From the NCBI RefSeq assembly GCF_017310035.1, contig NZ_CP022296.1:1488001-1552000 (forward strand): a stretch of 64,000 nucleotides of DNA, read 5' to 3'. Of this stretch, positions 1-64,000 are shown piece after piece (within the stretch, counting starts at the first letter, position 1; each line of letters opens with the position of its first letter). Origin of the DNA: Nocardioides sp. S5. Its GTDB lineage: Bacteria; Actinomycetota; Actinomycetes; Propionibacteriales; Nocardioidaceae. The notes below the pieces were generated by a model that was not told the origin of the DNA, did no database searches, and worked only from the letters and a program-made list of their open reading frames with translations. The position numbers and the translations under genes were made by a program.

Positions 1-1
1 G

Positions 2-391
2 CCCGGGCTCGACGACCTCGCTGCCCTGGTGGCGGAGGAGGAGGCCGGCGGGATGCGCGTACGCCTGTCCCGCCGCATCGCGGGCGAGGTCCCGACCGGC
101 TCCGGTCGCACGGCCTACCGGATCGTGCAGGAGGCGCTGACCAACGCCCGCAAGCACGCGCCCGGGACCGCGGTGACCGTGGACGTGGCGGGGACCCCCG
201 AGGACGGACTGGTCATCGGGGTGCGCAACGCCGCACCGGTCGGCCCGGTGGTGGCGCCGTCGCTGCCGGCCTCGGGGCTGGGACTGCTGGGCCTGCAGGA
301 GCGGGCGACGCTGGCCGGTGGCCGGATCAGCCACGGCACCGACACCACCGGGGGCTACGCGGTGCGGGCGTGGATACCGTGGGACTCGTGA
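2..391 (+). CDS. Sensor histidine kinase, C-terminal fragment (5' end outside window)
   Basis: Only the last 129 residues are present; the frame is open to the left edge. They form the GHKL-type ATP-binding domain of a two-component sensor kinase. An N-box helix (fragment residues 40-52, containing QEALTNARKH) and a glycine-rich lid (GLGLLGL, 92-98) are visible, in the form typical of NarL-class kinases of actinomycetes. The phosphorylated histidine and any sensor domain lie upstream and cannot be judged. Its stop codon overlaps the start of a LuxR-type response regulator, so the two are almost certainly co-translated cognate partners. The signal sensed is unknown. Confidence 0.9.
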   Translation, partial: PGLDDLAALVAEEEAGGMRVRLSRRIAGEVPTGSGRTAYRIVQEALTNARKHAPGTAVTVDVAGTPEDGLVIGVRNAAPVGPVVAPSLPASGLGLLGLQERATLAGGRISHGTDTTGGYAVRAWIPWDS

Positions 392-1071
392 GGTCAGCCA
401 GCGACGACGGTCCGGTCCGGCTCGCGGTGGTCGACGACGACCCGATGGTGCGCGCCGCGCTCGGCATGATGCTCGGCGGCGACTCGGGCCTCGTCGTGGT
501 CGCGGAGGCGGGCGACGGCGAGGAGGCCCTGCGGGTGGTGCCGGCGTCGGGCGCCGACGTGGTGCTGATGGACATCCGCATGCCGGTGCGCGACGGGCTC
601 AGCGCGACCGCCGAGCTCCTGGTGCACCACCCCGAGCTGAAGATCATCGTGCTGACGACCTTCGACACCGACGACATGGTGCTCCGCGCACTGCGGGCCG
701 GGGCCGCGGGCTTCCTCCTCAAGGACACGCCGCCGGCGCGCCTCGTCGAGGCCGTCCGCACCGTGGCGGCAGGTCACCCGATGCTCTCCCCGAGCGTCAC
801 CGCGCAGCTGATCGCGGCCGTCACGCGCACCGACCCGGTCGCGGAGGTGCACGAGCGCACCCGCTCGGCGCAGGCGGCCCTGGCCACGCTCACCGATCGC
901 GAGCGCGACGTGGCCGACGCGGTCGCGCGCGGGCTGAGCAACGCCGACATCGCCGCCGAGCTCTACATGGGCGTGCCGACGGTCAAGACGCACGTCGGGC
1001 GGCTCTTCGCCAAGCTGGGCGTCGAGAACCGGGTGCAGGTCGCGATCCTGGTCCACGACGCCCAGGGGTGA
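388..1071 (+). CDS. LuxR/NarL-family response regulator
   Basis: A 227-residue DNA-binding response regulator. The receiver domain (about 10-125) has the acidic pocket DDD at 16-18, the phosphoacceptor aspartate at 62 (in VVLMDIRMP), the conserved threonine in VLTTFD and the lysine in FLLKD. A LuxR-type helix-turn-helix (LTDRERDVADAVARGL to VGRLFAKLGV) forms the C-terminus. The GTG at 388 shares a GTGA overlap with the kinase stop, the usual translational coupling. A GTG at 370 would add six residues and is the alternative start. It presumably regulates transcription after phosphorylation by the kinase just upstream. Target genes cannot be read from the sequence. Confidence 0.93.
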   Translation: MRSASDDGPVRLAVVDDDPMVRAALGMMLGGDSGLVVVAEAGDGEEALRVVPASGADVVLMDIRMPVRDGLSATAELLVHHPELKIIVLTTFDTDDMVLRALRAGAAGFLLKDTPPARLVEAVRTVAAGHPMLSPSVTAQLIAAVTRTDPVAEVHERTRSAQAALATLTDRERDVADAVARGLSNADIAAELYMGVPTVKTHVGRLFAKLGVENRVQVAILVHDAQG

Positions 1072-1105
1072 GAGCCGCCCGGCGCGGGTGCGTACGGGGG
1101 TGGGG

Positions 1106-1477
1106 TCAGCGGACCTCGAGCAGGTCCACCACGAAGATCAGCGTCTCCCCGGGCTTGATCGCGCCGCCTGCGCCGCGGTCGCCGTAGCCGAGGTGCGGCG
1201 GGATGACGAGGCGACGACGGCCGCCGACCTTCATGCCCTGCACGCCGGTGTCCCAGCCCGAGATGACCTGGCCGATGCCGAGGCGGAACTGCAGCGGGGT
1301 GCCGCGGTTGTAGGAGGCGTCGAACTCCTCGCCCGTGGAGTGAGCGACGCCGACGTAGTGGACCGAGACGGTCGAGCCGGACGTGGCCTCGGGGCCCTCG
1401 CCCTCGACGAGGTCGGTGACCTCGAGGTCGGCGGGCACCTCGCCCATGTGCGGGTCGACGTCGGGCTTCTGGCTCAC
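1106..1477 (-). CDS. FKBP-type peptidyl-prolyl cis-trans isomerase
   Basis: A 123-residue single-domain FKBP that catalyses proline isomerisation during protein folding. The family core is intact, including VSVHYVGVAHSTGEEFDASYNRG, VISGWDTGVQGMKVGGRRRL and the C-terminal IFVVDLLEVR. There is no signal peptide, so it is probably cytoplasmic. The open frame extends upstream, but the added residues are serine/threonine-rich noise. The GTG at 1477 gives the family's usual beginning (V-S-Q-K-P). It lies 22 bases downstream of the CBS-domain gene on the same strand and is probably co-transcribed with it. Confidence 0.92.
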   Translation of the reverse strand: MSQKPDVDPHMGEVPADLEVTDLVEGEGPEATSGSTVSVHYVGVAHSTGEEFDASYNRGTPLQFRLGIGQVISGWDTGVQGMKVGGRRRLVIPPHLGYGDRGAGGAIKPGETLIFVVDLLEVR

Positions 1478-1499
1478 AATGGTTCCAATCAGTCGGGTG

Positions 1500-1931
1500 T
1501 CAGGTCTGGTGGACGTAGTGGTCGAGCTGGTCGCGCTCGAACTCGAGCTCGCCGATGCGGCTCTTGACCACGTCACCGATGGAGATGATGCCGGTCAGCC
1601 GTCCGTCGGCCACCACCGGGACGTGCCGGATGCGGTGCTCGGTCATCGTCTGCATGAGGTCGGTGAGGCCGTCGGTGCCGGTGCAGGTGCGCACGTCCTC
1701 GGTCATGATCATGCTGACCGGGGCGTCCAGGACAGCGTCGTCGGCGTGCAGGCGGCGTACGACGTCGCGCTCGCTCACGATGCCGGAGACGCGCTCGCCG
1801 TCGTCGCTCACCACGAGGGCGCCGACGTTGTGCTCGGCGAGCAGCGCCACGAGCTCGCGCACGGTGGCGTCGGGGCTGATGGTCACCACGGCCTGCTGCG
1901 ACTTGGCGTGGATGACGTCGTTGATCTTCAT
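1500..1931 (-). CDS. CBS-domain protein (tandem CBS pair)
   Basis: A 143-residue protein made almost entirely of two CBS motifs. The first spans about residues 8-62 (AVVTISPDATVRELVALLAE, GIVSERDVVRRL) and the second about 74-128 (IMTEDVRTCTGTDGLTDLM, GIISIGDVVKSRI). Such stand-alone Bateman modules bind adenine nucleotides and act as energy or redox sensors; the partner here is unknown. The ATG at 1931 follows a good ribosome site (GAGAGGTG). Upstream extension of the frame into hisN's antisense is not coding. It lies 80 bases downstream of hisN and just upstream of the FKBP gene. Confidence 0.9.
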   Translation of the reverse strand: MKINDVIHAKSQQAVVTISPDATVRELVALLAEHNVGALVVSDDGERVSGIVSERDVVRRLHADDAVLDAPVSMIMTEDVRTCTGTDGLTDLMQTMTEHRIRHVPVVADGRLTGIISIGDVVKSRIGELEFERDQLDHYVHQT

Positions 1932-2011
1932 CGGGGCACCTCTCGTCCGGTCGTGCACGGTGACGGTGACCTCACCGTAGCCAAGCGCGGGCCCGGGCGA
2001 CAGGTGTCGCG

Positions 2012-2908
2012 TCAGTCGAGGACGGGCGGGGCCTGCCGGGCGCGCAGGTTGCTGACCGAGCCGGGGCCGCGGCGTGGGACGTCGGGGTCGGAGCCGTCGT
2101 CGTCGAGCGAGCCCAGGAAGGACAGCGCAGCGTCGTGGAGGTGGCCGTTGGAGGCGAGCGCGTTGCCGCCCCACGGGCCGTCGGTGCCGTCGAGCGAGGT
2201 GAACCGGCCGCCGGCCTCGCGCACGATGACGTCGAGCGCCGCCATGTCGTAGAGCTCGAGCTCGGGCTCGGCCGCGATGTCCACGGCGCCCTCGGCGAGG
2301 AGCATGTAGGACCAGAAGTCGCCGTAGGCACGCGTACGCCAGCAGCGCCGCGACAGCGACACGAAGTCGTCGAGCCGGTCGCGCTCGTCCCAGCCCCCCA
2401 GCGAGGAGTAGCTCAGCGAGGCGTCCTCGAGGCGACGTACGTCGGAGACTTCGCACCTCGTCGCCTTGAGCAGGGAACGGCCCGTCCAGGCACCGTTGCC
2501 GACCGAGGCCCACCACCGGCGCTGCAGCTGCGGTGCGGACACGACCCCCAGGACGACCTCGTCGTCGACCGCGAGCGCGATGAGCGTGGCCCAGACGGGG
2601 ACGCCGCGCACGAAGTTCTTGGTGCCGTCGATCGGGTCGACGATCCAGCGGCGCTGGCTGTGGCCGGTGGTGCCCTGCTCCTCGCCGACGACCGCGTCGC
2701 GCGAGCGCACCCGCGACAGGGTGCGGCGGATGCCCTCCTCGACGGCCTTGTCGGCGTCGGTGACCGGCGTGAGGTCGGGCTTGCTCATGACGTGCAGGTC
2801 GAGGGCCTTGAAGCGTGCCTGGGTGATGGAGTCCGCGTCGTCGGCGAGGACGTGCGCCAGGCGCAGGTCGTCGGTGTGGTCGTTCGGGCCGGTGATGGGC
2901 ATGCTCAC
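2012..2908 (-). CDS. hisN: Histidinol-phosphatase, inositol-monophosphatase family (HisN type)
   Basis: A 298-residue Mg-dependent phosphatase. The metal-site motifs of the inositol-monophosphatase superfamily are present: GEEQG, then WIVDPIDGTKNFVRGVPVWA, and later the LYDMAALDVIVREAGGR block. The stretch around VDPIDGTKNFVRGVPVW matches the actinobacterial HisN subgroup, which dephosphorylates histidinol phosphate in histidine synthesis, better than SuhB or CysQ. The start is GTG 2908; an ATG at 2902 would shorten it by two residues. It is divergent from the DUF2231 gene with only 35 bases between. A broader sugar-phosphatase role cannot be excluded from sequence alone. Confidence 0.85.
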   Translation of the reverse strand: MSMPITGPNDHTDDLRLAHVLADDADSITQARFKALDLHVMSKPDLTPVTDADKAVEEGIRRTLSRVRSRDAVVGEEQGTTGHSQRRWIVDPIDGTKNFVRGVPVWATLIALAVDDEVVLGVVSAPQLQRRWWASVGNGAWTGRSLLKATRCEVSDVRRLEDASLSYSSLGGWDERDRLDDFVSLSRRCWRTRAYGDFWSYMLLAEGAVDIAAEPELELYDMAALDVIVREAGGRFTSLDGTDGPWGGNALASNGHLHDAALSFLGSLDDDGSDPDVPRRGPGSVSNLRARQAPPVLD

Positions 2909-2931
2909 AGGCTATTCCCAGCATCGGGTCC

Positions 2932-2937
2932 TACCCT
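2932..2937 (+). promoter_or_regulatory. -10 element of a leaderless promoter for the DUF2231 gene
   Basis: TACCCT lies exactly six bases before the ATG at 2944. This TANNNT-N6-start arrangement is the actinobacterial signature of a transcript that begins at the start codon. No convincing -35 is visible, and no ribosome-binding site precedes the start. Confidence 0.5.
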
Positions 2938-2943
2938 GCACGC

Positions 2944-3405
2944 ATGGAACTCAACGGTGTGCCGCTGCACCCGCTCGTCGTGCACGCGGTCGTCGTCCTG
3001 GGCCCGCTGGCGGCGCTGGCCGGCCTCGCCTACGCGTTCGTGCCGAGGTGGCGCTGGCTGCTGCGGTGGCCCCTCCTCGTGCTCGCCGCGGTCACGGCCG
3101 GCGCCGCGGTCCTGGCGGTGGCCGCGGGCGAGGACCTGCTGGCCTCGCGGCCGCAGCTCGCCCCGATCGTGGAGGAGCACGAAGAGGCCGGTGAGCTGCT
3201 GCGCACCGTGTCGCTGGCCTACGTCGTGGTGTCCGGCCTCGCCGCATGGGCGCTCGGTGGTGTCTCGGCGCTGGCGTCGGGCCGCGGGGCGCGCGAGACG
3301 CGCTTCGGCGTCCCGGTCATGGCGCTGCTCGCGGTCGGTGCGGTCGCACTGCTCGTCACCGTCTACCTCGCCGGTGACTCCGGCGCGCGGGCCGTCTGGG
3401 GCTGA
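2944..3405 (+). CDS. DUF2231-family membrane protein
   Basis: A 153-residue integral membrane protein. It has four hydrophobic spans at about residues 10-32, 40-60, 85-110 and 125-145. The N-terminal pattern (NGVPLHPLVVHAVVVLGPLAALAGLAYAF) is the diagnostic start of DUF2231, where the paired histidines are thought to matter; some homologues bind haem-like cofactors, but no activity is established. No signal peptide or soluble domain is seen. It is transcribed away from hisN and converges on rsgA, ending about 10 bases from the rsgA stop. Confidence 0.85.
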   Translation: MELNGVPLHPLVVHAVVVLGPLAALAGLAYAFVPRWRWLLRWPLLVLAAVTAGAAVLAVAAGEDLLASRPQLAPIVEEHEEAGELLRTVSLAYVVVSGLAAWALGGVSALASGRGARETRFGVPVMALLAVGAVALLVTVYLAGDSGARAVWG

Positions 3406-3414
3406 GCCGCAGGA

Positions 3415-4422
3415 CTACCAGTCGCTGGAGGCCTCGCGCGCGGCGAGCAGCCGCCGGAACGACTCGACCCGGTCGGCGTCGGCCTCGCCCGCGGTGATCG
3501 CCTCGTCGAGCCCGCACTCGGGCTCGCCGGTGCCGTGGGAACAGCCGCGTGGGCAGGTCTCGGTCATCTCGTCGAGGTCGGGGAAGGCCTCGATGAGGTT
3601 CTCCGGCTGCACGTGCGCGAGGCCGAAGGAGCGGATGCCGGGGGTGTCGATGATCCAGCCCTCGGCGTCGGGGAGCTCGAGCAGGTAGGCGCTGGTGGAG
3701 GTGTGCCGGCCGCGGCCGGTCACCGCGTTGACGATCCCGACCTCGCGGTGCGCGTCGGGGATGAGTGCGTTGACGAGGGTGGACTTGCCGACTCCGCTGT
3801 GGCCCACGAAGACGCTGGTGCGCCCGCGCAGCCGGTCGAGGAGCTCGGTGAGGTCGCCGGCCCCCTCGCCCTTGAGCTGGGTGACCACCCAGGGCACCCC
3901 GAGGGAGCGGTAGGTCGACAGCAGCGTCTCGGGGTCGGCCAGGTCGGCCTTGGTGAGGCACAGCAGCGGCGCCATCCCGGCGTCGTACGCCGCGACCAGG
4001 GCCCGGTCGATGAGGCGGGGACGCGGTTCGGGGTCGGCCAGCGCGGTGACCACGACGAGCTGGTCGGCGTTGGAGACGATCACCCGCTCGACGGGGTCGT
4101 CGTCGTCGGCGGTGCGTCGCAGGGTCGTGGTGCGCGGGACGACCTCCACGATCCGTGCCAGCGAGCCGTCGACGCCGCTGGTGTCGCCGACGACCCGCAC
4201 GTGGTCGCCGACCACGACGCCCTTGCGCCCCAGGGGGCGCGACTTCATCGCCATCACGCGGCGTCCGTCGAGCAGGAGCGTGAAGCGACCGCGGTCGACG
4301 GTGACGACGCGGGCGTCGACCGCGTCGTCGTAGCTCGGCCGGTCCTTGGTGCGCGGGCGGGTGCGGCGCCGGGGCCGCTCGTAGTGCTCGTGGTCGTGCT
4401 CGCCGTAGCGGCCGGTCGTCAC
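3415..4422 (-). CDS. rsgA: Small ribosomal subunit biogenesis GTPase RsgA
   Basis: A 335-residue circularly permuted GTPase that acts late in 30S subunit assembly. An OB-fold N-terminus ([15 protein letters not shown] to GDHVRVV) is followed by the permuted G motifs, G4 (LTKAD) first, then G1 (GHSGVGKST) and G3 (DTPG). A zinc-binding C-terminal module follows ([16 protein letters not shown]). The GTG at 4422 overlaps the aroA stop by four bases, giving aroA-rsgA translational coupling. The same neighbours occur in mycobacteria. Longer in-frame extension upstream runs antisense-like through aroA and is not coding. Confidence 0.95.
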
Positions 4423-5708
4423 GCGGTCCCGCCCAGCACGGCGCTGCTCCACGCGGTCGCGAAGTCGGGGAACGTCTTGGACGTGGTGGCTATGTCCTCG
4501 ACCAGCACGCCGTCGACGGCCAGGCCGAGGATGACCCCGGCGTGGGCCATGCGGTGGTCGGCGTAGGTGTGGAACGTCCCACCGTGCAGCGCGGAGGGCC
4601 GGATCGACAGGCCGTCCTCGCGCTCGGTGACGTCGGCGCCGAGCCGCCCGAGCTCGGTGGCGAGCGCCGTGATCCGGTCGGTCTCGTGGCCGCGGATGTG
4701 CGCCACCCCGCGCAGGTGGGAGGGGGAGTCGGCCAGGGCGCAGAGCGCGGCGATCGCGGGCGTGAGCTCGCCGACGTCGTGCAGGTCGAGGTCGACTCCT
4801 GCGAGGCGCGCCGGCCCCTGCACGGTGAGGTCCCCGTCGACCAGGCTGACCTCGCAGCCCATCAACGTGAGGATCTCGCGCAGCTCGTCGCCGGGCTGGG
4901 TGGTGGTGGCCGGCCAGTCGGTGACCGTCACGCGGCCGCCCGTGGCGGCGCCGAGCGCGAGGAACGGCGCGGCGTTGGACAGGTCGGGCTCGATGGCGTG
5001 GTCGACGGCCTTCACGGTGCCGGGGGCGACCGCCCACCGGTTGGCGTCGCCGTCGTCGACCTCCACGCCGTGCTGGCGCAGCATCTGGACGGTCATCTCG
5101 ATGTGGGGGAGCGAGGGCACCGGCTTGCCGACATGGCGTACGTCGACGCCGTGCTCGTAGCGGGAGCCGGCGAGCAGCAGCGCCGAGACGAACTGCGACG
5201 ACGCGCTGGCGTCGATGGTCACGGTGCCGCCGGCCACCGTCCCGCTGCCGCGCACGGCGAAAGGGAGGGCGCCGCGGCCGTCGTCGTCGACGTGGACCCC
5301 GAGCGCGGCCAGCGCCGACAGCATCTGGCCGACGGGCCGCAGGTGCATGTGGGGATCGCCGTCGAAGCCCACGGTCCCGCGTGCGAGACCGGCCACCGGC
5401 GGGACGAACCGCATGACGGTGCCCGCGAGCCCGCAGTCGACGTCGGCGTCGCGGTCCCACGCCTGCGGGGTCACCGCCCAGTCGCCGGCGCCCGGCCCGT
5501 CGGTGTCCTCGATGCCGGTGCCGAGGGAGCTGAGTGCAGCAGCCATCAGCAGGGTGTCGCGCGAGCGCAGCGGACGGCGTACGACGCTCGGGCCGTCCGC
5601 GGTCGCGGCGAGGACCAGTGCGCGGTTGGTCAGCGACTTGCTGCCCGGCAACGACACGACCCGGTCCACGGGGTCGAGGGGACGGGGTGCCGGCCAGAGC
5701 TCACTCAC
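4419..5708 (-). CDS. aroA: 3-phosphoshikimate 1-carboxyvinyltransferase (EPSP synthase)
   Basis: A 429-residue enzyme of the shikimate pathway that joins shikimate-3-phosphate to phosphoenolpyruvate. The substrate-binding features are present: [16 protein letters not shown] near the N-terminus, [40 protein letters not shown], and [13 protein letters not shown]. The C-terminal [22 protein letters not shown] and YADHRMAHA are also typical. Length is normal for the class I actinobacterial form. It is followed directly by rsgA with a four-base overlap. The start is ATG 5708. Confidence 0.96.
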
Positions 5709-5724
5709 CCGCGCACCCTATCGA

Positions 5725-6255
5725 TCAGGTGAGCTGGGCCTTGGCGAGCTTCGCCTCGCGGCGGGCGTCCTTGGCCACCTGCTTGGCCTCGCGGCGCACG
5801 TCGGCGGCGGCGCGACGCGCGCGCCAGGCCAGCCCGGGACGGCCGTCGGTGTCGACACCGGCGAGGAGCAGGCCGCCGAGGATCGAGGTGTTCTTCATGA
5901 ACTGCAGCCGCTGGGCGGCCTTGGCCTGCGGGTCGGACTCCTCCCAGAAGGGGTGTCCGGCAAGGGTCGTGGGCACCAGCGACGCGGCGAGCACGGTGGC
6001 GCTCAGCCGGGGTGCGCGTCCGGTCGCGAGGGCGGCGGCGGCGAGGATCTGCGCGCCGGCGTTGATCCGGACCAGTGTCTGCGGGTCGGTGGGGATCGGC
6101 GCCCCGGGCGCTGCCTGCTGGACCTTCGGCACGACCCGGTCGGTGATCTTCTTCGCCTTGACGGCGTGCGCCTCGGTGTTGCGGATGGCGTTGATGCCGC
6201 CGGCGACGAAGATCGTGGCGAGCATCGGACGGGCGAGCAACCGGGTGATCGTCAT
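5725..6255 (-). CDS. DoxX-family membrane protein
   Basis: A 176-residue protein of the DoxX family. It begins MTITRLLARPMLATIFVAGG and carries the family block around RINAGAQILAAAALATGRAPRLSATVLAASLVPTT and GHPFWEE. Three or four hydrophobic segments lie in residues 5-140. The C-terminal 40 residues are charged and rich in Lys/Arg/Ala, ending in a cytoplasmic-looking tail. DoxX proteins have been linked to quinone-dependent redox or membrane oxidoreductase complexes, but no function can be assigned here. It lies just upstream of aroA on the same strand with 16 bases between and may be co-transcribed. Confidence 0.85.
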   Translation of the reverse strand: MTITRLLARPMLATIFVAGGINAIRNTEAHAVKAKKITDRVVPKVQQAAPGAPIPTDPQTLVRINAGAQILAAAALATGRAPRLSATVLAASLVPTTLAGHPFWEESDPQAKAAQRLQFMKNTSILGGLLLAGVDTDGRPGLAWRARRAAADVRREAKQVAKDARREAKLAKAQLT

Positions 6256-6323
6256 GGCCCTTGTCTACACGATGCTCCGAACGTGCGCCCCGCCCGCAGG
6301 GATGCGTCCGGTGGGTGCTGTCC

Positions 6324-8072
6324 TCAGTCGAGGACGGCGCGCCACGTGTTGTTGGACGGGTCGGGGTCGGGCTGTGCCGTGGACAGCGAGGCCGCGACCT
6401 GCGCGCCCTGGGGTGCGACCACCTCGAAGGACACCGGGGCGAGGTTCGCGCCGGAGATCTGGCAGGTGGCACGTGCGCGGGTCGTGGTGCACCGGCCGTC
6501 GTTGGTGCGCACCACCTCGGCGCCCGCCGCCTCCACGGTGAGGACGGCGCTGGTGCCGGCCGCGAGGGCGGCGACCCGCAGCACGACGGCGTACGTCGGT
6601 CGCGTCCCGGACGCGGAGCCGTTCAGCGTGGCGTCGGCTGGTGGCGGCGGCGTCGCGGTCGGGGTGGGCGTCGGGCTGGGCGTCGGGTTGCTCGTCGGCT
6701 GGCCGGTGGGGCTGGCCGTGGGGTTCGAGGTCGGGCTCGACGTGGGGGTGGACGTGGGGGTGGACGTGGGGGTGGACGTCGGACTGGACGTCGGGTTGGA
6801 CGTCGGGTTGGACGTCGGGCTGGCGCTCGGGCTTGACGTGGGCGTCGGCTCCGAGGTCGGCGACGACGTGGGCGAGGTGGTGGGGGTGGTCGTGGGGTCG
6901 CCGGTCGGGTCGGTCGTCGGGTCCGTGAGCGGGTCCGTGGTCGGGTCGACCGGGGTGGTCGTGCCGGGCACCACCACCTCCTCGCCGGGCGCGATGACCA
7001 CGGCGTCGGGACCCGTGGCCGAGCGGCGCGGCGAGTCGCCACCGGAGGCAGGCGCGGACGGGTCGGCCGCGGACGGGTCGGTCGTGGACGAGGTGGACGT
7101 CGGCGCGCGCAGCGCCGCGGGCTCGCCGGGCGCGCGGTCCGGACCGCCGATGCCGAGCGCGATGCTGCCGGCGACGACCACGGTGCTGGCGGCGACCCCC
7201 GCCACGGCTGCGGCGCCGGCGTTGCCGACGACGAGGTCGCGGATCCGCCCGGCCAGCAGGCCGATCCCGACGGGCATCGCGCCCGTCGCGGCGGCACCGC
7301 CGAGATAGGCGGTGGCCACGCCGCCCAGCAGCAGGGGGGCCAGGAGGCCGCCGAGGTTGCTGTTGACCTCGGTGAGCTCGAGGTAGATCGCCATGCAGGA
7401 GCGGCACTCCCCGAGGTGCCCCTCCACCCGGGCGGCGTCACGGCGCGAGATGGCGTCGCGGACGTAGGCCCCGAGCTGGCCGTGCGTCCAGCGGCACTGG
7501 TCCTGCTCGAGCTCGCCGACGTGCTGGGTGAGGAAGGCCTGGCGGAGCCCCTCGCGGGCCCGGTAGGCCAGCGCCGACACCGAGTTGGCGCTCATGCCGA
7601 GCAGTGGCGCGATGTCGGCGGGCTTGTCGCCCTCGACCTCGGTGTGCCACAGCACCAGCTGCCACCGCTCGGGCAGCGAGGCGAACGCGCGGGCGGCGGC
7701 GGCGCTCTCGAATCCCTCGACGGCGGTGTCGCGGAACGGCACCCCCGGGTCGAAGGCCTCCATGTCGTCGGTGGTGTGCACCTTCGCGCCGGCACGGAAC
7801 CGGTCGACCTGCAGGCGGCGCACGGAGGTGAGGAGGTAGGCGCGGAAGGCGACGTCGGGGCCGCCACCGCGCTGCAGCACGCCGAGCACCTTGACGAAGG
7901 CCTCGGAGACGAGGTCCTCGGCGTCCCCGGCCGCGACGAGCTGGCGGGCCAGGCGCCGGGCGGCGTCGACGTGCCGTTCGAAGAGGGTGCCGTAAGCGTC
8001 GATGTCCCCGCCGCGGACCGCCGAGATCAGCTCGGCGTCACCCGGCGCTTCGACGCTGGTGGCAATGCTCAT
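6324..8072 (-). CDS. ECF-type sigma factor fused to zinc-finger, membrane and extracellular domains
   Basis: A 582-residue multi-domain protein. Residues 12-95 resemble sigma region 2 and 128-185 region 4 (ASLPERWQLVLWHTEVEGDKPADIAPLLGM, then the recognition helix). Residues 193-226 form an anti-sigma-like zinc finger (Cys193, His219, Cys223, Cys226). Hydrophobic spans at about 241-260 and 288-308 cross the membrane. A Pro/Thr/Ser tract (about 375-478) leads to an Ig-like C-terminal domain with a Cys528/Cys537 pair. It therefore looks like a sigma factor tethered to its own sensor, as in the actinobacterial ECF groups with long C-terminal extensions. The ATG at 8072 places region 2 normally; an upstream GTG/ATG extension to 8195 is less likely. 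It is divergent from the GGDEF-like gene. Confidence 0.85.
   Translation of the reverse strand: MSIATSVEAPGDAELISAVRGGDIDAYGTLFERHVDAARRLARQLVAAGDAEDLVSEAFVKVLGVLQRGGGPDVAFRAYLLTSVRRLQVDRFRAGAKVHTTDDMEAFDPGVPFRDTAVEGFESAAAARAFASLPERWQLVLWHTEVEGDKPADIAPLLGMSANSVSALAYRAREGLRQAFLTQHVGELEQDQCRWTHGQLGAYVRDAISRRDAARVEGHLGECRSCMAIYLELTEVNSNLGGLLAPLLLGGVATAYLGGAAATGAMPVGIGLLAGRIRDLVVGNAGAAAVAGVAASTVVVAGSIALGIGGPDRAPGEPAALRAPTSTSSTTDPSAADPSAPASGGDSPRRSATGPDAVVIAPGEEVVVPGTTTPVDPTTDPLTDPTTDPTGDPTTTPTTSPTSSPTSEPTPTSSPSASPTSNPTSNPTSSPTSTPTSTPTSTPTSSPTSNPTASPTGQPTSNPTPSPTPTPTATPPPPADATLNGSASGTRPTYAVVLRVAALAAGTSAVLTVEAAGAEVVRTNDGRCTTTRARATCQISGANLAPVSFEVVAPQGAQVAASLSTAQPDPDPSNNTWRAVLD
6640..6960. repeat. 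Degenerate 9-bp/18-bp tandem repeats encoding a Pro-Thr-Ser stalk
   Basis: On the coding (minus) strand this stretch encodes about 35 copies of a P-T-S-x or T-P-T-x triplet (SPTSNPTSNPTSSPTSTP and so on), inside the sigma fusion gene. On the plus strand it reads as repeated variants of GTGGGGGTGGACGTCGG. It is low-complexity coding sequence for an extended, probably glycosylated, extracellular linker. Copy number is likely to vary between strains. Confidence 0.85.
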
Positions 8073-8253
8073 GTGGATCGACGCTTCCCGCAGCACTCCT
8101 GACCCGGCTGTCAGGCTCCTTGAACTGTAGACCTCCGCGGCGTGGCCCGGGGTCGCGATGGCCGAATCGTGATTTCCGCCCGGAGTCCGCGTCATGGATC
8201 CGTGGGGACGACGTCACACCAGTGAGCAAGACCGGATCCGGGAGGGAGCTGCC

Positions 8254-9024
8254 GTGAAGAACTTCGCCACACGTGGGCGACGGCTCGCGGCATCCGGTCC
8301 TGGGGTGAGCGGTTCGCAGTCTCTTGATGTGCGGTCGGGGTTGCCGCACCGATTCGAGGCCGTGGGGGAGGCGCTCACCTCAGGATCGGACGTCCTGCTC
8401 GCCTGCAGCGTCGCGGGCCAGGACCTGGCCCGCGACGGCGCGTCGGTGGAGGAGACGCTCGAAGGCCTGCGTGGCACGTGGCACCGGCTCACGGGCACCG
8501 ATCCGGCGTACGACGTCGTGGCGGCGCTGCTCACCGCGTGGAGCGAGACCACCCTGGGGTACCTCCACCAGCTGTCCTGCGAGGACCCGATGACGGGCCT
8601 CTCCAGCCAGGCCCACCTGCGCAGCCGGATCTCCGAGCTCTACCGGCTCGCCGGGCGTGAGGTGGACGAGGCCGCGAGCGTCGTCGGCGCCCACGCGCTC
8701 GTCGTCTGCGCGCTGCCGTTCGGCGACGACCCGTCGGAGGAGCCGGGCGACCACTTCACCCGTGCCATGCGCCTCGCGCGCGCCGGCGAGCTCGCACGCA
8801 CCGCCTTCGTCCGCGACGAGACCGTGGCGCGCCTGGGCATGCACCGCGTCGCGATCCTCACCCGCCGCGACGAGCGCCTCGGGCGACGGGTGCGGGTGCT
8901 GCGCACCCTGCTCGACGGCGTGCAGGCCGAGTCGGGCGGCGCCTCGGTCCGCGCGTGGATCGAGGGCCTGCCCGCCACGGACGCCGGCGCGGGGATGCTG
9001 CTCGACGAGCTGGCCCGCGGCTGA
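8254..9024 (+). CDS. Protein with a degenerate GGDEF-like domain
   Basis: A 256-residue soluble protein. An N-terminal helical part (30-105) is followed by a block resembling a diguanylate cyclase domain: DPMTGLSSQAHLRSRISELY at 111-130 parallels the start of GGDEF domains. ARLGMHRVAIL at 192-202 occupies the place of the ARLGGDEFAVL signature. The GGDEF residues themselves are replaced by GMHRV, so cyclase activity is not expected. It could be a c-di-GMP or nucleotide-related scaffold, or simply a diverged relative. The GTG at 8254 follows a strong GGGAGGGAG site. A longer frame from 8194 lacks such a site. Its function is unknown. Confidence 0.75.
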   Translation: MKNFATRGRRLAASGPGVSGSQSLDVRSGLPHRFEAVGEALTSGSDVLLACSVAGQDLARDGASVEETLEGLRGTWHRLTGTDPAYDVVAALLTAWSETTLGYLHQLSCEDPMTGLSSQAHLRSRISELYRLAGREVDEAASVVGAHALVVCALPFGDDPSEEPGDHFTRAMRLARAGELARTAFVRDETVARLGMHRVAILTRRDERLGRRVRVLRTLLDGVQAESGGASVRAWIEGLPATDAGAGMLLDELARG

Positions 9025-9048
9025 GCGGACGCCGTCACGGGGCTCCCC

Positions 9049-9054
9049 TAGGGT
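9049..9054 (+). promoter_or_regulatory. -10 element of a likely leaderless promoter for the SRAP gene
   Basis: TAGGGT is followed by seven bases and then the GTG at 9062. No ribosome-binding site lies in between, so the transcript probably starts at or next to the initiation codon. Confidence 0.45.
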
Positions 9055-9061
9055 GGGTCCC

Positions 9062-9808
9062 GTGTGTGGTCGCTACGCCTCGTCCCGCAGCTCCGAGGAC
9101 CTCGTCGAGGAGTTCGAGGTCGTCGAGAGCCGGATCGCCGCGCCCCTGGCTCCCGACTACAACGTGGCCCCCACCAAGGAGGTCTACGCCGTCGTCGAGC
9201 GTCCGCCGTCGCGGGAGTCCGGCGAGCCCGCCCAGCGCCAGCTGCGGGTGCTCACCTGGGGGCTGGTGCCGTCCTGGGCCAAGGACCCCTCGATCGGCAA
9301 CCGGATGATCAACGCGCGGATGGAGACCGTGGCGGAGAAGCCGGCCTACCGCAAGGCCTTCGCCAGCCGGCGGGCGCTGCTTCCGGCCGACGGCTACTTC
9401 GAGTGGTACGCCACCTCGCAGACCAACGCCCGGGGCAAGCCGGTCAAGCAGCCCTTCTTCATCCGGCCGCGCGACGGCGGGGTCCTGGCGATGGCGGGGC
9501 TCTACGAGATCTGGCGCGACCCCACCCGCGCCGAGGACGACCCGGACCGCTTCCGCTGGACCTGCACCGTGCTGACCACGGAGGCCGAGGACTCCCTCGG
9601 GCACATCCACGACCGGATGCCGCTGATGGTCGAGCGCGAGCGCTGGCACGAGTGGCTCGACCCGACCACACCCGGCGACGCGTCCCTCCTGGTGCCGGCC
9701 GCGCCGGGCCGGCTCGAGGCGTACGCCGTGCCCACCCTCGTCAGCAACGTGCGCAACAACGGCCCCGAGCTCGTCGAGCCCCTGCCTGCCGAGGAGACCC
9801 TGCAGTGA
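9062..9808 (+). CDS. SOS response-associated peptidase (SRAP/HMCES/YedK family)
   Basis: A 248-residue SRAP-domain protein. Family members crosslink through Cys2 to abasic sites in single-stranded DNA and so shield them. The start GTG leaves cysteine as residue 2 (M-C-G-R-Y), as the mechanism requires after methionine removal. The other active-site blocks are present: NARMETVAEKPAYRKAF, the glutamate in GYFEWY, and the histidine in GHIHDRMPLMV. Any longer start would bury the catalytic cysteine, so 9062 is firm. The next gene overlaps by four bases. The mycobacterial orthologue sits in the same rsgA/aroA/sigH neighbourhood. Confidence 0.93.
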   Translation: MCGRYASSRSSEDLVEEFEVVESRIAAPLAPDYNVAPTKEVYAVVERPPSRESGEPAQRQLRVLTWGLVPSWAKDPSIGNRMINARMETVAEKPAYRKAFASRRALLPADGYFEWYATSQTNARGKPVKQPFFIRPRDGGVLAMAGLYEIWRDPTRAEDDPDRFRWTCTVLTTEAEDSLGHIHDRMPLMVERERWHEWLDPTTPGDASLLVPAAPGRLEAYAVPTLVSNVRNNGPELVEPLPAEETLQ

Positions 9809-10467
9809 AGAAGGCCACCGTCCGATCCGTCGCGACCCCCCACGGCGCGGGCCGGCTGCACACGCGTCGGGCCACCAGACCGATCGCCACGCTCCTGCTG
9901 AGCCACGGTGCCGGAGGCGGGATCGAGTCGCGCGACCTGTGGGCGCTGGCCGACGCGCTCCCCGCGCAGGGCGTCTCGGTCGTGCTGTTCGAGCAGCCGT
10001 GGCGCGTCGCGGGCCGCAAGGTCGCGACCGCACCGCCGACCCTCGACGCGGCGCTGACGTGCGCTGCCGACGTGATGCGGGTGCGTACGCCGCTCGTGGT
10101 CGGCGGTCGTTCGGCGGGCGCACGCTCCGCCGCGCGCACGGCCCGGTCGCTGGGGGCCACCGGCTGCCTGGCCCTGTCCTTCCCGCTCCACCAGCCGGGT
10201 CGCACCGAGCCCACCCGGCTCCCCGAGCTCCGCGGCACCGGCCTGCCGACCCTGCTCATCCAGGGCGAGCGCGACCCGATGGGGCGTCCCGAGGAGTTTC
10301 CCGGCGACCTCGACCGGGTCGACATGGTCGTCGTCCCGGGCGCCGACCACGGGCTGAAGGTGCCCGCGCGAGGCGGGCTGAGCCAGGACGAGGCGATGGG
10401 GATCGTGGTCGAGTCCACGCTGGAATGGCTGGTGCGTGACGTCGTCGGGAATCCCCGGGTGGGGTGA
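9805..10467 (+). CDS. Alpha/beta-hydrolase (dienelactone-hydrolase/KANL3-Tex30-like)
   Basis: A 220-residue hydrolase of the alpha/beta fold. The beta-strand with oxyanion region reads TLLLSHGAGGGIESRDL. The nucleophile elbow is GGRSAGARSAAR, with serine in a G-x-S-x-G context. An acid residue is likely in LLIQGERDPMGRPEEF, and the histidine lies in VPGADHGLKV. This arrangement matches the small Tex30/KANL3-like hydrolases common in actinobacteria; the substrate is unknown. It starts at GTG 9805 with a GTGA overlap to the SRAP gene, so the two form an operon. Its 3' end contains the putative SigR promoter driving the next gene. Confidence 0.85.
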   Translation: MKKATVRSVATPHGAGRLHTRRATRPIATLLLSHGAGGGIESRDLWALADALPAQGVSVVLFEQPWRVAGRKVATAPPTLDAALTCAADVMRVRTPLVVGGRSAGARSAARTARSLGATGCLALSFPLHQPGRTEPTRLPELRGTGLPTLLIQGERDPMGRPEEFPGDLDRVDMVVVPGADHGLKVPARGGLSQDEAMGIVVESTLEWLVRDVVGNPRVG

Positions 10468-10473
10468 GGTGTT
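10447..10473 (+). promoter_or_regulatory. SigR/SigH-type promoter (GGGAAT-N18-GTT) upstream of sigR
   Basis: GGGAAT at 10447-10452 is followed by 18 bases and GTT at 10471-10473. This fits the GGAAT-N18-GTT consensus of SigR (Streptomyces) and SigH (mycobacteria). It overlaps the end of the hydrolase gene and points at sigR, whose start is 58 bases on. This is the expected autoregulatory promoter of an oxidative-stress sigma factor. A second -10-like TATCGT lies at 10517-10522. Confidence 0.7.
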
Positions 10474-10530
10474 GGCATCGATGTGCAGTCACTGACCCTG
10501 GAGAGACCCGCAGCGCTATCGTGGACCGTG

Positions 10531-11190
10531 ATGACTGAATCACTCACGGACGACACGTCCGGCCCTGAGATCGCCGTCGAGGACGAGACCTCCGACGAGC
10601 GGTCCGCCCGCTTCGAGCGCGACGCCCTGCCGTTCCTCGACCAGCTCTACGGCGCCGCCATGCGGATGACCCGCAACCCGGCCGACGCCGAGGACCTGGT
10701 GCAGGAGACGTTCGCCAAGGCCTACAGCGCCTTCCACCAGTTCAAGCCCGGCACGAACCTCAAGGCCTGGCTGTACCGGATCCTCACCAACACCTACATC
10801 AACTCCTACCGCAAGAAGCAGCGCCAGCCGCAGCAGTCGATGTCCGAGGACGTCGAGGACTGGCAGCTCGCCCGCGCGGAGTCCCACTCCTCGACCGGTC
10901 TGCGGTCCGCGGAGATGGAGGCGCTGGAGCACCTGCCCGACTCGGAGGTCAAGGATGCGCTGCAGCGCCTGCCCGAGGAGTTCCGCCTCGCGGTCTACCT
11001 CGCCGACGTGGAGGGTTTCCCCTACAAGGAGATCGCCGAGATCATGGACACGCCCATCGGCACCGTGATGTCGCGCTTGCACCGTGGCCGGCGCCAGCTG
11101 CGCGACATGCTGGCCGACTACGTCCGTGCCAACGACCTCCTTCCCGCATCCACCGTCCCCGGCGCCGACATCGAGGGGGAGGCGAAGTGA
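10531..11190 (+). CDS. sigR: ECF sigma factor SigR/SigH (thiol-oxidative stress)
   Basis: A 219-residue group-IV sigma factor. Region 2 includes [31 protein letters not shown] and [23 protein letters not shown]. Region 4 includes [44 protein letters not shown]. These are the hallmark sequences of the SigR/SigH group that controls thioredoxin and mycothiol genes after disulfide stress. ATG 10531 is chosen; GTG 10528 and an upstream ATG at 10483 are in frame. Its stop overlaps the rsrA start (GTGA). A matching SigR promoter lies upstream, indicating positive autoregulation. Confidence 0.93.
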
Positions 11191-11459
11191 GCACCCACGA
11201 GCACGGCAACGACGACTGCGTCGACTACATCGAGCGCATCGTCTACTTCATCGACAACGAGCTCGACCAGGCCGACTGCGCCGTCGTCGAGATGCACCTG
11301 CGCGAGTGCGGGCCCTGCCTCGAGCGCCACGACCTCCAGAAGGCCGTGAAGCAGCTCGTCGCACGTTCCTGCTCGGAGGCGGCGCCGGAGTCGCTGCGTG
11401 ACCGCGTACGCCTCCAGCTGCGCGAGGTCAGCATCCAGATCACCGAGGGTGGGGCCTGA
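11187..11459 (+). CDS. rsrA: Zinc-binding redox-sensing anti-sigma factor RsrA/RshA
   Basis: A 90-residue ZAS-family anti-sigma factor that holds SigR inactive when reduced and releases it when disulfides form. The zinc/redox residues sit at Cys11, His37, Cys41 and Cys44 (HLRECGPC), the same spacing as in Streptomyces RsrA. Additional cysteines at 31 and 56 are present. There is no membrane segment, as expected for the cytoplasmic thiol sensor. The GTG start at 11187 overlaps the sigR stop by four bases, which would keep the two proteins in balance. Confidence 0.94.
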
Positions 11460-11536
11460 CCCCGGGCTCGACCCGATTCGCCGCACCCCCGGGTTTTTGA
11501 CACACTGACCCGAGCACCGATTCCAGGAGGACCACC

Positions 11537-11611
11537 ATGGGCAAGACCGGACGCAAGCGCCGCGCGCGCAAGAAGAAGGGCGCGAACCACGGCAAGCGCC
11601 CCAACGCCTGA
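11537..11611 (+). CDS. Ribosomal protein bL37 (24 residues)
   Basis: A 24-codon gene with a near-perfect AGGAGG ribosome site at 11525-11530, seven bases before the ATG. The product begins MGKTGRKRRARKKKG and ends in ANHGKRPNA. It is extremely basic, and the NHGKRPN ending matches the tiny bL37 subunit known from mycobacterial 50S structures. It follows rsrA by 77 bases and is closed by a perfect terminator hairpin 25 bases after the stop. The combination of strong ribosome site, conserved peptide and terminator makes it a real gene despite its size. The family assignment is from memory, not from a search. Confidence 0.8.
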   Translation: MGKTGRKRRARKKKGANHGKRPNA

Positions 11612-11636
11612 CGCGCACCTGCACGTCATCTCGTAG

Positions 11637-11662
11637 AAGTCCCCGCCGCGGCGGGGACTTTT
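11637..11662 (+). terminator. Rho-independent terminator after the bL37 gene
   Basis: A perfect inverted repeat (AAGTCCCCGCCG / CGGCGGGGACTT, 11637-11660) is followed by T residues. It closes the sigR-rsrA-bL37 unit and could also act on the convergent small gene to the right. Confidence 0.85.
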
Positions 11663-11680
11663 GCATGTCCGGCGCCGGTC

Positions 11681-11878
11681 CTACGACTGGTCGGGGACCA
11701 TCGCGCCGAGCGCGGGCTGCGTCAGCGTCGTGAGCTCCGCGACCTGCGGCAGGTGCAGGTCCTGGTGGTGCTGCGCCACGAGCGCGCGCACCTCGTCGAG
11801 CGCGATCCGTCGCTCGTACTCCGCGAACTCGATGCGCTGGCCCAGTGTCGCCAGTGCTTCTCGCAACCGATCGTCCAT
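11681..11878 (-). CDS. Small hypothetical protein
   Basis: A 65-residue frame with a credible protein composition: an amphipathic, probably coiled N-terminal half (MDDRLREALATLGQRIEF, EYERRIALDEVRALVAQHH) and a short uncharged tail. ATG 11878 is preceded nine bases upstream by a GGGG patch; an alternative ATG at 11893 adds five residues. It lies between the bL37 terminator and the thioesterase gene, on the minus strand, about 108 bases downstream of the latter. No family is recognised. It may be a small regulatory or scaffold protein, or the frame may be fortuitous. Confidence 0.5.
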   Translation of the reverse strand: MDDRLREALATLGQRIEFAEYERRIALDEVRALVAQHHQDLHLPQVAELTTLTQPALGAMVPDQS

Positions 11879-11985
11879 GCTGGTTGGCCCCATTCCATCC
11901 GCGCGCCCCCGCGCGCCGTGCGCGAGCCTGCCAGACTAGCGGGCTCCTTGCGACGGATCCGGGCCAGGACACCCGAGCGGTCTAG

Positions 11986-12384
11986 TCAGGTCTGCCTTGA
12001 CGACGTGTCTCGCAGGCGGGCGAGGAACCGCTCGGCGTCGACCACCACGCGGGTGATCTCCCCGGCGGCGAGCACCTTGCCGCTGGTCGCGTCGCGGGCG
12101 CTGACGGTGAAGCGGTGCAGCCGGCCGTCCTCGTAGGCGCTGGAGGCGCTGACCTCGACCTCGGCCCCGACGGGGCTGGCGGCGAGGTGCTCGACCTGGA
12201 CCCGGGTGCCGACGCTCGTCGACCCCTGGGGCAGCAGCGGCTCCAGCCCGGCGCACGTGGCGGCCTCGAGCCACGCGAGGAGGCGCGGTGTCCCGAGCAC
12301 CGGCAGCGAGCCGCTCCCGACGGCCGCAGCCGTGTCGTCGTCGCCCACGACGAAGGTGAGGGTGGCGGTCTCGGGACGGGACAT
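11986..12384 (-). CDS. Hotdog-fold thioesterase, fluoroacetyl-CoA thioesterase (FlK)-like
   Basis: A 132-residue single hotdog domain. The pattern LGTPRLLAWLEAATCAGLEPLLPQGSTSVGTRVQVEHLAASPVGAEVEV is typical of the FlK-like thioesterase family, in which a threonine and glutamate near the helix and a histidine later (here in VEHLAA) form the active site. It is expected to hydrolyse an acyl-CoA, with the specific substrate unknown. ATG 12384 gives the family's usual length; longer frames upstream are proline/arginine noise. It is transcribed away from the sigma gene at 12509. Confidence 0.8.
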   Translation of the reverse strand: MSRPETATLTFVVGDDDTAAAVGSGSLPVLGTPRLLAWLEAATCAGLEPLLPQGSTSVGTRVQVEHLAASPVGAEVEVSASSAYEDGRLHRFTVSARDATSGKVLAAGEITRVVVDAERFLARLRDTSSRQT

Positions 12385-12508
12385 GGCGGGCCTTCCGACG
12401 GATGATTGCTGCGGTGAGGCAACCTGTGTGCCACCCACACGTCTACCAGACATGGGCACGAGGACCGCAGGGCCGGGGGCAGGATCGGGGGGAGGGTCGG
12501 GGGTGGTG

Positions 12509-13027
12509 ATGGAGCCGGCGGTGGACATCACGGAGCTCTACGCCGCGCACCGGCTCGCGCTGGTGCGGCTGGCGGTGCTGCTGGTCGACGACGTCGCCTC
12601 CGCCGAGGACGTGGTCCAGGACGCCTTCGCCGCTCTTGCACGTCGCCCCGACGCGGTGAGGGACCCGTCGAAGGCGCTGGCCTACCTGCGTGTCGCGGTG
12701 GTCAACACCGCACGCTCAGCGCTGCGGCGACGGCGTACGGCGCGGTCGTACTCCCCACCCCACGACCTGTCACCACCCACACCCGAGGACAGCGCGGTGC
12801 TGGCGGAGGAGCACCGGGAGGTCATCGTGGCGCTGCACACCCTCGCCCCTCGCCAGCGCGAGGTGCTGGTCCTGCGCTACTGGTCGGACCTGTCCGAGGC
12901 GGAGATCGCCCGGACGCTCGACATCAGCCGCGGCACCGTGAAGTCGACCGCGAGCCGCGCGCTCGTGGCGCTGGAGAAGGCCATGCACGACCCCGTCACG
13001 CCGAGCTCGGGAGAGGAGGAGCGATGA
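12509..13027 (+). CDS. ECF sigma factor (SigE-family type)
   Basis: A 172-residue ECF sigma factor. Region 2 is ITELYAAHRLALVRLAVLLVDDVASAEDVVQDAFAALARR. Region 4 is LAPRQREVLVLRYWSDLSEAEIARTLDISRGTVKSTASRALVALEKAM. This resembles the SigE-like family abundant in Streptomyces and Nocardioides, often paired with a membrane protein whose gene follows. ATG 12509 is preceded by GGGAGGG at 12489-12495. ATG 12452 and GTG 12506 are in-frame alternatives. The stop overlaps the next gene's ATG by four bases. The membrane protein downstream is the obvious candidate for its regulator. Confidence 0.87.
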   Translation: MEPAVDITELYAAHRLALVRLAVLLVDDVASAEDVVQDAFAALARRPDAVRDPSKALAYLRVAVVNTARSALRRRRTARSYSPPHDLSPPTPEDSAVLAEEHREVIVALHTLAPRQREVLVLRYWSDLSEAEIARTLDISRGTVKSTASRALVALEKAMHDPVTPSSGEEER

Positions 13028-14436
13028 GCAGCACACCTGGTGCCCCCGACCTGGAGGCGCGCCTGCGGGCAGCCCTCGCCGCGCGGGCCGACCTGGTGCG
13101 GGGCGAGGACCTGGCCCCGCTCGCCACGGCCACCCCCCTGCCGAGGCGCTGGTCATCGCCGTGGGTCCTGCTCGCTGCGGCCGCGGTCGTCCTGCTCGTG
13201 CTGGGGGTGGTGCTCCAGGGTGTCGGCAGCCGTACGCGCTCCGACGAGGTCGCGCCGGAGCCGGACGCCCCGAAGCTCGAGCTGCCCGCCGACGTGGGTC
13301 GGGACTGGAAGGCCGACGACCTCTCCTCACCGGCGCGCCTCGACCTGGACGGCGACGGCACGAAGGAGCGGGTGGACTTCCTGGCCGAGCCGACCAAGGA
13401 CTTCGACGGCCGGGTCCGCCTGCAGACGACGCTGAGCACGACGGGGGAGCAGGCCTACGGCATCGCCGAGCTCGGCACCACCATCGGCACGAACGCCCTC
13501 GACCCGATCGACGCCGACGATGACGGCGACCAGGAGCTGGTGCTCTACTTCGACGACATGGAGGCCGGTCCCGGCGGCGGTGGTCACCCGCTGGTCTTCG
13601 ACCTCCGCGACGGCCTCCTGGTGCAGGCGGCCGTCGAGGACCCGGAGCGGCTGGTGCGGGGGTCCGTGCCCGTCGACGGGAGCGCGACCGAGCACTACCG
13701 GATGGTCCACCTGCAGGACTACTGGTTGGAGGACGGGGCGCTCTGGTCGAGCCGGTCGGTCAACGCCTACGCGGAGGGCAACATGACGCTCCTGCGTCCC
13801 GAGACGGTCGTGGTCGACGCCTGGCGGTGGGCCCTCGGCGACGACGGCGTGCTCAGGCACGTGGAGGAGGCGTGCCGGCGGCAGGGCCTCGAGGCGTCGC
13901 AGCCCTGCGGCGACGACACCGAGGACGAGCTCCCCTACGTCGTGCCCGTGGCGGAGGAGACCATCGGTCCCGGGGGCCGGGCCGTCTTCGACATCGGCTA
14001 CCGCTACACCGTGACCGTCGAGGCGGGCGACCCGGCGACCCTGCTCGTGCGGGGAGAGGACGGCCGCACGGTCCGACACGACCTCGCCGTGGCGGATGCG
14101 CGCGTGTCGACCACCCAACCCACTTCCGTCATGTCGGACGGGGCGTCCTTCTACGTCACCTCCGCCTCCGACGCCTCCTACGCGCAGGTGCTGGTGCAGG
14201 ACGGCGACCGGCTGCGCGCACTCGACACGACCGGCGACGTCGAGCTCACCAACGATCCGACCACGCGCACCTGGCTCACCACCAACGGCGCGCTCGTCAC
14301 GGCCGTGGCCGCGGAGGAGGGCGCCTGGCGGACGTGGCAGTGGCAGATGGTCTCCGGCACCGAGATGGCGGCGCTGCCGTCGGGGACGGTGTGCTTCGAC
14401 GACCCGGCCGAGCCCTCGACGGTGCGCCGCTGCTGA
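13024..14436 (+). CDS. Membrane-anchored extracellular protein with FG-GAP-like calcium motifs
   Basis: A 470-residue protein, not recognised as a named family. About 45 cytoplasmic residues precede one transmembrane helix (46-66). The large outer domain contains two aspartate-rich, EF-hand-like loops: DLDGDGTKE (107-115) and DADDDGDQE (163-171), as in FG-GAP/VCBS repeats. Two cysteines in CRRQGLEASQPC probably pair. It overlaps the upstream sigma gene by four bases (ATGA), a placement normally held by an anti-sigma factor. The short cytoplasmic N-terminus (LEARLRAALAARADLVRGEDL) could serve that role but shows no zinc-finger motif. Its function is inferred from position only. Confidence 0.72.
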   Translation: MSSTPGAPDLEARLRAALAARADLVRGEDLAPLATATPLPRRWSSPWVLLAAAAVVLLVLGVVLQGVGSRTRSDEVAPEPDAPKLELPADVGRDWKADDLSSPARLDLDGDGTKERVDFLAEPTKDFDGRVRLQTTLSTTGEQAYGIAELGTTIGTNALDPIDADDDGDQELVLYFDDMEAGPGGGGHPLVFDLRDGLLVQAAVEDPERLVRGSVPVDGSATEHYRMVHLQDYWLEDGALWSSRSVNAYAEGNMTLLRPETVVVDAWRWALGDDGVLRHVEEACRRQGLEASQPCGDDTEDELPYVVPVAEETIGPGGRAVFDIGYRYTVTVEAGDPATLLVRGEDGRTVRHDLAVADARVSTTQPTSVMSDGASFYVTSASDASYAQVLVQDGDRLRALDTTGDVELTNDPTTRTWLTTNGALVTAVAAEEGAWRTWQWQMVSGTEMAALPSGTVCFDDPAEPSTVRRC

Positions 14437-14437
14437 G

Positions 14438-14920
14438 TCAGAACCGCTTGGCGAAGGTGATGAGCTCCACCCCGGGCAGCGGCGACCAGTCGCGCGTGGG
14501 GTCGCGGGCGTAGCCCAGCCGTGCGTAGATCCGGTGCGCCGCTGTCATCTCGGCCAGCGAGGACAGCGCCATGCCGAGCGCGCCGTGCTCCCGTGCGCGC
14601 TCCTCGCAGTGGGCGGCGAGCGCCGTGCCGGCACCCGAGCCGCGGGCGTCGAGGGCGACGGCGAGCATCCGGAACTCACCCTCGTCGGGGAGGCTCACCT
14701 CGCGGTAGGACGACCCCGGAGGACAGCAGGTCACGCTGCCCAGCAGCCGGTCGCCGTCGACGGCGACCCACAGCTCGGCGGCCGTGGCCCGCGACGACGC
14801 GTCGCGCAACCGGGCCACGTAGGGGTCGGCCGGACCGCGGGTGTACGCCGCGTAGGCGCGCACGGTCAGCTCGCCGACGGCGTCGAGCTCGTCGGTCCGC
14901 GCCAGGCGCACCTCGACCAC
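14438..14920 (-). CDS. GNAT-family N-acetyltransferase
   Basis: A 160-residue acetyltransferase of the GNAT fold. The acetyl-CoA loop appears as MLAVALDARGSGAGTALAAHCEERA (Q/R-x-x-G-x-G/A form), and the C-terminal strand region is HRIYARLGYARDPTRDW. The substrate is unknown; many such proteins acetylate amino groups of small metabolites or protein N-termini. The start ATG 14920 is followed by a typical family beginning (VEVRLARTDELDAV). It converges with the upstream membrane protein, the two stop codons being one base apart, and lies 10 bases upstream of nothing else on its strand. Confidence 0.85.
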   Translation of the reverse strand: MVEVRLARTDELDAVGELTVRAYAAYTRGPADPYVARLRDASSRATAAELWVAVDGDRLLGSVTCCPPGSSYREVSLPDEGEFRMLAVALDARGSGAGTALAAHCEERAREHGALGMALSSLAEMTAAHRIYARLGYARDPTRDWSPLPGVELITFAKRF

Positions 14921-14930
14921 GACGGCCGGC

Positions 14931-16610
14931 TCAGATGCCGAAGGTGTTGCGGGGATAGGCCGCCTCGACGTCGGTGATCACGTTGACGAGGTAGGGGACA
15001 CCGGCGGCGTACGCCCGGTCGAGCGCGGACCCGATCTGCTTCGGGTCGGTGACCGTCTCACCGGCGCCGCCGAGCGCCTTCACCACGTCGTCGTACGGCG
15101 TGCGTTGGCCGAGGTCGGCGATCACGTCGTAGCCGTAGAGCATCTGCATCGGGCCCTTCTCCAGGCCCCACGCGGAGTTGTTGCCCATCACCATGACCAC
15201 CGGCAGGTCGTGGCGCACCAGCGTGTCGACGTCCATGAGGGAGAAGCCGGCGGCGCCGTCACCGAGCAGCAACGTCACCTGGGCCGAGGGACGGGCGATG
15301 CGGGCGGCGATCGCGGCACCCAGGCCCGCGCCGAGGCAGCCGTAGGGGCCGGGGTCGAGCCAGCCGCCGGGGCGCTTCGGCTCGACGTACTTGCCGGCGA
15401 AAGAGACGAAGTCGCCGCCGTCGCCGATGACGACGGAGTCGTCGGCCAGCCGCGGCACGAGCTCGCCGTAGATCCGCGCCGGGTGGATCGGGTCGGCCTC
15501 GGCGGTGAGCAGCTCGGCGTCGCGCGCCGCGGCGACCTTGACCTGGTCGGCGAGCTGGTCGGACCAGGCCTGCCAGTCGGGCTTGTCACCGCGCTCGATC
15601 GCGGCCTGGAGGCCGTCGAGGACCGTGGTGAGGTCGCCGGAGACGGACGCGGCGAGCTCGGCGTGGCCGGAGACCTGGCCGGGGGAGTCGGCGATGTGCA
15701 CGACCTTCGCGAACTCGCCCTGGGGGTTCTTGTCCGGGCCGCCGAAGGCGCCGTAGCCGAGGCGGAAGTCCAGCGGCGTGCCGACGACCACGACGAGGTC
15801 GGCGCCGGACAGCGCGGCACCGCGGGCCTTGGTCACCAGGCAGCGGTGCCCGCCGGGGATCACTCCGCGGCCCATGCCGTTGGTCAGGGTCGGGATGCCG
15901 AGGTCCTCCACCAGCCGGAGCGCCGCGACCTCGGCGTGGTCGGCCCACACGTCGGTGCCGAGGATGAGGACCGGGCGCCGGGCCGCGGCCAGCAGCCGCG
16001 CGACCTTCCCCACCGCGTCGGGGTCGGGCTCGATGCGGGTGCCCTCGCCGGAGCCGGTCGACCCGGTCGCGGAGTTGAAGAACTCGTCCATCGGCACGTC
16101 GACGAAGACGGGACCGCGGTGGCTCGAGCGGGCCAGGGTGAAGGCCTCGTCCATGCCACCGGCCACGTCGGCCGCGGTCATCAGGGTGCGGGCGGCCTTT
16201 GCGACCGGCGCGATGATCGGCGGCTGGTCGAGCTCCTGGAGGGAGCCGCTGCCCCAGCGGTTCTGCGGTGCGCGACCGCCGACGACGACCATCGGGGAGC
16301 CGGCGAACTGGGCCTGCGCGATCGCGCTGATGCCGTTGGTGACGCCGGGGCCCGCGGTGAGGACGGCCAGGCCGGGCACGCGGGTGAGCTTGCCGGTGGC
16401 CTCGGCGGCGAACGCGGCGGTCTGCTCGTGGCGTACGTCCAGCAGGCGCATCGGCGGGCCCTGCCCCTCGGCCTGCGTCTTCACCGCCCCGTCGTACATC
16501 GGGAAGACGTGGGCACCCGAGAGGGTGAACATGGTCTCGACGCCGTGGGCGCGGGCGACGTGGACGGCCAGCTCGCCGCTGTGGCCGGAGATGTCGGTGG
16601 GCTCGCTCAT
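14931..16610 (-). CDS. ThDP-dependent acetolactate-synthase-like enzyme (IlvG type)
   Basis: A 559-residue thiamin-diphosphate enzyme. The N-terminal PYR domain holds the catalytic glutamate in RHEQTAAFAAE. The central domain covers RPVLILGTDVWADHAEV to GTPLDFRLGYGAFGG. The C-terminal PP domain has the GDG-N metal motif (GDGAAGFSLMDVDTLVRHDLPVVMVMGNN). It closely resembles the mycobacterial IlvG (Rv1820) subgroup, which is related to acetolactate synthase large subunit but lacks a nearby ilvH regulatory subunit. No ilv genes lie around it, so oxalyl-CoA decarboxylase or benzoylformate-like reactions remain possible. The start is ATG 16610. Confidence 0.85.
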   Translation of the reverse strand: MSEPTDISGHSGELAVHVARAHGVETMFTLSGAHVFPMYDGAVKTQAEGQGPPMRLLDVRHEQTAAFAAEATGKLTRVPGLAVLTAGPGVTNGISAIAQAQFAGSPMVVVGGRAPQNRWGSGSLQELDQPPIIAPVAKAARTLMTAADVAGGMDEAFTLARSSHRGPVFVDVPMDEFFNSATGSTGSGEGTRIEPDPDAVGKVARLLAAARRPVLILGTDVWADHAEVAALRLVEDLGIPTLTNGMGRGVIPGGHRCLVTKARGAALSGADLVVVVGTPLDFRLGYGAFGGPDKNPQGEFAKVVHIADSPGQVSGHAELAASVSGDLTTVLDGLQAAIERGDKPDWQAWSDQLADQVKVAAARDAELLTAEADPIHPARIYGELVPRLADDSVVIGDGGDFVSFAGKYVEPKRPGGWLDPGPYGCLGAGLGAAIAARIARPSAQVTLLLGDGAAGFSLMDVDTLVRHDLPVVMVMGNNSAWGLEKGPMQMLYGYDVIADLGQRTPYDDVVKALGGAGETVTDPKQIGSALDRAYAAGVPYLVNVITDVEAAYPRNTFGI

Positions 16611-16620
16611 GCCCCGCAGG

Positions 16621-17496
16621 CTAGTCGGTGCCGGGTGGAGGCTGGTCGGTGCTGGGTCGCAGGAACGGCGCGTTGGCCATCCGGAGCGCCTCGATCACCA
16701 CGAGCAGCAGGTCTGGGCGCACCTGCGGCGCGTCGGGCGCCAGGGACAGGTGGACGAAGAGCGCACGCAGGAAGGACTGGGGGGCGTGGGTGCGGGCGAA
16801 CGGGTTGTGGTCGACCGGGCCGCCGAACGCGTTGGCTGCGGCGCCGATGCGGTGCACCCAGGGCTCGAGGACGTCGGTGCCGAGCGTGTTGCGCCGCAGG
16901 ACCCGCATCGCCGCGTGGGCCATCCGGTCGGGCTCGCCGGACTCGAGCGGCTGGTCGGCGGGCTGCTGGAGCAGGCGCTCGGCGAGGATGTCGAGCAGGA
17001 CTGCGTGCTCGTCGCCCCCGAGATGCGGGGACTCGGCGAGGGCGCCGATCGTGTCCGCGCCGTGGGCGATCGCGTGGGCCCACCCCTTGCCCGGCACGAA
17101 ACCGCGGGTGTCGACCTCGGCGAGGAACCAGACCGCGATCCGGTCGCCCCAGTCCATGATCTTCGCCGGAGGCATCAGGTGCTCGGCGTTGTCGCGCTCG
17201 AGGCACTCGGCGAGGATCAGCGCGCTGAAGCTGCGCCGGAAGACGGTGTCGGTGTCCTGCTCGCCGAGTCCGACGGACAGCCCGGCGACCATGCCGTCGC
17301 CGAGGCCGGCGAGCAGGTCGTCGTAGACGCCGCGGTCGATCCAGGTGGCGAGGGCGGGATAGGCGGTGCCGTCGCGCACCTCCGGCTGCGTCGAGCCGAG
17401 CATCGTGGTGAGCTCCGCGGTCAGGTCGCCGAGCGGGCGGTCCGAGGGAAGCTCGAAACCAGCCGCCTGCACCTGGTCCCAGTAGCCGATCGACAT
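16621..17496 (-). CDS. DUF2785-family protein
   Basis: A 291-residue soluble, mostly helical protein. Recognisable blocks include FRRSFSALILAECLERDNAEHLMPP, DTRGFVPGKGWAHAIAHGADTIGALAESPHL and the C-terminal RALFVHLSLAP, which match DUF2785. The conserved GWAHAIAHGAD and DNxxHLMP suggest a histidine-centred pocket, but no reaction is known. ATG 17496 begins M-S-I-G-Y-W; upstream in-frame starts at 17505 and 17520 are possible. It lies just upstream of the IlvG-like gene on the same strand (10 bases) and diverges from pdtaS. Confidence 0.75.
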   Translation of the reverse strand: MSIGYWDQVQAAGFELPSDRPLGDLTAELTTMLGSTQPEVRDGTAYPALATWIDRGVYDDLLAGLGDGMVAGLSVGLGEQDTDTVFRRSFSALILAECLERDNAEHLMPPAKIMDWGDRIAVWFLAEVDTRGFVPGKGWAHAIAHGADTIGALAESPHLGGDEHAVLLDILAERLLQQPADQPLESGEPDRMAHAAMRVLRRNTLGTDVLEPWVHRIGAAANAFGGPVDHNPFARTHAPQSFLRALFVHLSLAPDAPQVRPDLLLVVIEALRMANAPFLRPSTDQPPPGTD

Positions 17497-17552
17497 GCGG
17501 CCCATCCTGCCAGCAGTCACCGACGTCGCCCCAGCCGGTCCGCGGCTGGACC

Positions 17553-17558
17553 TAGGGT
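17553..17558 (+). promoter_or_regulatory. -10 element of a leaderless promoter for pdtaS
   Basis: TAGGGT is followed by exactly six bases and the GTG at 17565. There is no ribosome-binding site, which fits a leaderless transcript. Confidence 0.5.
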
Positions 17559-17564
17559 GGCCGG

Positions 17565-19034
17565 GTGCCCTCCCTCCACGAGCTCGTGCGCGCCCACACC
17601 GACCTGGTCGAGGACGACATCGCGTGGCTCCAGCTGCTCATGGCCGACTGGCAGATCCTCGCCGACCTGTCCTTCGCGGACCTCGTGCTGTGGCTCCCGG
17701 ACCGGGAGGGCAAGGGCTACTGGGCCGGCGGCCAGATGCGGCCCACCACCGGGCCGACCGCGCTCGTCGACGACGTCCTCGGCACCTTCATCCCCACCGG
17801 CCGGCGCCGGATGCTCGACGAGGCGCTGGCCACCGGCCGCCTGGTGCGCGAAGGGGACCCCGAGTGGCGCGACGACGTGCCCGTGCGGGTGGAGGTCATC
17901 CCCGTGCGCCGCGCGGGGCGGGTGATCGCCCTGATCGCGCGCAACACCAACCTGCTCGGCGTGCGCACGCCCAGCCGGCTCGAGCTGAGCTACCTCCAGA
18001 CCGCCTCCGACCTGACCCAGATGATCGCCGCCGGCCACTTCCCGCTGCCCGGCCAGCGCAGCGACCACGCCGACTCACCACGGGTGGGCGACGGGTTCGT
18101 CCGCCTCGACGCGACGGGACGCGTCGTCTACGCGAGTCCCAACGGGCTCTCGGCCTACCGCCGCCTCGGCCTCCAGGGCGATCTGACAGGGCTCGTGCTC
18201 ACCGACCTGACCCGCGACCTGGTGCCCGCGCGCAAGCGCATCGACGAGGAGACGCTGAGCGCGGTGCTGGGCGGTCGCGACGGGCGCGCGACGGAGGTCG
18301 GCACCGACGAGGTCACCCTGATCGTGCGGAGCATCCCGCTGCGCCCGCAGGGGGACCGGAGCGGCGCGCTCCTGCTGGTCCGCGACGTCACCGAGCTGCG
18401 CAGTCGCGACCGGGAGCTCGTCACCAAGGACGTCACCATCCGCGAGATCCACCATCGCGTGAAGAACAACCTCCAGACGGTGGCCGCGCTGCTGCGCCTG
18501 CAGGCGAGGCGTACGCAGGCCGAGGACGCCAAGGCGGCCCTCGAGGAGGCCGTGCGCCGGGTCGGCTCGATCGCGATCGTGCACGAGACGCTCAGCCACG
18601 CCGTGGAGGAGACGGTCGACTTCGACGAGATCGCCGACCGGCTCGGGGCGATGGTGGTCGACGTCAGCGGCGTCGAGGTGCCGGTCCGCGTCGTGCGCGA
18701 GGGGTCCTTCGGCAAGCTCGCGTCGGAGGCCGCGACGCCCTTGGCCATGGTGCTGACCGAGCTGCTGCAGAACGCCGTCGAGCACGGCTATGCGGGGGAC
18801 TCGGGGCGCACCGAGGGGCGCGTCGTGGTCACCGCGCGCCGCATCGTCGGTCGCCTGCACGTGGTGGTCGAGGACGACGGCCGGGGGCTGCCCGAGTCGT
18901 TCGACCTCGACGCCTCGACCCAGCTGGGCCTCTCGATCGTGCGCACGCTCGTGGAGTCCGAGCTCGGCGGGGTGCTCGAGATCGGTCCGGGGAGCCGAGG
19001 CACGCGGGTGCAGGCGGACCTGCCCGTCGAGTAG
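17565..19034 (+). CDS. pdtaS: PdtaS-like cytosolic sensor histidine kinase
   Basis: A 489-residue soluble kinase. An N-terminal GAF-like part (about 1-150) and a PAS-like part (about 175-290) precede the phosphorylation block IREIHHRVKNNLQTVAALLRLQARR. That motif, with the acceptor histidine, marks the His_kinase_2/HWE-related class. The ATP-binding domain follows, with LTELLQNAVEHGY and DDGRGLPESFDLDASTQLGLSIVRTLV. In mycobacteria PdtaS phosphorylates PdtaR, an RNA-binding antiterminator, and sits next to whiB1, exactly as here. No transmembrane segment is present. The response regulator is not in this window. Confidence 0.9.
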   Translation: MPSLHELVRAHTDLVEDDIAWLQLLMADWQILADLSFADLVLWLPDREGKGYWAGGQMRPTTGPTALVDDVLGTFIPTGRRRMLDEALATGRLVREGDPEWRDDVPVRVEVIPVRRAGRVIALIARNTNLLGVRTPSRLELSYLQTASDLTQMIAAGHFPLPGQRSDHADSPRVGDGFVRLDATGRVVYASPNGLSAYRRLGLQGDLTGLVLTDLTRDLVPARKRIDEETLSAVLGGRDGRATEVGTDEVTLIVRSIPLRPQGDRSGALLLVRDVTELRSRDRELVTKDVTIREIHHRVKNNLQTVAALLRLQARRTQAEDAKAALEEAVRRVGSIAIVHETLSHAVEETVDFDEIADRLGAMVVDVSGVEVPVRVVREGSFGKLASEAATPLAMVLTELLQNAVEHGYAGDSGRTEGRVVVTARRIVGRLHVVVEDDGRGLPESFDLDASTQLGLSIVRTLVESELGGVLEIGPGSRGTRVQADLPVE

Positions 19035-19069
19035 CCGTGGCGGCCGATAGACGCGACGCGCCCTGCGGT

Positions 19070-19321
19070 TCAGGCGGTGCGGATGCGGGCGCGGGCGTTG
19101 CGGCGCTTCAGCGCGCGACGCTCGTCCTCGCTGAGGCCACCCCACACTCCGTGGTCCTGCCCGGCCTCGAGGGCCCAGGCGAGGCACTGCTCGCGCACCT
19201 CACAGCGCCGGCACACCTGCTTCGCCTCCTCGATCTGGAGGATCGCGGGACCGGTGTTGCCGATCGGGAAGAACAGCTCAGGGTCCTCGTCGAGGCATGC
19301 AGAGCGACTGCGCCAATCCAT
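19070..19321 (-). CDS. whiB1: WhiB1-type iron-sulfur transcription factor
   Basis: An 83-residue Wbl protein. The four cluster cysteines are Cys9, Cys37, Cys40 and Cys46 (VCRRCEVREQC), and the signature GVWGGLSEDERR follows. The basic C-terminal tail (RRALKRRNARARIRT) contacts DNA. WhiB1 is an essential nitric-oxide-responsive [4Fe-4S] protein that binds sigma region 4 in mycobacteria. Identity rests on family motifs and the pdtaS neighbour. The start ATG 19321 has AGAGGGA about 12 bases upstream. It lies convergent with pdtaS, with 35 bases between. Confidence 0.92.
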   Translation of the reverse strand: MDWRSRSACLDEDPELFFPIGNTGPAILQIEEAKQVCRRCEVREQCLAWALEAGQDHGVWGGLSEDERRALKRRNARARIRTA

Positions 19322-19421
19322 GGGTAGGGAAATCCCTCTTTCTCGTCACAGGCAGGTGCTGTTCTCGGACAATCAGCTGGGCCCGGGCGCCACGCAGCGC
19401 AGCGACAAGACTCGCAAGATT

Positions 19422-19431
19422 TGAACGTTCA
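19422..19431. promoter_or_regulatory. Perfect 10-bp palindrome upstream of whiB1
   Basis: TGAACGTTCA sits about 100 bases upstream of the whiB1 start, between whiB1 and the divergent membrane protein gene. It is a self-complementary site of operator type with no assigned factor. It lacks the spacer of a LexA box. Confidence 0.3.
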
Positions 19432-19465
19432 CACAACCCCCAACGCTGGTCGTGTCCGTCACAAC

Positions 19466-19471
19466 TAGTGT
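19466..19471 (+). promoter_or_regulatory. -10 element of a leaderless promoter for the following membrane protein gene
   Basis: TAGTGT is followed by six bases and GTG 19478. There is no ribosome-binding site in between. Confidence 0.45.
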
Positions 19472-19477
19472 TGAGCC

Positions 19478-19897
19478 GTGCCCGTTACACCTTCTGACAT
19501 TCCCCCTGGTCCAGACAGTAGCGCGCCGCCCCCGCTCGTGGTCGCCGCCTCGCTCGTCGCGGTGGAGGCGTTCGTGCTCCTCGCCCTCGGGGTCCTGGAG
19601 GTGGCGAACCTGCGAGTCATCCGGCTGACCATGGGCCTGACCACCTCGGCGTTCTTCCTCCTGGCGGCCGCCGGGCTCGCGTGGTGCGCCTGGTCGCTGT
19701 GGAAGGTACGCCGCTGGGCGCGCGGACCCGTCGTGATGGCCCAGCTGATCCAGCTGGGGCTCGCGTGGAACTTCCGGGACGTCGGGGGCCTCGTGCTGCC
19801 GCTGTCGCTGGCCCTCGTCGCACTGGTCGTCATCGTGGGCCTGCTCCACCCTGAGACGACCGAGGTCCTCGAGGAGGACGCCCGGGTCGACCCCTGA
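19478..19897 (+). CDS. Small integral membrane protein
   Basis: A 139-residue protein with about four transmembrane helices, at residues 22-45, 50-75, 85-103 and 105-123. The short N-terminal tail is proline-rich, and the C-terminus is acidic (ETTEVLEEDARVDP). Loop WSLWKVRRWARGP is positively charged, so the N-terminus is likely inside. A hydrophobic gene of similar size sits next to whiB1 in mycobacteria (Rv3217c region), but I assign no function. It is transcribed from a leaderless GTG and converges with sigF, with 12 bases between the stops. Confidence 0.7.
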   Translation: MPVTPSDIPPGPDSSAPPPLVVAASLVAVEAFVLLALGVLEVANLRVIRLTMGLTTSAFFLLAAAGLAWCAWSLWKVRRWARGPVVMAQLIQLGLAWNFRDVGGLVLPLSLALVALVVIVGLLHPETTEVLEEDARVDP

Positions 19898-19909
19898 GCG
19901 GGGCCCGGG

Positions 19910-20755
19910 TCACTCCGCCTCGAGCGAGGTCCGCAGCTGGGTCAGCGTGCGGGTGAGCAGGCGCGAGACGTGCATCTGCGAGACGCCGATCTCCTCGGCG
20001 ATCTGCGACTGCGTCATGTTCTTGAAGAAGCGCAGCAGCAGGATGCGCTTCTCGCGCTCGCCGAGCCCCTCGAGGAGCGGCTTGATCGACTCGCGGATCT
20101 CGACGTGCTCGATGTTGGCGTCCTCGACGCCGAGCGTGGCGAGCATCGCCGGCGGGCCGTCGTCGTTGTCGTCGGAGGCGTCGAGCGACAAGGTGGCGTA
20201 GGCGTGCGAGGACTCGATGCCCTCCATGATCTCCTCCACCGAGCAGCCGATGACCTCGGCCAGCTCGCGCGGGGTGGGGGAGCGGCCGAGCTTCTGGGTG
20301 AGCTCGCCGGTGGCCCCGCCGATCTGCATGCGGAGCTCCTGGAGGCGACGCGGCACCCGGATCGCCCAGCCCTTGTCGCGGAAGTGGCGCTTGATCTCGC
20401 CGATGACCGTCGGGGTGGCATAGGTGGAGAACTCCACGCCGCGGTCGGTCTCGAAGCGGTCCACGGCCTTGATCAGGCCGATGGTGCCGACCTGCACCAG
20501 GTCCTCGAAGGGCTCGCCGCGGTTGCGGAAGCGTCGCGCGCAGTGCTCGACGAGCGAGAGGTGCAGGTGCACCAGGTCGTCGCGGGCGCCGGCGCGCCGC
20601 GCGTCGCTGACCTCGGTGTCGCGCATCCGCGTGAAGAGCTCGGCGCTGCGCGCGCGTACGTGCTCGAGACCGGTGGGGACGACGTCGTCGTCCTCCCGGT
20701 CCAGGGCGGCCCCCGCCGCCATGTCGTCCCCCGTGCCCCCCGTGTCGGTGCTCAT
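19910..20755 (-). CDS. sigF: Alternative sigma factor SigF (SigB/SigF/SigG family)
   Basis: A 281-residue group-III sigma factor. Region 2 (LVEHCARRFRNRGEPFEDLVQVGTIGLIKAVDRF, FSTYATPTVIGEIKRHFRDKGWAIRVPRRLQE), region 3 and region 4 (LGEREKRILLLRFFKNMTQSQIAEEIGVSQMHVSRLL) are all present. This is the stress/sporulation SigB-F-G type controlled by partner switching. ATG 20755 lies one base after the rsbW stop on the same strand; GTG 20770 is an alternative start overlapping rsbW. Together they form the classical anti-sigma/sigma operon. Confidence 0.93.
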   Translation of the reverse strand: MSTDTGGTGDDMAAGAALDREDDDVVPTGLEHVRARSAELFTRMRDTEVSDARRAGARDDLVHLHLSLVEHCARRFRNRGEPFEDLVQVGTIGLIKAVDRFETDRGVEFSTYATPTVIGEIKRHFRDKGWAIRVPRRLQELRMQIGGATGELTQKLGRSPTPRELAEVIGCSVEEIMEGIESSHAYATLSLDASDDNDDGPPAMLATLGVEDANIEHVEIRESIKPLLEGLGEREKRILLLRFFKNMTQSQIAEEIGVSQMHVSRLLTRTLTQLRTSLEAE

Positions 20756-20756
20756 G

Positions 20757-21173
20757 TCAGAGCTCGGCACCCGTCATTCCCGCAGCGACGCTCGAGGTCA
20801 CCGTGAAGCGGACGTGGAACCGTCCGCCCTCGGGGCCCGCGGACGCGTCCTGCGCCATCGTGTCCAGCACCTGCCAGGCGAAGCTCTCGGTGTCGAGCGG
20901 CGGCTCGTCGACCGCCTCGGTCTCGAGCGTGACGGTCAGCGCCCCCGCGCCGAAGTGGAAGCACGCCACCAGGTCCGTGCCCGGGTCGGCGGCCGGCATC
21001 GCGAGCGCGGTGGCCTCGCCGATGGCGATCCGCAGGTCCTCGATGTCGTCGATCGTGAAGTCCAGGCGGGCCGCGAGCCCCGCGGCCGTGGTGCGGACCA
21101 CCGAGGCGTAGGCACCCTCGGCGGGGATGCGGAGCTCGACGTCGGCGCGAGAGCCCCCCGTGTGATCTGCCAT
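20757..21173 (-). CDS. rsbW: RsbW-type anti-sigma factor (ATP-binding)
   Basis: A 138-residue GHKL-fold protein that would bind and inhibit SigF and be counteracted by an RsbV-type STAS protein. The ATP-box helix reads DFTIDDIEDLRIAIGEATAL. The asparagine that coordinates Mg in Bacillus SpoIIAB/RsbW is absent, as in mycobacterial UsfX. The C-terminal block RFHVRFTVTSS follows. The sigF gene follows after one base. ATG 21173 gives the family length; longer frames are noise. No STAS gene is adjacent, but one occurs at 63.6 kb of this window. Confidence 0.85.
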   Translation of the reverse strand: MADHTGGSRADVELRIPAEGAYASVVRTTAAGLAARLDFTIDDIEDLRIAIGEATALAMPAADPGTDLVACFHFGAGALTVTLETEAVDEPPLDTESFAWQVLDTMAQDASAGPEGGRFHVRFTVTSSVAAGMTGAEL

Positions 21174-21216
21174 CAGCGTCAAGTCCCGTCGTCGAGGCGG
21201 ATGTGCTCGCCACACC

Positions 21217-21864
21217 CTAGCCCGGCTGGGGGTGGAACCAGGGGCAGACCTGGTCGCGCGTGCGCAGCGCCTGGCGGTGCGCCCTGTCCTGCAGGAGCGG
21301 GGCCTGCCGGTCGCCGCGGGGTGTCACCGGCCCGGTCGTACGTCCGGGTGCGGCGTCGAGCTCGACCACCACGCCGTACACCCCGAAGCCCTCGTCCTGC
21401 TCCGTCACGCGCCCGAGCCGACGCAGCATCCCCAGGGACGCGGGGTTGTCCTTGAAGACCTCCGTCACGATGCGGCGCACGCCGGGCGGGCGATGACGCA
21501 TCAGCACCTCCAGCAGGACGGTCGCGACGCCCCGGCCCTGCCAGGCGTCCTTGACCGTGACCGCCAGGTCGGCGGCGTCCGGGGCGTCGGCGTAGCGCAC
21601 GATCCTCGCCAGCGCGACGGGGTCGTAGGTGCCGGGCGCGGTCTCGGCGCACAGCACGAGGGCGACGTGGTCGAGGCCGTCGACGTCGTCGACGAGGTGC
21701 GCGAGCATCTCGTCGCTGAGGTGGTGCACCGGTGCCAGGAACCTGCTCCGCTGAGACTCCGGGGACAGCGTCTCGAACTCCGCGGCCAGCGTCGCGCGGT
21801 CGGTGCGCACGAGGGGTACGACGATCGCGTCGGTGCCGTCGCGCAGCCGGACCTCCTCGATCAT
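21217..21864 (-). CDS. GNAT-family acetyltransferase (broad-specificity type)
   Basis: A 215-residue acetyltransferase. The acetyl-CoA-binding loop is AVTVKDAWQGRGVATVLLEVLMR, followed by VTEVFKDNPASLGMLRRLGRV, the helix and strand that complete the GNAT fold. This Q/R-G-x-G-V/I-A form with KDNPASL resembles the protein-lysine acetyltransferase-like (Pat) C-terminal domain, but no CNB domain precedes it. ATG 21864 follows GAGAGG. It lies 43 bases upstream of rsbW and could be co-transcribed. The substrate is unknown. A hairpin at 21905-21938 lies upstream. Confidence 0.8.
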   Translation of the reverse strand: MIEEVRLRDGTDAIVVPLVRTDRATLAAEFETLSPESQRSRFLAPVHHLSDEMLAHLVDDVDGLDHVALVLCAETAPGTYDPVALARIVRYADAPDAADLAVTVKDAWQGRGVATVLLEVLMRHRPPGVRRIVTEVFKDNPASLGMLRRLGRVTEQDEGFGVYGVVVELDAAPGRTTGPVTPRGDRQAPLLQDRAHRQALRTRDQVCPWFHPQPG

Positions 21865-21904
21865 CGCGGGGATCCTCTCGGGTGGACTGGTCCGAGGATG
21901 CACG

Positions 21905-21938
21905 ACGCCGCCCCGGTCCGCGAGGACCGGGGCGGCGT
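21905..21938. terminator. 15-bp GC-rich inverted repeat between sodN and the acetyltransferase gene
   Basis: ACGCCGCCCCGGTCC pairs perfectly with GGACCGGGGCGGCGT around a GCGA loop. There is no T-run. It lies between sodN's end and the acetyltransferase start, both on the minus strand, and could stop sodN transcripts or insulate the downstream gene. Confidence 0.55.
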
Positions 21939-21974
21939 GTGGGGGTGAAGAAGTGCGGAGCAGCAAGCTGCTCA

Positions 21975-22025
21975 GAAGAAGGCCTGAGCAGTCGCGGCTC
22001 CGCCGCACCTGCTCAGGCCTTCTTC
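21975..22025 (-). terminator. 17-bp stem-loop spanning the sodN stop codon
   Basis: GAAGAAGGCCTGAGCAG (21975-21991) is repeated as its exact reverse complement at 22009-22025. On the transcribed strand the first arm contains the last sodN codons and the stop. The loop is 17 bases. Downstream sequence is pyrimidine-rich (TTCTTC). It is probably a terminator or RNA-stability hairpin. Confidence 0.65.
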
Positions 22026-22414
22026 GTCTCCCAGAAGATCTCCGCGATCTCGTCGATCTTGGCGAGCAGCTCGTCTGCCTTGGCCGCGTCGAGCTCACCC
22101 TTGGTGCCCGAGGCGCCGGCGAGCTTGGTCGCCTCGTTGACCAGCGTGTGCAGCTGGGGGTACTTCTCGAAGTGCGGGGGCTTGAAGTAGTCGGTCCACA
22201 GCACCCACAGGTGGTGCTTGACGAGCTCCGCGCGCTGCTCCTTGATGAGGATCGCGCGGGTGCGGAAGTCGGGGTCGTCGTTGTCGGCGACCTTGGCGAT
22301 GATGCCCTTGATCGACTCGGCCTCGATCCGCGCCTGGGCGGGGTCGTAGACACCGCAGGGCAGGTCGCAGTGGGCCGAGACCTCGATGGTCGGGGCGAAG
22401 AAAGTGCGAAGCAT
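22013..22414 (-). CDS. sodN: Nickel-containing superoxide dismutase
   Basis: A 133-residue SodN precursor. The 14-residue leader (MLRTFFAPTIEVSA) is followed by the mature N-terminus HCDLPCGVYDP, the nickel hook whose His1, Cys2 and Cys6 bind the metal. The four-helix-bundle body includes KGIIAKVADNDDPDFRTRAILIKEQRAELVKHHLWVLWTDYFK. It dismutates superoxide as a cytoplasmic hexamer in Streptomyces. ATG 22414 (ribosome site GAGAGG) gives exactly the expected leader. The maturation protease gene is divergent, only 50 bases away. Confidence 0.96.
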   Translation of the reverse strand: MLRTFFAPTIEVSAHCDLPCGVYDPAQARIEAESIKGIIAKVADNDDPDFRTRAILIKEQRAELVKHHLWVLWTDYFKPPHFEKYPQLHTLVNEATKLAGASGTKGELDAAKADELLAKIDEIAEIFWETKKA

Positions 22415-22452
22415 GTGCAACCTCTCGAACGTCGGGGAATTGCTCTCCTGCG

Positions 22453-22481
22453 ACACTACTCCGCGTGGAACGCGCGGGTCA
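22453..22481 (-). promoter_or_regulatory. Possible sodN promoter overlapping the start of sodX
   Basis: Read on the minus strand, TGACCC (22476-22481) and TAGTGT (22453-22458) are separated by 17 bases, and the second is 38 bases from the sodN start. The region overlaps the first codons of the divergent sodX gene. It is a plausible sigma-70-like match only. Confidence 0.35.
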
Positions 22482-22806
22482 GTGGGGTCTCGCCCGGGTG
22501 GGTGGGCGTTCGATGCGCCCCACGCTGCGCGACGGTGACCGGCTGCTCGTGAGGTACGGCGCGCAGGTGCGGCCGGGCTCCCTGGTGGTCGCGCGGTTCC
22601 CGGACGGGACGGTCGCGGTCAAGCGCGCCCTCGACCAACGGCGTACGGCGTCGGGCCGGCCGGGCTGGTGGCTGGTGAGCGACAACCCCGACGAAGGCGT
22701 GGACTCGCGGCACCGTGGACCGGTGGCGGAGGAGGCGGTGCTCGGCGTCGTACGCCTCCGGGTGTGGCCTTCCCCACGCGTGGGACGGGCCCTGCGCGCC
22801 CGCTGA
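22465..22806 (+). CDS. sodX: SodX: nickel-SOD maturation signal-peptidase-like protease
   Basis: A 113-residue S26-type serine protease. GRSMRPTLRDGD holds the catalytic serine. The catalytic lysine lies in GTVAVKRAL, and GWWLVSDNPDEGVDSRHRGPV is the third conserved block. SodX cleaves the SodN leader to expose the nickel-binding histidine. No membrane helix is present, unlike secretory signal peptidases. The start is GTG 22465, 50 bases from and divergent to sodN, whereas in Streptomyces the two usually run in the same direction. Confidence 0.9.
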   Translation: MERAGQWGLARVGGRSMRPTLRDGDRLLVRYGAQVRPGSLVVARFPDGTVAVKRALDQRRTASGRPGWWLVSDNPDEGVDSRHRGPVAEEAVLGVVRLRVWPSPRVGRALRAR

Positions 22807-22825
22807 GCTGTGCGAGTATCGCCGA

Positions 22826-23998
22826 ATGGCCTCGCACCCGCACCCAGGCGATCCCGTGTTCGACCTGCACGTCGGCGGCAAGATGGAGACCGTCTCGACC
22901 GTCGCCCTCACCGGTCCCGACGAGCTCTCGCTCGCCTACACCCCGGGTGTGGCGCGGGTGTGCGAGGCGATCGCCGCCGACCCGTCGATGACCCAGCACT
23001 ACACCTGGGTGCCCAACGTGGTCGCGATCGTGAGCGACGGCACCGCCGTGCTCGGCCTCGGTGACATCGGTCCCGCCGCCGCGATGCCCGTGATGGAGGG
23101 CAAGGCGGTGCTGTTCAAGCAGTTCGGCGGCGTCGACGCCGTGCCGATCTGCCTCGACACCACCGACGTGGACGAGATCATCGAGACCGTGGTCCGCCTG
23201 GCCCCGAGCTTCGGCGGCGTGAACCTCGAGGACATCTCGGCCCCGCGCTGCTTCGAGATCGAGGCCCGGCTCAAGGAGCGCCTCGATATCCCGGTCTTCC
23301 ACGACGACCAGCACGGCACCGCGGTCGTCGCGCTCGCCGCGCTGACCAACGCGTTCCGGCTCACCGGTCGCGACCCCGGCACCGCCCGGGTCGTGATCCA
23401 GGGCGCCGGTGCGGCCGGAGTGGCGGTGGCGCGGATCCTGCTCGAGGCCGGCGTGCGCGACATCGCGGTCCTCGACCGGCAGGGCGTGCTCAACTCCGAG
23501 CGCCACGACCTCACCGCGGTCAAGGCCGCGCTGGCCCGCGACACCGCGGACGTCTTCGGCCGCCGCGGCACCCTGGCCGACGTGATGGACGGCGCCGACG
23601 TCTACATCGGCGTCTCCGGCGGGCAGGTGCCGGAGGAGATCGTCGCCTCCATGGCCCCCGAGGCGATCATCTTCGGCCTCGCCAACCCCACGCCCGAGGT
23701 GCACCCGGACCTCGCCCACAAGTACGCCCGCGTCGTGGCCACCGGTCGCTCGGACTTCCCGAACCAGATCAACAACGTCCTAGCCTTCCCCGGCATCTTC
23801 CGCGGGGCGTTCGACGTGCACGCCACCGCGATCACCGAGGGCATGAAGGTCGCCGCCGCGACCGCGCTCGCCGAGCTGGTCGGCGACGCGCTGAGCGAGG
23901 ACCTGATCATCCCCTCGCCCTTCGACCCCCGGGTGCCGGGTGCGGTGCGCGAGGCCGTGGCTGCTGCTGCCCGCGCCGACGGGGTCGCCCGGCGCTGA
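22826..23998 (+). CDS. NAD(P)-dependent malic enzyme (oxaloacetate-decarboxylating)
   Basis: A 390-residue short-form malic enzyme that converts malate to pyruvate and CO2. The catalytic block FHDDQHGTAVVALAALTNAF and the Rossmann nucleotide motif IQGAGAAGVAVARILLEAG are present. LSLAYTPGVARVCEAIA and VYIGVSGGQVPEEIVASMAPEAIIFGLANPTPEVHPDLA are also typical. No C-terminal phosphotransacetylase domain is present. GAGTAT six bases before the ATG suggests another leaderless start. The cofactor preference is not clear from the motif. Confidence 0.92.
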   Translation: MASHPHPGDPVFDLHVGGKMETVSTVALTGPDELSLAYTPGVARVCEAIAADPSMTQHYTWVPNVVAIVSDGTAVLGLGDIGPAAAMPVMEGKAVLFKQFGGVDAVPICLDTTDVDEIIETVVRLAPSFGGVNLEDISAPRCFEIEARLKERLDIPVFHDDQHGTAVVALAALTNAFRLTGRDPGTARVVIQGAGAAGVAVARILLEAGVRDIAVLDRQGVLNSERHDLTAVKAALARDTADVFGRRGTLADVMDGADVYIGVSGGQVPEEIVASMAPEAIIFGLANPTPEVHPDLAHKYARVVATGRSDFPNQINNVLAFPGIFRGAFDVHATAITEGMKVAAATALAELVGDALSEDLIIPSPFDPRVPGAVREAVAAAARADGVARR

Positions 23999-24068
23999 GC
24001 GTCCTGGCGGGCCACGCCCGTACAAGTGTCCGGTCGCGGGCCGACCGGTGGTGCTGCAAGATCGGGGC

Positions 24069-24989
24069 ATGGATGTCGAGGTGAGCGGGCACCAGCGGCT
24101 TCGGTTCGCCGACGGAGCCCCGGTGCGCGCGGCGTCGGCGGTCGTCCCTTTCGGGGGCGGCCACCTCGTGGTGTCCGACGACGGAACCCATGCCGCCTGG
24201 TTCCGCGGCGGTTCGGACGCGACGCGCGTACGGCTGCTGCCGCCGGTGGAGCGGCACGAGGAGTTCGACGAGAAGTCGGGCACCAAGCACCTCAAGCCCG
24301 ACCTCGAGACCGCGTGCCAGGTGTTCCCCCCGGGCGGTGCGGCGGTCCTGGCGATGGGCTCCGGCTCCTCCCCACGCCGGATGCGGTGGTGCCTGCTCCG
24401 ACTGGTGGGCGCGACACCCGACGTGGTGGTGGGCGACATGGAGCCGGTCTACGCGGCCGTCGCCGGTGCCCTGAGCATCGAGCTCGACCAGCTCAACCTC
24501 GAGGGAGCCTGCATCGTGGGGCGCAGCCTGCGGTGGTTCCACCGCGGCCTGCCCTCGGCCGGTCTGCCGTCCGCCAGCGTCGACCTCGACCTCGACGAGG
24601 TGCTGGCAGCCGCAAGCGGGGCGGTCAGAGCGGCCGACGTGGGGGTGAGGAACCCGGTGCACTACGACCTCGGCTCCGTGGACGCCGTCGGCCTGGCGAT
24701 CACCGATGTCGTCGCCCTCCCGGACGGCGACCTGCTGGCCTGCGCGGCGGCCGAGGACAGTCCCAACCCGCGCGACGACGGCCCGGTGAGGGCGACGGCG
24801 CTCGCGCGCATGCGCATGGGTCGGGTCGTCGACGTCGTGCGCCTGCCCGACCGCGAGGACCGTGTCCTCAAGGTGGAGGGACTCATGGTGGTGGACGTCG
24901 ACGACACGCGGGTGCGGCTGTTGGCCGTCACCGACGTGGACGATCCCGACGCCGCGTCGTGGGCGGCGACCCTCGACGTGCGCCTCTGA
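24069..24989 (+). CDS. DUF6929-like protein (beta-rich)
   Basis: A 306-residue soluble protein with alternating strand-forming segments and recurrent blocks such as GGHLVVSDDGTHAAWF, GAAVLAMGSGSSPRRM, VGRSLRWFHRGLP and LPDGDLLACAAAEDSPNPRDDG. These suggest a small beta-propeller. The family resembles the DUF6929 proteins, known only from sequence. No signal peptide, cofactor site or catalytic motif is evident. It is preceded by malic enzyme and a stem-loop (24030-24048), and followed convergently by the Eis-like gene, 11 bases away. A leaderless start is possible, since CAAGAT lies six bases before ATG 24069. Confidence 0.65.
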   Translation: MDVEVSGHQRLRFADGAPVRAASAVVPFGGGHLVVSDDGTHAAWFRGGSDATRVRLLPPVERHEEFDEKSGTKHLKPDLETACQVFPPGGAAVLAMGSGSSPRRMRWCLLRLVGATPDVVVGDMEPVYAAVAGALSIELDQLNLEGACIVGRSLRWFHRGLPSAGLPSASVDLDLDEVLAAASGAVRAADVGVRNPVHYDLGSVDAVGLAITDVVALPDGDLLACAAAEDSPNPRDDGPVRATALARMRMGRVVDVVRLPDREDRVLKVEGLMVVDVDDTRVRLLAVTDVDDPDAASWAATLDVRL

Positions 24990-25000
24990 CGCCGGAGCGC

Positions 25001-26242
25001 CTAGAAGCCGATCGAGGGCTCCGGCGCGACGAGCGTTCGCATGGCCCGGGCCAGCTCGGCGTACGCCCGGGGCCGGTGCTCGCGCACCAGCCCCGCGCGC
25101 AGCAGTCCGCCGATCGGGTGCCCGAGGAAGCCCGCGCCCAGCACGGCCACGTCAAGGGTCACGTCGGCGGGTGAGTCCGCCCGCGACGCGGAGCCTTCCC
25201 CGGCGGAGGCCGAGAGCCGCCAGCGGCCGGCGTTCCACGGCGCGTGTCGGTCCTCCACCTCGACCACCACGTCGCAGTCGGACTCGTAGAGGCGCAGCGA
25301 CCACGCGGCGCCGAGGTCGACCAGGCGCACCCAGGTGCTGTCCCACGTCTCGAGCGAGCCGGTGCCGCGCGGTCCGCCGAGCCAGCCGAGCAGTGGGTCG
25401 TCGACGCCGATGCTCTCCAGCTTCGTGGTGCCCATCAGGTCGAGGTCCACGACGCGGCGCGCGAGGGCGAGCCGCGCGGCCGGGGTGCCGGTGAAGGCGC
25501 CGACGGTGACCGTCCCGGACGGGCGGGCGCGGTCCCACCTGTGCTCGCGCCGGAGACCGACGTAGCCCACGTCGACGCCGTCACGCCGTGCGAAGAGGAC
25601 GCGGAGGCGCTCCTTGTCACGCAGCGCCTCCGGCGGCTCGAGGGTCATCAGGGAGAAGAAGTCGGGGGAGCCGACCACCAGGCCGGGCCACTCGGGAGCC
25701 AGTGCCAGCTGGCAGGCGCGCATCCGCTCGGCCATCCCCAGGTCCGCCATCGTGCGGAGCTCGGTGGTGAGGCCGGCCGCCTCGTCATCGAGGTGCGGCG
25801 CGGTGAGGGTGGTCCCGCGCCCGAGGCTCACCTGGAGCTGGAGCGCGGCCATGCCGTAGCCGTAACGGCCGTAGATCTCCGCCTCGCTCGCGTGCAGCGC
25901 CGAGATCGCGGTCCCGGCCTCGCGTGTGCGGGCCAGGTGGTCGGTCATCATCGCGGTCAGCACGCCGCGCCGGCGCGCATCGGGATGCACGCCGACCCAC
26001 GTGAGGCCGGCGATCGGCACGACGGACCCGCCGGGCAGCGACAGGTCCATGGGGCGTACGCCGTAGATGCCCGTGTGCAGGTCGGCCGGGCCGTCCGGCA
26101 GGTCGACGACGAAGCGCTGGTCCTCGGGCAGGCCGAGGCGCAGGTGCTCGGCATCGGCGTCGGCGACCTCGCCGAACCAGACCAGCTGGTCGGTGGCGAG
26201 GTACTTCTCGGGGTCGGACGAGGGGCGTACGTCGATGCTCAC
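25001..26242 (-). CDS. Eis-like N-acetyltransferase (GNAT + SCP2-like C-terminal domain)
   Basis: A 413-residue acetyltransferase with the three-part Eis layout: two GNAT folds and a C-terminal sterol-carrier-like domain. The acetyl-CoA loop reads VGVHPDARRRGVLTAMMTDHLARTRE, followed by ISALHASEAEIYGRYGYGMAA. The chain ends in a phenylalanine whose carboxylate acts as the general base in Eis. Mycobacterial Eis acetylates aminoglycosides at several positions and also host proteins; whether this protein does either is unknown. GTG 26242 is chosen; GTG/ATG upstream to 26296 are possible. It diverges from the MDR oxidoreductase gene. Confidence 0.88.
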   Translation of the reverse strand: MSIDVRPSSDPEKYLATDQLVWFGEVADADAEHLRLGLPEDQRFVVDLPDGPADLHTGIYGVRPMDLSLPGGSVVPIAGLTWVGVHPDARRRGVLTAMMTDHLARTREAGTAISALHASEAEIYGRYGYGMAALQLQVSLGRGTTLTAPHLDDEAAGLTTELRTMADLGMAERMRACQLALAPEWPGLVVGSPDFFSLMTLEPPEALRDKERLRVLFARRDGVDVGYVGLRREHRWDRARPSGTVTVGAFTGTPAARLALARRVVDLDLMGTTKLESIGVDDPLLGWLGGPRGTGSLETWDSTWVRLVDLGAAWSLRLYESDCDVVVEVEDRHAPWNAGRWRLSASAGEGSASRADSPADVTLDVAVLGAGFLGHPIGGLLRAGLVREHRPRAYAELARAMRTLVAPEPSIGF

Positions 26243-26300
26243 CCGGACGACCCAACAGCCCGCAGGGAGGACCTGCAACCGGTTAACGCCGCCCACTCGC

Positions 26301-26306
26301 TAGGGT
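26301..26306 (+). promoter_or_regulatory. -10 element of a leaderless promoter for the MDR oxidoreductase operon
   Basis: TAGGGT with exactly six bases to ATG 26313 and no ribosome-binding site. Confidence 0.5.
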
Positions 26307-26312
26307 CGGGGA

Positions 26313-27281
26313 ATGTTCGCCGTCTACGCCGAGTCCTTCTCCTTCGACGACCCGATGACCGGGCTGGTGGTGGGGGAGCGCCCCGCGCCCGAGGCCCCCG
26401 ACGGGTGGGCCACGGTCACCGTCAAGGCCGCCAGCCTCAATCACCACGACCTCTGGTCGCTGCGTGGGGTGGGCCTGCGCGAGGAGGCGCTGCCGATGAT
26501 CCTGGGCTGCGACGCCGCGGGCCTCGACGAGGACGGCAACGAGGTCGTCGTCCACGGTGTCATCGGCGACCCGGCCTGGACCGGCGACGAGGCCGACGAC
26601 CCGGGCCGCTCGCTGCTCTCGGAGCGCCACCAGGGCACCTTCGCCGACCAGGTGGTCGTGCCGCGCCGCAACCTGGTGCCCAAGCCGGCCTCGCTGTCCT
26701 TCGAGGAGGCCGCCTGCCTGCCGACCGCCTGGCTCACCGCGTACCGGATGCTCTTCGTGCAGGGCGCGTGCCAGCCCGGCGAGACGATCCTCGTGCAGGG
26801 GGCCGGCGGCGGTGTCGCCACCGCTCTCATCGCCCTGGGTCGCGCCGCGGGCCTGACGGTGCTGGCGACCAGCCGCGACGAGGGCAAGCGCACGCGCGCC
26901 GTCGAGCTCGGTGCGCACGAGGTCTTCGAGTCCGGTGCCCGCCTGCCGGTCAAGGTCGACGCGGTGATGGAGACCGTCGGCAAGGCGACCTGGACTCACT
27001 CGATCCGCTCGCTGCGTCCCGGGGGCCGCATCGTCATCAGTGGCACGACGTCCGGGCCCGACGTCGGCGACGCCGGCCTGACACACATCTTCTTCAAGCA
27101 GCTCTCGGTCATCGGCTCCACGATGGGCACCCGGGCCGAGCTCGACCGGCTGGTCCGCTTCCTCGACGCCACCGGCACCCGTCCGCTCGTCGACCGCGCC
27201 ATCCCGATGGAGCAGGCGCGCGACGGCTTCGCGGCGATGGCCGGGGGCGACGTCTTCGGCAAGGTCGTCTTCACCCGGTGA
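26313..27281 (+). CDS. Medium-chain dehydrogenase/reductase, quinone oxidoreductase-like
   Basis: A 322-residue MDR-superfamily protein. The GroES-like N-terminal half (VTVKAASLNHHDLWSLRGVG, ILGCDAAGLDEDGNEVVVHG) and the Rossmann half (LVQGAGGGVATALIALGRAAGLTVLATSRDEGKR) are complete. The catalytic zinc ligands of alcohol dehydrogenases are not obvious, so an NADPH:quinone or enoyl reductase role is more likely. The substrate is unknown. Its TGA overlaps the start of the SDR gene (GTGA), so the two form an operon. Confidence 0.88.
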   Translation: MFAVYAESFSFDDPMTGLVVGERPAPEAPDGWATVTVKAASLNHHDLWSLRGVGLREEALPMILGCDAAGLDEDGNEVVVHGVIGDPAWTGDEADDPGRSLLSERHQGTFADQVVVPRRNLVPKPASLSFEEAACLPTAWLTAYRMLFVQGACQPGETILVQGAGGGVATALIALGRAAGLTVLATSRDEGKRTRAVELGAHEVFESGARLPVKVDAVMETVGKATWTHSIRSLRPGGRIVISGTTSGPDVGDAGLTHIFFKQLSVIGSTMGTRAELDRLVRFLDATGTRPLVDRAIPMEQARDGFAAMAGGDVFGKVVFTR

Positions 27282-27973
27282 GGCACGTCCTCACCGGCGC
27301 CGGGTCCGGCATCGGGCTCGCCCTGGCGCACCGGCTGGCCGACCGTGGCGACGACCTGGTCCTCGTCGCGCGCAGCACCGCCCGCGCGGACGGGCTCGGC
27401 CGCACCTTCCCGCGCGCGCAGCTGCTCGTGGCGGACCTGGCCGACCCCGGCACGCTCAACGGCCTCGGGCGCCAGGTCGACGGCGAGGTGGACACGGTCC
27501 TGCACGTCGCGGGCGTGGTCGACCTGGGCCGGGTCGACCGGCTGCGCCTCGCGGAGTGGGAGGAGCAGCTCACGGTGAACCTCACCGCCCCCGCGGTGCT
27601 GACCCGTGAGCTCCTGCCGCACGTGCGTGCCAGCCACGGCACGATCGTCTTCGTGAACTCCTCGGCCGGGCTCAGCGCCAGCGCCGAGTGGTCGGCGTAC
27701 GCCGCCTCGAAGTTCGGGCTGCGCGCCTTCGCGGACGCACTGCGCGCCGAGGAGGTCGAGCACGGCGTCCGGGTGAGCACGGTCTACCCCAGCCGCACCG
27801 CCACCCCGATGCAGGAGAAGGTGCACGAGCAGGAGGGCCGGACCTACGACGCCTCGCGCTGGATCAGCGTCGACACCGTCGTCGACACGATCGTGCACGT
27901 CATCGACCTGCCGGCCGACGCCACCATCCCGGACGTGACCGTCCGTCCGGTGGTGCCGCGGCCGGGCACCTGA
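27278..27973 (+). CDS. Short-chain dehydrogenase/reductase
   Basis: A 231-residue classical SDR. The cofactor motif is TGAGSGIGLALAHRLADRG, the strand motif is LHVAGVVDLGRVD, and the catalytic residues are Ser in NSSAGL and Y-A-A-S-K (Y and K). The arginine in VLVARST hints at NADP(H). The substrate is unknown. It is co-translated with the upstream MDR oxidoreductase via a four-base overlap. Its stop codon directly abuts the stop of the convergent Ddn-like gene, giving TGATCA at 27971-27976. Confidence 0.9.
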   Translation: MRHVLTGAGSGIGLALAHRLADRGDDLVLVARSTARADGLGRTFPRAQLLVADLADPGTLNGLGRQVDGEVDTVLHVAGVVDLGRVDRLRLAEWEEQLTVNLTAPAVLTRELLPHVRASHGTIVFVNSSAGLSASAEWSAYAASKFGLRAFADALRAEEVEHGVRVSTVYPSRTATPMQEKVHEQEGRTYDASRWISVDTVVDTIVHVIDLPADATIPDVTVRPVVPRPGT

Positions 27974-28498
27974 TCAGGCGGGCTCGAGCACGAAGGCGCG
28001 GATCCGCCGCTTCGACCCCACGCGGGCGCGGTAGCTGAGGTAGCCGGGGTAGAAGCGCCCGGCCAGCGCGAAGACCTCGTCGGCCTCGGCGGACGTCGCC
28101 GGGCGGGCCACCACCTCGCGCGAGACCCCGCGGTAGCTGACCGTCGCGCGAGGATCTGCCTCCAGGTTGAGCACCCACGCGGGCGTCGAGGCCTGGCCGA
28201 AGTTGGTGCCGAGCAGCGCCAGCGTGCCGGCGTACGGCGTCGCGATGAGGTGGCTGGTGCGCCGCTGCCCGGACTTGCGACCGGTCGTCGTCACCTCCAG
28301 CACCGCCAGCCCGGCGAGCAGCCCGGGAGCGCTGTGCCGCCCGCGGGAGAGCCGGACCACGAGGTCGTCGAGGCGGCGCAGGATGTGGGAGAACACCCAC
28401 CCGCCGGCTCGGGTGCCGGCGCCCCACCGCACCACGCGGTGCAGCGGGTTGGCCGAGGAGTGGGAGTAGCCGAGGTCGGCGGCGAGTCCGCTGGGCAT
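27974..28498 (-). CDS. Deazaflavin (F420)-dependent nitroreductase-family protein
   Basis: A 174-residue split-beta-barrel oxidoreductase of the Ddn/FDOR type. Block VLEVTTTGRKSGQRRTSHLIATPYAGTLALLGTNFGQASTPAWVLNLEADP holds the F420-phosphate binding residues (GRKSG-x-R). Such enzymes use coenzyme F420 to reduce quinones or xenobiotics. It is on the same strand as, and one base downstream of, the TetR regulator, so the regulator and this gene form an operon. ATG 28498 is the start. Confidence 0.88.
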   Translation of the reverse strand: MPSGLAADLGYSHSSANPLHRVVRWGAGTRAGGWVFSHILRRLDDLVVRLSRGRHSAPGLLAGLAVLEVTTTGRKSGQRRTSHLIATPYAGTLALLGTNFGQASTPAWVLNLEADPRATVSYRGVSREVVARPATSAEADEVFALAGRFYPGYLSYRARVGSKRRIRAFVLEPA

Positions 28499-28499
28499 G

Positions 28500-29141
28500 T
28501 CAGGTCCTTCCGGTCGATCGCCAGCCCAGGGCGCCCACGAGCAGCATCCTCAGCTGGGTGCGGGCGTCGGCGAGGGTGCGCTCCTCGGAGTCCGGGTCCT
28601 CCACGAGCCGCTCGGCCATGGTGACCACGAAGGAGACGATGAGGTCGGCGAGCAGGCCGATGTCCTTGCTGGAGTAGTGCTCGGCGGCCCCGCTGCGGGC
28701 GATGTCGGTCGCCAGCTCGCGGGTGATGAGCTCGATCTCGTGGCGGATCGCCTCGCGGACCCGCGGCGGCCCGGCGGTCCGCTCACGGGCGATGAAGGCG
28801 TAGTGCGAACGGCTCTCCCGCACGTGCTGGGCCACGATGGGCAGCGAGCCGTCGATGAAGTCGCGGTACTCGGGCGCGTGGCGCCAGACGTCGAGCAGCA
28901 TCAGCCGCAGCGACCGGAAGCTCTCGTCGACGAGGGCCAGCCCCAGCAGCTCGAGCGAGCCGAAGTGGCGGTAGAACGCGGTCGGCACGACTCCCACCTG
29001 CCTGGCCACCTGGCGCAACGAGATCGCGGCGAGGTTGGAGTCGGCGGCCAGGGCGAGCGCGGCGTCGAGGATGGCGCGCCGGGTGCGCTCCTTGCGCTCG
29101 GCGCGCGACTCGCCGTCGCCGGCCCCGGCGGTCGTCTCCAT
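28500..29141 (-). CDS. TetR-family regulator, DesT-like
   Basis: A 213-residue TetR-family repressor. The DNA-binding helices are RRAILDAALALAADSNLAAISLRQVARQVGVVPTAFYRHFGSLELLGLALVDE. The ligand-binding part is helical (RSLRLMLLDVWRH, HYAFIARERTAGPPRVREAIRHEIELI). It diverges from a ferredoxin-reductase/desaturase pair, the arrangement of desT with desCB in Pseudomonas, where DesT senses acyl-CoA saturation. Two palindromes in the intergenic region are probable operators. ATG 29141 sits below one of them, consistent with autoregulation. Confidence 0.88.
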   Translation of the reverse strand: METTAGAGDGESRAERKERTRRAILDAALALAADSNLAAISLRQVARQVGVVPTAFYRHFGSLELLGLALVDESFRSLRLMLLDVWRHAPEYRDFIDGSLPIVAQHVRESRSHYAFIARERTAGPPRVREAIRHEIELITRELATDIARSGAAEHYSSKDIGLLADLIVSFVVTMAERLVEDPDSEERTLADARTQLRMLLVGALGWRSTGRT

Positions 29142-29175
29142 GGCGCGATCGTAGGGCACGACCTCGACCCGCCGA

Positions 29176-29193
29176 GGTGGACAGGTGTTCACT
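29176..29193. promoter_or_regulatory. Second, imperfect TetR operator near the regulator start
   Basis: GGTGGAC-AGGT-GTTCACT (29176-29193) has the same half-site (GTTCACT) and four-base spacer as the perfect operator at 29251-29274, with two mismatches between the arms. It lies 35 bases upstream of the regulator's ATG and could mediate autorepression. Confidence 0.5.
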
Positions 29194-29222
29194 GACGTGC
29201 GGTGGATCACGGAGCGCGTGCG

Positions 29223-29251
29223 TTGACGCGACGCGGGCGACCCGTGATAGT
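29223..29251 (+). promoter_or_regulatory. Promoter of the reductase-desaturase operon
   Basis: TTGACG (29223-29228) and GATAGT (29246-29251) are separated by 17 bases, an unusually good match for an actinomycete. The predicted start near 29258 lies inside the operator palindrome, as expected for repression by steric block. Confidence 0.65.
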
Positions 29252-29274
29252 TGAGTGAACAGACGTTCACTCAA
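29251..29274. promoter_or_regulatory. Perfect 24-bp TetR operator (10-4-10) overlapping the des promoter
   Basis: TTGAGTGAAC and GTTCACTCAA are exact inverted arms around AGAC. The core AGTGAAC-N4-GTTCACT resembles the DesT site of Pseudomonas as I remember it. It overlaps the -10 and predicted transcription start of the reductase-desaturase operon. Confidence 0.75.
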
Positions 29275-29286
29275 TGGGAGGCCAGC

Positions 29287-30375
29287 ATGGCGCTCGTCTC
29301 GAGGATCACCCGCTCGCGCACCGCCGCAGCCCTCGCCTCGCCCCACGGGGTCGACCACTACCTCTCGCGCATCAACCCGATGTGGGCGGCGCACGAGGTG
29401 CGCGCCCGCGTGGTCGGCGTACGCCGCGAGACCGACACCCCCGGCGCACCCGTCGCGACCCTCACGCTGCAGCCCACCGCGACCTGGCGTGGCCACCGCG
29501 CCGGGCAGTACGTCCAGGTGGGGCTCGACCTGCCGGGCTCGGCGCGCCGGATGACGCGGTGCTTCTCGATCTCCTCTCCCGCGTCGGGAGCGGGGGAGGA
29601 GATCACGCTGACCATCCGCTCCCACGCGGACGGCCAGGTGAGCAAGTACCTCGTCGACGCCCAGCCCGGCCAGGTGCTGCACCTCTCGCAGGCGCAGGGC
29701 GACTTCACGCTGCCGGTCAGCCCGGCCACGCCCGGCATCGACCCGCTGCTCTTCATCACCGGCGGCTCGGGCATCACGCCGGCGATGTCGATGCTGCGCA
29801 CGCTCCTGCGCGACGGCTACGACGGCCGCGCAGGACGTCCGGTGACGTTCCTGCACCACGCCCGCTCCGCGGCCGACCAGATCTACGCCGACGAGCTGGC
29901 CCGGATCGCCGCCGACGACAACGACGTCACGGTGCACCTGCGCCACGGCGACGCCGTGTTCAACGAGCTCGAGCTGCGCCGCCTGGTCCCGGGCCACCGC
30001 GACACCGACACCTGGGCGTGCGGGCCGGCCGGGATGATCGACCTGGTGCGCGCGGCGTACGCCGACAGCCCCCGGCTCCGCCTGGAGCTCTTCAAGCCGC
30101 CCTCGACCGGCACCGACACCGCGGAGGGCGACCTCGTGTTCTCCGGGAGCGGCGAGCAGGTGACCAACTCCGGCGCCTCCATCCTCGAGCAGGCCGAGGC
30201 CGCGGGCCTCAGCCCGGTCTTCGGCTGCCGGATGGGCATCTGCTTCTCCTGCACCACCCGCAAGGCCGAAGGCACCGTGCGCAACGTGCTCTCCGGCACG
30301 GAGTCGTCGGTGCCCGACGAGGACATCCAGATCTGTGTCTCCGCCCCCGTCGGCGACTGCGTCGTCGACCTGTGA
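29287..30375 (+). CDS. Ferredoxin reductase with C-terminal 2Fe-2S domain (desaturase electron donor)
   Basis: A 362-residue iron-sulfur flavoprotein. The FAD domain (RMTRCFSISS) is followed by the NAD(P) domain (FITGGSGITPAMSMLRTL, WACGPAGMIDLV) and a plant-type ferredoxin with cysteines in CRMGICFSCTTR and later QICVSAP. It would pass electrons from NADPH to the fatty-acid desaturase encoded 14 bases downstream, like the mycobacterial Rv3230c/DesA3 pair. ATG 29287 follows GGGAGG. It is repressed, by inference, by the divergent TetR protein. Confidence 0.92.
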   Translation: MALVSRITRSRTAAALASPHGVDHYLSRINPMWAAHEVRARVVGVRRETDTPGAPVATLTLQPTATWRGHRAGQYVQVGLDLPGSARRMTRCFSISSPASGAGEEITLTIRSHADGQVSKYLVDAQPGQVLHLSQAQGDFTLPVSPATPGIDPLLFITGGSGITPAMSMLRTLLRDGYDGRAGRPVTFLHHARSAADQIYADELARIAADDNDVTVHLRHGDAVFNELELRRLVPGHRDTDTWACGPAGMIDLVRAAYADSPRLRLELFKPPSTGTDTAEGDLVFSGSGEQVTNSGASILEQAEAAGLSPVFGCRMGICFSCTTRKAEGTVRNVLSGTESSVPDEDIQICVSAPVGDCVVDL

Positions 30376-30389
30376 AGGAAGGACCCACC

Positions 30390-31484
30390 ATGAAGCCCCA
30401 CCTGACCCCCCAGCAGCTCGAGGAGTTCGGCAACGAGATGGACGCGCTGCGCCAGCGCGTCCTGGCCGACCTCGGCGAGGACGACGCCGCCTACATCCGC
30501 GAGGTCGTCAGACGCCAGCAGCAGCTCGAGGTCCTCGGACGTGCGCTGTTCTACCTCCCGCCCGCCTGGCCGCTCGCGGTCGCGGCGCTCTCGGCCTCCA
30601 AGATCCTGGAGAACATGGAGATCGGCCACAACGTGATGCACGGCCAGTACGACTGGATGGGAGACCCCCACCTCAGCTCGCGCGTCTACGAGTGGGACAA
30701 CGTGTGCCCCAGTGAGCAGTGGAAGTACTCCCACAACTACATCCACCACACCTTCACCAACATTCTCGGCAAGGACCGCGACATCGGCTACGGCATCCTG
30801 CGCATGGACGAGGACCAGGAGTGGCACCCCTACTACCTGGGCAACCCGGTCTACGCGCTGCTGCTGATGGTCTTCTTCGAGTGGGGCGTGGCGATGCACG
30901 ACCTCGAGGTGGAGAACATCGTGAAGGGCACCCGCCGGCTCGAGGAGAACAAGGCCCTGCACGCCGGCATCATGCGCAAGGTCCGCCGCCAGGCCGTCAA
31001 GGACTACGTGCTCTTCCCGGCGCTCACCGGACCGCTGTTCCCGCTCACCCTCGCAGGCAACGCGGCCGCCAACCTGGTGCGCAACGTGTGGGCCTTCAAC
31101 ATCATCTTCTGCGGCCACTTCCCGGCGGGGGCCGAGACCTTCAGCACCGAGGAGTGCGAGGACGAGACCCGCGGGCACTGGTACTACCGCCAGGTCCTCG
31201 GCTCGGCCAACATCTCCGGCGGCCCGCTCTTCCACGTGATGTCGGGCAACCTGAGCCACCAGATCGAGCACCACCTGTTCCCCGACCTGCCGGCCCGGCG
31301 CTACCCCCAGATCGCTCCCGAGGTGCGTGAGATCTGCGAGCGCTACGGCATCGCCTACACGACCGGACCGCTGCGCAGGCAGCTGGCGAGCGTGGCGCGC
31401 AAGATCTGCCGCCTCGCGCTGCCGGCCCGCGCGTCGACGCAGCCGGACGAGCCGGTCGCCGTACGCCGTCCGCAGGCCGCCTGA
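30390..31484 (+). CDS. Membrane acyl-CoA (stearoyl-type) fatty-acid desaturase, DesA3-like
   Basis: A 364-residue di-iron desaturase. The three histidine boxes are GHNVMHG (about 79-84), HNYIHH (about 114-119) and HQIEHHLFP (about 288-293). Hydrophobic spans lie at about 48-70, 150-172 and 210-232. This is the membrane delta-9-type family rather than the soluble acyl-ACP type. It introduces a double bond into acyl-CoA or phospholipid acyl chains. The reductase gene is immediately upstream with a GAAGGAAGG ribosome site between. A bidirectional terminator follows. Confidence 0.93.
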   Translation: MKPHLTPQQLEEFGNEMDALRQRVLADLGEDDAAYIREVVRRQQQLEVLGRALFYLPPAWPLAVAALSASKILENMEIGHNVMHGQYDWMGDPHLSSRVYEWDNVCPSEQWKYSHNYIHHTFTNILGKDRDIGYGILRMDEDQEWHPYYLGNPVYALLLMVFFEWGVAMHDLEVENIVKGTRRLEENKALHAGIMRKVRRQAVKDYVLFPALTGPLFPLTLAGNAAANLVRNVWAFNIIFCGHFPAGAETFSTEECEDETRGHWYYRQVLGSANISGGPLFHVMSGNLSHQIEHHLFPDLPARRYPQIAPEVREICERYGIAYTTGPLRRQLASVARKICRLALPARASTQPDEPVAVRRPQAA

Positions 31485-31502
31485 GCCGAGCCGAACGCCC
31501 GA

Positions 31503-31532
31503 ACGGCCCGCCCCCGGCGAGGGGCGGGCCGT
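31503..31532. terminator. Bidirectional terminator between desaturase and DUF6104/kgd
   Basis: ACGGCCCGCCCC pairs with GGGGCGGGCCGT around a six-base loop. It sits between convergent transcription units, serving either side. Confidence 0.7.
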
Positions 31533-31540
31533 CAGGTTCG

Positions 31541-31717
31541 TCAGTCCTCGGGGTCGTCGAGCCTGGCCAGCCAGGTCGCGAGTCGCTCGACCGGCACCTC
31601 GAACTCCGGGTTCGCGTCGACGAAGGCCTGCAGCTGCTCGGCGAGCCAGGCCAGGGTGACCTCCTCGTCACCCCGGCGCCGCTCGAGCTCCTCGATCCCG
31701 CGATCGGTGAAGTACAC
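31541..31717 (-). CDS. DUF6104-family small protein
   Basis: A 58-residue protein encoded between the desaturase terminator and kgd. The product begins VYFTDRGIEELERRRGDEEV and ends LARLDDPED. The near-identical order of YFTDRGIEELE and the VPVERLATWLARLDD tail marks the small DUF6104 family known from Streptomyces, where it also sits by the 2-oxoglutarate decarboxylase gene. GTG 31717 follows GGGAGA. The gene lies 21 bases downstream of kgd on the same strand, so co-transcription with kgd is likely. Its function is unknown. It is too short for most automated calls. Confidence 0.78.
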   Translation of the reverse strand: MYFTDRGIEELERRRGDEEVTLAWLAEQLQAFVDANPEFEVPVERLATWLARLDDPED

Positions 31718-31738
31718 CGGTGGTTCTCCCTGCGTGCC

Positions 31739-34700
31739 TCAGTAGTCGTTGCCGCGGTCGCGCGGCGTCTCGAAGGCCGCGTCGAGGAGCGTCTTCTGCT
31801 CCTCCACGTGACGCTTGACCGTGCCCACCGAGGGCGAGGCCGACGCCGGGCGCGTGACCGGCTCGACCGGGAGGTCGAGCCCGGGCCACACGTTGAGCTG
31901 GTAGTGCGGCCACGGGCCCATGTTGCGCGGCTCGTCCTGCACCCAGCGGATCGCCTTGAGGTTCGGGTACTTCGCGATCTCGGCCTTGATCTCCTCGACC
32001 GGGTTCGGGTAGAGCCGCTCGATCCGGCCGATGGCGAACTGCGCGCCGTTGTCGCGCTTGTTCCGCTCGACCATGAGGTCCCAGGTGACACGGCCCGAGC
32101 ACATGATCAGCGTCTCGACCTGCGCGGGGTCGGCCTGCCCGTTGTCGAACATGGCGTCGCCGATGAACGGCCGGAAGGTGGTGTCGCCGACGAAGTCCTC
32201 CGGCTTGGAGGCGGCCTCCTTGCGCTTGAGCATCGACTTCGGGGTGAAGACGATCAGCGGCCGGTGCTCCTCGCCGAGCGAGTGCCGACGCAGCAGGTGG
32301 AAGTACGACGCCGGGGTCGAGGGCTGCGCGATGACCATCGCGTCCTCGGCGCACATCGTCAGGAAGCGCTCGATGCGCGCCGACGAGTGGTCGGGACCCT
32401 GGCCCTCGTAGCCGTGGGGGAGCAGCAGCACGACGCCGGACTGCTGGCGCCACTTGGTCTCGCCGGCGGAGATGAACTCGTCGATGACGGTCTGCGCGCC
32501 GTTGACGAAGTCGCCGAACTGCGCCTCCCACAGCACCAGCGCCTCGGGACGGGCCACGGAGTAGCCGTACTCGAACCCGAGCGCGGCGTACTCCGAGAGC
32601 AGCGAGTCGTAGACGTAGAACTTCGCCTGGTCCTCGGTGAGGTTGGTCAGCGGCGTCCACTCATCGGCGTTGGTGCGGTCGATGATGGTGGCGAAACGCG
32701 ACACGAACGTGCCGCGGCGCGAGTCCTGGCCGGCCAGGCGGACCGGACGACCGTCCATCAGCAGGGAGCCGAACGCCAGGATCTCGCCGGTGCCCCAGTC
32801 GATGGGACCCTCGGTGATCGCGGCGGAGCGGCGCTGGAGCTGCGGCATCACCTTGGGGTGGACGGTGAAGTCGTCCGGCGGCGTGACGTAGCTGTCCGCG
32901 ATCCGCTTGAGCACCTCGGGGGTCACCGCGGTGGAGAACTCCCCGGTCGGCTTGTCCGGGTAGTCCGGGACGGTCGTCCACTCGGTCGGTGCCTCGGAGC
33001 TCGCCTCCCGCACCTCGGTGAAGACTCGCTCGAGCTGCTGCTGGTAGTCCTTGAGGACCTGCTCGGCCTCCTCGATCGTGATGTCGCCACGACCGATGAG
33101 GGACTCGGTGTAGAGCTTGCGCACCGAGCGCTTCTGCTCGATCAGGTCGTACATCAGCGGCTGGGTGTAGGACGGGTCGTCGCCCTCGTTGTGCCCGCGC
33201 CGGCGGTAGCACACGAGGTCGATCACGACGTCCTTGTTGAACGTCTGGCGGTAGTCGAACGCGAGCCGCGCCACGCGGATGCACGCCTCGGGGTCGTCAC
33301 CGTTGACGTGGAAGATCGGCGCCTGCACCATCCGCGCCACGTCGGTGGCGTAGAGGGAGGAGCGCGACGACCCGGGTGCGGTGGTGAAGCCGACCTGGTT
33401 GTTGATCACCACGTGCACGGTGCCGCCGGTGCGGTAGCCGCGGAGCTGGGACAGGTTGAGCGTCTCGGCCACCACGCCCTGGCCGGCGAACGCGGCGTCG
33501 CCGTGCACCAGCAGGGGGAGGACCGGGAACTTCTCGCCCTGGTCGAGGATGTCCTGCTTGGCGCGGGCGATGCCCTCGAGGACCGGGTTGACCGCCTCGA
33601 GGTGCGAGGGGTTGGCGGCGACCGACACCTTGATCTTGTCGCCCGAGCCCGCGACGAACTCGCCCTCGGCGCCGAGGTGGTACTTCACGTCGCCGGAGCC
33701 CTGCACGGTGCGGGGGTCGATGTTGCCCTCGAACTCGCGGAAGATCTGGCTGTACTTCTTGCCCACGATGTTGGCGAGCATGTTCAGCCGGCCGCGGTGG
33801 GCCATGCCGATGGTGACCTCGTCGAGACCGGCCTCGGCGGCGGCCTCGCACACCTCGTCGACCAGCGGGATCGTGGTCTCGCCGCCCTCGAGGCTGAAGC
33901 GCTTCTGCCCGACGAACTTGGTCTGGAGGAACGTCTCGAAGGCCTCGGCCTGGTTGAGCTTGAGCAGGATGCGCAGCTGCTCCTCGCGGGGCGGCTTCAC
34001 GTGCGGCTGCTCCACGCGCTCCTGGATCCACTTGCGCTGCTCGGGATCCATGATGTGCATGTACTCGATGCCGGTCGTGCGGCAGTAGGAGTCGCGCAGG
34101 ATGCCGAGGATGTTGCGCAGCTTCATGAAGCGCCGGCCCTCGCCGCCGAACGAGCCGGTGGCGAACTCGCGGTCGAGGTCCCACAGCGTCAGGCCGTGCG
34201 ACTCGATCTCGAGGTCGGGGTGGCTGCGCTGGCGGTACTCGAGCGGGTCGGTGTCGGCCATCAGGTGGCCGCGGACCCGGTAGGCATGGATCAGCTCGAG
34301 GATGCGCGCCTGCTTGACGATGTCGTCGTCGTGGCTGGCGACCACGTCGCGCGCCCAGCGGATCGGCTCGTAGGGGATGCGCAGCGAACGGAAGATCTCG
34401 TCGTAGAAGTCGTTCTCGCCGATGAGCAGGGCGTGCACGCGCTTGAGGAACTCACCCGACTGCGCGCCCTGGATGACGCGGTGGTCGTAGGTCGAGGTCA
34501 GCGTCATCGCCTTGCTGATGGCGTTGCGGTTGATCGCCTCCTCCGAGGCGCCCTGCCACTCGGGGGAGTACTCCATCGCGCCGACGCCGATGATCGCGCC
34601 CTGGCCCGCCATCAGGCGCGGCACGGAGTGCACGGTGCCGATGCCGCCGGGGTTGGTGAGGGAGATCGTGGTGCCCTGGAAGTCGGCCACGGTGAGCTTG

Positions 34701-35590
34701 TTGTCGCGCGCCTTGCGGACCACGTCCTCGTACGCCGTCCAGAACCCGGCGAAGTCCATGGACTCCGCACCCTTGATGCTCGGCACCAGCAGCTGCCGGG
34801 TGCCGTCGGGCTTCTTCATGTCGATCGCGAGCCCGAGGTTGATGTGGGCCGGGGTGATGAGGTTCGGCTTACCGTCGACGACCTCGTAGCCGACGTTCAT
34901 CTCCGGCATCGAGCGCAGGGCCTTGACCAGCGCGTAGCCGATCAGGTGGGTGAAGGAGACCTTGCCGCCGCGGGCGCGGGCGAGGTGGTTGTTGATGACA
35001 GTGCGGTTGTCCCACAGCAGCTTGACCGGCACCGAGCGCACCGAGGTGGCAGTGGGCACCGACAGCGAGGCGTCCATGTTGGCCGCGGTGCGCGCGGGCG
35101 CGCCGCGCAGGACGGTGTAGGTGGGGGAGTCGCTGGTCGGGGACGGAGCTGCGGGCTTGGGGTCCTTGGCGACGGGCTTGCTCGTGCCCTTGGCCGGCTC
35201 CTCGGCGGCGGCCGCGGGGCGCGGCGTCGACTTCGCGGGCGACTTCTGCGCCTCCGCGGGCTTGTCAGCCGGCTTCTCGGCGGACGTCGTGGCGGGCTTC
35301 GCAGCAGCGGGGGCGGGCGCCTGGGCCGGGGCCTTCGCAGGGGCCGTCGCAGGGGCCTTGGCCGGGGCCTTCGACGGCGCGGGAGTCGCAGCCTTCGCCG
35401 GTGCGGCAGTCGTGGCGGACGAGGTCGCGGCCCCGTTGCCGAAGTACGCAGCCCACTCCGGACCCACGCTCGAGGGATCCTTGTCGTACTGCTCCTTCAT
35501 CTCGTCCACGAGCCACTCGTTGGCTCCCAGGTCAGATGAAGGTGCAACCGATGACTGGTTGCCGGACTGCCCGTTCGGGGACTGCGCCAC
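31739..35590 (-). CDS. kgd: Multifunctional 2-oxoglutarate decarboxylase/dehydrogenase (Kgd; E2o-E1o fusion)
   Basis: A 1283-residue protein. An N-terminal helix typical of E1o ([19 protein letters not shown]) is followed by an Ala/Pro/Lys linker (about 52-140), an acyltransferase (E2o-like) domain ending in the active-site DHRVIQG, and the ThDP-dependent E1 core with [17 protein letters not shown] and [23 protein letters not shown]. It decarboxylates 2-oxoglutarate and, with the shared E3, supplies succinyl-CoA or succinic semialdehyde. In mycobacteria it is held inactive by GarA. GTG 35590 with AGAGGCG upstream is chosen; the ATG at 35635 is not supported. DUF6104 lies downstream. Confidence 0.95.
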
Positions 35591-35765
35591 GCTTGTTTCG
35601 CCTCTTCCAGATCTCTTCGCGCATGGGTTTGACAACTGTGCCTGTCTAGGGCGCTGACAAGGCTAGTCGCACACGCTCGCAAATGCAGGGGCGGGCTCAG
35701 GGTTTGAGGCATGGTGTGGCCCACACCCCGTTCCACCCCCCGTTCCGCCCCCGCTGGAGTCGTAC

Positions 35766-36386
35766 ATGCCTAGCCCCTCGCAGGGCCGCAACCCGTGGGC
35801 CCGCCTCTGTGCGGCACTCGCGCTCGCCCTGCTCGTCCCCCTGTCCGCGACTGCCTGCCGGTCGACCTCGGAGCCCTCCGCCGCGCCCGAGCGGCTGAGC
35901 CGCAGCGACGCGCAGGCGAGCCTGGCCTCGCACCCGGTCGAGACCAAGACCCGGATCCGTCGCGTCCACGGCCGGCTTCCCGACCCGCGCCGCAAGACCG
36001 TACGCACCCAGGTCGGCGCGGTCGTCGACCGCTGGTGGGACGCGGCCTACCTCGGCGGCACCTACCCCCGCAGCAGCTTCCCGTCCGCCTTCCCGGGCTT
36101 CACCGACGGTGCCGAGCAGCGGGCGCGCGCCGACAAGGCGTTGCTCACCCACCAGACCCGCGCCCCGTACGTCGACGCAGTGACGCCCCGGCGCCGGACG
36201 GTCTCCCTCGACATCCTCGCCACGCAGGGACGGGCACGCAGCGTCACCGCCCACGTCCTGCTCCGCTTCGACAGCACCGGGGAGCGGGCAGGGACGACGA
36301 CAGTGCGCGGACGCCTGTTCCTCACCCACGAGCGGGGCGCGTGGCGCATCTTCGGCTACGACCTGGCGAAGGGATCGACCCGATGA
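35766..36386 (+). CDS. Secreted lipoprotein-like protein of the LCP operon
   Basis: A 206-residue exported protein. The signal sequence is MPSPSQGRNPWARLCAALALALLVPLSATAC, with a cysteine at 31 that could be lipid-modified (weak lipobox). The mature part begins with a low-complexity stretch and has a compact domain with VVDRWWDAAYLGGTYP and HVLLRFDS, GRLFLTHERGAWRIFGYDL. The last block resembles the SnoaL/NTF2-like fold, but no active site is evident. Its stop overlaps the LCP gene (ATGA), so the two are co-translated. The role is probably in the cell envelope, by position. Confidence 0.75.
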   Translation: MPSPSQGRNPWARLCAALALALLVPLSATACRSTSEPSAAPERLSRSDAQASLASHPVETKTRIRRVHGRLPDPRRKTVRTQVGAVVDRWWDAAYLGGTYPRSSFPSAFPGFTDGAEQRARADKALLTHQTRAPYVDAVTPRRRTVSLDILATQGRARSVTAHVLLRFDSTGERAGTTTVRGRLFLTHERGAWRIFGYDLAKGSTR

Positions 36387-37312
36387 CCTCACCGTCGACC
36401 GCGCTGCTCCGGACCCGACGAGCCGTCCGCGCGGCGGTCCTCGCCGGCGTGCTGGCCCTCACCGCGCTGGTGGTCCCGCAGTCCTCGGTGCAGTCCTCCG
36501 AGGTCAGCCTGGTGAAGATCCGCCACGCCCAGGGAGTGGCCACCGGGGGCGCGGACGTGGTCTGGATCCTCGCCGTCGGCTCCGACGCGCGTCCCGGCCA
36601 GGCGATGACCCGCGCCCGCGGCGACGCCCTGCAGATGGTCGGCATCAACACCCGCACGGGTGCCGCCACCGCGATCGGCGTACCCCGTGACTCGTGGGTC
36701 GCCATCCCCGGCCACGGCCGGGAGAAGATCAACTCCGCGCTCTACTTCGCCGGCCCCCGTGGCATGGCCGGTGCAATGGGCAACCTCATCGGCATCGAGC
36801 CCGACTACGTGATGGTGACGCGCTTCCCGTTCTTCGAGGACATGGTCGACGAGATCGGCGGCATCACCGTCACCAACCCACGCCGGTTCTCCGACCCCAA
36901 CCTGAAGAAGGAGGGGTTCGCGAAGGGCCGCATCCGTCTCGACGGCTACCACGCGATGGCCTTCTCCCGCATCCGCTACGGCCTGGCGGGGGGCGACTTC
37001 GACCGCTCGGCGAACCAGCAGCGCACCCTGCGGGGCATCCATGCGCGCATCCGCGCGCAGGCCGACGTCCCCGGCTTCATCGAGCGTGGCGTGATGACGG
37101 TGCTGGAGCACACCGACACCAACGCCTCGCCGGCCGAGCTGTTCGAGCTCGCCCAGGCGGTCGCGCAGGTCGACCCGTCGAAGATCACCACGTGCGTCGT
37201 CCGCGGCCGGATCGGCTCCGTCGGCGCGGCCAGCGTCGTCTTCCCCGACGTCGCGCAGGCCCGGCGCCTGGGGCGCCAGGCCCGCAGCGACGCTCAGCTG
37301 CGGGGCTGCTGA
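36383..37312 (+). CDS. LytR-CpsA-Psr (LCP) family cell-wall glycopolymer transferase
   Basis: A 309-residue LCP protein. After an N-terminal transmembrane anchor (about 15-35) comes the catalytic domain: ILAVGSDARPGQAMTRARGDALQMVGINTRTGAATAIGVPRDSWVAIPGHGREKINSALYFAGP contains the conserved Arg, Asp and loop residues that bind polyprenyl-pyrophosphate substrates. YVMVTRFPFFEDMVDEIGGITV and YHAMAFSRIRY also match. Such enzymes attach teichoic-type or arabinogalactan polymers to peptidoglycan. The gene overlaps the upstream lipoprotein gene by four bases. The polymer is unknown. Confidence 0.9.
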   Translation: MTSPSTALLRTRRAVRAAVLAGVLALTALVVPQSSVQSSEVSLVKIRHAQGVATGGADVVWILAVGSDARPGQAMTRARGDALQMVGINTRTGAATAIGVPRDSWVAIPGHGREKINSALYFAGPRGMAGAMGNLIGIEPDYVMVTRFPFFEDMVDEIGGITVTNPRRFSDPNLKKEGFAKGRIRLDGYHAMAFSRIRYGLAGGDFDRSANQQRTLRGIHARIRAQADVPGFIERGVMTVLEHTDTNASPAELFELAQAVAQVDPSKITTCVVRGRIGSVGAASVVFPDVAQARRLGRQARSDAQLRGC

Positions 37313-37327
37313 TCGGCAGGCTGCTGG

Positions 37328-38767
37328 TCAGTAGGGGTAGATCCGGCCCGCGGTGCGGGCCAGGTCGATGACCACGGCCTCGGAGTAGAGCTTGATCCGC
37401 AGGCCGATGACCTGCGAGCCGCGGAACCCGGTGTCGACGAGCTGGCGCTGGATCTCGCCCGCACCGTTGGGGAGCTCGACGACGCCTCCGGGCGCCGGGA
37501 CCTCCACGGCCTGCCCGCCCACGGTGATGGACCCGATGGCGGTGGAGATCTTCGATCGCACCCGCTTGCCGGCCTTCTGGCGCATCGTCGCGCGCGAGCT
37601 CACGTCGCTGATGACCAGCTGGGCGGTGGGGATGGACACCGACCGGATCGCGGTGCGCGACCACCCCTTCGCGACCCGCTTCTTCCGGAACTGGTCGCCG
37701 TTGACCTGGTAGGTGACGCCCTCGAGCAGCACCGGGACCGGGAGGAGCTGGCTGGCGTGGGGGACCTGGTAGGTCTGCGTGCGGCCCTGCGAGCCCTGGC
37801 ACGGCAGCGCCTTGTGCTGGACGTTGCCGAACTTCAGCGCCCCCTGGAGGGCCTGGTAGTCCATGGCCGTGCCGCCGGAGCGGAAGACGCCGACGGGGGC
37901 GGGGCCACCCATCCGCACGCGCGCGGTGCCGAGCTCGACGAGCTGACGGCGCTCGCCGGCGGTGACCTCGATGCGCAGGGCGGAGGCCTGCGACTGCGCG
38001 TTGTGGTCGTTGGCCCGGCCGTTCTCGTAGCCGAGGGCGATGCTGCCGAGACCGGGGATCTGGATCGGCTTCGTCACGTCGCTCAGCACCTGGAAGACCT
38101 CCTGGGCCGCCTGCTGGGTGCCGGTGAAGACCGTGTCGGTGACCTGCTGCAGCGGCGCGAGGAGCTCCTGGAGCTCGGGCGGCAGGCTCTCCACGACCGT
38201 GTTCTCGAGCAGGCTCAGCGAGATGCTCGCGAAGGTGAAGCTCTCGTCGTGGCCGTAGCCCTGCGGGGTGTGAAAGGCATTGGCCGTGGTGCGGAGCCCC
38301 GTGATGACCAGCTTCGGCGTGGTGAGCGGCCCGACGGTGCCGCCGATGCTGATGTCGCCGATGGTGTTCGTCCCGCGTACGCCGTGCGTGGCGCCGTCGA
38401 CGTACGTCTCGGTGCGGCTGGTGCTGGCCGAGATGTTGATGAGCGGGTTGTCCGGCACCGACACGATGCTGTCGGCCTCGACGACCTTCCCGACCGCGCG
38501 CGTGCACAGCTGCTGGGCGTGGGCGTCCTTGAGGTTGAGCGCCTCGACGCTGTCGGTCACCAGCTTCACGCCGTAGACGTCGCCGCGGTAGCCGAAGCTG
38601 CTGAGCTGGTCGGCCCGGGCGGCCTTCGCGGTGCTCGCCCCGGTGACCCCCTCCGCGGCGGTCGCGGGTGCGGTGGTGCCCGTGCCCAGGACGAGCCCGA
38701 CGCTGAGCCCGGCGCCGAGCGCCGCGGTCGCCCGGCGGCGGAAGCTGTGTCGTACGTGGTCCCTCAT
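37328..38767 (-). CDS. Secreted choice-of-anchor-like beta-rich protein
   Basis: A 479-residue secreted protein. The signal peptide (about 1-36, MRDHVRHSFRRRATAALGAG then a hydrophobic run and ATAAEG) has a Tat-like RRR motif. The mature chain is beta-rich, with repeated strand patterns: NPLINISASTSRTETYVDGATHGVRGTNTIGDISIGGTVGPLTTPKL, ISLSLLENTVVESLP, and LKFGNVQHKALPCQGSQG. It resembles choice-of-anchor surface proteins that are widespread in Nocardioides but not characterised. ATG 38767 follows GGGAGG. It faces the LCP operon convergently (15 bases). Its function is unknown. Confidence 0.7.
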   Translation of the reverse strand: MRDHVRHSFRRRATAALGAGLSVGLVLGTGTTAPATAAEGVTGASTAKAARADQLSSFGYRGDVYGVKLVTDSVEALNLKDAHAQQLCTRAVGKVVEADSIVSVPDNPLINISASTSRTETYVDGATHGVRGTNTIGDISIGGTVGPLTTPKLVITGLRTTANAFHTPQGYGHDESFTFASISLSLLENTVVESLPPELQELLAPLQQVTDTVFTGTQQAAQEVFQVLSDVTKPIQIPGLGSIALGYENGRANDHNAQSQASALRIEVTAGERRQLVELGTARVRMGGPAPVGVFRSGGTAMDYQALQGALKFGNVQHKALPCQGSQGRTQTYQVPHASQLLPVPVLLEGVTYQVNGDQFRKKRVAKGWSRTAIRSVSIPTAQLVISDVSSRATMRQKAGKRVRSKISTAIGSITVGGQAVEVPAPGGVVELPNGAGEIQRQLVDTGFRGSQVIGLRIKLYSEAVVIDLARTAGRIYPY

Positions 38768-38892
38768 GGTCCCTCCCAAAGGATCGGGAGCCGACAACGC
38801 GACCGCATCCCCTGTGACCGGTCGGTAGCTCCCTCGCGCGATCAACGACGCAGGCGCGGATGGGTGACGGTGGTCACCGGAGGAAATGCAGA

Positions 38893-38920
38893 GCGGCAGC
38901 ACCCTGCTGGGTGCTGCCGC
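38893..38920 (-). terminator. Terminator hairpin downstream of tRNA-Arg
   Basis: GGCAGCACCC pairs with GGGTGCTGCC around TGCT, extended by two further G-C pairs on each side. It begins eight bases after the tRNA's 3' end on the minus strand. A pyrimidine-rich tail follows. Confidence 0.7.
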
Positions 38921-38927
38921 CGATCGG

Positions 38928-39000
38928 CGCCTCCGGCAGGATTCGAACCTGCGGCACCTGGTACCGGAAACCAGTGCTCTATCCCCTGAGCTACGGAGGC
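38928..39000 (-). tRNA. tRNA-Arg (anticodon CCG)
   Basis: On the minus strand a complete 73-base cloverleaf is read. The acceptor arms are GCCTCCG and CGGAGGC. The anticodon stem CTGGT/ACCAG encloses the loop TTCCGGT (anticodon CCG), and the T-arm has the TTCGAAT loop. The CCA end is not encoded. It decodes CGG arginine codons. Its genomic neighbour argS, 0.66 kb away, charges it. A TAGTCT -10-like box lies about 35 bases upstream. Confidence 0.96.
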
Positions 39001-39069
39001 CTGCGCCGGCTGGGCCAGCGCGCGGTGAAGACTACCGCCTCACCCGGCCGGGTCGTGCAACGACCCGAC

Positions 39070-39567
39070 TCAGCGCAAGCCGAGCGAGCCTGAGGTGTGC
39101 GCCTCGAAGGGCAGGGCGGCGTGCTCGGCCACGCGGGCGTCGAGGGCGGCGGCCACGTCGTCGGGCCACGGGGCCGTGAGCCGGGTCTCCATGTCGATGT
39201 GGAGGAAGACCTCCTCCACCACGCACGCCACGCGCTGGTGGGTCTCGTCGAGCAGGTAGACCAGCGCGTGGCCGGCGCGCTCGGAGCGGCCGAGCAGCCG
39301 CACGCGGGCCGACATCGTGTCGCCGGTGCGGAGCTCGTGCAGGTAGGTCACGTGGTGCTCGGCGGTGAAGCAGGCGTGGCCGTGGGTGAGCGGCCACATC
39401 TGCGGGATCCCGACCTCGACCAGCGACTCGTCGAGCCCCTCGCTGGCGATGCCGATGTAGTGGCGCACGTTGAGGTGGCCGTTGATGTCCTCGAACGGCA
39501 TCGGCACGGGCTGCTCGACGTAGGCCGGGAGGTCGAAGAGCTGGTCATAGGTCGGGTGCGTCGTCAC
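39070..39567 (-). CDS. Acyl-CoA thioesterase, hotdog family
   Basis: A 165-residue hotdog thioesterase. It has NGHLNVRHYIGIASEGLDESLVEVGIPQMWPLTHGHACFTAEHHVTYLHELRTGDTMSARVRLL, where D-I-N-G-H-L-N corresponds to the active-site Asp/Asn-His region of 4HBT enzymes. The second half (AGHALVYLLDETHQRVACVVEEVFLHIDMETRL) supplies the central helix and strands. It hydrolyses acyl-CoA; the chain length is unknown. GTG 39567 places the family start. Its stop overlaps the end of the tRNA-argS intergenic region. It diverges from argS, whose start is 91 bases away. Confidence 0.82.
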   Translation of the reverse strand: MTTHPTYDQLFDLPAYVEQPVPMPFEDINGHLNVRHYIGIASEGLDESLVEVGIPQMWPLTHGHACFTAEHHVTYLHELRTGDTMSARVRLLGRSERAGHALVYLLDETHQRVACVVEEVFLHIDMETRLTAPWPDDVAAALDARVAEHAALPFEAHTSGSLGLR

Positions 39568-39645
39568 AGGCAGGACCCTAGGGCCAAGACGGGCCCGGGC
39601 GAACCAGGGCGTGAAACCAGTTCGGGGCGGGGAGCGGTCCGCCGA

Positions 39646-39651
39646 TAGGCT
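39646..39651 (+). promoter_or_regulatory. -10 element of a leaderless promoter for argS
   Basis: TAGGCT is followed by six bases and the GTG start of argS at 39658. There is no ribosome-binding site. Confidence 0.5.
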
Positions 39652-39657
39652 TGCCCG

Positions 39658-41337
39658 GTGAATCCTGAGCAGCTTTCCGAGACCATCGTCGACGTGCTGG
39701 GGGCCCTCGTGGCCGACGGCACGATCACGCTGCCCGACGGCGTGCCGACCCAGGTCACGGTGGAGCGACCCCGGCAGAAGGGCCACGGCGACTACGCCAC
39801 CAACGTCGCGATGCAGCTGGCCAAGAAGGCTGGCACCAATCCTCGCGCCTTCGCCGAGCTCGTCGCCGAGCGCCTGGGTGCCGCGGACGGCATCAGCGAG
39901 GTCGAGGTCGCGGGCCCCGGATTCCTCAACGTGAGCGTCGAGGCGGGTGCCCAGGGCCGCGTCGCGGCCGACGTCGTCGCGGCGGGGGAGGCGTACGGCA
40001 GGTCGCAGGTGCTCGCCGGGCAGACGATCAACGTCGAGTTCATCTCCGCCAACCCCACCGGCCCCCTCCACCTGGGGCACACGCGCTGGGCCGTGCTCGG
40101 CGACGCGATCGCCCGGGTGCTGCAGGCAGCCGGCGCCGAGGTGGCGCGCGAGTTCTACATCAACGACCGCGGCAACCAGATGGACCTGTTCGGTGCCTCC
40201 CTGGAGGCAGCCGCACTCGGCCGCCCGATCCCGGCCGACGGCTACCAGGGCGCCTACGTCGCCGACCTGGCCGCCGCCATCGTCGCCGAGCAGCCCGGCA
40301 TCATCGACCTGCCCGAGGACGAGCGCCTGCCTGCCTTCCGCGAGGCCGGCTACGCCCTGCAGCTCAAGGAGCAGCAGGACCAGCTCGACGGCTTCAACAC
40401 CCACTTCGACGTGTGGTTCTCCGAGCGCGGGCTGCACGCGGCCGGCTCGGACGGCTCGGTGGCGGACACGCTCCAGGGCCTCAAGGACAACGGCCACCTC
40501 TTCGAGGCCGACGGTGCGCTCTGGATGCGCACCACGGACTTCGGCGACGACAAGGACCGGGTGCTGATCCGCTCCAACGGTGAGCTGACCTACTTCGCCT
40601 CCGACACCGCCTACTACCTCAACAAGCGCTCGCGCGGGTTCGACCACTGCATCTACCTGCTCGGTGCCGACCACCACGGCTACGTCGGTCGCCTCCGCGC
40701 GATGGCGGCCTGCGTGGGCGACGACCCCGCGCTGACCCTCGACGTGATGATCGGCCAGATGGTCAAGATCATGCGCGACGGCGAGGAGATGAAGCTCTCC
40801 AAGCGGGCCGGCACCATCGTCACGCTCAACGAGCTCATGGACGAGATCGGCGTCGACGCCCTGCGCTACTCGCTGGCCCGCTACCCCGCGGACAGCCCGC
40901 TGACGCTCGACGTCGCCGAGATCACCAAGGCCTCGGCCGACAACCCCGTCTACTACGTGCAGTACGCCCACGCCCGCACCTGCCGGATGATGGAGAACGC
41001 CGCCGACGTGGGCATGGCGTTGCCGGGTGAGGCCTTCGACCCCTCGCTGCTCGACCACGAGCTCGACGGCCGCCTCCTGCGTGCCCTGGCCGACTACCCG
41101 CGGGTGGTGGCGAGCGCCGCGGAGCTGCGCGAGCCGCACCGCGTCGCGCGCTACCTCGAGGACACCGCTGCGGTCTTCAACAAGTGGTACGACACCAAGG
41201 AGTGCCGCATGCTGCCGCAGGGCGACGAGCCGGTCACCGCCGCGAACCTGTCGCGCCTGGTCCTGGTCGCGGCGACCCGCACGGTCATCGCCAACGGCCT
41301 CGACCTGCTCGGCGTCACCGCGCCCGAGAGGATGTGA
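39658..41337 (+). CDS. argS: Arginyl-tRNA synthetase
   Basis: A 559-residue class I synthetase that charges arginine onto tRNA-Arg. The N-terminal Add1 domain precedes the HIGH-like motif (NPTGPLHLGHTRWAVLGDAIARVL). The KMSKS-equivalent is EMKLSKRAGTIV, and the C-terminal anticodon-binding DALR region includes YVQYAHARTCRMMENAADV. Length is typical. It starts the lysine/threonine operon; the next gene is six bases away. A tRNA-Arg(CCG) gene lies about 0.66 kb upstream on the other strand. Confidence 0.96.
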   Translation: MNPEQLSETIVDVLGALVADGTITLPDGVPTQVTVERPRQKGHGDYATNVAMQLAKKAGTNPRAFAELVAERLGAADGISEVEVAGPGFLNVSVEAGAQGRVAADVVAAGEAYGRSQVLAGQTINVEFISANPTGPLHLGHTRWAVLGDAIARVLQAAGAEVAREFYINDRGNQMDLFGASLEAAALGRPIPADGYQGAYVADLAAAIVAEQPGIIDLPEDERLPAFREAGYALQLKEQQDQLDGFNTHFDVWFSERGLHAAGSDGSVADTLQGLKDNGHLFEADGALWMRTTDFGDDKDRVLIRSNGELTYFASDTAYYLNKRSRGFDHCIYLLGADHHGYVGRLRAMAACVGDDPALTLDVMIGQMVKIMRDGEEMKLSKRAGTIVTLNELMDEIGVDALRYSLARYPADSPLTLDVAEITKASADNPVYYVQYAHARTCRMMENAADVGMALPGEAFDPSLLDHELDGRLLRALADYPRVVASAAELREPHRVARYLEDTAAVFNKWYDTKECRMLPQGDEPVTAANLSRLVLVAATRTVIANGLDLLGVTAPERM

Positions 41338-41343
41338 TCGGTC

Positions 41344-42777
41344 GTGCCGACCGCCCACCCGTCCGGCTGGGCGCACGCCGACGGCGCCCTGCGCGGCCCC
41401 CACTGGCTGCGTGAGCCCGAGGACCCCAACGCTCTGGTCGCCCACCTCTGGTCGCGCACGGCCGCCAAGTCCGACGGCGTCCTGGCCGTCGGGGGAGTGC
41501 CGCTGCCCGAGCTGGTCCGCGAGCACGGCTCGCCGGCGTACGTCCTGGACGAGGACGACTTCCGCGCCCGGGCCCGCGCCTTCCGCGACGCCTTTGCCGG
41601 CTACGACGTGTTCTACGCCGGCAAGGCCTTCCTCTGCACCACCGTCGCGCGCTGGCTGGCCGAGGACGGGCTCAACCTCGACGTCTGCTCGGGCGGGGAG
41701 CTGACCGTCGCCGAGCGCGCCGGCTTCCCGATGGAGCGCGTCGGCTTCCACGGCAACAACAAGACCCTCGGGGAGCTCGAGCGCGCCGTCGCGCTCGGGG
41801 TGGGCCGGGTCATCGTCGACTCGTTCGGCGAGATCGAGCGGCTGGCCGAGCTCACGCGACCGCTGGTCGAGGAGGACCCCTCGGGCCCGTCACGAGACCC
41901 CGTAGGCGTGATGGTGCGCGTCACCGCGGGCGTGGAGGCCCACACCCACGAGTACATCGCCACCGCGCACGAGGACCAGAAGTTCGGCTTCTCCATCGCC
42001 AGCGGTGACGCCCTCGAGGCGGTGCGCCGCGTCCACGCCGCACCCGGGCTGCGGCTCCTGGGGCTGCACTCCCACATCGGCAGCCAGATCTTCGACACCT
42101 CCGGCTTCGAGGTCGCGGCCCGCCGCGTCCTGGCCCTGCACGCCCGGGTCCGCGACGAGGTCGGCGTGGAGATGCCCGAGATGGACCTCGGCGGCGGCTT
42201 CGGCATCGCCTACACCACCCAGGACGACCCCGCCGAGCCCGACGTGCTCGCCTCCGGCATGTCCGCGATCGTCGCGCACGAGTGCCGGGCGCTGGGCATC
42301 ACCGAGCCGCGGCTGTCGATCGAGCCCGGCCGCGCCATCGTCGGACCGTCGATGTGCACCGTCTACGAGGTCGGCACGGTGAAGGAGGTCGCCCTCGACG
42401 GAGGAGCGCGCCGCTCCTACGTCTCCGTCGACGGTGGGATGAGCGACAACATCCGCACCGCCCTCTACGACGCCGACTACTCCGCCACCCTCGCCTCGCG
42501 CGCCTCGCAGGCGCCGGCGTCGCTGACCCGGGTGGTGGGCAAGCACTGCGAGGCGGGTGACATCGTGGTGAAGGACGAGTTCCTGCCCGGCGACGTACGC
42601 CCCGGCGACCTCGTCGCGGTGCCCGGGACGGGCGCCTACTGCAGATCCATGGCCTCCAACTACAACCACGCACTGCGTCCTCCGGTGATCGGAGTTCGGG
42701 ACGGGAAGACTTTCACCGTGCTGCGACGAGAGACTGAGGCCGACCTGTTGGCGACCGATGTGGGTGTTTCTTCATGA
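41344..42777 (+). CDS. lysA: Diaminopimelate decarboxylase
   Basis: A 477-residue PLP enzyme catalysing the last step of lysine synthesis. The PLP lysine is in [21 protein letters not shown]. Other family blocks are [68 protein letters not shown] and [15 protein letters not shown]. The N-terminal 50 residues are longer than the Escherichia form, as in other actinobacteria. The gene is six bases after argS and overlaps hom by four bases. GTG 41344 is the start. Confidence 0.96.
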
Positions 42778-44066
42778 GCGAGCGAACTCTCCGGGTGGCG
42801 GTGCTCGGCTGCGGGGCCGTCGGCTCGCAGGTGGTGCGGCTGCTGACCGAGCAGCACGACGACCTGGCCGCCCGGGTGGGCGCGCCGGTCGAGCTGGTCG
42901 GTGTGGCCGTACGCCGCCTCGACGCGCCCCGCGAGGTCGAGGTCCCCGAGGGCCTGCTGACCACCGACGCGACCGCGCTCGTGTCGCGGGACGACGTCGA
43001 CCTCGTCGTCGAGGTCATCGGCGGCATCGAGCCTGCACGCTCGCTGATCCTCTCCGCGCTGGAGAACGGTGCCAGCGTCGTCACCGCCAACAAGGCGCTG
43101 CTGGCCGAGGACGGGCCCACGCTCTTCGAGGCCGCCGCCAAGGCCGAGCGCGACCTCTACTACGAGGCAGCCGTCGCCGGAGCGATCCCGATCCTTCGGC
43201 CGCTGCGCGAGTCGCTGGCCGGGGACAAGGTGACCCGCGTGCTGGGCATCGTCAACGGCACCACCAACTTCATCCTCGACAAGATGGACACCTCGGGCGC
43301 CGGCTTCTCCGAGGCGCTCGAGGAGGCCCAGCAGCTCGGCTACGCCGAAGCCGACCCCACCGCCGACGTCGAGGGCTTCGACGCCGCCGCCAAGGCCGCG
43401 ATCCTGGCCAGCCTGGCCTTCCACTCCCGGGTCACCGCCTCCGACGTCTACCGCGAGGGCATCTCCGAGGTCACCGCCGCCGACGTCGCCAGTGCTCGCG
43501 ACATGGGCTCGGTCGTCAAGCTGCTCGCGATCTGCGAGCTGCGGGGCGACCAGGTCGCCGCCCGCGTGCACCCCGCGATGATCCCGCGTTCGCACCCGCT
43601 CGCCAGCGTGCGCGAGGCCTACAACGCGGTCTTCGTCGAGTCCGAGGCCGCCGGCCAGCTCATGTTCTACGGGCCCGGCGCGGGCGGAGCGCCCACCGCC
43701 AGCGCTGTCCTCGGCGACCTCGTGACGGTCGCGCGCAACCGGCTCGCCGAGACCCGCGGCGCGGGGGAGTCGGCGTACGCCGACCGCGCCGTGCAGCCGA
43801 TGGGCGAGACCCGCACCCGCTACCACGTCGCGATCGACGTCGACGACCGTGCGGGCGTGCTCGCGGCGGTCGCCAACGCCTTCGCCGACCACGACGTGTC
43901 GATCCAGACGGTGCGGCAGGAGGGGCGCGGCGCCGACGCCCAGCTCGTGGTCGTCTCGCACGCGGCGCCCGACGCCGCGCTGAGCGCCACCGTGGAGCAG
44001 CTGCGCTCGATGGACATCGTCCGCGAGGTCACCTCGGTGATGCGTGTCGAGGGCGGCGACGAATGA
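42774..44066 (+). CDS. hom: Homoserine dehydrogenase
   Basis: A 430-residue enzyme of threonine/methionine synthesis. The NAD(P)-binding motif [15 protein letters not shown] opens the protein. The catalytic domain has [37 protein letters not shown] and [41 protein letters not shown]-terminal ACT domain (about 345-425, [28 protein letters not shown]) provides feedback control by threonine. It overlaps lysA (ATGA) and thrC (ATGA), placing all in one operon. Confidence 0.96.
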
Positions 44067-45130
44067 GGCACCAGTGGCGTGGCCTCATCGAGGAGTACCG
44101 CGACCTCATCGACCTGCTGCCGGAGGGCCTCGAGGCCGTCACCCTGCGTGAGGGCGGCACGCCGCTCGTGCACTCGGAGTGGCTCTCGTCGCTGACCGGC
44201 GCGCAGGTGTGGCTCAAGGTCGAGGGCGACAACCCCACCGGCTCCTTCAAGGACCGCGGCATGACCACGGCGATCTCGGTCGCCAAGCACGAGGGGGCGC
44301 AGGCGGTCGTCTGTGCCTCGACCGGCAACACGTCGGCGTCGATGGCCGCGTACGCCGCAAAGGCCGGCCTCAAGCCGCTGGTGCTCGTGCCCGAGGGCAA
44401 GATCGCGGCCGGGAAGATGGCCCAGGCGGTCGTGCACGGCGCGCAGATCATCATGGTGCGCGGCAACTTCGACCACTGCCTGCAGATGGCCAAGGGCCTG
44501 GCGTGGGACTACCCCGTGGCGCTGGTCAACTCGGTCAACCCGGTGCGCCTCCAGGGCCAGAAGACCGCGGCCTTCGAGATCTGCGACTTCCTCGGCGACG
44601 CGCCCGACTACCACCTCCTCCCGGTGGGCAACGCCGGCAACATCTCGGCCTACTGGATGGGCTACGAGCAGTACGCCGACCTCGGCCGCTCCAGCAAGCG
44701 ACCGGTGATGCGGGGGTTCCAGGCCGAGGGTGCCTCGCCACTGGTGACCGGTGAGCCCTTCCCGGACCCGGAGACCAAGGCGACCGCGATCCGCATCGGC
44801 AACCCCGCCTCGTGGAAGCTCGCCGAGGCGGCCGCGCACGAGTCGGGCGGGCGGTTCGCCGCGGTCAGCGACGCGCAGATCCTCGCCGCGCAGGCCCAGC
44901 TCGCGCGCCACGACGGCGTCTTCGTGGAGCCCGCCTCTGCGGCCGGCGTCGCGGGACTCCTCGCCGAGCTCGCCGCGGGGGAGACCTACGCCGGCACGAC
45001 GGTCGCGATCACGGTGACCGGCCACGGCCTCAAGGACACCGCTACCGCGCTCGAGTCCTACGGCGACGTCGTCGACACGGTCGTCGACGCCGACGTGGCC
45101 GCCGCGGCAGCCGCCGCCGGGCTGGCCTGA
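44063..45130 (+). CDS. thrC: Threonine synthase
   Basis: A 355-residue PLP enzyme converting O-phosphohomoserine to threonine. The PLP lysine is in [24 protein letters not shown]. The glycine-rich phosphate-binding block is [19 protein letters not shown], and [19 protein letters not shown] is the conserved serine/threonine loop. It resembles the short actinobacterial class. It overlaps hom by four bases, and thrB starts two bases after its stop. This order (hom-thrC-thrB) is conserved across actinobacteria. Confidence 0.96.
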
Positions 45131-45132
45131 GC

Positions 45133-46032
45133 GTGGCGACGTTCGTCGACGGGGCGGTGCGCGTCAGCGTGCCCGCCACCTCGGCCAACCTCGGCCCCGG
45201 TTTCGACTCCCTCGGCCTCGCGGTGTCGCTGCGTGACGAGCTCGAGGCCGAGGTCGTGGGCGAGGGGCTGCTCGTCGAGGTCGAGGGCGCGGGCGCCGAC
45301 GGCGTGCCCCGCGACGAGACGCACCTGGTGGTGCGCGCCATGCGGGCCGCCTTCGACCTGATGGGGGAGCAGCCGCCCGGCCTGCGCCTGTCGTGCCACA
45401 ACCGGATCCCGCACGCCCGCGGGCTCGGCTCGTCCTCGGCCGCGATCGTGGCCGGCGTCGTCCTGGCCCGGGCGCTCGTCGCGGGTGGTCAGCTCCTCGC
45501 CTCGGACGAGGCGCTCCTGGACCTCGCCGCGGACCTCGAGGGCCACCCCGACAACGTGGCGCCGGCGTTCCTGGGGGGCTTCGTGATCTCGGGTCGCGAG
45601 CACGATCGCTGGTTCGCCGTCCGTGCGGGCGTCGACCCGCGGATCACCGCCGTGGCCTTCGTGCCGCCGACGGGCGTCGAGACCACGGTGGCCCGCGGTC
45701 TCCTTCCGGCGACCGTCCCCCACGCGGATGCCGCGGCGAACTCCGGTCGCGCGGCCCTGCTCGTCGCCGCCCTCACCGGCCAGCCCGAGCACCTGCTCGC
45801 CGCGACCCGCGACTGGCTGCACCAGGACCAGCGCGAGCCGGCGATGCCGCAGACGCTGGCACTCGTACGCCGCCTGCGCGCCGACGGCGTACCGGCCGTG
45901 GTCTCGGGCGCCGGACCCACCGTGCTGGCCTTCGGCACGACCGACACCTCCTCGCTCCGCGCCCGTTGCCCCGACGGCTGGGAGTGTCATGACCTGGTGA
46001 TCGAGTCCCGGGGCGCAGCCCTGCTAACCTGA
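45133..46032 (+). CDS. thrB: Homoserine kinase
   Basis: A 299-residue GHMP kinase. The ATP-binding motif is PHARGLGSSSAAIVAGVVLARAL, the substrate helix region is SVPATSANLGPGFDSLGLAV, and the C-terminal motif is VPAVVSGAGPTVLAF. It phosphorylates homoserine, supplying thrC. GTG 45133 lies two bases after the thrC stop. It ends the lysine/threonine part of the cluster. The rho gene follows after about 126 bases that include a likely promoter TAACCT at 46025-46030 and a GGTCG/CGACC hairpin. Confidence 0.95.
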   Translation: MATFVDGAVRVSVPATSANLGPGFDSLGLAVSLRDELEAEVVGEGLLVEVEGAGADGVPRDETHLVVRAMRAAFDLMGEQPPGLRLSCHNRIPHARGLGSSSAAIVAGVVLARALVAGGQLLASDEALLDLAADLEGHPDNVAPAFLGGFVISGREHDRWFAVRAGVDPRITAVAFVPPTGVETTVARGLLPATVPHADAAANSGRAALLVAALTGQPEHLLAATRDWLHQDQREPAMPQTLALVRRLRADGVPAVVSGAGPTVLAFGTTDTSSLRARCPDGWECHDLVIESRGAALLT

Positions 46033-46158
46033 CGGCGCGCCGTTCGGCGCACCAGCCCGTCCCGGTCGTTCCCGACCGCGTGACCGGGCGACCACCATCC
46101 GCCGCAGCTGGGCCGCTCGTCCGCTCGCTGCAGGCGACGCAACGTGCGAAGGATCCAC

Positions 46159-48066
46159 GTGACCGAGACTCCCCCTGCTGCCACCCCTGCCGACTCGCAG
46201 GACGCGGCACCCGACGCCGCGACGAAGCCCGCCCGGAAGGCGTCGAAGTCCGGCGGCCTCGGCTCGATGCTGCTCGCCGACCTCAAGTCGATGGCCGGCG
46301 GAATGGGCATCGCCGGTGCCGGCTCGATGAAGAAGGCGCAGCTGGTCGAGGCCATCAAGGCAGCCCAGTCCCCGGCAGCCCAGTCCCCGGCCGCATCGGC
46401 CGAGAAGCAGGACCAGAAGCAGGCCTCGCAGCAGGCGCGGGCGTCGGCCCAGCCGGAGGCCGTCCAGTCCGAGGCCCCGGCCCGCACCGAGGAGCCGGCC
46501 CCGCAGACGACCGTGCGCACGCGCACGCGCAAGCAGCGCGCCGCGGAGCAGGCTGCCGAGGCCGCGGAGCAGAAGCAGCCCGAGCAGAAGCAGCCCGAGC
46601 AGAAGCAGCCCGAGCAGCCCGCGCAGAAGCAGAAACAGCAGGACAAGCAGGACCAGAAGACCGACAAGCAGAACGACAAGCAGCAGGGGCAGAAGCAGGG
46701 CTCCCAGAAGCAGGGCAACCAGCAGGGCCAGCGCAACCAGGAGCGCCTGCAGGACCAGCGCCAGGAGCAGCGGAACCAGGAGCAGCGCGGCCAGGACCAG
46801 CGCGAGCAGCGGGCGCAGGAGCAGCGGGCGCAGGACCGCAACCAGGACCGCCAGCAGGACCAGCGCCAGCAGGAGCAGGACGACGACGAGGACGGCGAGG
46901 GCGGCAGCCGTCGCAACCGCCGCCGTCGCGGCCGCGACCGTACGACGCCGCGCGCCGGTGGCAACCGCAGCGAGCCCGACACCACGATCCTCGAGGACGA
47001 CGTCCTGGTGCCGGCCGCCGGCATCCTTGACGTGCTCGACAACTGCGCCTTCGTGCGCACCTCGGGCTACCTGCCCGGACCCGAGGACGTCTACCTGTCG
47101 CTGTCGATGGTGCGCAAGTACCACCTGCGCCGCGGTGACGCCGTGGTCGGCCAGGTCCGCCAGCCGCGTGAGGGGGAGCGTCGGGAGAAGTTCAACCCGA
47201 TGGTCCGCATCGACAGCATCAACGGCACCGAGGCCGAGGGCGCCAAGGAGCGCCCGGAGTTCTCCGACGCCGTGCCGGTGCACCCGCACCAGCGGCTGCG
47301 CCTGGCCACCGACGACGCCAACCCCACCGGCAAGGTCATCGACATCGCCGCGCCGGTGGGCAAGGGCCAGCGCGGCCTCATCCTCACCCCGCCGCGCACG
47401 GGTGCGACGTCCCTGCTGCAGTCCATCGCGCAGGCCGTGACCACCAACAACCCCGAGTGCCACGTGATGGTGGTGCTCGTCGACGCGCGGCCCGAGGAGG
47501 TCACCGACTTCCAGCGCGCCGTCAAGGGCGAGGTCGTCGCCTCGACCTTCGACCGGCAGCCGGCCGACCACACCCTGGTCGCCGAGCTCGCCATCGAGCG
47601 GGCCAAGCGGCTCGTCGAGCTCGGCCACGACGTGGTCGTGCTGCTGGACTCCCTCACCCGCCTGGGCCGTGCCTACAACCTGGCCGCGCCGGCCAACGGC
47701 CGCGTGCTCGCGGGCATCGTCGACGCCTCCGCGGTGCACCCCACCAAGGAGTTCTTCGGCGCCGCGCGCAAGATCGAGGACGCCGGCTCGCTGACCGTGC
47801 TGGCGACGGTCGCGGTGGGCACCGGGTCGGCCACGGACGAGTTCTTCCTCGAGGAGATCGCGGGCACCGAGAACTGGGAGCTCGCGCTCAGCGCCGAGCG
47901 TGCGGCCCGGGGCATCGTCCCGGCCGTCGACGTCGTCGCGTCCGGGACGCGGCACGAGGAGAAGCTCCTCGCGCCCGCCGAGGGAGCCGTCGTCGGCGAC
48001 ATCCGCAAGCAGCTCGCGGCCGCCGACTCGTCACAGGCCGTCAGCAAGGTCATCGGCGCCCGCTGA
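46159..48066 (+). CDS. rho: Rho-family transcription terminator with catalytic residues replaced (possible pseudo-ATPase)
   Basis: A 635-residue Rho homologue in the conserved thrB-rho-rpmE-prfA setting. An actinobacterial-style N-terminal extension is rich in Gln, Lys, Arg and Glu (about 120-260). It is followed by the primary RNA-binding domain (AAGILDVLDNCAFVRTSGYLPGPEDVYLSLSMVR) and an AAA-like RecA core. Walker B (VVVLLDSLTRLGRAYN) is intact. However, the Walker A motif reads PPRTGATS, so Ala416 replaces the ATP-binding lysine. DARPEEVT puts Ala443 in place of the catalytic glutamate. ELALSAERAARG puts Ala579 at the arginine-finger position. The Q-loop GGVD is GIVD, and the C-terminus stops about 40 residues early. 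GTG 46159 follows GAAGGA. It may bind RNA and ring up, but hydrolysis is doubtful. The codons are ordinary GCG/GCC. Confidence 0.9.
   Translation: MTETPPAATPADSQDAAPDAATKPARKASKSGGLGSMLLADLKSMAGGMGIAGAGSMKKAQLVEAIKAAQSPAAQSPAASAEKQDQKQASQQARASAQPEAVQSEAPARTEEPAPQTTVRTRTRKQRAAEQAAEAAEQKQPEQKQPEQKQPEQPAQKQKQQDKQDQKTDKQNDKQQGQKQGSQKQGNQQGQRNQERLQDQRQEQRNQEQRGQDQREQRAQEQRAQDRNQDRQQDQRQQEQDDDEDGEGGSRRNRRRRGRDRTTPRAGGNRSEPDTTILEDDVLVPAAGILDVLDNCAFVRTSGYLPGPEDVYLSLSMVRKYHLRRGDAVVGQVRQPREGERREKFNPMVRIDSINGTEAEGAKERPEFSDAVPVHPHQRLRLATDDANPTGKVIDIAAPVGKGQRGLILTPPRTGATSLLQSIAQAVTTNNPECHVMVVLVDARPEEVTDFQRAVKGEVVASTFDRQPADHTLVAELAIERAKRLVELGHDVVVLLDSLTRLGRAYNLAAPANGRVLAGIVDASAVHPTKEFFGAARKIEDAGSLTVLATVAVGTGSATDEFFLEEIAGTENWELALSAERAARGIVPAVDVVASGTRHEEKLLAPAEGAVVGDIRKQLAAADSSQAVSKVIGAR
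46567..46620 (+). repeat. Three 15-bp tandem repeats in the rho N-terminal extension
   Basis: GAGCAGAAGCAGCCC occurs three times in direct succession (46567-46611), followed by a shortened copy, encoding repeated E-Q-K-Q-P. It sits in the low-complexity, RNA- or condensate-prone N-terminal segment of Rho and may vary in number between strains. Confidence 0.85.
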
Positions 48067-48134
48067 GGCGTCCACCCACGCGGGAATGTCTGGATTGGCG
48101 CGGGCGTTCGGACCGGTGGCACACTTGTGCGTCG

Positions 48135-48190
48135 GTTCCGGTTCACGTCACATGCGATCCACGCAGGCGACCCGGAACACCTGAGAGGAC
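48135..48190 (+). promoter_or_regulatory. Candidate ribosomal-protein L31 leader hairpin
   Basis: GTTCCGG (48135-48141) is the exact complement of CCGGAAC (48172-48178), which ends about 5 bases before the GAGAGGA ribosome site and 15 before the rpmE ATG. A 30-base interior could fold further. An L31 leader class is known in actinobacteria, but I cannot align this one. It is consistent with autogenous or zinc-linked control. Confidence 0.35.
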
Positions 48191-48193
48191 ACC

Positions 48194-48418
48194 ATGAAGA
48201 AGGACACCCACCCCGACTACGTCGAGACCGCCGTCACCTGCACCTGCGGCGCGTCGTTCACCACCCGCAGCACCGCGACCTCCGGCAAGCTCCACGCCGA
48301 TGTCTGCTCGCAGTGCCACCCGTTCTACACCGGCAAGCAGAAGATCCTCGACACCGGCGGCCGCGTCGCCCGCTTCGAGGCTCGCTACGCCAAGAAGGCC
48401 CCGGCCGAGAAGAAGTAG
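48194..48418 (+). CDS. rpmE: 50S ribosomal protein bL31 (zinc form)
   Basis: A 74-residue ribosomal protein. The four zinc-binding cysteines are present: CTC at 16-18, and CSQC at 38-41 (two ligands), with the family core [13 protein letters not shown] and [18 protein letters not shown]. This is the primary zinc-bound paralogue rather than the zinc-free YtmA form. ATG 48194 is preceded by GAGAGGA. It lies 127 bases after rho. A strong terminator follows its stop. Confidence 0.95.
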
Positions 48419-48426
48419 TCCACGCC

Positions 48427-48466
48427 AGGCGCCGGTCGCCCGCTCCGTGCGGGTGGCCGGCGCCTT
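48427..48466 (+). terminator. Two-tier terminator after rpmE
   Basis: AGGCGCCGG (48427-48435) pairs with CCGGCGCCT (48457-48465), and an inner CGCCCGC/GCGGGTG pair stacks within it. A short T-rich tract follows. It separates rpmE from prfA. Confidence 0.7.
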
Positions 48467-48506
48467 GTCGTCTGTCCAGCCACTGGGGGAACCGAGAAGG
48501 AGTCCG

Positions 48507-49580
48507 ATGTTCGAGGCCGTCGAAGGCATGCGCCAGGAGCACGCCGAGATCGAGCAGCGACTGGCCCTCCCGGAGACCCACGCCGACCAGCGGCTGGCCA
48601 AGGAGCTCAACCAGCGCTACGCCGAGCTGACCGCCGTCGTGACCACCTGGCAGGAGTGGCTCCAGCTCGGCGACGACGCCGAGGCCGCGCGGGAGCTGGG
48701 GACCGTCGACCCCGCCTTCGCCGCGGAGGCCGAGGAGCTGGCCGCGCGCCGCGAGGTCGCCTCGGAGCGGCTGCGCCGGCTGCTGGTGCCGCGCGACGCC
48801 GCCGACGGCAAGGACGCGCTGCTGGAGATCAAGTCCGGTGAGGGCGGCGAGGAGTCGGCGCTGTTCGCCGGCGACCTGCTGCGGATGTACTCCCGGTTCG
48901 CGGAGACCCGCGGCTGGAGCGTCGAGGTGCTCGACGCCACCGAGTCCGACCTCGGCGGCTACAAGTCGGTCACCGCCGCGGTGAAGGCGCGCGGCACGGT
49001 CGAGCCCGGCCAGGCGCCGTACGCCCTGCTCAAGTTCGAGGGCGGCGTGCACCGGGTCCAGCGGGTCCCGGTCACGGAGTCGCAAGGTCGCGTGCACACC
49101 TCGGCCGCCGGCGTGCTCGTGTCGCCCGAGGCGGAGCCGGTCGACGTGACCATCGACGACAACGACCTGCGCATCGACGTCTACCGCTCCAGCGGGCCCG
49201 GCGGGCAGAGCGTCAACACCACCGACTCCGCCGTCCGCATCACCCACGTCCCGACCGGCATCGTGGCGAGCTGCCAGAACGAGAAGAGCCAGCTGCAGAA
49301 CAAGGAGTCCGCGATGCGGATCCTGCGCTCGCGGCTGCTCCAGGCGGCCCAGGACGCTGCCGACGCGGAAGCCAGTGACGCGCGCCGCTCGCAGGTGCGC
49401 ACCGTGGACCGCTCGGAGCGGATCCGTACCTACAACTTCCCGGAGAACCGGATCTCCGACCACCGGACGGGCTACAAGTCCTACAACCTCGACCAGGTGC
49501 TCGACGGCGACCTCCAGCCGGTGCTCGACTCGTGCGTCGAGACCGACATGGCGGCCCGTCTCGCGGCGCTGGAGGCCTAG
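48507..49580 (+). CDS. prfA: Peptide chain release factor 1
   Basis: A 357-residue release factor reading UAA and UAG. The peptidyl-tRNA hydrolysis motif GGQ is in [18 protein letters not shown]. The codon-recognition PxT motif appears as PVT in [14 protein letters not shown]. The N-terminal helical domain is [32 protein letters not shown] 48507 follows AAGGAG. It is directly followed by prmC, which methylates the glutamine of GGQ, with no gap (TAG then GTG). Confidence 0.96.
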
Positions 49581-50432
49581 GTGGAGCCGAGGGTGCGCGC
49601 CGGCGCGGCGCGGCGTGCGGCGGCCGCGCGGCTCGCCGAGGCCGGTGTGGCCTCGCCCGAGCGCGACGCCGACCTGCTCCTCGCCCACGTCCTCGACGTC
49701 GGGCTGGGCCGGCTGCCCCTGGTCGACGACCTGACCGTGCCCCAGCGGGAGCAGTACGCCGCCCTGGTCGCACGCCGCGCCGCCCGCGAGCCGCTCCAGC
49801 ACCTGACCGGCACGGCCGCGTTCCGCCACGTCGAGCTGGCCGTGGGCCCGGGGGTCTTCGTGCCGCGTCCCGAGACCGAGCTGCTGGCCGGCTGGGCGAT
49901 CGAGCACGCGCTCGCCCTGCCGTCGCCGGTCGTCGTCGACCTGTGCACCGGCTCCGGTGCGATCGCGAAGGCCGTCGCAGACGAGGTCCCGGGTGCCGTG
50001 GTGCACGCCGTCGAGCTCGACGAGGGTGCCCTGGCCTGGGCCGAGCGCAACCTGGCCGGCACCGGCGTCGACCTGCGGCACGGAGACCTCGCCACCGCCT
50101 TCGACGACCTCGCCGGCACCGTCGACGTGGTCGTCTGCAACCCGCCCTACATCCCGCTCGAGGCGTGGGAGTCCGTGGCCGCCGAGGCGCGTGACCACGA
50201 CCCGCACCTCGCGCTCTTCTCCGGCGACGACGGGCTCGACGCGATGCGCGTGCTGGAGCAGCGCGCGGCGCTGCTGCTGCGCGCCGGGGGAGTGGTCGGC
50301 GCGGAGCACGCGGACGTGCAGGGCGAGTCCGCCCCGGCCGTCTTCGCCGCCGCCGGGCGCTGGCAGGACGTGGCCGACCACCGTGACCTCGCGGGTCGGG
50401 CGCGCTACGTGACCGCGAGGCTGGCACGATGA
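49581..50432 (+). CDS. prmC: Release-factor glutamine N5-methyltransferase
   Basis: A 283-residue SAM-dependent methyltransferase that modifies the GGQ glutamine of release factors. The cofactor motif is VVVDLCTGSGAIAKAVADEVPG, and the active-site NPPY is in VVVCNPPYIPLEAWESV. The N-terminal helical domain is present. GTG 49581 immediately follows the prfA stop. The gene overlaps the downstream sua5 gene by four bases. The order prfA-prmC-sua5 is standard in bacteria. Confidence 0.96.
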   Translation: MEPRVRAGAARRAAAARLAEAGVASPERDADLLLAHVLDVGLGRLPLVDDLTVPQREQYAALVARRAAREPLQHLTGTAAFRHVELAVGPGVFVPRPETELLAGWAIEHALALPSPVVVDLCTGSGAIAKAVADEVPGAVVHAVELDEGALAWAERNLAGTGVDLRHGDLATAFDDLAGTVDVVVCNPPYIPLEAWESVAAEARDHDPHLALFSGDDGLDAMRVLEQRAALLLRAGGVVGAEHADVQGESAPAVFAAAGRWQDVADHRDLAGRARYVTARLAR

Positions 50433-51094
50433 GCGTCGTGGACAGGCTTGCGACCTCGACGGAGGAGGAGCGGGAGGCGGCGGTGACCGCTGCCGCCGGC
50501 GCCGTACGACGCGGTGAGCTGGTGGTGATCCCCACCGACACCGTCTACGGCATCGCCGCCGACGCGTTCTCGCACGACGCGGTGAAGGCGCTGCTCGAGG
50601 CCAAGGGCCGCGGGCGTGAGATGCCGCCGCCGGTGCTGGTCTCGGCGGCGACCACGCTCGACGCGCTCGCCGAGGGCGTGCCCATCTGGGCCCGCACCCT
50701 CGTCGAGCAGTTCTGGCCCGGACCGCTGACCCTCGTGTGCCGCCAGCAGCCCTCGCTCGTGTGGGACCTGGGGGAGACCCGCGGCACGGTCGCGGTGCGG
50801 ATGCCCGACGACGAGGTGGCCCTGGCCGTGCTCGAGCGCACCGGTCCGCTCGCCGTCAGCTCCGCCAACCTCACCGGCCGCCCGGCGGCCACCGACGCCG
50901 ACGCCGCCGAGGAGATGCTCGGCGACGCCGTCGCGGTCATCGTCGACGGCGGGACGTCCCCGGGCGGCGAGGCCTCCACCATCATCGACGTCACCGTCCC
51001 CGACGGCCGGGTCCTCCGGCTGGGCGCGCTCTCGCTCGAGGTGCTCAACGCCGCCATCGAGGAGCACGGCGTGGTGCTCGCCGACGAGGGCTGA
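50429..51094 (+). CDS. Threonylcarbamoyl-AMP synthase
   Basis: A 221-residue Sua5/YciO/YrdC protein that makes threonylcarbamoyl-AMP for the t6A modification of tRNAs reading ANN codons. Family motifs VIPTDTVYGIAADAFSHDAVKALLEAKGRGREMPPPVLV and the KxR-like active site are present, followed by GPLAVSSANLTGRPAATDADAAEEMLGD and GGTSPGGEASTIIDVT. Its size matches the short YrdC-like form. It overlaps prmC by four bases. The TsaB/D/E partners are not in the window. Confidence 0.93.
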   Translation: MSVVDRLATSTEEEREAAVTAAAGAVRRGELVVIPTDTVYGIAADAFSHDAVKALLEAKGRGREMPPPVLVSAATTLDALAEGVPIWARTLVEQFWPGPLTLVCRQQPSLVWDLGETRGTVAVRMPDDEVALAVLERTGPLAVSSANLTGRPAATDADAAEEMLGDAVAVIVDGGTSPGGEASTIIDVTVPDGRVLRLGALSLEVLNAAIEEHGVVLADEG

Positions 51095-51102
51095 GGAGCG
51101 CC

Positions 51103-52323
51103 TTGCGGGAATACCTCCTCGTCTTCCTGGTCGCCCTCGCGGTGACCTACCTCCTCACGGTCATCGCCCGTGAGATCGCCCTGCGCACCGGAGCCGTGGC
51201 CGCGGTGCGCGACCGCGACGTGCACGCCGAGCCGATCCCCTACCTCGGTGGCCTGGCGATGCTCGGGGGACTGGCCGCCGCCTATCTCGTCGCCCGCGAG
51301 CTGCCGTTCCTCGGCCTGCGCAGCGAGGGTTTCGTCTTCAAGGACGCCGGCGTCGTGCTCCTGGCGGGGGCACTGGTCTGCGCCGTCGGCGTCATCGACG
51401 ACATCTTCGACCTCGACGCGCTGACCAAGCTCGGCGGCCAGGTGCTCGCCGCAGGCCTGCTGGTCGCGATGGGGGTCCGGTTCTACTACTTCCCCTCGCC
51501 CGACGGCACGCAGTTCGCCCTCGACGACGCCCAGAGCGCGCTGCTGACACTGGTCGTGGTCATCGGCACCATGAACGCGGTCAACTTCGTCGACGGCCTC
51601 GACGGTCTCGCGGCCGGCATCGTCGGCATCGGCGCCTCCGCCTTCTTCCTCTACTGCTACATGCTCTCGGACCAGAACAACCTCACCCTGGCCACCACCG
51701 GCGCACTGCTGAGCGCGGCGCTCGCCGGCGCCTGCGCCGGCTTCCTGCCGCACAACTTCCACCCCGCCCGGCTGTTCATGGGCGACTCGGGTTCGATGCT
51801 GATCGGACTGGTCCTGTCGGCGAGCGCGCTCACCCTCACTGGGCAGTTCTTCGGGATGCCCAACACCGAGGGCAACAGCCTCTTCGTGACCGTGCTCCCG
51901 GTGCTGCTGCCCATCTCGCTGCTGATGGTGCCGATCGTCGACCTCGTGCTCGCCGTCGTACGACGCACGCGGGCGGGTCGCTCGCCGATGAGTGCGGACA
52001 AGCAGCACCTGCACCACCGCCTCCTCGAGATCGGCCACTCGCAGCGCCGCGCGGTGCTGATCATGTGGTTGTGGGCCTTCACGCTGGCAGCCGGTGCGGT
52101 CATCGTGAGCCTCTTCGACGACCCCTGGGTCTGGTGGAGTCTCGGCTCGATGCTGGCCCTGACGATCGCCATGACCTTCGTGCTGCCCAAGCTGCACCGA
52201 CCGCCGAAGACCGGGCTGGGGGACACGGGGCTGCCGGAGAACGCCGCAGTCGAGGGTCGCGACCCCGCCGACGACCGGCTCGAGCCGGCGGACCAGCCGG
52301 GGGAGGGCGTCCGCGGGCCCTGA
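51103..52323 (+). CDS. wecA: Polyprenyl-phosphate N-acetylglucosaminyl-1-phosphate transferase (WecA/MraY family)
   Basis: A 406-residue multi-spanning membrane enzyme that starts assembly of cell-wall or arabinogalactan linker units on decaprenyl phosphate. Conserved elements are PYLGGLAMLGGLAAAYL, VIDDIFDLDALTKLGGQ, MNAVNFVDGLDGLAAGI (catalytic Asp pair), and LFMGDSGSMLIGLVL. About 11 transmembrane helices are predicted. The TTG at 51103 follows an AGGAG site and gives the natural beginning. It corresponds to the mycobacterial WecA/Rfe (Rv1302). It is followed by the ATP synthase operon. Confidence 0.9.
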   Translation: MREYLLVFLVALAVTYLLTVIAREIALRTGAVAAVRDRDVHAEPIPYLGGLAMLGGLAAAYLVARELPFLGLRSEGFVFKDAGVVLLAGALVCAVGVIDDIFDLDALTKLGGQVLAAGLLVAMGVRFYYFPSPDGTQFALDDAQSALLTLVVVIGTMNAVNFVDGLDGLAAGIVGIGASAFFLYCYMLSDQNNLTLATTGALLSAALAGACAGFLPHNFHPARLFMGDSGSMLIGLVLSASALTLTGQFFGMPNTEGNSLFVTVLPVLLPISLLMVPIVDLVLAVVRRTRAGRSPMSADKQHLHHRLLEIGHSQRRAVLIMWLWAFTLAAGAVIVSLFDDPWVWWSLGSMLALTIAMTFVLPKLHRPPKTGLGDTGLPENAAVEGRDPADDRLEPADQPGEGVRGP

Positions 52324-52344
52324 TGCGAGGGCCAGGAGGACTTT

Positions 52345-52863
52345 GTGATAGTTTTCACGAGCACTCAGACCGACCTCCACGGACAGGCCGCCGACATGAC
52401 GACCGAGTCGAAGACCAGCACCCGCAGCGGGCTCTCCCCGCTGGCCGTGGCACTGGGGTCGGCCCTCGTCGCGGTCCTCGTCCTGGGCCTCCTCGCCGCC
52501 GTCCTCGACGGTCGACCGGCCGTCGTCGGTGCCCTCGTCGGAGGCGGAGTGACGCTGGCTGTCTTCGCTCTCGGCACGGGCACCGTGAGCCTGGTGGCCC
52601 GCCTGGTCCCCGCGGCGTCGCTGCTCGTGGCGCTGATGACCTACGTGCTCCAGCTGCTCGTCCTGGCCCTCGTCGTGGCCTCGATCGACCGCGCCGACGT
52701 CAGTGCCGGGACGCTCTCGCGCGGCTGGTTCGCGGCCGGCGTGATCGCGGTGACGCTGCTCTGGATGGCCGGCCAGCTGGTCGCCGCCACCCGCCAGCGG
52801 ATCCCCGCCTTCGCCGACTCCGAGACCGGCCGGCTGGTCGATCACCCCGGGGGTGAGCGATGA
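52345..52863 (+). CDS. AtpI-like membrane protein heading the ATP synthase operon
   Basis: A 172-residue protein. After about 30 polar residues come four transmembrane helices at about 32-55, 60-85, 90-112 and 128-145. GTG 52345 is preceded by AGGAGG at 52334-52339; an ATG at 52396 is an in-frame alternative. Its size and place match Rv1303-like AtpI proteins at the head of the actinobacterial atp operon, thought to aid c-ring assembly or magnesium uptake. Its stop overlaps the next gene's ATG (four bases). The family assignment is moderate. Confidence 0.75.
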   Translation: MIVFTSTQTDLHGQAADMTTESKTSTRSGLSPLAVALGSALVAVLVLGLLAAVLDGRPAVVGALVGGGVTLAVFALGTGTVSLVARLVPAASLLVALMTYVLQLLVLALVVASIDRADVSAGTLSRGWFAAGVIAVTLLWMAGQLVAATRQRIPAFADSETGRLVDHPGGER

Positions 52864-53129
52864 CCGAATCCGCTGCTAGTGTGCGGGGCGCGATGGCTCG
52901 ACAGCTTCCCCCGACGGCCTCACCCGACGACTCTCCCAAGGGCGACCCCTGGCACGCCTTCGGCTACGTCGTCTCGGGTGTGGGTGTCTACGGTCTCGCT
53001 GGCTGGGCGCTTGACCAGTGGCTCGGAACGGCCTTCCTCGTCGCGATCGGCATCCTCATCGGTGCCGGCTTCGGGATCTACATGACATACGCACGGTTCA
53101 ACAAGGCAGATCGGCAGGAGAACGGGTGA
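52860..53129 (+). CDS. AtpZ/AtpI-family small membrane protein
   Basis: An 89-residue protein with two transmembrane helices (about 35-55 and 58-80) in the pattern WHAFGYVVSGVGVYGLAGWALDQWLG-TAFLVAIGILIGAGFGIYMTYARF. This matches AtpZ/AtpI proteins that associate with the F0 sector. It starts at ATG 52860 overlapping the previous gene and is followed 2 bases later by atpB. The role in F1F0 assembly is inferred from family and position. Confidence 0.8.
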   Translation: MTESAASVRGAMARQLPPTASPDDSPKGDPWHAFGYVVSGVGVYGLAGWALDQWLGTAFLVAIGILIGAGFGIYMTYARFNKADRQENG

Positions 53130-53131
53130 CC

Positions 53132-53932
53132 ATGAAGACCGGCATCACGATGGCAGCGGAGGGTGAAGGCTACGTCGCTCCGGGCCCCGCGAGCTTCGAC
53201 TTCTCCGAGGTCCCGCTGTTCGAGCTCGGTGGACTCGCCGTGACCAAGCCCATGGTCCAGCTGATCCTCGGTGCCGTCATCGTCTTCGCCTTCTTCTACG
53301 CCGCGTTCCGCCGCGCCTCGATCGTGCCGGGCCGCCTGCAGTTCGCCGGCGAGGCCGCCTACGGCATGGTCCGCAACTCCATCGGACGCGACATCATCGG
53401 CAGCAAGGACTTCGCGAAGTTCGTGCCCTACCTGGTGGCGCTGTTCTTCTTCCTGCTGATCAACAACGCGTTCGCCTCGATCCCGGCGATCCAGTTCCCG
53501 ACGTTCTCCCGCGCCTCCATGGCCTACGCGCTCGCCGGGCTGAGCTGGGTCATCTACAACGGCGTCGGCATCCACAAGCACGGCCTCATCGGCTACCTCA
53601 AGCTCCAGAGCGTCCCGTCGGGCGTCAGCCCGGTGATGTACCCGCTCCTGGTGCCCCTGGAGTTCTTCTCCAACATCCTCGTCCGGCCGGCCACGCTGGC
53701 GCTGCGTCTGTTCGCCAACATGTTCGCCGGCCACCTGCTGCTGATCCTGTTCTCGACCGGTGGCCTGTTCCTCATCGAGTACGGCGGCATCGGCTACGTC
53801 GCGGGTCCGCTCGCGTGGGTCCTCGCCATCGCGATCTCGTTCCTCGAGCTCCTGGTGCAGTTCCTCCAGGCCTACGTGTTCACCCTGCTGAACGCCATGT
53901 ACATCTCGGGCGCGCTCGCCGACGAGCACTGA
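53132..53932 (+). CDS. atpB: ATP synthase F0 subunit a
   Basis: A 266-residue membrane subunit that forms the proton half-channels. Six or so helices are visible. The essential arginine is in RPATLALRLFANMFAGHLLLI, and a conserved glutamine/asparagine-rich C-terminal helix (FLQAYVFTLLNAMYISGALADEH) follows. ATG 53132 is two bases after the previous stop. A 7-bp hairpin (53939-53959) lies between atpB and atpE. It belongs to the complete atpB-E-F-H-A-G-D-C operon. Confidence 0.95.
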   Translation: MKTGITMAAEGEGYVAPGPASFDFSEVPLFELGGLAVTKPMVQLILGAVIVFAFFYAAFRRASIVPGRLQFAGEAAYGMVRNSIGRDIIGSKDFAKFVPYLVALFFFLLINNAFASIPAIQFPTFSRASMAYALAGLSWVIYNGVGIHKHGLIGYLKLQSVPSGVSPVMYPLLVPLEFFSNILVRPATLALRLFANMFAGHLLLILFSTGGLFLIEYGGIGYVAGPLAWVLAIAISFLELLVQFLQAYVFTLLNAMYISGALADEH

Positions 53933-53938
53933 GTCGCA

Positions 53939-53959
53939 CCGGGGCGTCCACTGCCCCGG
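53939..53959 (+). other. Stem-loop between atpB and atpE
   Basis: CCGGGGC and GCCCCGG (7 bp) enclose GTCCACT, just after the atpB stop. It may influence processing or stability of the atp message, or be fortuitous. No T-run follows. Confidence 0.4.
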
Positions 53960-54017
53960 GGCCGCCCGAGCAGCTTGACCCCATCTCTCAAGTAGAAACA
54001 ACCGAAAGGAAACAGCC

Positions 54018-54221
54018 GTGGACGGCAACCTCAACATGATCGGCTACGGACTCGCGGCCATCGGCCCCGGCGTCGGCATCGGCCTGATCTTCGCGGCCTA
54101 CATCTCCGGCGTGGCGCGCCAGCCGGAGGCCCAGGGCCGCCTGCAGTCGATCGCCATCCTCGGCTTCGCCCTGGCTGAGGCGCTCGCCATCATCGGCATC
54201 GCCCTCGCGTTCGTCCTCTGA
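54018..54221 (+). CDS. atpE: ATP synthase F0 subunit c
   Basis: A 67-residue proteolipid with two helices. The glycine-rich first helix ([23 protein letters not shown]) is followed by the RQPEAQGR loop and the second helix holding the proton-binding glutamate (residue 54 in [16 protein letters not shown]). Its ring rotates with proton flow. GTG 54018 follows AAAGGAAA. It is the target of bedaquiline in mycobacteria, but nothing here speaks to drug binding. It is 85 bases from atpB. Confidence 0.95.
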
Positions 54222-54241
54222 ACCAGTCCGACCCCAGTTAG

Positions 54242-54804
<563 letters not shown>

Positions 54805-54805
<1 letters not shown>

Positions 54806-55599
54806 TGATGCGAGGTGCGTCCGCAGACGCCTACGCCGTGGCCGCCGAAGTGCTCCCGAGCACCGGCGACCTGGGCCGGGTGGGCCAGGACCTGTTCGGG
54901 ACGGCGGACCTGCTCCGCGCCGAGCCGGGCCTGCGCCGCGTCGCCACCGACGTGTCGTTGCGCGGCGAGGCCAAGGCCGACCTGCTGCGCAGCGTGCTCG
55001 CCGACAAGGTCTCCCCGGAGGCCCTGACCGTGGTGACGACCGCCGTCGCACAGCGGTGGACCTCGGGTCGTGACCTGAGCGACACCCTCGAGCAGCTCGG
55101 CGTGGTCGCGACGGTGCGCTCCACCGGCGACCACGCCCACCGCCTCGAGGACGAGGTCTTCGCAGTGGGTCGTCTCGTGCAGGCCAACCCGGAGCTGCGC
55201 GACGCGCTCTCCGACCCGGCCCGCAGCCGCTCCGACAAGGCTGCGCTGGTCACCGAGCTGCTCGGCGACAAGGTCCTCCCCGCCACGGTGGCGCTCGTGC
55301 AGCAGTCGCTGTCCGGGAGCCACCGCACCGTGGCGGTCGCCCTCGCGGCCTACCAGAAGGTGGCGGCCGAGGTCCGCGGTGAGGGAGTGGCGACCGTACG
55401 CGTCGCCCGTCCGCTCGCCGACGCGGACCGCGACCGCCTGGCCGCCGCACTCGCGCGGTCCCACGGCCGCGAGGTTCACCTCAACGTCATCGTCGACCCC
55501 GAGGTCATCGGTGGCATCCGCGTCGAGATCGGTGACGACGTCATCGACGGGACGGTCTCCAGCCGCCTCGACGAAGCCGGTCGCCGGCTCGCCGGCTGA
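54805..55599 (+). CDS. atpH: ATP synthase F1 subunit delta
   Basis: A 264-residue stalk subunit, longer than the roughly 180 residues of Escherichia but usual for actinobacteria. It has an extended N-terminal helical region and the standard C-terminal domain ([68 protein letters not shown]). The start overlaps the atpF stop (ATG 54805 or the adjacent ATG 54808). It joins the peripheral stalk to the alpha subunits. It contains no transmembrane segment. Confidence 0.93.
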
Positions 55600-55649
55600 C
55601 GCCCCCAGACATCCAAGACTCCAGCAGACCCAGAGAACAGGTGAATGAA

Positions 55650-57293
55650 ATGACGGAGCTGTCCATCCGTCCGGACGAGATCCGGGACGCGCTTCAGCGC
55701 TTCGTGTCGGACTACGAGCCCGACACGGCGGCCAAGGAAGAGGTCGGCACGGTCGCGGAGGCCGCCGACGGCATCGCTCGCGTCAGCGGCCTGCCCTCGG
55801 TCATGGCCAACGAGCTGCTCGAGTTCGAGGACGGCACGCTCGGCATCGCGCTGAACCTCGACACCCGCGAGGTCGGTGTCGTGGTCCTGGGTGACTTCGA
55901 CAAGATCGAGGAGGGCCAGGTCGTACGGCGTACGGGCGAGATCCTCTCGGTCCCCGTCGGCGACGGCTACCTCGGCCGCGTGGTCGACCCGCTCGGCACC
56001 GCGATCGACGGCCTCGGCGAGATCACCCCGCTCGAGGGCCGCCGCGCGCTCGAGCTGCAGGCGCCCGGCGTCATGGTGCGCAAGTCGGTGCACGAGCCGC
56101 TCGCGACGGGCATCAAGGCGATCGACGCCCTGACGCCCATCGGCCGCGGCCAGCGCCAGCTCATCATCGGTGACCGTTCGACCGGCAAGACCACCATCGC
56201 CATCGACACGATCATCAACCAGAAGGCCAACTGGGAGTCCGGCGACCCGGACAAGCAGGTGCGCTGCATCTACGTCGCGATCGGTCAGAAGGGCTCGACC
56301 ATCGCCGCCGTGCGTGGCGCCCTCGAGGAGGCCGGCGCCCTGGAGTACACCACCATCGTGGCGTCCCCCGCCTCCGACTCCGCCGGCTTCAAGTACCTCG
56401 CCCCCTACACCGGCTCGGCCATCGGCCAGCACTGGATGTACGACGGCAAGCACGTCCTCATCGTGTTCGACGACCTGACCAAGCAGGCCGAGGCCTACCG
56501 CGCCGTGTCGCTGCTGCTGCGTCGCCCGCCGGGCCGCGAGGCCTACCCGGGTGACGTCTTCTACCTGCACAGCCGGCTGCTCGAGCGTTGCGCCAAGCTC
56601 TCCGACGAGATGGGCAAGGGCTCGATGACGGGCCTGCCGATCATCGAGACCAAGGCCAACGACGTCTCGGCGTTCATCCCGACCAACGTCATCTCGATCA
56701 CCGACGGCCAGATCTTCCTGCAGTCGGACCTGTTCGCGGCCAACCAGCGCCCCGCCATCGACGTGGGCGTCTCGGTCTCGCGCGTGGGCGGCTCGGCGAT
56801 GACGAAGGCCATGAAGGCCGTGACCGGCTCGCTCAAGGTCGACCTCGCGCAGTTCCGCGCGATGGAGGCGTTCGCGATGTTCGCCTCCGACCTCGACGCC
56901 GCCTCGCGCCAGCAGCTCGACCGCGGCCAGCGCCTGATGGCCCTGCTCAAGCAGCCGCAGTACTCGCCCTACCCGGTCGAGGAGATGACCGTCTCGCTGT
57001 GGACCGGCACCTCGGGTCGCCTGGACAAGGTGCCCACCGAGGACGTGCTCCGCTTCGAGAACGAGTTCCTCGACTACCTGCGCCGCAGCCACGAGGGCAT
57101 CCTCGCGGGCATCCGGGAGACCTCGAAGTTCGAGGACTCCACCGAGGACCAGCTCGCGCAGGCCTACGACTCCTTCCTCGACCAGTTCGAGACCTCCGAC
57201 GGCCAGAGCATCAAGGCCGGCAAGGAAGAGCACGTCGCCCTCGAGGACGAGGACGTCGAGCAGGAGCAGATCGTCAAGCAGAAGCGAGGCTGA
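55650..57293 (+). CDS. atpA: ATP synthase F1 subunit alpha
   Basis: A 547-residue non-catalytic nucleotide-binding subunit. The P-loop [19 protein letters not shown], the N-terminal beta barrel ([44 protein letters not shown]) and the C-terminal helical domain are intact. The arginine ([10 protein letters not shown] region) that completes the catalytic site is present. ATG 55650 is preceded by AGGTGA; a GTG at 55641 adds three residues. It is part of the atp operon, with atpG five bases after its stop. Confidence 0.96.
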
Positions 57294-57297
57294 CGCA

Positions 57298-58215
57298 ATG
57301 GCTCTCTCGGTACGCGAGTACCGCGCGCGGATCAAGTCGACGGAGTCGATGAAGAAGATCACGCGTGCCATGGAGCTCATCGCCGCGTCCCGCATCATCA
57401 AGGCGCAGCAGCGGGCCCAGGCCGCAGCGCCGTACGCCCGTGAGCTCACCCGCGCGGTGTCGGCCGTGGCGACGTTCTCCAACGTCGACCACGCCCTCAC
57501 CCTCGAGCCGGAGAACCCGAAGAAGGCGGCGATCCTGATCGTCACCTCCGACCGCGGTCTCGCCGGCGCCTACTCCTCGAGCGTGCTCAAGGAGGCCGAG
57601 CGGCTCATCGAGAAGCTCAAGGGCGAGGGCAAGGACGTCGACCTCTACACCTCCGGTCGCAAGGCCGAGGCCTACTTCAAGTTCCGTCAGCGCCGGGTGG
57701 CGCAGTCGTGGACGGGCTTCTCCGACCAGCCGACGTACGACGTGGCGGCCGAGATCGGCGCCACCCTGATCGCCAGCTTCCTCGCAGAGGAGGGTGACGA
57801 CATCGCGGACGTCGACGAGGTGCACGTGGTCTACACGCGGTTCCGCTCCATGCTCAGCCAGGAGCCGACCGCCGTACGCCTCCTGCCGCTCGAGGTCGTG
57901 GAGGGCACCGAGCCGCCCGAGGCGGGCGACCTGCTGCCGCTCTACGAGTTCGAGCCCTCGCCCAGCGACGTGCTCGACTCGTTGCTGCCGCGCTACGTCC
58001 AGAGCCGGATCTTCTTCGCCCTGCTGCAGGCGGCCGCCTCCGAGCTGGCCGCCCGTCAGAAGGCGATGAAGTCGGCCACGGACAACGCGGACGAGCTCAT
58101 CAAGAAGTACAAGCGCATCGCCAACCAGGCTCGCCAGGCTGGCATCACACAGGAAATCAGCGAGATCGTCGGTGGCGTCAACGCGCTGGCCGACGCACAA
58201 GCCGGGAGTGAATGA
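57298..58215 (+). CDS. atpG: ATP synthase F1 subunit gamma
   Basis: A 305-residue central shaft subunit. The N-terminal coiled coil is [30 protein letters not shown] and the C-terminal coil is [52 protein letters not shown], both typical. The Rossmann-like middle domain lies in residues 90-220. It rotates inside the alpha-beta hexamer and links to the c ring. ATG 57298 lies five bases after atpA, and atpD begins three bases after its stop. Confidence 0.95.
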
Positions 58216-59675
<1,460 letters not shown>

Positions 59676-59676
<1 letters not shown>

Positions 59677-60080
59677 TGGCGGACGCAGGCGACACCCTCC
59701 TGCAGGTCGAGCTGGTCGCTGCCGACCGGCTCGTGTGGTCGGGCCAGGCCACCATGGTCATCGCCCGCACCACGGAGGGCGACGTCGGCATCCTGCCGAA
59801 CCACGCGCCGCTGCTGTCCTCGATCATCGAGGGCGTCGTGGACGTGCAGACCGTCGAGGGCGAGACCTGGGTCGCAGCCGTCGACGCCGGCTTCCTGTCG
59901 GTGGCCGACAACCGCGTCTCGATCCTGTCGGAGCGCGCCGAGATGTCGCACGAGATCGACCTGGAGAAGGCGCGTCAGGACCTCGAGCGGGCCAAGAGCT
60001 CGGGCGAGGACGACGACGCCGCGCAGGAGGCCGTACGCCGCGCCGAGGCACGGATCCGTGCCGCGGAGCGGGCCTCCTGA
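59676..60080 (+). CDS. atpC: ATP synthase F1 subunit epsilon
   Basis: A 134-residue subunit that couples rotation and inhibits hydrolysis. The N-terminal beta-sandwich (LLQVELVAADRLVWSGQATMVIARTTEGDVGILPNHAPLLSSI) is followed by a C-terminal helical hairpin (IDLEKARQDLERAKSSGEDDDAAQEAVRRAEARIRAA), which is the inhibitory domain. ATG 59676 overlaps the atpD stop by one base. A strong terminator lies 27 bases after its stop, closing the operon. Confidence 0.93.
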
Positions 60081-60106
60081 CGGAGTCCTCCCGCACGACC
60101 GCTAGG

Positions 60107-60147
60107 GTGAGCGCACGAACCGCAGGGTTCGTGCGCTCACCTGTTTC
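60107..60147 (+). terminator. Strong terminator closing the atp operon
   Basis: A perfect 15-bp stem (60107-60121 with 60126-60140, GTGAGCGCACG / CGTGCGCTCAC plus flanks) has a GCAG loop and is followed by CTGTTTC. It is 27 bases after atpC. A TAGGGT box at 60103-60108 overlaps its first arm. Confidence 0.85.
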
Positions 60148-60170
60148 GGGGGCGTTGGTGGGAGGTGTGG

Positions 60171-60614
60171 ATGCCGGTCTGGGAGTGGGTGCTCGACCTC
60201 GTCGGGCTCGTCCTTCTCCTTGCGCTGCTCTACGGCATCTCACTGATCGTGCGGCGGCGCCTGCTCGCGCGCCACGGCGGCACCTTCGAGCTCAGCTACC
60301 GCGTGCGCACCGAGCGCCCCGGTCGGGGCTGGCTCCTCGGCATCGGGCGCTACTCCGGCCAGTCGCTGGAGTGGTTCCGGATCTTCTCGCTCTCGCCCCG
60401 CCCCAAGCGGGTCTGGGCCCGCGACCTCCTGGACTACTCCGGTCGGCGCTCGCCGGAGGGGCCCGAGGAGGTGTCGCTCTACGACGGGCACCTGGTGGCC
60501 TCGTGCCACTACGACGGAGAACCGCTGGAGATCGCCATGAGCGAGGCCTCGCTCACCGGCTTCCAGTCGTGGCTGGAGTCCGGGCCGCCCGGCACCGACT
60601 GGAACCGTCGCTGA
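60171..60614 (+). CDS. DUF2550-family membrane protein
   Basis: A 147-residue protein with one N-terminal transmembrane helix (about 8-30, VLDLVGLVLLLALLYGISLIV) and a compact cytoplasmic or extracellular domain, with LSYRVRTERPGRGWLLGIGRYSGQSLEWFRIFSLSPRPKRVW and FQSWLES. DUF2550 proteins sit directly after atpC in mycobacteria too (Rv1312); their function is unknown. GGGAGG precedes ATG 60171; a GTG at 60165 is an alternative. It converges with the LacI regulator. Confidence 0.8.
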   Translation: MPVWEWVLDLVGLVLLLALLYGISLIVRRRLLARHGGTFELSYRVRTERPGRGWLLGIGRYSGQSLEWFRIFSLSPRPKRVWARDLLDYSGRRSPEGPEEVSLYDGHLVASCHYDGEPLEIAMSEASLTGFQSWLESGPPGTDWNRR

Positions 60615-60638
60615 CCCGACCCCTCTTCCGGTCCGGGC

Positions 60639-61610
60639 TCAGGCAGGTCCGGTCGAGTCGCCGACCCGCAGCGCGACCGGGAGCAGCACGTCGGTGACGC
60701 TCACGCCCGCGATGCGACCCAGCACGGCCTCGGCCGTCGCGCGTCCCTTGTCGGCCAACGGCTGCACGACGGTGGTCAGCTCCAGGTCGAGCCACGGGGT
60801 GGCCACCCCGTCGAACCCCGCCACGCTCAGGTCCTCGGGCACCCGGAGGCCGCGACGGCGCGCCTCGAGGACCACGCCGGCGGCCTGCACGTCGCTCTGG
60901 CACACGATCGCGGTCACCGGACCGCGGTCGTCGAGGTGGTGGGCGACGAGGGACTGGGCGGCGGCGACGTCGCTCTCGCACGCCCCCAGGACCCGGGCGT
61001 CCGGGAAGACGTCGCGCAGCCCGGCCTCGCGCTCGCGCTGCGGGTGGGAGGCCGCCAGCGTCACCGTGGCGACGTCACGGTGGCCCAGCGCGTGCAGGTG
61101 CTCCGCGAGCGCGCCCGATCCGACGCGGTGCTCGATGTCGATGTAGGTCGAGCCGGGCCACTCGGGTCCCTCCACCACGACCAGCGGCACGTCGCGGGCC
61201 ACCAGGTCGGCGTACGCCGCCCACGTCTCACGCCCGCAGATGTCGTAGATGACGGCGTCCAGGGGGAGTCGCGCGTGCTCGTCGTCGTCGCTCATCAGCA
61301 GCAGTCCGAGCCCGGCCGCGCCGAGGACCTCCGACACCGCGTCGAGCATCGCCAGGGCGGCGGGGTCGCGGAAGGCCGTGCTCAGCTGGCCGACGGCGAT
61401 GCCGACGACGCCGCTGCGGCCCTGGCGCAGGTTGCGGGCGAGCGGGTTCGGGCCGGAGTAGCCGAGCTCGGCGGCGGCCGCGAGCACCCGCTCGCGTGTC
61501 GTGGCCGAGACCGGCTTGTTGCCCGAGAAGGCGAGGGAGGCGGTCGAGAGCGAGACCCCGGCGGAGGCGGCGACGTCGGCCAGGGTGGGGGCGCGGGTTG
61601 GACCGGACAC
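60639..61610 (-). CDS. LacI-family transcriptional repressor
   Basis: A 323-residue regulator. The N-terminal HTH is APTLADVAASAGVSLSTASLAFSGNKPVSATTRERVLAAAAELGYSGPN. The periplasmic-binding-like ligand domain follows, with YVFSDVQAAG-like blocks such as VTAIVCQSDVQAAGVVLEARRRGLRVPEDLSVAGFDG. It faces a divergent MFS transporter with paired palindromic operators in between, and probably represses it and itself. The ligand is unknown, presumably a small sugar or nucleoside substrate of that transporter. GTG 61610 has a leaderless-type TAGCCT upstream. Confidence 0.88.
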   Translation of the reverse strand: MSGPTRAPTLADVAASAGVSLSTASLAFSGNKPVSATTRERVLAAAAELGYSGPNPLARNLRQGRSGVVGIAVGQLSTAFRDPAALAMLDAVSEVLGAAGLGLLLMSDDDEHARLPLDAVIYDICGRETWAAYADLVARDVPLVVVEGPEWPGSTYIDIEHRVGSGALAEHLHALGHRDVATVTLAASHPQREREAGLRDVFPDARVLGACESDVAAAQSLVAHHLDDRGPVTAIVCQSDVQAAGVVLEARRRGLRVPEDLSVAGFDGVATPWLDLELTTVVQPLADKGRATAEAVLGRIAGVSVTDVLLPVALRVGDSTGPA

Positions 61611-61625
61611 GGGGGAGAGGCTAGC

Positions 61626-61653
61626 ATCGAATCGATTCGATCGAAACGATTCG
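61626..61653. promoter_or_regulatory. Paired LacI-type operators in the regulator-transporter intergenic region
   Basis: A perfect 16-bp palindrome (ATCGAATC/GATTCGAT, 61626-61641) has its 12-bp core (CGAATCGATTCG) repeated 14 bases on as CGAAACGATTCG, with one change. The palindrome lies in the spacer of the predicted regulator promoter (TAGCCT at 61618-61623 on the minus strand). Confidence 0.7.
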
Positions 61654-61690
61654 CCGTACGCCGCCAGCGTCCGCGCGCCGAGGAGCTCCT

Positions 61691-62863
61691 GTGCCCACCC
61701 TGACCGCTGCCCGCAATGCTGTCGGCCTGACGTTCTTCCTCAACGGGCTGGTCTTCGCCAGCTGGGTCTCCCGGATCCCCGAGGTGCGGTCGAGCTTCGG
61801 GCTGACCAACGGCCAGCTCGGGCTGGTGCTGCTCTCGATCGCCATGGGCTCCCTGCTGGCGCTGCCCACGACCGGCGCGGTCATCACCCGCTGGGGGACC
61901 GTCCAGGTCGTCCGGGTGGGTGCCGCGGCAGCGACCGTCGGCATGCTGGCCGCCGCGCTCGGGCTGGGCAACCTGCTGTGGGTGACCGTCGCCGGGCTCT
62001 TCGTGTACGGCCTGGGCATCGGCGTGTGGGACGTGGCGATGAACGTCGAGGGCGCCGAGGTCGAGCGCGGCCTGCGCCGCACGATCATGCCGCGCTTCCA
62101 CGCCGGCTTCAGCGGCGGCACCGTGGTGGGCGCGCTCCTGGGCGTGCTGCTCATCGAGCTCGGCGTGCCGGCGGTGGCGCACCTCGTCGGCATCGTGCTC
62201 CTGTCCGTCGTCCTGGTGTGGCGCTCGTCGCCGGCCTTCCTGCCGGTGGTCGAGACGCCCGAGGAGCACCGGACCTCCGCGGCCCGTGCCTGGCTCGAGC
62301 CGCGCACGCTCCTCATCGGCGTGATGGTGCTGGCGCTCGCGATGACCGAGGGCACCGCCAACGACTGGCTCGCGGTCGCCCTGGTCGACGGGCACGACGT
62401 GTCGCACTCGGTGGGCGTCGGCGGCTTCGCCGTCTTCGTGCTGGCCATGACGGCCGGTCGCATTGCCGGCACCGGGCTCATCGACCGGTTCGGTCGGGTC
62501 GCGGTGCTGTGGAGCACGATGGCGCTGGCCGGTGCGGGGGTGCTGCTCATCGTGCTGGCCGAGCAGCCCGCCCTGGTGGTGACCGGCATCGTGCTCTGGG
62601 GCGTGGGTGCCTCGCTCGGCTTCCCGGTCGGCATGAGCGCCGCCGCCGACGACCCGCGCCACGCTGCCGCGCGCGTCAGCGTGGTGTCGACGATCGGCTA
62701 CGCCGCGTTCCTCGCCGGCCCGCCCCTGCTGGGCTTCGTCGGCGACGAGGTCGGCACCCTCAAGGCGCTGCTGGTGGTGGCCGTCCTGCTGATGCCGGCG
62801 GCGCTGGTGGTCCCCGCGGCGCGCGAGGGTCGCGACGACCGCGAGACCAGCCCGGTCGGCTAG
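61691..62863 (+). CDS. MFS transporter
   Basis: A 390-residue transporter with about 12 transmembrane helices. The N-terminal GLTFFLNGLVFASWVSRIPEVRSSFGL, the cytoplasmic loop and the second-half start (LIGVMVLALAMTEGTANDWLAVAL) follow MFS layout, resembling the sugar- and nucleoside-type MFS of actinobacteria. Substrate unknown. The start is GTG 61691 with GAGGAG upstream. It is probably repressed by the divergent LacI protein through the palindromes at 61626-61653. Its stop overlaps that of the pduO gene by two bases (CTAG). Confidence 0.85.
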   Translation: MPTLTAARNAVGLTFFLNGLVFASWVSRIPEVRSSFGLTNGQLGLVLLSIAMGSLLALPTTGAVITRWGTVQVVRVGAAAATVGMLAAALGLGNLLWVTVAGLFVYGLGIGVWDVAMNVEGAEVERGLRRTIMPRFHAGFSGGTVVGALLGVLLIELGVPAVAHLVGIVLLSVVLVWRSSPAFLPVVETPEEHRTSAARAWLEPRTLLIGVMVLALAMTEGTANDWLAVALVDGHDVSHSVGVGGFAVFVLAMTAGRIAGTGLIDRFGRVAVLWSTMALAGAGVLLIVLAEQPALVVTGIVLWGVGASLGFPVGMSAAADDPRHAAARVSVVSTIGYAAFLAGPPLLGFVGDEVGTLKALLVVAVLLMPAALVVPAAREGRDDRETSPVG

Positions 62864-63438
62864 CTCGAGCGCTCCCCGCCCGGCACCCACAGCACGTCGC
62901 CGTTCTCGCGGTTGGCGTGGCGGGCGAGGATGAACAGCAGGTCCGAGAGCCGGTTGAGGTAGGTGATCGACAGCGGGTTCATCGTCTCCTCGTGCTCGTC
63001 CCACGCCGCCCAGCCGGCCCGCTCCGCGCGGCGTACGACGGTGCGCGCCACGTGCAGGTGCGCTGCCGCGGTCGTGCCGCCGTTGAGGATGAAGGAGCGC
63101 AGCGCCGGCAGCGACTCGTTGTAGTGGTCGCACCACTGCTCGAGGCGGTCGACGTAGTCCTGCTCGATGCGCAGGGGCGGGTACTCCGGGTCGGGCACCA
63201 CGGGGGTGCAGAGGTCGGCGCCGACGTCGAAGAGGTCGTTCTGCACGTGGGTGAGCACCGCGACGACGTCCTCGTCGAGGCCCCCGTGCGCCAGCGCGAC
63301 GCCGATGTGGGCGTTGCCCTCGTCGACGCAGGCGTACGCCTCGAGGCGCAGGTCGGTCTTCGAGGTCTCGCTCATGTCGCCGAGCCGGGTGCGTCCGGCG
63401 TCGCCGGTGCGGGTGTAGATGCGCGTCAGGTTGACCAT
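62860..63438 (-). CDS. Cob(I)yrinic acid a,c-diamide adenosyltransferase, PduO type
   Basis: A 192-residue ATP:cob(I)alamin adenosyltransferase. The N-terminal LTRIYTRTGDAGRTRLGDMSETSKTDLRLEAYACVDEGNAHIGVAL holds the ATP-binding Thr/Arg residues. FILNGGTTAAAHLHVARTVVRRAERA and YLNRLSDLLFILARHAN complete the trimeric helical fold. It makes coenzyme B12 from cobalamin. ATG 63438 gives the natural start. It is convergent with the MFS gene and divergent from the STAS gene. No other cobalamin genes are visible here. Confidence 0.93.
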   Translation of the reverse strand: MVNLTRIYTRTGDAGRTRLGDMSETSKTDLRLEAYACVDEGNAHIGVALAHGGLDEDVVAVLTHVQNDLFDVGADLCTPVVPDPEYPPLRIEQDYVDRLEQWCDHYNESLPALRSFILNGGTTAAAHLHVARTVVRRAERAGWAAWDEHEETMNPLSITYLNRLSDLLFILARHANRENGDVLWVPGGERSS

Positions 63439-63593
63439 GTCCGGGAGCCTACTGCCGCGCCCGCCAGGAGCGCGCCCGGCGGTGACTCGCCGAAAAAGGT
63501 GAAGCATGGACGCAACCGGGCGGGGTACAACTACGTCTGTAGGAGTGACACTGGTCACGCAGCGGCGTCGGGGGACGTCGAGAGGAGCACCCG

Positions 63594-63902
63594 ATGGAGA
63601 TCACCTGGGACGGGTCCACGCTGGTGCTGCACGGAGCCTTCGACGTCCGCAGCACCGGTGAGGTGCGCAACGCGATCTACGCCTGCCTCGAGTCCGGCGA
63701 CTACGACGTCGTCGTCGACATGAGCGACGTGACCACGATCGACGCCACCGCGCTCCGGCTCCTCGCCGTGGCCACCCGTCACGCCTGGCTCTCCGGGCAC
63801 CACCTGACGGTCCGCAACCCCGGACCGACCGTGCGGCGGATGGCCCACCTGACCCGGCTGGCGCATGCGATCGAGGTCGAGCGCGTCGCTGCCACGGCCT
63901 GA
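63594..63902 (+). CDS. STAS-domain protein (anti-sigma antagonist type)
   Basis: A 102-residue single STAS domain. The central strand and switch region read DYDVVVDMSDVTTIDATALRLLAVATRHAW. The phosphorylatable Ser/Thr of RsbV-type antagonists corresponds to Thr in DATAL. Such proteins oppose RsbW-like anti-sigma factors by partner switching; whether this one works on RsbW at 20.8 kb is unknown. The ribosome site AGAGGAG lies ten bases before ATG 63594. It is divergent from pduO with 155 bases between. Confidence 0.85.
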   Translation: MEITWDGSTLVLHGAFDVRSTGEVRNAIYACLESGDYDVVVDMSDVTTIDATALRLLAVATRHAWLSGHHLTVRNPGPTVRRMAHLTRLAHAIEVERVAATA

Positions 63903-63965
63903 GGCCGGGGCGGTCTGAGGCATCCGTCACACGCCCAACCGGTGACTGACGGGTAACCGGAGTCC

Positions 63966-63971
63966 TAACCT
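63966..63971 (+). promoter_or_regulatory. -10 element of a leaderless promoter for the last, truncated gene
   Basis: TAACCT precedes the ATG at 63978 by exactly six bases. A GTGACT/TGACTG -35-like element lies 17-18 bases upstream (63942-63948). Confidence 0.5.
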
Positions 63972-63977
63972 GACGCC

Positions 63978-64000
63978 ATGACCGAATCGGAGCGTCCGGC
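63978..64000 (+). CDS. Start of a gene truncated by the window edge
   Basis: An ATG begins a frame reading MTESERP at the right edge. The leaderless promoter pattern before it supports a real start. Nothing can be said about the product. Confidence 0.5.

Follow-up and report, generated by a model that had tools for sequence, protein, structure and literature searches.

The window, by which we mean the whole 64,000-nucleotide stretch of Nocardioides sp. S5 DNA that was analyzed, carries on its plus strand, as do all the features below, a rho coding sequence of 635 amino acids (46159..48066), which the sequence, profile searches and alignments identify as the sole Rho of the genome. A Shine-Dalgarno-like GAAGGA (46148..46153) lies 5 bases ahead of the GTG start. 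The Rho_N domain (residues 34-71; 46258..46371; Pfam PF07498) is separated by a low-complexity stretch rich in Gln, Lys, Glu and Arg (46372..47001) from the Rho_RNA_bind domain (residues 287-360; 47017..47238; Pfam PF07497), i.e., the primary RNA site, the contacts of which are mostly conserved. Each Pfam match was over its cut-off (Rho_N, 34.9 bits; Rho_RNA_bind, 86.9; ATP-synt_ab, 75.3), so that the RNA-binding domain described in the earlier note is indeed present; on the NCBIfam profile TIGR00767 the protein scored 479.7 bits, under the curated cut-off of 509.45. Among solved structures, the nearest in sequence is the Mycobacterium tuberculosis Rho, 7oqh (E 6.7e-149). A similar disordered insert is carried by intact Nocardioides Rhos (e.g., L004, L005); measured over the last 200 residues ahead of the RNA-binding domain, its Gln content is 25% in the ‘double losers’, i.e., genomes lacking both K184 and E211, and 17% in intact species.

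Residues are numbered here as in Escherichia coli Rho, read off alignments of the window protein to 7oqh and to E. coli Rho. PMC8828861 names the catalytic glutamate E211, the arginine valve R212, the Walker A lysine K184 and the base-stacking phenylalanine F355, and places the arginine finger at M. tuberculosis R541, which after subtraction of the offset of 175 is E. coli R366. In the window Rho, the Walker A sequence PPKAGKT has become PPRTGATS (47389..47412), with K184 replaced by Ala416 (47404-47406), and the catalytic motif DERPEEV has become DARPEEV, with E211 replaced by Ala443 (47485..47487); both losses had been claimed earlier and were borne out by these alignments, as was the reading of the Q-loop (residues 519-522; 47713..47724) as GIVD where intact Rho has GGVD. 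K181 is Arg413. Retained are T185 (Thr417), the arginine valve R212 (Arg444), directly after the lost glutamate, the Walker B aspartate D265 (Asp497; 47647..47649), also in agreement with the earlier account, and the arginine finger R366 (Arg598; 47950..47952). A third substitution, Ala579, had been assigned to an ‘arginine-finger block’; the loss is real, but the label is not, since Ala579 corresponds to R347. Those three sites were moreover an incomplete list, as the alignments of the window Rho also showed loss of K336 (Ala568; 47860-47862) and G339 (Glu571; 47869-47871), both within 47860..47871, and of R353 (Gly585; 47911-47913) and F355 (Val587; 47917-47919), which together with R347 (47893-47895) span 47893..47919. 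The C-terminus is shortened, although by about 24 rather than the suggested 40 residues, since 37 residues and the stop codon follow R366 (47953..48066), compared to about 61 residues in intact congeners. In three genomes of related species, G104, G121 and G137 (L181, L180 and L173), 8 residues follow the arginine finger, and K184 and E211 are kept.

The neighboring genes, whose names were read from sequence, are the same in relatives: among the rho loci fetched from 198 genomes, thrB was found in 192 and prfA in 168. Judged from the alignments and gene order, the window protein is a Rho orthologue by descent and position, and not a stray paralogue, as had been argued. The genome is a single contig of 4.75 Mb (99.15% complete), and besides rho its search with TIGR00767 retrieved only the F1-ATPase subunits atpD and atpA, which lie about 11 and 8 kb further downstream and matched with 33 and 19 bits. 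The suggestion that this protein assembles with another Rho does not fit, because the genome holds no other Rho, intact or otherwise.

Elsewhere in the genus, second core matches were seen in G083, G165, G173 and G200 only, and those of G165 and G200 look like a single gene split across contigs or frames; in G200 the Rho (L067, L092) is apparently divided over two frames near profile position 350, by frameshift or sequencing error. Second matches of 53-65 bits occurred in G128, G142, G200, G020 and G144; in G128 and G200 they were rejected as a second Rho, as the frames, with intact Walker A, read like flagellar export ATPases. A core match was present in 213 of 215 Nocardioides genomes. Outright loss of rho in the other two, G120 and G157, was not accepted, and the region is probably missing from these assemblies, since a close prfA match is lacking as well (the best is 40% identical in G120, and there is none in G157). 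Outside the genus, some relatives have two rho genes (G246, contig C4, at 191838 and 202653; G254; G298), about 10 kb apart where they share a contig; L420 and L434, both on JAUJOE010000003.1, each keep all twelve checked residues. In families f15 and f17 of the same class, a number of large genomes match rho a second time, with E <= 1e-30.

Distribution and order of the residue losses

Rho was read from 198 Nocardioides genomes, of which 191 could be scored at all key sites, the 7 with incomplete residues being dropped. All twelve checked motor positions were intact in 60 of the 191; K184 was lost in 65, E211 in 43, and both in 42. When the genomes were sorted into rate classes, 60 were intact, 64 kept K184 and E211 with other positions lost (a number that wrongly includes G210, whose end is missing), 25 had lost one of the two, and 42 had lost both; the two sets of 191 differ in that the rate-class set contains G170 and G210 and lacks G056 and G131, and the loss-count set the reverse. 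K184 was replaced by A (26 genomes), R (24), T (11), V (2), G (1) or I (1), and E211 by T (21), A (20), V (1) or Q (1). Both losses, K184 to A/T/V and E211 to A/T, were also read in named strains such as N. furvisabuli, N. lacusdianchii, N. ganghwensis, N. hwasunensis, N. alpinus and N. astragali; the 354-residue core of the window Rho is identical in the first two. The losses were strictly nested for K184, as K336 was changed in 65/65 scored genomes without it, and nearly so for E211, as K184 was lost in 42 of the 43 without E211 (the exception is G033). In other genera, K336 was changed in all 8 genomes that had lost K184, with E211 kept.

The losses were placed on a tree built from thrC, thrB, prfA and prmC (215 of 218 taxa, 1294 columns), rooted with two members of the family; G101, G143 and G150 were dropped for too little neighbor sequence. 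With branches below 0.95 support collapsed, regain disallowed and G144 left out for suspected contamination, the counts, which are minima, were at least 17 independent losses of K184, 5 of E211, 22 of K336, 18 of G339, 19 of R347 and 13 of R353. Changes of K184 to anything other than K or R, in 43 genomes, trace to 6 events. These counts might fall if degenerate alleles had spread by horizontal transfer, although the replacing letters differ among lineages. From the nesting across species, the order would be that motor coupling (K336 and its neighbors) became dispensable first, followed by ATP binding through K184 and then by catalysis through E211.

Beyond Nocardioides, degenerate Rhos were found in genera g5, g19 and g20 of the family among 45 loci read, 13 of which had been picked for low scores. 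Five genomes of g19 and g20 (G232, G259, G289, G315 and G233) have K184 replaced by R and R366 by N, H or L; R347 or R353 is altered too, whereas E211 is kept, a different order of loss. In other families of the order, all 90 sampled genomes reached E <= 1.4e-183, by profile score and not by residues, as did 221 of 223 genomes of the class; the exceptions were G324 (970 contigs, 9.5e-37) and G377 (120 contigs, 3.4e-173). Within the genus, the best score of any genome without K184 was 5.7e-178. Judged by score, the Rhos of the 90 genomes thus look like those in which K184 and E211 are kept; since G132, with G339 and R347 changed, still scored 1.3e-183, scores outside the family speak for those two residues and not for every coupling residue.

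RNA site, ATP pocket and selection

Of the 11 scored primary-site positions, 9 were unchanged in 42/42 double losers, and D60 differed in 2. The remaining position, F62, which is Tyr in intact Nocardioides, was Cys in 32 of the 42, the window included, a replacement that could weaken RNA binding. Intact Rhos share 224 invariant positions. Of those in the ATPase domain, the positions at which most of the 42 double losers differ number 18/41 in the ATP pocket, the Q- and R-loops and coupling region 334-353, against 23/136 elsewhere (p=6.5e-4), the site classes being our own and partly after PMC8828861. Positions of the Q- and R-loops had diverged in double losers, the window included. The 354-residue core was modelled with AlphaFold2 from 30 aligned sequences (the window and the loci of relatives). 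The model had a mean pLDDT of 86.5 and matched M. tuberculosis Rho best (TM 0.91, 61% identity); it is silent on ATP and on oligomers, and the fold is intact in it.

In the clade of the window (35 genomes, 253 pairs), the RNA-binding and ATPase domains had dN/dS values of 0.069 and 0.156, next to 0.157 for prfA and 0.182 for thrB. Another 5 double losers form a separate group, which on the tree shares its loss event with the 35-genome clade and gave similar values (RNA-binding domain 0.053, ATPase domain 0.175, prfA 0.138). The shift in constraint was examined on non-overlapping pairs, 15 double-loss and 28 intact, which are not strictly independent. Median dN/dS of the RNA-binding domain was 0.038 in double-loss versus 0.196 in intact pairs (p=0.0014), and that of the ATPase domain 0.162 versus 0.097 (p=0.028), absolute values that are not fully comparable, given the greater mean divergence of the intact pairs; the difference between the two domains also separated double-loss from intact pairs (p=6e-7). 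Pooled over double-loss pairs, the ATPase domain had a dN/dS of 0.246 and thrB 0.236.

Rates were also expressed per neighbor-gene distance. For the ATPase and RNA-binding domains, respectively, these were 0.32 and 0.49 in intact species (21 pairs), 1.19 and 0.66 where K184 and E211 were kept and others lost (25 pairs), 1.73 and 0.76 where one of the two was lost (10 pairs), and 1.26 and 0.24 where both were lost (20 pairs). Thus, a faster ATPase domain is general among degenerate Rhos, whereas it is in the double losers, 35 of the 42 of which are one clade, that the RNA-binding domain is slower. Under neutrality, about 200 stop codons would be expected across the 15 double-loss pairs; none was found inside the matched stretch of the 42 double losers in the genus core matches. 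A TGA counted for G136 in some searches, absent from the genus core search, was read as the shortened end of its gene. These results document that rho is not decaying in the window clade and is under purifying selection there.

Interpretation and comparison with known Rho

The best reading of these observations, and one that we regard as fairly probable, is that the window protein is a motor-less Rho, a pseudo-ATPase kept as an RNA-binding protein. Without the Walker A lysine, which grips the ATP phosphates, without the catalytic glutamate and the base-stacking phenylalanine, and with residues of coupling region 336-353 gone as well, it would be incapable of ATP hydrolysis and translocation. 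As a passive ring or oligomer, it would use its OB domains, perhaps helped by the disordered stretch, to bind single-stranded RNA, either nascent or released, and once bound may mask, stabilize or cap transcripts. The earlier proposal of a non-hydrolysing, RNA-binding Rho thereby stands as the best-supported reading of the sequence, in which the ATP-site residues are gone, nearly all of the scored primary RNA-site positions are conserved and selection is purifying; its partner-Rho variant, as noted above, falls away. The pattern fits stepwise loss of the motor with RNA binding retained and not simple decay, because selection persists and there is no clear loss of the gene. Given that T185, R212, D265 and R366 are conserved, a nucleotide may still be bound in the pocket or at the interface, and a structural nucleotide or a salt bridge between subunits is conceivable. 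Some activity may also be left where K184 became R, in 24 of its 65 losses; E. coli Rho with Gln at K181 or K184 retains part of its ATPase. More tentatively, and short of conviction, we propose that dozens of Nocardioides species have undergone repeated, nested conversion of a ring motor into a selected, motor-less RNA-binding protein, with termination proceeding without any Rho motor.

Ranked second, behind the passive RNA-binding ring, and on balance unlikely, is a translocation-free termination factor, in which an open ring held on RNA polymerase (RNAP) through NusG and RNAP contacts would trap nascent RNA and inactivate the polymerase, leaving release to other factors. Such a route, namely recruitment of an open Rho ring to RNAP, capture of RNA at the primary site and inactivation of RNAP, is described for Rho in PMC11829017, and the mostly kept primary RNA site is consistent with it. 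Likewise, 30 genomes with degenerate Rho share one consensus of the NusG KOW domain with 29 that have intact Rho (a pattern search missed NusG in the one remaining genome of 30 intact ones), and all nine differing columns lie outside KOW, which speaks against an altered NusG partner. However, the KOW domain also binds ribosomal protein S10, so that its conservation is weak evidence for termination. Nor did the C-skew of three neighbor genes follow the loss classes, with means, over 156 genomes and with phylogeny ignored, of 0.015 in intact species, 0.036 where K184 and E211 were kept and others lost, 0.018 where one was lost and 0.033 where both were lost. In rho-less Bacilli, according to PMC13323073, the base bias of the coding strand is lost.

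A vestigial Rho, in which termination by Rho has become dispensable in the family and slow decay leaves constraint on fold and solubility only, we consider quite unlikely. The graded series from intact to double loss, the three genomes with 8 residues past R366, and the RNA-binding domain that is not slower where one of K184 and E211 is lost (0.76 versus 0.49) would all accord with it; furthermore, according to PMC4499133, about 8% of species have no Rho, and some bacteria, e.g., Staphylococcus aureus, can do without it. Against it, all but two genomes of the genus have a match, these two also lacking a close prfA match, dN/dS is well under 1 in both domains, and the RNA-binding domain of double losers evolves more slowly than that of intact species.

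That the ATPase still works by means of a rearranged active site, for instance with Arg413 (K181 to R) substituting for K184, is likewise quite unlikely. This reading would draw on the Arg found at K181 in 35 of the 42 double losers and on T185, R212, D265 and R366, unchanged in 42/42; nonetheless, K181 is still Lys in 6 of the 42, the window Rho is also without E211, K336, R353 and F355 and has changed Q- and R-loop positions, and the double-loss ATPase domain evolves about four times faster than the intact one per marker distance (1.26 versus 0.32). Finally, a sequencing or assembly artefact or contamination, for which one may cite the degenerate fragment of G144 (L082; 420 contigs), possibly contamination or transfer as its nearest tree neighbor, G041, is intact, is already contradicted and of negligible probability, as the same residues recur across many separately deposited isolate assemblies (K184 to A/T/V together with E211 to A/T in 35/191 genomes, the window’s included) and the window genome is complete in one contig.

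Rho is generally taken as an ATP-driven motor, and an ATP-independent role for it is an open question in the field. Natural, repeatedly evolved candidates for motor-less Rhos beside intact ones in a single genus offer ready-made experiments between sister species, and the order of loss would show which parts of Rho become dispensable first; for annotation, a Rho call is no proof of Rho-dependent termination. Among the titles and abstract openings of the open-licence papers listed by our searches, we found no report of an ATPase-dead Rho or of work on Rho in Nocardioides. A 2013 survey of Rho conservation by D'Heygere reportedly found that most Rho sequences retain the canonical ATPase motifs.

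Compared to the Rhos of M. tuberculosis (7oqh) and E. coli, the window Rho is alike in domain order, fold, most primary RNA-site positions, the Walker B aspartate, and the arginine valve and finger, whereas it differs in having lost the Walker A lysine, the catalytic glutamate, the base-stacking phenylalanine, K336, R347 and R353, in its altered Q- and R-loop positions and in its shorter C-terminus. With the intact Nocardioides Rhos (L004, L005) it shares the genus, the gene neighbors and the similar disordered insert, but all twelve checked motor positions are present in the latter, as in 60/191 genomes. Pseudoenzymes are known among P-loop ATPases that are catalytically dead and keep a binding role, and the window Rho resembles them in that its catalytic residues are lost, while the fold and the ligand-binding part are still under selection.
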